Part shown: positions 1 through 9,081 of the stretch, in pieces
Numbering within the stretch: the stretch's first letter is position 1
Layout: each line of letters opens with the position of its first letter
DNA from: Huberarchaeum crystalense [NCBI: Candidatus Huberarchaeum crystalense]
GTDB lineage: Archaea; Huberarchaeota; Huberarchaeia; Huberarchaeales
DNA: 9,081 nt
NCBI GenBank assembly: GCA_002790315.1
Contig: PFUW01000014.1
Coordinates: forward strand, 6,869 to 15,949
Direction of reading: 5' to 3'
Notes under the pieces: model-generated
What the model saw: the letters and a program-made list of their open reading frames with translations, nothing else
Told to the model about the DNA's origin: nothing
Databases searched by the model: none
Translations under genes and position numbers: made by a program

Positions 1-42
1 GTAAATTCTCTAATATGCTTAAACAATTATCTTATTGCAGCC

Positions 43-111
43 ACAACACACTTTTGCCTTTTTCCAAACTTTTATTTGCGCGCAACACATTTTTGCTTCT
101 TTTTTCAAAAC
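43..111. repeat. Imperfect direct repeat upstream of tRNA-Ala
   Basis: Two similar stretches of about 27-31 bases lie at 43-68 and 81-111. Both have the order CAACACA, then TTTTGC, then a T/C-rich run, then CAAA, with a few substitutions and small length differences. No gene covers them. They end about 15 bases before the tRNA, so they could be leftover duplication or flanking regulatory sequence. No clear TATA box is visible between the repeat and the tRNA. The call rests on visual alignment only. Confidence 0.4.
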
Positions 112-125
112 ACCCAAAAAATTAT

Positions 126-197
126 GGGCTGGTAGCACAACGGTAGCGCGTCTGCTTTGCAGGCAGGAGGTTGTGGGTTCAAATCCCACCCAGTCCA
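126..197 (+). tRNA. tRNA-Ala, anticodon UGC
   Basis: A full cloverleaf can be folded. The acceptor arm pairs 126-132 (GGGCTGG) with 190-196 (CCAGTCC), and A197 is the discriminator base. The anticodon stem pairs 151-155 with 163-167 around the loop TTTGCAG, which gives anticodon TGC at 158-160. The T arm is GTGGG-TTCAAAT-CCCAC at 173-189. The G128:T194 pair is the G3:U70 wobble that marks tRNA-Ala for alanyl-tRNA synthetase. The D arm (135-138 with 146-149) has one A-C mismatch. The D loop keeps the GG at 142-143. CCA is not encoded beyond the two C's that belong to the acceptor stem, because T follows A197. There is no intron. The minus-strand reading frame across this gene is a translation artefact. 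Confidence 0.95.
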
Positions 198-266
198 TAA
201 AATAGAAAACAAACAAAATTTGCACACACCACCTGCTCTCTTTATAGATTTTACTTAAAAACTTAC

Positions 267-695
267 TTACAAACCATCTTCACTAATTTTTTTGTGTTTA
301 TGCGTCAAAAGATATATATCTATTATTACAAACACTAAAACAACACAAACAACATATGTCTTGCTCGCAATCTCCACAGAATAAAATACAAAAACACTAA
401 ACAAAATCCAAAAAATTGTGAAAATTCCAATGTTTTTAAGGTTTCGCTTTTTTAATTCCTGCCAAATTCCCATCCCAGACATTCCAAGAAGTATTGCTAA
501 CAATTCAAATGGAGGGGTGAAAACATCAAAAACCCAAGCAAGTAGCAAGATTCCCCACATAGCCACACACGCATAGCAAAAACCGCAATAAAAAACATTA
601 AATCTTGCTTTAATCGGCTGACGTAAGATTGCGAAAATTATAAATAGCAAAACAAAAAACAGCGCAAATATTAAGAAAAATAGGGAATTAAGCAT
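267..695 (-). CDS. Five-helix membrane protein with CxxCxxC motif, paralogue of the neighbour's C-terminal domain
   Basis: This 142-residue protein is almost all membrane helix: about 2-24, 35-59, 63-81, 89-107 and 114-130, with a short Lys-rich tail. Cysteines C37, C40 and C43 form a CGFCYAC motif at the start of helix 2. It aligns with residues about 415-540 of the adjacent 586-residue protein. In residues 69-97 against 475-503, 19 of 29 positions match, including the shared GIFTIFWI stretch, and CYAC aligns with CALC. The gene starts one base after its neighbour's stop (TAA-A-ATG), so translation is probably coupled. The start lies next to one arm of a 14-bp hairpin. A role in membrane thiol-disulfide exchange is inferred from the CxxC and the partner; no activity is established. 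It may act as an extra module or regulator of the fusion protein. Confidence 0.85.
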   Translation of the reverse strand: MLNSLFFLIFALFFVLLFIIFAILRQPIKARFNVFYCGFCYACVAMWGILLLAWVFDVFTPPFELLAILLGMSGMGIWQELKKRNLKNIGIFTIFWILFSVFVFYSVEIASKTYVVCVVLVFVIIDIYLLTHKHKKISEDGL

Positions 696-733
696 TTTAA
701 TCGCAACAATGATCTAACAAATTCCCTATTTTT
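676..733 (-). promoter_or_regulatory. RNA hairpin spanning a stop/start junction
   Basis: Bases 676-689 and 720-733 are perfect 14-bp inverted repeats (AAAAATAGGGAATT on one strand) with a 30-nt spacer. In the minus-strand transcript the loop holds the TAA stop of the 586-residue gene (699-697) and the ATG of the 142-residue gene (695-693). The arms code for the last residues of the first protein and the first residues of the second. It may tune coupling or mark an RNA-processing site. The function is inferred; the repeat itself is seen directly. Confidence 0.6.
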
Positions 734-2457
734 GTTTTTGAAGATTTATTATCTATCTTATTTTTTTCTTTTTTAAGATCTGTTTTTTTCAAAATATTTT
801 TATTTTCAAGGTTTTCTTTTTTTAGTGCGCGCGCTTCTTGATCTTTAAATTGAACAATTCCTATCCCGGCAAAAACCACAATTATTAAAAGCACATAAGC
901 CAAACTTATTTTAGCAAAAAGCGCATAACTAAGTGCAACAATTACAAAAATCCAAAAAATTGTAAAAATACCAAAAAATCTGAAATTCAATTTCTTTAAC
1001 TCATACCAAACTCCAGTGCAAAGCATTCCAAGCAAGCCAGCTAACAAAACAGAAGAAATCTCTACTCCTAACAAAAACAAAACAGATAAAACAAGAATAA
1101 TAATAATCAAAGCAAAACAGAGCGCGCATACCTTTATATATTTTGTAATTGTTTGTCGAGTCAAAACCACAACTACAAAAGCCACAACCAAAAAAAGCGC
1201 AATTAGAAAATACATTTCTTGAACACTGATTTCTCCAAAGAAGGACATAAAAGATATAGGTACAAAAATTGTTTGCTTATATGATATTATATTAATTACA
1301 TCATTTGTTAAAAATACAGCCAAACCTAAAATTACACAGCCTGCAAAATAATGGAACCACCACGAAAATCCACTCTTTGCTGTTGTTAATTTTTCAAGGG
1401 TTGTTTTTCCTAACAAAAACAACAACAAAATCGCGAGCAATGGAAGCACAAAAATAAAATTATACACTACCAAATACAAGAGACCTTGATGCATATCGCT
1501 ACTACTCAATTTTGCTAAAATTCCTAAATAAATTTGGCCTGTACAAGGAAGTTCAAATAAAGAAACAAGACAACCTAAAACAACAGTTGTAAATAATGTT
1601 CCTTTTTTCATCCATTTTTGCAAAAGAGGTTTAAATTTATCTGAAATTACAGACATTGGCTTCCCTTTTTTTGTAAGAATAACAAACACATCTTTAAATT
1701 CTAAAATAGCGGCAATAATAAGAATAAAAATTACTGCTACCCTGAATAAAACTAAATAAGATGAATCAAGGCCGCGCAATAATTGCAAAAGTCCAAGTCC
1801 TGCTGCTAAATAAGCCATATAGATTGAAGATATGTAAATTAAGCCATATATTAATATTTTTCTGGTTGAAAATGTTTTTGATACAGCCAAAAATCCTAAA
1901 AAAATCAGCAAAACACCAATAGCACAAGGATTTATTGAGTCAAATGCAGATGCAAAAATTACAGTTGCCCATGTTAAAGTTTGATCTAAAGTGTGGTTAT
2001 AAGAGAAATTGCATTGCTTTTGATAAGTCAATGGATTAATATTTTCTTGCAAAGCACCAATCAAAATATATTTTAAATTTTTATTAATTTCTTTGTTACC
2101 GACTAACACATTTTTTCCTGCAAAAATAACAGGCACTATTATTTGATCCTCAGAAATACAATAACGTTTTGCAAAATCATAAAGCAAGTCCAAATTGCTT
2201 TGATTATAATAAATATCTAATTCATGCAAAGAAACTCCACAAGTTGAGCAAATTTCTTGCACAATCGGCTTTACTGCTACACAATGCGAACATCCGAGTT
2301 TTGTAAAGAAGTAAATATTAATTATTGTTTGCGATGAATTTATCGAATTATTAATGTTGCTATCTTCTATTGAAGTATATGCATTGGTTGGTTGCGATAC
2401 CAACAGCGCCAGTAAAAAAAAGAGCGCGCAAATAATTACTATTAATTTAGATGTCAT
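697..2457 (-). CDS. Secreted thioredoxin-like domain + CcdA/DsbD-type core + 5-helix CxxC domain fusion
   Basis: The 586-residue protein has three parts. Residues 1-27 form a signal peptide or anchor. Residues about 45-135 are a thioredoxin/glutaredoxin-like domain with a CSHC active site (C56, C59), a second CSTC pair (C70, C73) and the usual Val-Pro turn (P109). Residues about 162-387 are a six-helix CcdA/DsbD-beta core with the signature cysteines in NPC (C178) and ELPC (C305). Residues about 415-537 are five more helices with CALC (C444, C447), homologous to the protein encoded just downstream. The tail (538-586) is Lys-rich and ends in vicinal cysteines C584-C585. CcdA-family proteins carry electrons across the membrane to thiol partners outside. 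The fused thioredoxin domain is probably outside the cell and may be the acceptor. The start codon is supported by the signal peptide. The gene begins 52 bases after the EndA-like stop. Confidence 0.88.
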   Translation of the reverse strand: MTSKLIVIICALFFLLALLVSQPTNAYTSIEDSNINNSINSSQTIINIYFFTKLGCSHCVAVKPIVQEICSTCGVSLHELDIYYNQSNLDLLYDFAKRYCISEDQIIVPVIFAGKNVLVGNKEINKNLKYILIGALQENINPLTYQKQCNFSYNHTLDQTLTWATVIFASAFDSINPCAIGVLLIFLGFLAVSKTFSTRKILIYGLIYISSIYMAYLAAGLGLLQLLRGLDSSYLVLFRVAVIFILIIAAILEFKDVFVILTKKGKPMSVISDKFKPLLQKWMKKGTLFTTVVLGCLVSLFELPCTGQIYLGILAKLSSSDMHQGLLYLVVYNFIFVLPLLAILLLFLLGKTTLEKLTTAKSGFSWWFHYFAGCVILGLAVFLTNDVINIISYKQTIFVPISFMSFFGEISVQEMYFLIALFLVVAFVVVVLTRQTITKYIKVCALCFALIIIILVLSVLFLLGVEISSVLLAGLLGMLCTGVWYELKKLNFRFFGIFTIFWIFVIVALSYALFAKISLAYVLLIIVVFAGIGIVQFKDQEARALKKENLENKNILKKTDLKKEKNKIDNKSSKTKIGNLLDHCCD

Positions 2458-2480
2458 AATTTTTTAATTAAATTTTAATA

Positions 2481-2496
2481 TTGTTAGAAACAACAT
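2481..2496 (-). promoter_or_regulatory. Shared 16-nt leader element (minus-strand copy)
   Basis: On the minus strand this reads ATGTTGTTTCTAACAA, identical to 5329-5344 on the + strand. It can fold as TTGTT-TCT-AACAA. It lies between the EndA-like stop and the thioredoxin-CcdA start, ending 24 bases before that start. TAGTTAG precedes it by a few bases. Whether it is a protein-binding site, an RNA element or a chance match cannot be decided here. Confidence 0.35.
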
Positions 2497-2509
2497 ACCT
2501 CTAACTAAT

Positions 2510-3043
2510 TTATTTTAAATTTGTAAATTGCACGCTTTCAAGAGTTACATCTTCATCTTTGTCAACAATAGCAAGTATTAATTTTATTTTGTTTTTTGCA
2601 GCCAAATCAGTTAGTTTAAAAAGATTCTGCCACTTTAAAGCAGAATTTTCATCTAAAATTCTCACCAAGTATTTCTCTTTTTTTTTATAACAAACCCAAA
2701 TTTTTTGAAGCCTACTAAAGTTAGTAGTGTTGCGGGTCATATTAGCAACTCGCGTCTTGTCAAAATCCACAACATATCCGTCAAGCCGCAATTTTGCATA
2801 AACTGCGCGCTCTATTTTTAAAGTTTTGCTGTTTATTATAATTTTAGTCAAATCAACTATTTTTCCTGCCAAATCAACTACACTAAGACGATTTTTATCT
2901 TGCAAATATTCTGCTTCAACAAGATTTAATTTAAAAAGACCTAATTTATCGCGCTTTCCATAATGCTTTGACAACAATCTTGCTTCATCTTTCTTGTTAG
3001 GAATTGTAACTGCACGACCCTTCAAAATTCCATGAATTTTCAT
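2510..3043 (-). CDS. tRNA-splicing endonuclease (EndA)-fold protein, probably a structural subunit
   Basis: The 177 residues follow the archaeal EndA plan. An N-terminal domain has KHYGK (26-30) and the LVEAEYL segment (41-47), typical of the HYG and LVEA-YL signatures. A region with YAKLRLDGYVV (82-92) matches the family's Y-LR-RGY-V segment. The C-terminal nuclease-fold strands include KYLVRI (124-129) and LAIVDKDEDVT (157-167). Length fits the 170-180 residues of one EndA subunit. From memory of the Methanocaldococcus enzyme, the catalytic His before YLV is replaced (K122 region), and the catalytic Lys before the AIVD strand aligns with I153. A tyrosine (Y119) remains near the expected place, after a shortened loop. 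That pattern suggests a non-catalytic partner in an alpha-beta type enzyme. It starts one base after the stop of the small membrane protein gene. Confidence 0.75.
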   Translation of the reverse strand: MKIHGILKGRAVTIPNKKDEARLLSKHYGKRDKLGLFKLNLVEAEYLQDKNRLSVVDLAGKIVDLTKIIINSKTLKIERAVYAKLRLDGYVVDFDKTRVANMTRNTTNFSRLQKIWVCYKKKEKYLVRILDENSALKWQNLFKLTDLAAKNKIKLILAIVDKDEDVTLESVQFTNLK

Positions 3044-3044
3044 T

Positions 3045-3254
3045 TTAGTTTTTATTATCTACTCTTTTATTCATATAAATAATATCTATTCCAATGATGA
3101 TCAAAAGAATTGGCCAAAGATCTGTTGTATCAAAACCAAAACCCATTTTTCCAAGAATACCTAATTTATCTAATAAAAAAATAACGCCGAGAACAATTAA
3201 TATTACTCCTATCATATATGCGTTGTTTTGTACAGCTTCTTTTTCTCCAACCAT
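3045..3254 (-). CDS. Small two-helix membrane protein, LiaI/LiaF-like (DUF5668 type)
   Basis: The 69-residue protein has a short polar N terminus and two hydrophobic helices, about 13-35 and 43-61. The second begins with LWPILLIIIGI, and the first ends in FLLDKLGIL. A GVIFLLD-type first helix and a WP-L-LIIIG second helix are characteristic of the LiaI-LiaF-like/DUF5668 membrane region found in bacteria and archaea. The function is unknown; in bacteria, related segments occur in envelope-stress proteins. It is the first gene of the minus-strand row and joins the EndA-like gene by TAA-A-ATG. Nothing links its function to tRNA splicing, so the pairing may be positional only. Confidence 0.7.
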   Translation of the reverse strand: MVGEKEAVQNNAYMIGVILIVLGVIFLLDKLGILGKMGFGFDTTDLWPILLIIIGIDIIYMNKRVDNKN

Positions 3255-3261
3255 AATATAT

Positions 3262-3279
3262 TTATTTATATTGTTTTAT
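3262..3279 (-). promoter_or_regulatory. AT-rich promoter region of the small membrane protein row
   Basis: On the minus strand ATAAAACA occupies -25 to -18 from the start codon and AATATAAATAA follows it closely. Either could act as a TATA element for the genes at 3254 down to 267. The region is AT-rich throughout, so the exact box is uncertain. Confidence 0.3.
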
Positions 3280-3340
3280 CTTAAGACAGAGTTTTAAATT
3301 CACATTTTCAAACAAACATTATTTTGCATTTATTTATCAA

Positions 3341-3366
3341 ACTAATACTCTAACACTATTATTAGT
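3341..3366 (-). terminator. Possible hairpin after uL3
   Basis: ACTAATA at 3341-3347 and TATTAGT at 3360-3366 are inverted repeats with a 12-nt loop, placed right after the uL3 stop codon. No T run follows on the transcript, so termination is only a guess; it could instead protect the RNA end. Confidence 0.25.
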
Positions 3367-3368
3367 AT

Positions 3369-4325
3369 TTATATAACAATTTCTTCAATCTTTGGCAAAG
3401 ACATTATTGTTTTTGGCTGTCTGAATGGCATTTGCAAAGCAATTGGTCGCTTTTTTGGTCCCATAACACTTCCTTTTATCAAAATATAATTGCCGTTAGA
3501 ATCAATTTTGCTTTTTCCTTTTAAAATGCTTTGAATCTCACTTCCTTTTGCAATTTTGTAAATATATTTGTTATTTTCTGTTCTTTTTTGGTAGCCCGTT
3601 TGGCCAGGCCATGGCGCGCGCCAATTTGCTCTTGCTGGCCTTGATGAACCAACAGATCCAATTCCTTTGGTTAATTTTCGAGAATTTACTGCAAGATATT
3701 TTACTCCGAATCTTTTTACAGTTCCCTGAAATCCATAGCCCTTTGTGACACCGCTTATATCTACAAAAGTGCCTTCTTTAATAACTTCTGCTACACCTAT
3801 CTCTTTTTGTTCCAAAAAGTCCTTTATTTTTTCTTTAGCAATAGGCACTTCTATTATTTCAGGTGTTTTTTTAAAGGTTGGTTGGGCTATTAAAATGAGA
3901 GTGTAAATAGTTCCTTGTTTTAGATTGTCAATTGTTTTTTGCTTGTTTTTGTTTTGAAGTGTGCTTGTTGTTTTTCTTTTGATGTTTTTTTGCTGGGTCT
4001 TTGTTAAATTTTCTCCAACATTAATTTGGTCAATGCATTTTAGACCATAGAGTGTTTGCTTATAAGAGCGGATGCTAGAGACAGCCATATTTGGAGCTTC
4101 AAGAATTGTTATAGGAACAACTATATCTGTTCCAAATGTAGACTTATTTTTTTGAGTATCAATATATTTTACTTGTGCCATTCCCCACTTATATGCTAAA
4201 AAAGATCCAATAGTACCAACAGATTGTTTTTTATATCTTGCGAGATTGACATTTGGGCACATTTGTTTGGCGCGCACTCTTCTCACAGCTAATGTTCCTC
4301 TTCTTGGGTTGTGTATTTTTGCCAT
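3369..4325 (-). CDS. rpl3: Large subunit ribosomal protein uL3, archaeal type
   Basis: This 318-residue protein is a near full-length archaeal uL3. The N terminus carries the basic HNPRRG...RVRAK segment that starts archaeal uL3. Residues 191-207 hold the SGVTKGYGFQG...RFG core motif, and 238-253 hold PWPGQTGYQKRTENNK, close to the family PGQMG-HQRTE-NK signature. Residues 285-303 (GSVMGP-K-RP...PFRQP) are the typical C-terminal segment. uL3 binds 23S rRNA and reaches toward the peptidyl-transferase centre. The start codon is preceded by GGGGG at -11 to -7. It follows uS7 by 47 bases, and no uL4, uL23 or uL2 follows it, unlike the usual archaeal ribosomal cluster. Its leader folds into a hairpin that includes the start codon. 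Confidence 0.97.
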   Translation of the reverse strand: MAKIHNPRRGTLAVRRVRAKQMCPNVNLARYKKQSVGTIGSFLAYKWGMAQVKYIDTQKNKSTFGTDIVVPITILEAPNMAVSSIRSYKQTLYGLKCIDQINVGENLTKTQQKNIKRKTTSTLQNKNKQKTIDNLKQGTIYTLILIAQPTFKKTPEIIEVPIAKEKIKDFLEQKEIGVAEVIKEGTFVDISGVTKGYGFQGTVKRFGVKYLAVNSRKLTKGIGSVGSSRPARANWRAPWPGQTGYQKRTENNKYIYKIAKGSEIQSILKGKSKIDSNGNYILIKGSVMGPKKRPIALQMPFRQPKTIMSLPKIEEIVI

Positions 4326-4369
4326 TATTTTCCCCCATTAGAAAATAATGTTTTGAAACTTTGTTTCAA
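4323..4369 (-). promoter_or_regulatory. Two hairpins in the uS7-uL3 spacer enclosing the uL3 start
   Basis: CATTATTTTC (4323-4332) and GAAAATAATG (4341-4350) are perfect 10-bp inverted repeats with an 8-nt loop. In the transcript the uL3 AUG is the end of the 3' arm, and the G-rich ribosome-binding site (4336-4332) lies in the loop and first stem base. Just upstream, 4353-4359 and 4363-4369 form a second stem (7 bp, 3-nt loop). Closing the larger stem would hide the start codon, which fits translational control, possibly by uL3 or another ribosomal protein. The control is inferred. Confidence 0.5.
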
Positions 4370-4374
4370 TGCCA

Positions 4375-4968
4375 TTATCTACTTGCAGCTGCCGCTGCCT
4401 CTAATTCTGTTTTTCTTGAAAACGCAAAAGAATCTGTTTTTCTGCTTGCTGCTGCTATTATTTCTTTTACTAAATTGTTGGTTATGTTACTCTTTTTGAA
4501 TGCCTTTTGCTGTGCTCCTTGCACAAACCATCTTAACACCAAATCAATTCTGCGAACAGGGCTTATGTCTACAGGTCTTCCAGCAACAACACTTCCTTTT
4601 TGTACACGAGTTACTTCCTCATAAGGAGATGCTGTTTCAATTGCAGTTATAAGTGTTTGAATTGGGTTTTCATTTGTTTGTTTGTTTGTTTCATAAAAAG
4701 CACCTATCACTATTTTTCTTGCTTTTAATTTTTTTCCAGTATTATGGCCCGAGGAGAGTGTATGCGATTTTCCTCTATGACCAGAAACTGTTAATTTATT
4801 AATAAGTTTTTCGACAACAGACATTTTTGTTTTTTTGAGTTTTTGCCCATGTTCAAGTCCATAAGAATATTCAAGAGCGTGCGGCATAAACACTAAATAC
4901 TTTTTTAAACTTTCATCTCGCACTTTCACATCATCGCAATCCCATTTGCCAAAAAGAAGATAACCCAT
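4375..4968 (-). CDS. rps7: Small subunit ribosomal protein uS7, archaeal type
   Basis: The 197 residues match archaeal uS7 from end to end. FGKWDCDDVKVRD (6-18) is the archaeal N-terminal signature, VVEKLINKL (51-59) the first core helix, NPIQTL (101-106) the conserved NP-Q-L motif, and DISPVRRIDLVLRW (134-147) the second family signature. The chain ends in SR, as archaeal uS7 usually does, here after an Ala-rich run (190-195). uS7 nucleates the 30S head on 16S rRNA. In archaea it normally follows uS12 and precedes elongation factor genes; here it leads directly into uL3. The ATG is 18-25 bases from a TATA-like box, with no Shine-Dalgarno sequence, so the mRNA is probably leaderless. Confidence 0.96.
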   Translation of the reverse strand: MGYLLFGKWDCDDVKVRDESLKKYLVFMPHALEYSYGLEHGQKLKKTKMSVVEKLINKLTVSGHRGKSHTLSSGHNTGKKLKARKIVIGAFYETNKQTNENPIQTLITAIETASPYEEVTRVQKGSVVAGRPVDISPVRRIDLVLRWFVQGAQQKAFKKSNITNNLVKEIIAAASRKTDSFAFSRKTELEAAAAASR

Positions 4969-4985
4969 AAATTATTTGTATTTTA

Positions 4986-4993
4986 TATATAAT
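4986..4993 (-). promoter_or_regulatory. TATA box of the uS7-uL3 operon
   Basis: On the minus strand ATTATATA lies at -25 to -18 from the uS7 start codon, inside the run AATTATATATAAAA. It sits in the 83-base divergent gap shared with the eL24 gene. The spacing equals that of the Cdc48 TATA box. Confidence 0.6.
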
Positions 4994-5051
4994 TGGTTAT
5001 TTTTATTGCTTGTATTAATAATTATACCCACACAAATATTATAAAAATAAT

Positions 5052-5273
5052 ATGAAATGTAGTTATTGTGGAAAGGAAATTAAATCGGGGCACGGTATTA
5101 TTTTCGCAAAAGATACAAAACAGGTGCTTTATTTTTGTTCAAAGAAGTGCAGAATAAATTCGCAATATCGTAAGCCGCAAAAGACAAAATGGACAGAAAA
5201 AGCAAGAGAAATGCGCGAAGAACGCAAACGTTTAATTAAAAAAGTAGATACTGACAATATGAAAAAGGAATAA
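5052..5273 (+). CDS. rpl24e: Large subunit ribosomal protein eL24
   Basis: This 73-residue protein is an archaeal eL24. The zinc-ribbon cysteines are all present: C3 and C6 (CSYC) and C29 and C33 (CSKKC), with the intervening G-GI-F strand and the VLYFCSKKC segment typical of the family. RKPQKTKWT (41-49) is the family's RNA-binding stretch, and the tail is basic and Glu-rich. eL24 sits at the interface of the 50S subunit. It has no Shine-Dalgarno sequence and starts within AT-rich sequence, so it is probably leaderless. It is transcribed away from uS7 across an 83-base gap; a TATA-like stretch lies at about 5018-5026. T-rich sequence follows the stop. Confidence 0.96.
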   Translation: MKCSYCGKEIKSGHGIIFAKDTKQVLYFCSKKCRINSQYRKPQKTKWTEKAREMREERKRLIKKVDTDNMKKE

Positions 5274-5300
5274 TTTGTTTTTGTTTTTTATCCTTTTTTT
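5274..5300 (+). terminator. T-rich terminator after eL24
   Basis: Several T runs follow the eL24 stop within 27 bases, the longest of six or seven T's. Archaeal RNA polymerase often stops at such T tracts without a hairpin. TTGTTTT at 5281-5287 can pair with AAAACAA at 5301-5307, but only weakly. Confidence 0.5.
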
Positions 5301-5328
5301 AAAACAAAAGAGATTATTTCAATAGTTA

Positions 5329-5345
5329 ATGTTGTTTCTAACAAC
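5329..5345 (+). promoter_or_regulatory. Shared 16-nt leader element (plus-strand copy) with hairpin
   Basis: GTTGTT-TCT-AACAAC at 5331-5345 is a perfect 6-bp hairpin. ATGTTGTTTCTAACAA (5329-5344) also occurs on the minus strand at 2496-2481, before another gene. Two copies of AATAGTTA (5321-5328 and 5351-5358) flank it. It lies in the leader of aIF1A, 26 bases before the GTG start. The element also opens a very short frame (5329-5352), probably by chance. Confidence 0.35.
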
Positions 5346-5370
5346 AGAATAATAGTTAGTATGTTTTGTT

Positions 5371-5727
5371 GTGTTTAAAAAGGTTATGAAAAGAAAACAA
5401 CAACACAAACCTATAAAACACAACGCAAGTGCAGAACAGCCACAATTTTTGCGTTTGCCAAAGTCAAACGAAGTTTTAGGAATAGTTATTCAACGGCTTG
5501 CAAATAAACATTTTTATGTAAAGTGCAGTGATGGAAAAGTGCGACTTTGCCGTATGCCTGGAAGCTTTAAATTTAAAAAGATGTGGGTTAGGGAAAATAG
5601 TATTGTAATTGTTGAAATACCCCCTATTCAAGGAAATATTAAGGGTGAGATTGTTTATTCTTACAATGATGTAGGTAAAAGCAAGCTTGAAGAACGCAAA
5701 CTCCTTGATTTTGTTAATTTATTGTAG
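5371..5727 (+). CDS. eif1A: Translation initiation factor aIF1A
   Basis: The 118-residue protein matches archaeal/eukaryotic IF1A. A basic N-terminal tail (KRKQQHKPIKHN, 7-18) is followed by the OB-fold at about 30-98. Within it are EVLGIVIQRLANKHFYVKC (34-52), DGKVRLCRMPG (54-64), WVRENSIVIVE (72-82) and IQGNIKGEIVYSY (86-98). It binds the A-site region of the small subunit during start-codon selection. The frame can start at GTG 5371 or at ATG 5386 (113 residues); an in-frame stop at 5353 limits it upstream. Neither has a well-spaced Shine-Dalgarno sequence. ATG 5386 gives a more typical basic N terminus, so the true start is open. The last codons are part of a repeat copied downstream. Confidence 0.95.
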   Translation: MFKKVMKRKQQHKPIKHNASAEQPQFLRLPKSNEVLGIVIQRLANKHFYVKCSDGKVRLCRMPGSFKFKKMWVRENSIVIVEIPPIQGNIKGEIVYSYNDVGKSKLEERKLLDFVNLL

Positions 5728-5823
5728 TTTTAGTAAATTTGAATTCTCTTTTCCTTTGATTTTGTTAATTGTCTATTTGTTGTAGTTTTAAATTGTCTAT
5801 TTGTTAATTTATTATAGTTTTAG
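5711..5823 (+). repeat. Degenerate direct repeats copied from the aIF1A gene end
   Basis: Bases 5711-5733, covering the last aIF1A codons and stop, recur at 5801-5823 with one change in 23. A third, altered copy lies at about 5753-5790, with TTTGATTTTGTTAATT and TTGTAGTTTTA. AATTGTCTATTTGTT occurs exactly at 5767-5781 and 5791-5805, a 24-base period. The block looks like local tandem duplication of the gene end, followed by decay. Confidence 0.7.
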
Positions 5824-5856
5824 CTGGCTGATTCTCACAAACTATAATAGTTTTTT
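5810..5856 (+). terminator. Hairpin plus T run after aIF1A
   Basis: TATTATAGTTT (5810-5820) and AAACTATAATA (5839-5849) form a perfect 11-bp stem with an 18-nt loop, followed by TTTTTT at 5851-5856. This resembles an intrinsic terminator between aIF1A and Cdc48. The right arm can instead pair locally (5839-5844 with 5848-5853, loop TAA), giving a competing hairpin. Confidence 0.55.
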
Positions 5857-5877
5857 ATAATTAGATTTTGTTTTTTA

Positions 5878-5910
5878 ATTTGTGCATGCAAATAGTGAAA
5901 TTAGTGAAAT
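5878..5910 (+). promoter_or_regulatory. Candidate operator upstream of Cdc48
   Basis: Palindrome TGCATGCA (5883-5890), within the arms ATTTG and CAAAT (5878-5882 and 5889-5893), is followed at once by TAGTGAAAT repeated twice in tandem (5893-5901 and 5902-5910). The block lies 35 bases before the TATA box, a usual place for an archaeal activator site. No binding protein can be named. Confidence 0.35.
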
Positions 5911-5945
5911 TGCAAAAAAAAAAACTTAATATTTTTTGCTTGATA

Positions 5946-5953
5946 TTTATATA
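5946..5953 (+). promoter_or_regulatory. TATA box of the Cdc48 gene
   Basis: TTTATATA, an exact match to the archaeal TATA consensus, lies at -25 to -18 from the ATG. No Shine-Dalgarno sequence precedes the start, so the mRNA is probably leaderless or nearly so. Confidence 0.65.
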
Positions 5954-5970
5954 AAAAATAAAATAAATAT

Positions 5971-8361
5971 ATGGGGAAAGAAAAAAAAGAAATTACTTTA
6001 ACAGTTATAGAAGCACTGCCAAGTGACATAGGCTTAGGAATAGTACGCATAACAAAAGGAAATCTGGATAAATTAGATGTTAAAGAGCGGGACACTGTTC
6101 TTTTAAAAGGAAAAAGCGAAACAGTCGCAGTTGTTATGAAAGCGTCGCTTGGGCAAGATGAGAATATTGCGCGCCTTGATGGTGCTTTGCGTAAAAAAGC
6201 AAATGTGTCAATCGGCGAAAAAGTTATTATTCAAAAAGTTAAAATAGGGCCTGCAAAAAAAGTGATATTAACACCTTTAAACAAGCGAGTGCGAATAAAT
6301 TTGTCTAACAATGACTTGAAGCGCGCGCTAATCGGAAGCGCATTTAAAATGGGTGAGGTACTTACTCTTAGAATGCGTCAGCAAATGCCTGATATGGCTT
6401 TTTTTGGAGGGTTTTTTGATGAAGAGCAGCAGAGTTTTGGAGAAGTTAAATATGCTGTTGTTTTTACTGATCCTAAATTTATTCCTGTAAAAATTACAGA
6501 AGAAACGCGACTTGAAGTTGATATTAATGCAAAGATTGAAGTTAGCAAGGACTTAGAAGTTACTTATGATGATCTTGGTGGTTTGAAAAACGAAATTCAA
6601 AAAATTCGCGAGATGGTTGAACTACCTATGAGACACCCTGAACTTTTTGAAAGATTAGGAATTTCTCCTCCAAAAGGTGTTTTGTTATTTGGTCCGCCAG
6701 GAACAGGAAAAACAATGCTTGCAAAAGCAGTTGCTAGTGAAAGCAATACATCTTTTTTTTCTATTAATGGACCTGAGATTTTTGATAAATTTTATGGAGA
6801 AAGCGAAAAAAAGCTAAGGGAAATTTTTGATGAAGCACAAAAAAAGGCGCCGAGCATTATTTTTATTGATGAAGTTGATGCTATTGCAAGCAGTCGCGAA
6901 GAAACACACGGAGAAGTTGAAAAACGGCTTGTTTCTCAGCTTTTAACTATAATGGATGGATTAAAATCGCGCGGAAATGTTGTAGTTATTGCAGCAACAA
7001 ATAGGCCTGATTCTTTAGATACCGCGTTGAGACGTCCTGGAAGATTTGACCGCGAGCTTGAAATAGGTGTTCCTGATGATAATGGACGCAAAGAAATTTT
7101 AGAGGTTCATACGCGATCATTGCCATTGAGCAAAGATTTTAAAATGGATGATCTTGTAATCAGAACCCAGGGCTTTGTTGGCGCTGATCTGGCTTCGCTT
7201 GTTAGAGAAGCAGCAATGGCTTGTATTCGCGATGTTTTGCCAAAAATAGATTTAAAGCAAGAAATAGTTCCTGTTGAAATTTTGAAAAATTTAAAAATAG
7301 AAAAAAGGCATTTTGAAGAAGCATTTAAATTTGTTCATCCATCTGCTTTGCGCGATGTTGCTGTAGAAATTCCGCATGTCAGATGGAGCGATATTGGTGG
7401 ATTAGAAGAAGCTAAAGAGACATTAAAAGAAGTTGTTGATTGGCCTTTAAGACATCCTGAAGCATTTGAGAGATTAGGAATTTCTCCTCCAAAAGGTGTT
7501 TTGTTATTTGGTCCGCCAGGAACAGGAAAAACAATGCTTGCAAAGGCAGTTGCAAATGAAAGCAGGGCGAACTTTATTAGTATCAAAGGCCCTGAACTTT
7601 TGTCAAAATGGGTTGGTGAAAGTGAAGCAGGTGTGAGAAAAATATTTAAGAAAGCGCGCCAAGTTGCTCCTTGTATCGTCTTTTTTGATGAGTTTGATTC
7701 TTTGGCAAGACAGCGAGGAAGTGGGTTTGGCTGCGGCTCAGAAGTAACAGAAAAAGTTGTAAATCAAATACTTACTGAATTAGATGGAATTGAATCATTA
7801 AACAAAGTTGTTGTAATTGCTGCAACAAATCGACCTGACTTGGTTGACGACAGTTTGCTAAGGCCTGGTAGAATTGAGAAATTCTTATATTTAGGTGTAC
7901 CTGATGAATCTACGCGCAAGGAAATTTTTACTGTTCACACCCAAAAAATGCCCTTATCTAAAGATGTGGACATCAATCAATTAGCAAAACAAACAAAAGA
8001 ATATGTTGGAGCAGACATTGAAGCAATTTGTCGAGAAGCAGCCCTAACTGCGTTGAGGAGCAACATTAATGCAAAACAAATAACAGGAGACAATTTTAAG
8101 ACAGCGATGGCAAAAGTCAGAAAAACCCTTGATGAACAATCTAAAAGATTATATAATTCTTATTGCAGTCGGTTTGTAGAAAAAGTAGAAAAAGAAACAG
8201 AGCAAGAGCAAACATCTAAAGAAATAGGTATAAAAACCAAACCTAAAGAAAAAAATGATATTGAAGACAGCGAAGATATACTAATAAAGGACAAAGATGA
8301 TGATTCAAACATTACTGGCAAAGCAGTTTATACTGTAAAAAACCCTCAGAAAAAAGAGTAA
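5971..8361 (+). CDS. cdc48: Cdc48/VAT-type double AAA+ ATPase
   Basis: The 796-residue protein has the full p97/VAT layout. Residues about 5-185 form the N domain. D1 has Walker A GPPGTGKT (241-248), pore loop KFYG (273-276), Walker B IIFIDE (296-301), sensor AATN (341-344) and arginine fingers R358 and R361. D2 has Walker A (514-521), pore loop KWVG (546-549), Walker B IVFFDE (569-574), sensor AATN (617-620) and RPGR (631-634). Hexamers of this family unfold and extract proteins with ATP in the cytoplasm, and in archaea may feed the proteasome. The tail (about 735-796) is charged, low in complexity and probably disordered. It ends in KKE, without the Hb-Y-X proteasome-docking end seen in some archaeal homologues. 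The Walker A regions of D1 and D2 are identical at the DNA level over 74 bases. TATA box and possible operator lie upstream. Confidence 0.98.
6652..6725 (+). repeat. 74-bp direct repeat, D1 copy
   Basis: Identical base for base to 7471-7544, with an offset of 819. It encodes residues 228-252 of Cdc48 (from RLGISPP through Walker A to MLAK). Similarity continues past a single mismatch (6726) for about 18 bases. Confidence 0.95.
7471..7544 (+). repeat. 74-bp direct repeat, D2 copy
   Basis: D2 partner of 6652-6725, encoding residues 501-525 of Cdc48. Sequence on both sides differs between the two domains, including at silent positions, so the identity has sharp edges. Confidence 0.95.
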
Positions 8362-8372
8362 TTTGAGTAAAA

Positions 8373-8405
8373 TTAAATTTTATTTACTTATTTATTATTT
8401 ATTAA
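8373..8405 (+). terminator. T-rich stretch after Cdc48
   Basis: A/T-only sequence with short T runs starts 12 bases after the Cdc48 stop. It may end transcription by the T-tract mechanism. No strong hairpin is seen. Confidence 0.3.
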
Positions 8406-8422
8406 AATGCAAAAAATAGTGG

Positions 8423-8533
8423 TTTTTATACCCAAAAACGCTATATGCTTCTACAAAATACAACCTTTTTAAATACAGTTGTTTCGCTATACCTCTCTAC
8501 AATTCATTTAAAAATATAGCCTTTTTAAATACC
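8423..8533 (+). repeat. Two-and-a-bit-copy intergenic element
   Basis: The block CGCTATA-N5-CTACAA occurs at 8439-8456 and 8485-8502. It is followed by CCTTTTTAAATAC at 8464-8476 and again at 8520-8532. The distance between blocks is 7 bases in the first copy and 17 in the second. A shortened start of the same unit, TTTTTATAC, lies at 8423-8431. TTTAAATA resembles a TATA element, so each copy could be a promoter or a protein-binding unit. The element fills the gap between Cdc48 and the last gene. Confidence 0.6.
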
Positions 8534-8590
8534 CTTACATAAAGATATTATAGGAAGTTTTTACTTTCTTATAATCAAACATAAAAAATC

Positions 8591-8611
8591 GCTTTAAATA
8601 AAGCAAGGGGG
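8591..8611 (+). promoter_or_regulatory. TATA-like palindrome and G5 ribosome-binding site of the last gene
   Basis: GCTTTAAATAAAGC (8591-8604) is a palindrome with the TATA-like TTTAAATA inside it at -24 to -17 from the start. GGGGG follows at 8607-8611, five bases before the ATG, and can pair with the CCUCC end of 16S rRNA through one G-U pair. The same G5 motif precedes uL3. If transcription starts upstream, the palindrome could form a 5-bp hairpin beside the ribosome-binding site. Confidence 0.45.
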
Positions 8612-8616
8612 AAAAA

Positions 8617-9081
8617 ATGGAAAAAAATGTAAAAAAAATAGATGGTGGAACCCCAGGAGAATATATACTTGCCCCGGGGGAAGAACGAATCATTGAAAAT
8701 TGTTATAATGGAGGTATGAGATGTATGGTAAGTATTAGAGACGAAAACCATTGGGGTTTTGCAAGCATATTTAGTCATAAGATATATATAGGGGGACAAT
8801 GGCAATCTCCTCTTGATAAGGGAGAAAGCACTTATATACTTCAAAAAAAAGAAGGTGAGGGGGAAGGAGAATATACAAGAACATCAGAAAAAAGAGAAGA
8901 TAGCCCAATTAGAAAGTTCTTAAATAGTCCCACCACAAACAACAATAGTTATCATTTAAAAATAGAGCCGGATGTAGGAAAAGATGGTATAGAGAAGGTA
9001 AAACTTTCAAATTTAGGAAAAACGCCTTTGGAATTTGAAGTATTCTCTCTTGAGATTGAAAATAGACAAACACCAACACCA
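8617..9081 (+). CDS. Unrecognised protein, N-terminal part, runs off the window
   Basis: An open frame of 155 codons starts at ATG 8617 and is still open at the last base. An in-frame stop at 8599-8601 and a GGGGG ribosome-binding site at 8607-8611 fix the start. The product is polar and Gly/Glu-rich, with alternating hydrophobic residues that suggest beta strands: residues 16-26 with LAPGEE, 38-66, 117-123 and 138-149. An acidic Gly-Glu run lies at about 79-86. There are two cysteines (C29 and C36) and no signal peptide or membrane helix. The visible end (TPTP) looks like the start of a Thr/Pro linker, so more domains may follow. Arg is mostly AGA and Ile mostly ATA, and GGG codons are common, unlike Cdc48 next door; this may reflect transfer or relaxed selection. 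No family was recognised. Confidence 0.75.
   Translation, partial: MEKNVKKIDGGTPGEYILAPGEERIIENCYNGGMRCMVSIRDENHWGFASIFSHKIYIGGQWQSPLDKGESTYILQKKEGEGEGEYTRTSEKREDSPIRKFLNSPTTNNNSYHLKIEPDVGKDGIEKVKLSNLGKTPLEFEVFSLEIENRQTPTP

What the first reader, a model, noticed from the sequence alone, without database searches (positions are those of the whole stretch)
267..2457. Three-part membrane thiol relay with a free-standing copy of its last module
One chain joins a secreted thioredoxin-like domain (CSHC), a CcdA/DsbD-type core (NPC and LPC cysteines) and a 5-helix domain with an intramembrane CALC. The next gene encodes only that last domain (CGFCYAC), one base downstream. In DsbD the thioredoxin domain follows the membrane core; here it comes first and a new redox-looking module is added. 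The conserved CxxC at the head of helix 2 in both copies suggests a direct role in electron transfer rather than a simple anchor. This would be a compact trans-membrane disulfide system in an archaeon with few genes.
Basis: partly seen in the sequence, partly recalled or inferred. Interest (0 to 1): 0.62.

Follow-up and report, generated by a model that had tools for sequence, protein, structure and literature searches.

The report
Three-part membrane thiol relay in archaeon
A tiny archaeon carries one membrane protein that probably passes reducing power from inside the cell to the outside; its last part is a protein family without a name, with two pairs of cysteines that probably face the cell interior, and the same family turns up unfused in metal-related gene clusters of other small archaea.

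Summary
Window 697-2457(-) encodes 586 aa: a Trx-like domain (C56xxC59), a CcdA-like core (C178, C305) and a 5-helix module (C444xxC447). One base on, 267-695(-) encodes the module alone.

CxxC is kept in 23 of 23 stand-alone copies studied (window's included) and 6 of 6 fusions; a CC tail in 18 of 23 and 6 of 6. Charge pattern puts both pairs in the cytosol. No Pfam or NCBIfam model fits the module above cut-off. Of 22 stand-alone loci, 19 have an AHCPLCT membrane protein beside it; the other 3 have a DUF411-like/CcdA fusion in the same gene run instead. Many of these clusters carry P-type ATPase, cupredoxin and DUF411 genes. In my searches the full fusion appeared only here and in 5 Altiarchaeota genomes.

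Best reading (inferred): a cytosol-to-outside reductant relay whose module is the cytosolic entry arm. Main rival: Cu(I) binding. Against: no significant genome-wide co-occurrence with CcdA-like cores; structure prediction could not test cysteine distances. Trx-first CcdA fusions are not unusual; the added module is the new part.

The parts
697..2457 (-). 586-aa fusion protein: signal/anchor helix, Trx-like domain, CcdA-like core, 5-helix module, charged tail ending LDHCCD
   Evidence: ORF; homologues of the same architecture in 5 Altiarchaeota genomes
2377..2457 (-). N-terminal hydrophobic signal or anchor helix (aa 1-27)
   Evidence: hydropathy; boundary inferred
2038..2325 (-). thioredoxin/glutaredoxin-like domain (aa 45-140), probably extracytoplasmic, CSHC at 2281-2292
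   Evidence: sequence matches to Grx/Trx families below cut-off; profile A4 to DsbA chains E 0.001; Foldseek probability about 1 to Grx/Trx chains, E near 0.1, on a poor model
1282..1980 (-). CcdA-like six-helix core (aa 160-392) with C178 (1924-1926) and C305 (1543-1545)
   Evidence: 37-38% identity to L002 and L003 proteins, E 1e-30 to 6e-29; alignment A6
838..1224 (-). 5-helix module (aa 412-540) with CALC at 1117-1128, probably at the cytosolic mouth
   Evidence: alignments A1, A2, profile searches, charge pattern
700..837 (-). K/E-rich tail (aa 541-586) ending LDHCCD; vicinal cysteines C584-C585 at 703-708
   Evidence: LDHCCD invariant in 6 of 6 fusions; CC tail in 18 of 23 stand-alone modules
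267..695 (-). 142-aa free-standing copy of the 5-helix module, CGFC at 576-587, no CC tail
   Evidence: ORF, 36% identity to fused module, tree

Best explanation
The fusion is a trans-membrane thiol reductant relay of the CcdA/DsbD type with an extra cytosolic entry arm. Cytosolic thioredoxin, kept reduced by thioredoxin reductase, reduces the flexible C-terminal CC tail and/or the C444xxC447 pair at the inner membrane mouth. The electrons pass to C178/C305 of the CcdA-like core, then to C56xxC59 of the outward-facing Trx-like domain, which reduces or isomerises exported thiol proteins. The 142-aa copy is an additional CxxC module that would dock on the same core. Shown: architecture, conservation of every cysteine pair among the relatives studied, the charge pattern for topology, recurrence of the three parts fused or in one gene run, and presence of Trx-like and TrxR-like genes. 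Inferred: topology itself, direction of flow, order of transfer, role of the free copy.
For: CxxC in 23 of 23 stand-alone modules and 6 of 6 fusions; CC tail in 18 of 23 and 6 of 6, with invariant LDHCCD after a variable linker. K/R counts near the membrane 26 inside against 5 outside for the arrangement core N-out, module C-in, which puts CxxC and CC in the cytosol and the Trx domain outside (helix limits set by me). Module fused to the CcdA-like core in 6 genomes and in one gene run with a DUF411-like/CcdA gene in 3 of 22 stand-alone loci (directly beside it in L065, with three and two genes between in L067 and L078). In those 3 the AHCPLCT protein is missing, while the other 19 have it directly beside the module and no CcdA in the module's run, as if one outward-facing thiol core replaced another. 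The window's genome has genes like thioredoxin reductase (SYCAVC), cytosolic thioredoxin (WCGPC) and two Trx-like proteins with N-terminal hydrophobic helices (WCQHC, YCDVC).
Against: No redox measurement exists. CcdA-like cores occur in 17 of 22 module genomes against 158 of 257 others (p = 0.17; 15 of 20 against 160 of 259, p = 0.34, without two weak matches); 5 module genomes show none, so the module does not need such a core. Known CcdA/DsbD cores are reduced by thioredoxin without such a module (established knowledge, recalled). Stand-alone modules sit in metal-related clusters, which fits metal binding as well. The predicted structure is too poor to measure cysteine distances. The free copy and 4 of 22 other stand-alone copies lack the CC tail.
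Confidence: 0.5

Rival explanations
1. The module is a Cu(I) (or other soft-metal) binding membrane protein: CxxC and the CC tail collect the metal on the cytosolic side and hand it to an exporter or to extracytoplasmic cuproproteins; fused to the CcdA-like core it would keep such sites reduced.
For: Of the 22 stand-alone loci outside the window's genome, called genes include a P-type ATPase in 11 (16 by six-frame profile), a separate DUF411 gene in 15 (plus 3 as the N-terminus of a CcdA fusion) and a cupredoxin in 8; HMA and DUF302 genes also occur. One member of each family was checked by Pfam; the ATPases' metal is assumed, not tested. DUF411 protein PA4714 responded to copper stress in Pseudomonas (passage of PMC6444534).
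Against: The window's genome shows no DUF411 and no E1-E2 ATPase (about 75% complete); the 4 Altiarchaeota genomes searched show no DUF411 though they have an ATPase (the DUF411 search also missed the diverged copy in G248). None of the marker families labelled was seen in the stretches around the 5 fused genes fetched. The CcdA fusion argues for thiol exchange.
Confidence: 0.27
2. The module is a structural partner or assembly subunit of the core; its cysteines form a structural disulfide or zinc site.
For: Small hydrophobic 5-helix bundle; moderate AF2 model (mean pLDDT 68) with only generic helical-bundle matches; a second copy beside the fusion.
Against: Among columns filled in at least half of 29 module rows, the only fully invariant ones are the two CxxC cysteines, two glycines and, where a tail exists, the two tail cysteines. 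A stable cytosolic disulfide is unlikely, and an invariant CC at the end of a variable linker looks like a moving arm (inference).
Confidence: 0.13
3. The flow runs the other way: the module passes oxidising equivalents inward or to a membrane quinone (a DsbB/VKOR-like role).
For: CxxC at a helix start in a small helix bundle resembles VKOR/DsbB in outline (recalled).
Against: The CxxC faces the cytosol by charge pattern, opposite to DsbB/VKOR (recalled). CcdA-type cores carry reductant outward (established knowledge, recalled). No VKOR match for either window protein in Pfam and no VKOR in the window's genome or four Altiarchaeota.
Confidence: 0.05

Closest known systems
DsbD (ScsB) thiol-disulfide interchange proteins (architecture recalled)
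   Same: One chain with an extracytoplasmic Trx-like domain and a membrane core with a cysteine in helix 1 and helix 4; presumed cytosol-to-outside reductant flow.
   Different: Trx-like domain precedes the core; an extra 5-helix module with CxxC and a CC tail; no DsbD alpha domain seen.
CcdA and archaeal N-terminal Trx-CcdA fusions
   Same: CcdA-like core with NPC and LPC cysteines; an N-terminal CxxC domain, as in L004, L008, L009, L010, L014 and L019.
   Different: In 5 of those 6 the chain ends within 4 residues of the core; L014 goes on with a tail that has no CxxC. The module and its CC tail are absent.
DUF411 / copper-tolerance gene clusters
   Same: The stand-alone module lies near a separate DUF411 gene in 15 of 22 loci.
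   Different: The window's fusion is outside such a cluster and its genome shows no DUF411 or P-type ATPase hit.
C-terminal shuttle cysteines of thioredoxin reductase and mercuric reductase (recalled)
   Same: Vicinal cysteines at the end of a flexible C-terminal tail that could shuttle to a buried CxxC.
   Different: Those are soluble flavoenzymes; no homology is claimed.

Membership tests
CcdA / DsbD transmembrane core | Conserved cysteine in core helix 1 and helix 4 (NPC, LPC context) | tested here: met
   C178 and C305 invariant in six fusions and aligned with an invariant cysteine in eight core rows
CcdA / DsbD transmembrane core | Sequence match to a curated DsbD/CcdA profile | tested here: inconclusive
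   No PF02683 match in the window's genome or protein; a 37%-identical relative, L003, matches at E 7.5e-4, below cut-off, with SfLAP scoring better; the Altiarchaeal fusion L092 matches NCBIfam DsbD at E 0.0016, below cut-off
DsbD | Order alpha domain, core, C-terminal Trx-like gamma domain (recalled) | tested here: not met
   Order is Trx-like, core, 5-helix module
Thioredoxin/glutaredoxin-like (N-terminal domain) | CxxC active-site motif | tested here: met
   CSHC 56-59, cysteines invariant in six fusions
Thioredoxin/glutaredoxin-like (N-terminal domain) | Trx fold or profile match | tested here: inconclusive
   Several Grx/Trx matches but all below cut-off; DsbA chains E 0.001; Foldseek probability about 1.00 with E near 0.1 on a low-confidence model
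DUF411 (N-terminal domain) | DUF411 profile match | tested here: not met
   Pfam lists no DUF411 for the window protein at E up to 1; a local DUF411 profile hits the CcdA fusions of L065, L067 and L078 but not the window contig at E 1e-4
VKOR/DsbB | VKOR profile match | tested here: not met
   No Pfam VKOR match for either protein at E up to 1; none in the genome
VKOR/DsbB | Outward-facing CxxC | tested here: inconclusive
   Charge pattern puts the CxxC inside; topology not measured
Any described family for the 5-helix module | Pfam, NCBIfam or PADLOC model over its cut-off | tested here: not met
   Pfam: P0001, P0002, L066 and L065 copies; NCBIfam: P0001, P0002, L066 copy; PADLOC: P0001, P0002. 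PHROGs was not searched

The most novel reading that the evidence does not exclude
The 5-helix module is an undescribed archaeal family of cytosolic-face thiol adaptors (CxxC at the inner membrane mouth plus a swinging CC tail) that plugs into interchangeable outward thiol cores (CcdA-like or AHCPLCT), and a fully fused version is shared by Altiarchaeota and an ultra-small archaeon that is probably their episymbiont, where it could maintain cysteine-rich surface proteins.
Probability: 0.33. Interest if true: 0.72.

Novelty: new variant of a known kind. Interest (0 to 1): 0.5.

Why it matters
Electron entry into CcdA/DsbD cores is usually described as direct contact with soluble thioredoxin (recalled). 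A dedicated, conserved cytosolic module with its own two dithiols would be a new part in such relays. The same module in metal-related clusters of many small archaea would give a first functional handle on several families without curated models (module, AHCPLCT, CEYCC...MVGGC). The fusion, seen so far only in Altiarchaeota and one tiny genome, is a possible host-symbiont link.

Tried and rejected
Structure: AF2 on the fusion with five relatives gave mean pLDDT 48 and pTM 0.37, so no cysteine distances were taken; its Foldseek list (best E 0.09) is led by Grx/Trx chains matching the N-terminal domain, with a few poor long membrane-protein matches. AF2 on the short copy gave pLDDT 68, five helices, C37/C40 at the start of helix 2. 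Foldseek gave nothing better than E 0.5 and VIA-align only generic helical bundles (best Z 9.7, designed bundles). No fold relationship is claimed.

Strict CcdA partnership of stand-alone modules: tested, not significant. The CcdA profile A6 contains three proteins from these same genomes, which leans towards finding them. The exclusion of AHCPLCT and CcdA (19 against 3 of 22 loci; Fisher 6.5e-4) does not allow for relatedness: two of the three CcdA loci share one family. If the CcdA-like gene 4 kb away on the other strand in L090 is counted, p is 0.0026.

Rows dropped: of the 22 genomes, G421 and G551 (weak, frames with stops) were not fetched as neighbourhoods, so 20 of 279 is the firmer count, the weak matches in G387, G343, G185, G100, G346, G220 and the second one in G332 were set aside. 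The longest frames at these nine places were printed: none of those shown has a CxxC, and I judge them chance or too remote (most look like soluble or other proteins; the G421 frame is hydrophobic). Counting them as relatives would lower the conservation figure. Two of the 22 stand-alone loci come (G249 with a CC tail, G378 without). L069 and L079 seemed to lack AHCPLCT because longer overlapping frames masked it; the six-frame scan found it (17 by called genes, 19 by scan).

The scan of named genomes goes by two short peptide patterns typical of the fused type, so more distant fusions could be missed. Viral contigs: no relative. PDB sequences: none for the module.

Papers: listings of Huberarchaea/Altiarchaeum, DUF411/copper/DPANN, CcdA/DsbD in archaea, CopG+DUF411+copper (none), Woesearchaeota copper terms, Altiarchaeum with thioredoxin/disulfide and DUF411/DUF302/CcdA/archaeon showed no title or abstract start on this module; full texts were not read for it. 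Passages only were seen in PMC6792436, PMC4975002, PMC6444534 and PMC9084895, and passages plus one section in PMC12133352.

Full report
What is there. The minus strand of the window encodes a 586-aa protein at 697-2457 and, one base downstream, a 142-aa protein at 267-695 (junction TAA-A-ATG). The long protein has an N-terminal hydrophobic helix, a Trx/Grx-like domain with CSHC, a CcdA-like core with C178 and C305, a 5-helix module with CALC at 444-447, and a K/E-rich tail ending LDHCCD. The short protein is a second copy of the 5-helix module, 36% identical, with CGFC but no CC tail.

Domain identity. The N-terminal domain has below-cut-off matches to glutaredoxin and thioredoxin families, a match to DsbA chains at E 0.001 and a Trx-like region in an otherwise poor model. 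The core is 37-38% identical to CcdA-like proteins of other archaea. Those score best against SfLAP and ArsG-type models and at most below cut-off against DsbD_TM, so 'CcdA-like' is used here rather than full membership. The module matches no model above cut-off in Pfam, NCBIfam or PADLOC (PHROGs not searched) and no solved structure by sequence.

Relatives of the fusion. A profile of the two window modules was run on 394 genomes of the same domain. Full-length fusions of about 580-620 aa appeared in 4 of them besides the window's own. The six distinct fusions (window plus five) share every cysteine pair, including the final LDHCCD, although the linker before it varies. The scan used two short peptide patterns, so absence elsewhere is not proven.

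Relatives of the stand-alone module. A broader profile matched 22 of 279 genomes of another archaeal phylum, two of them weakly and probably by chance. With two loci I studied 22 stand-alone loci outside the window's genome. Counting the window's copy, CxxC is kept in 23 of 23 and a CC pair near the C-terminus in 18 of 23. Among columns filled in at least half of 29 module rows (23 stand-alone, 6 fused), the fully invariant ones are the two CxxC cysteines, two glycines and, where a tail exists, both tail cysteines. In a tree the window's two copies and the Altiarchaeal fused modules form one side of a long branch (support 100/100); the pairing of the two window copies is weak (82/41) and may be long-branch attraction.

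Topology. In the 29-row alignment K/R columns cluster before the CxxC, after helix 3 and in the C-terminal tail. In the window fusion, loops assigned inside hold 26 K/R near the membrane against 5 outside (helix limits set by me). This gives Trx-like domain outside, module N-terminus outside, CxxC at the cytosolic mouth of helix 2, CC tail in the cytosol. It is a rule-based inference, not a measurement.

Gene neighbourhood. Around the 22 stand-alone modules, called genes include DUF411 (15 loci), a family I label AHCPLCT (a membrane protein with CxxC after its first hydrophobic helix), a CEYCC...MVGGC protein (15), a MarR-like regulator, P-type ATPase (11; 16 by six-frame profile) and cupredoxin (8), besides HMA and DUF302 genes. 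Family names rest on one checked member each; the ATPases' metal was not tested. The six-frame profile scan found AHCPLCT in 19 loci, directly beside the module in each, and in the other 3 (L065, L067, L078) a CcdA-like protein with a DUF411-like N-terminus in the module's gene run: directly beside it in L065, a few genes away in the others. L090 has AHCPLCT and also a CcdA-like gene about 4 kb off on the other strand. One reading is that the module is a constant cytosolic part and the outward core is exchangeable. The test is small and not corrected for relatedness.

Results against. If the module served CcdA-like cores only, module genomes should be enriched in them. They are not: 17 of 22 against 158 of 257, p = 0.17; without the two weak matches 15 of 20 against 160 of 259, p = 0.34. 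The structure prediction was unusable for distances.

Setting. The window's genome (0.5 Mb, 74 contigs, 75% complete, the only one held of its phylum) has genes like thioredoxin reductase and thioredoxin and two Trx-like proteins with N-terminal hydrophobic helices, so a reductant source and possible clients exist. It shows no DUF411, no P-type ATPase and no VKOR, with the caveat of incompleteness. The window's G+C is 32%. Size, isolation and a gene otherwise seen only in Altiarchaeota suggest Candidatus Huberarchaeum, a 0.5-Mb, phylum-level archaeon proposed as an episymbiont of Altiarchaeum, some of whose large surface proteins are Cys-rich (passages of PMC6792436). This identification is an inference; no named sequence was matched.

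Conclusion. I hold the reductant-relay reading at 0.5 and Cu(I) handling at 0.27.

Noticed in passing
L065-L084, L089, L090: Recurring gene cluster of small archaea: DUF411, AHCPLCT membrane protein, module, CEYCC...ACGCxH...MVGGC protein and a short protein also ending MVGGC, often with P-type ATPase and cupredoxin genes; the AHCPLCT and CEYCC members tested have no Pfam or NCBIfam match above cut-off.
   Followed up: partly
L066 (CEYCC protein and two short proteins), L065, L078, L084: Two or three neighbouring proteins share the C-terminal ending MVGGC, which looks like a common end signal or metal-binding end.
   Followed up: no
L065, L067, L078: CcdA-like proteins whose N-terminal part matches a local DUF411 profile (E 7e-8 to 5e-12): a DUF411-CcdA fusion.
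   Followed up: partly
L092:5735-10289: In Altiarchaeales IMC4 the fusion is followed by an Fe-S/CCG gene (heterodisulfide-reductase-like, recalled), a DUF302 gene and an SBF-family transporter gene.
   Followed up: partly
L110 (window's genome, contig 72): Two neighbouring Trx-like proteins with N-terminal hydrophobic helices (WCQHC and YCDVC), possible clients of the relay.
   Followed up: no
window 125-198: tRNA-Ala (TGC) just beyond the end of the short module gene, on the opposite strand.
   Followed up: no
window 2510-3043, 3045-3254: tRNA-intron-endonuclease-like protein and a small LiaF/LiaI-like membrane protein directly upstream of the fusion on the same strand.
   Followed up: no
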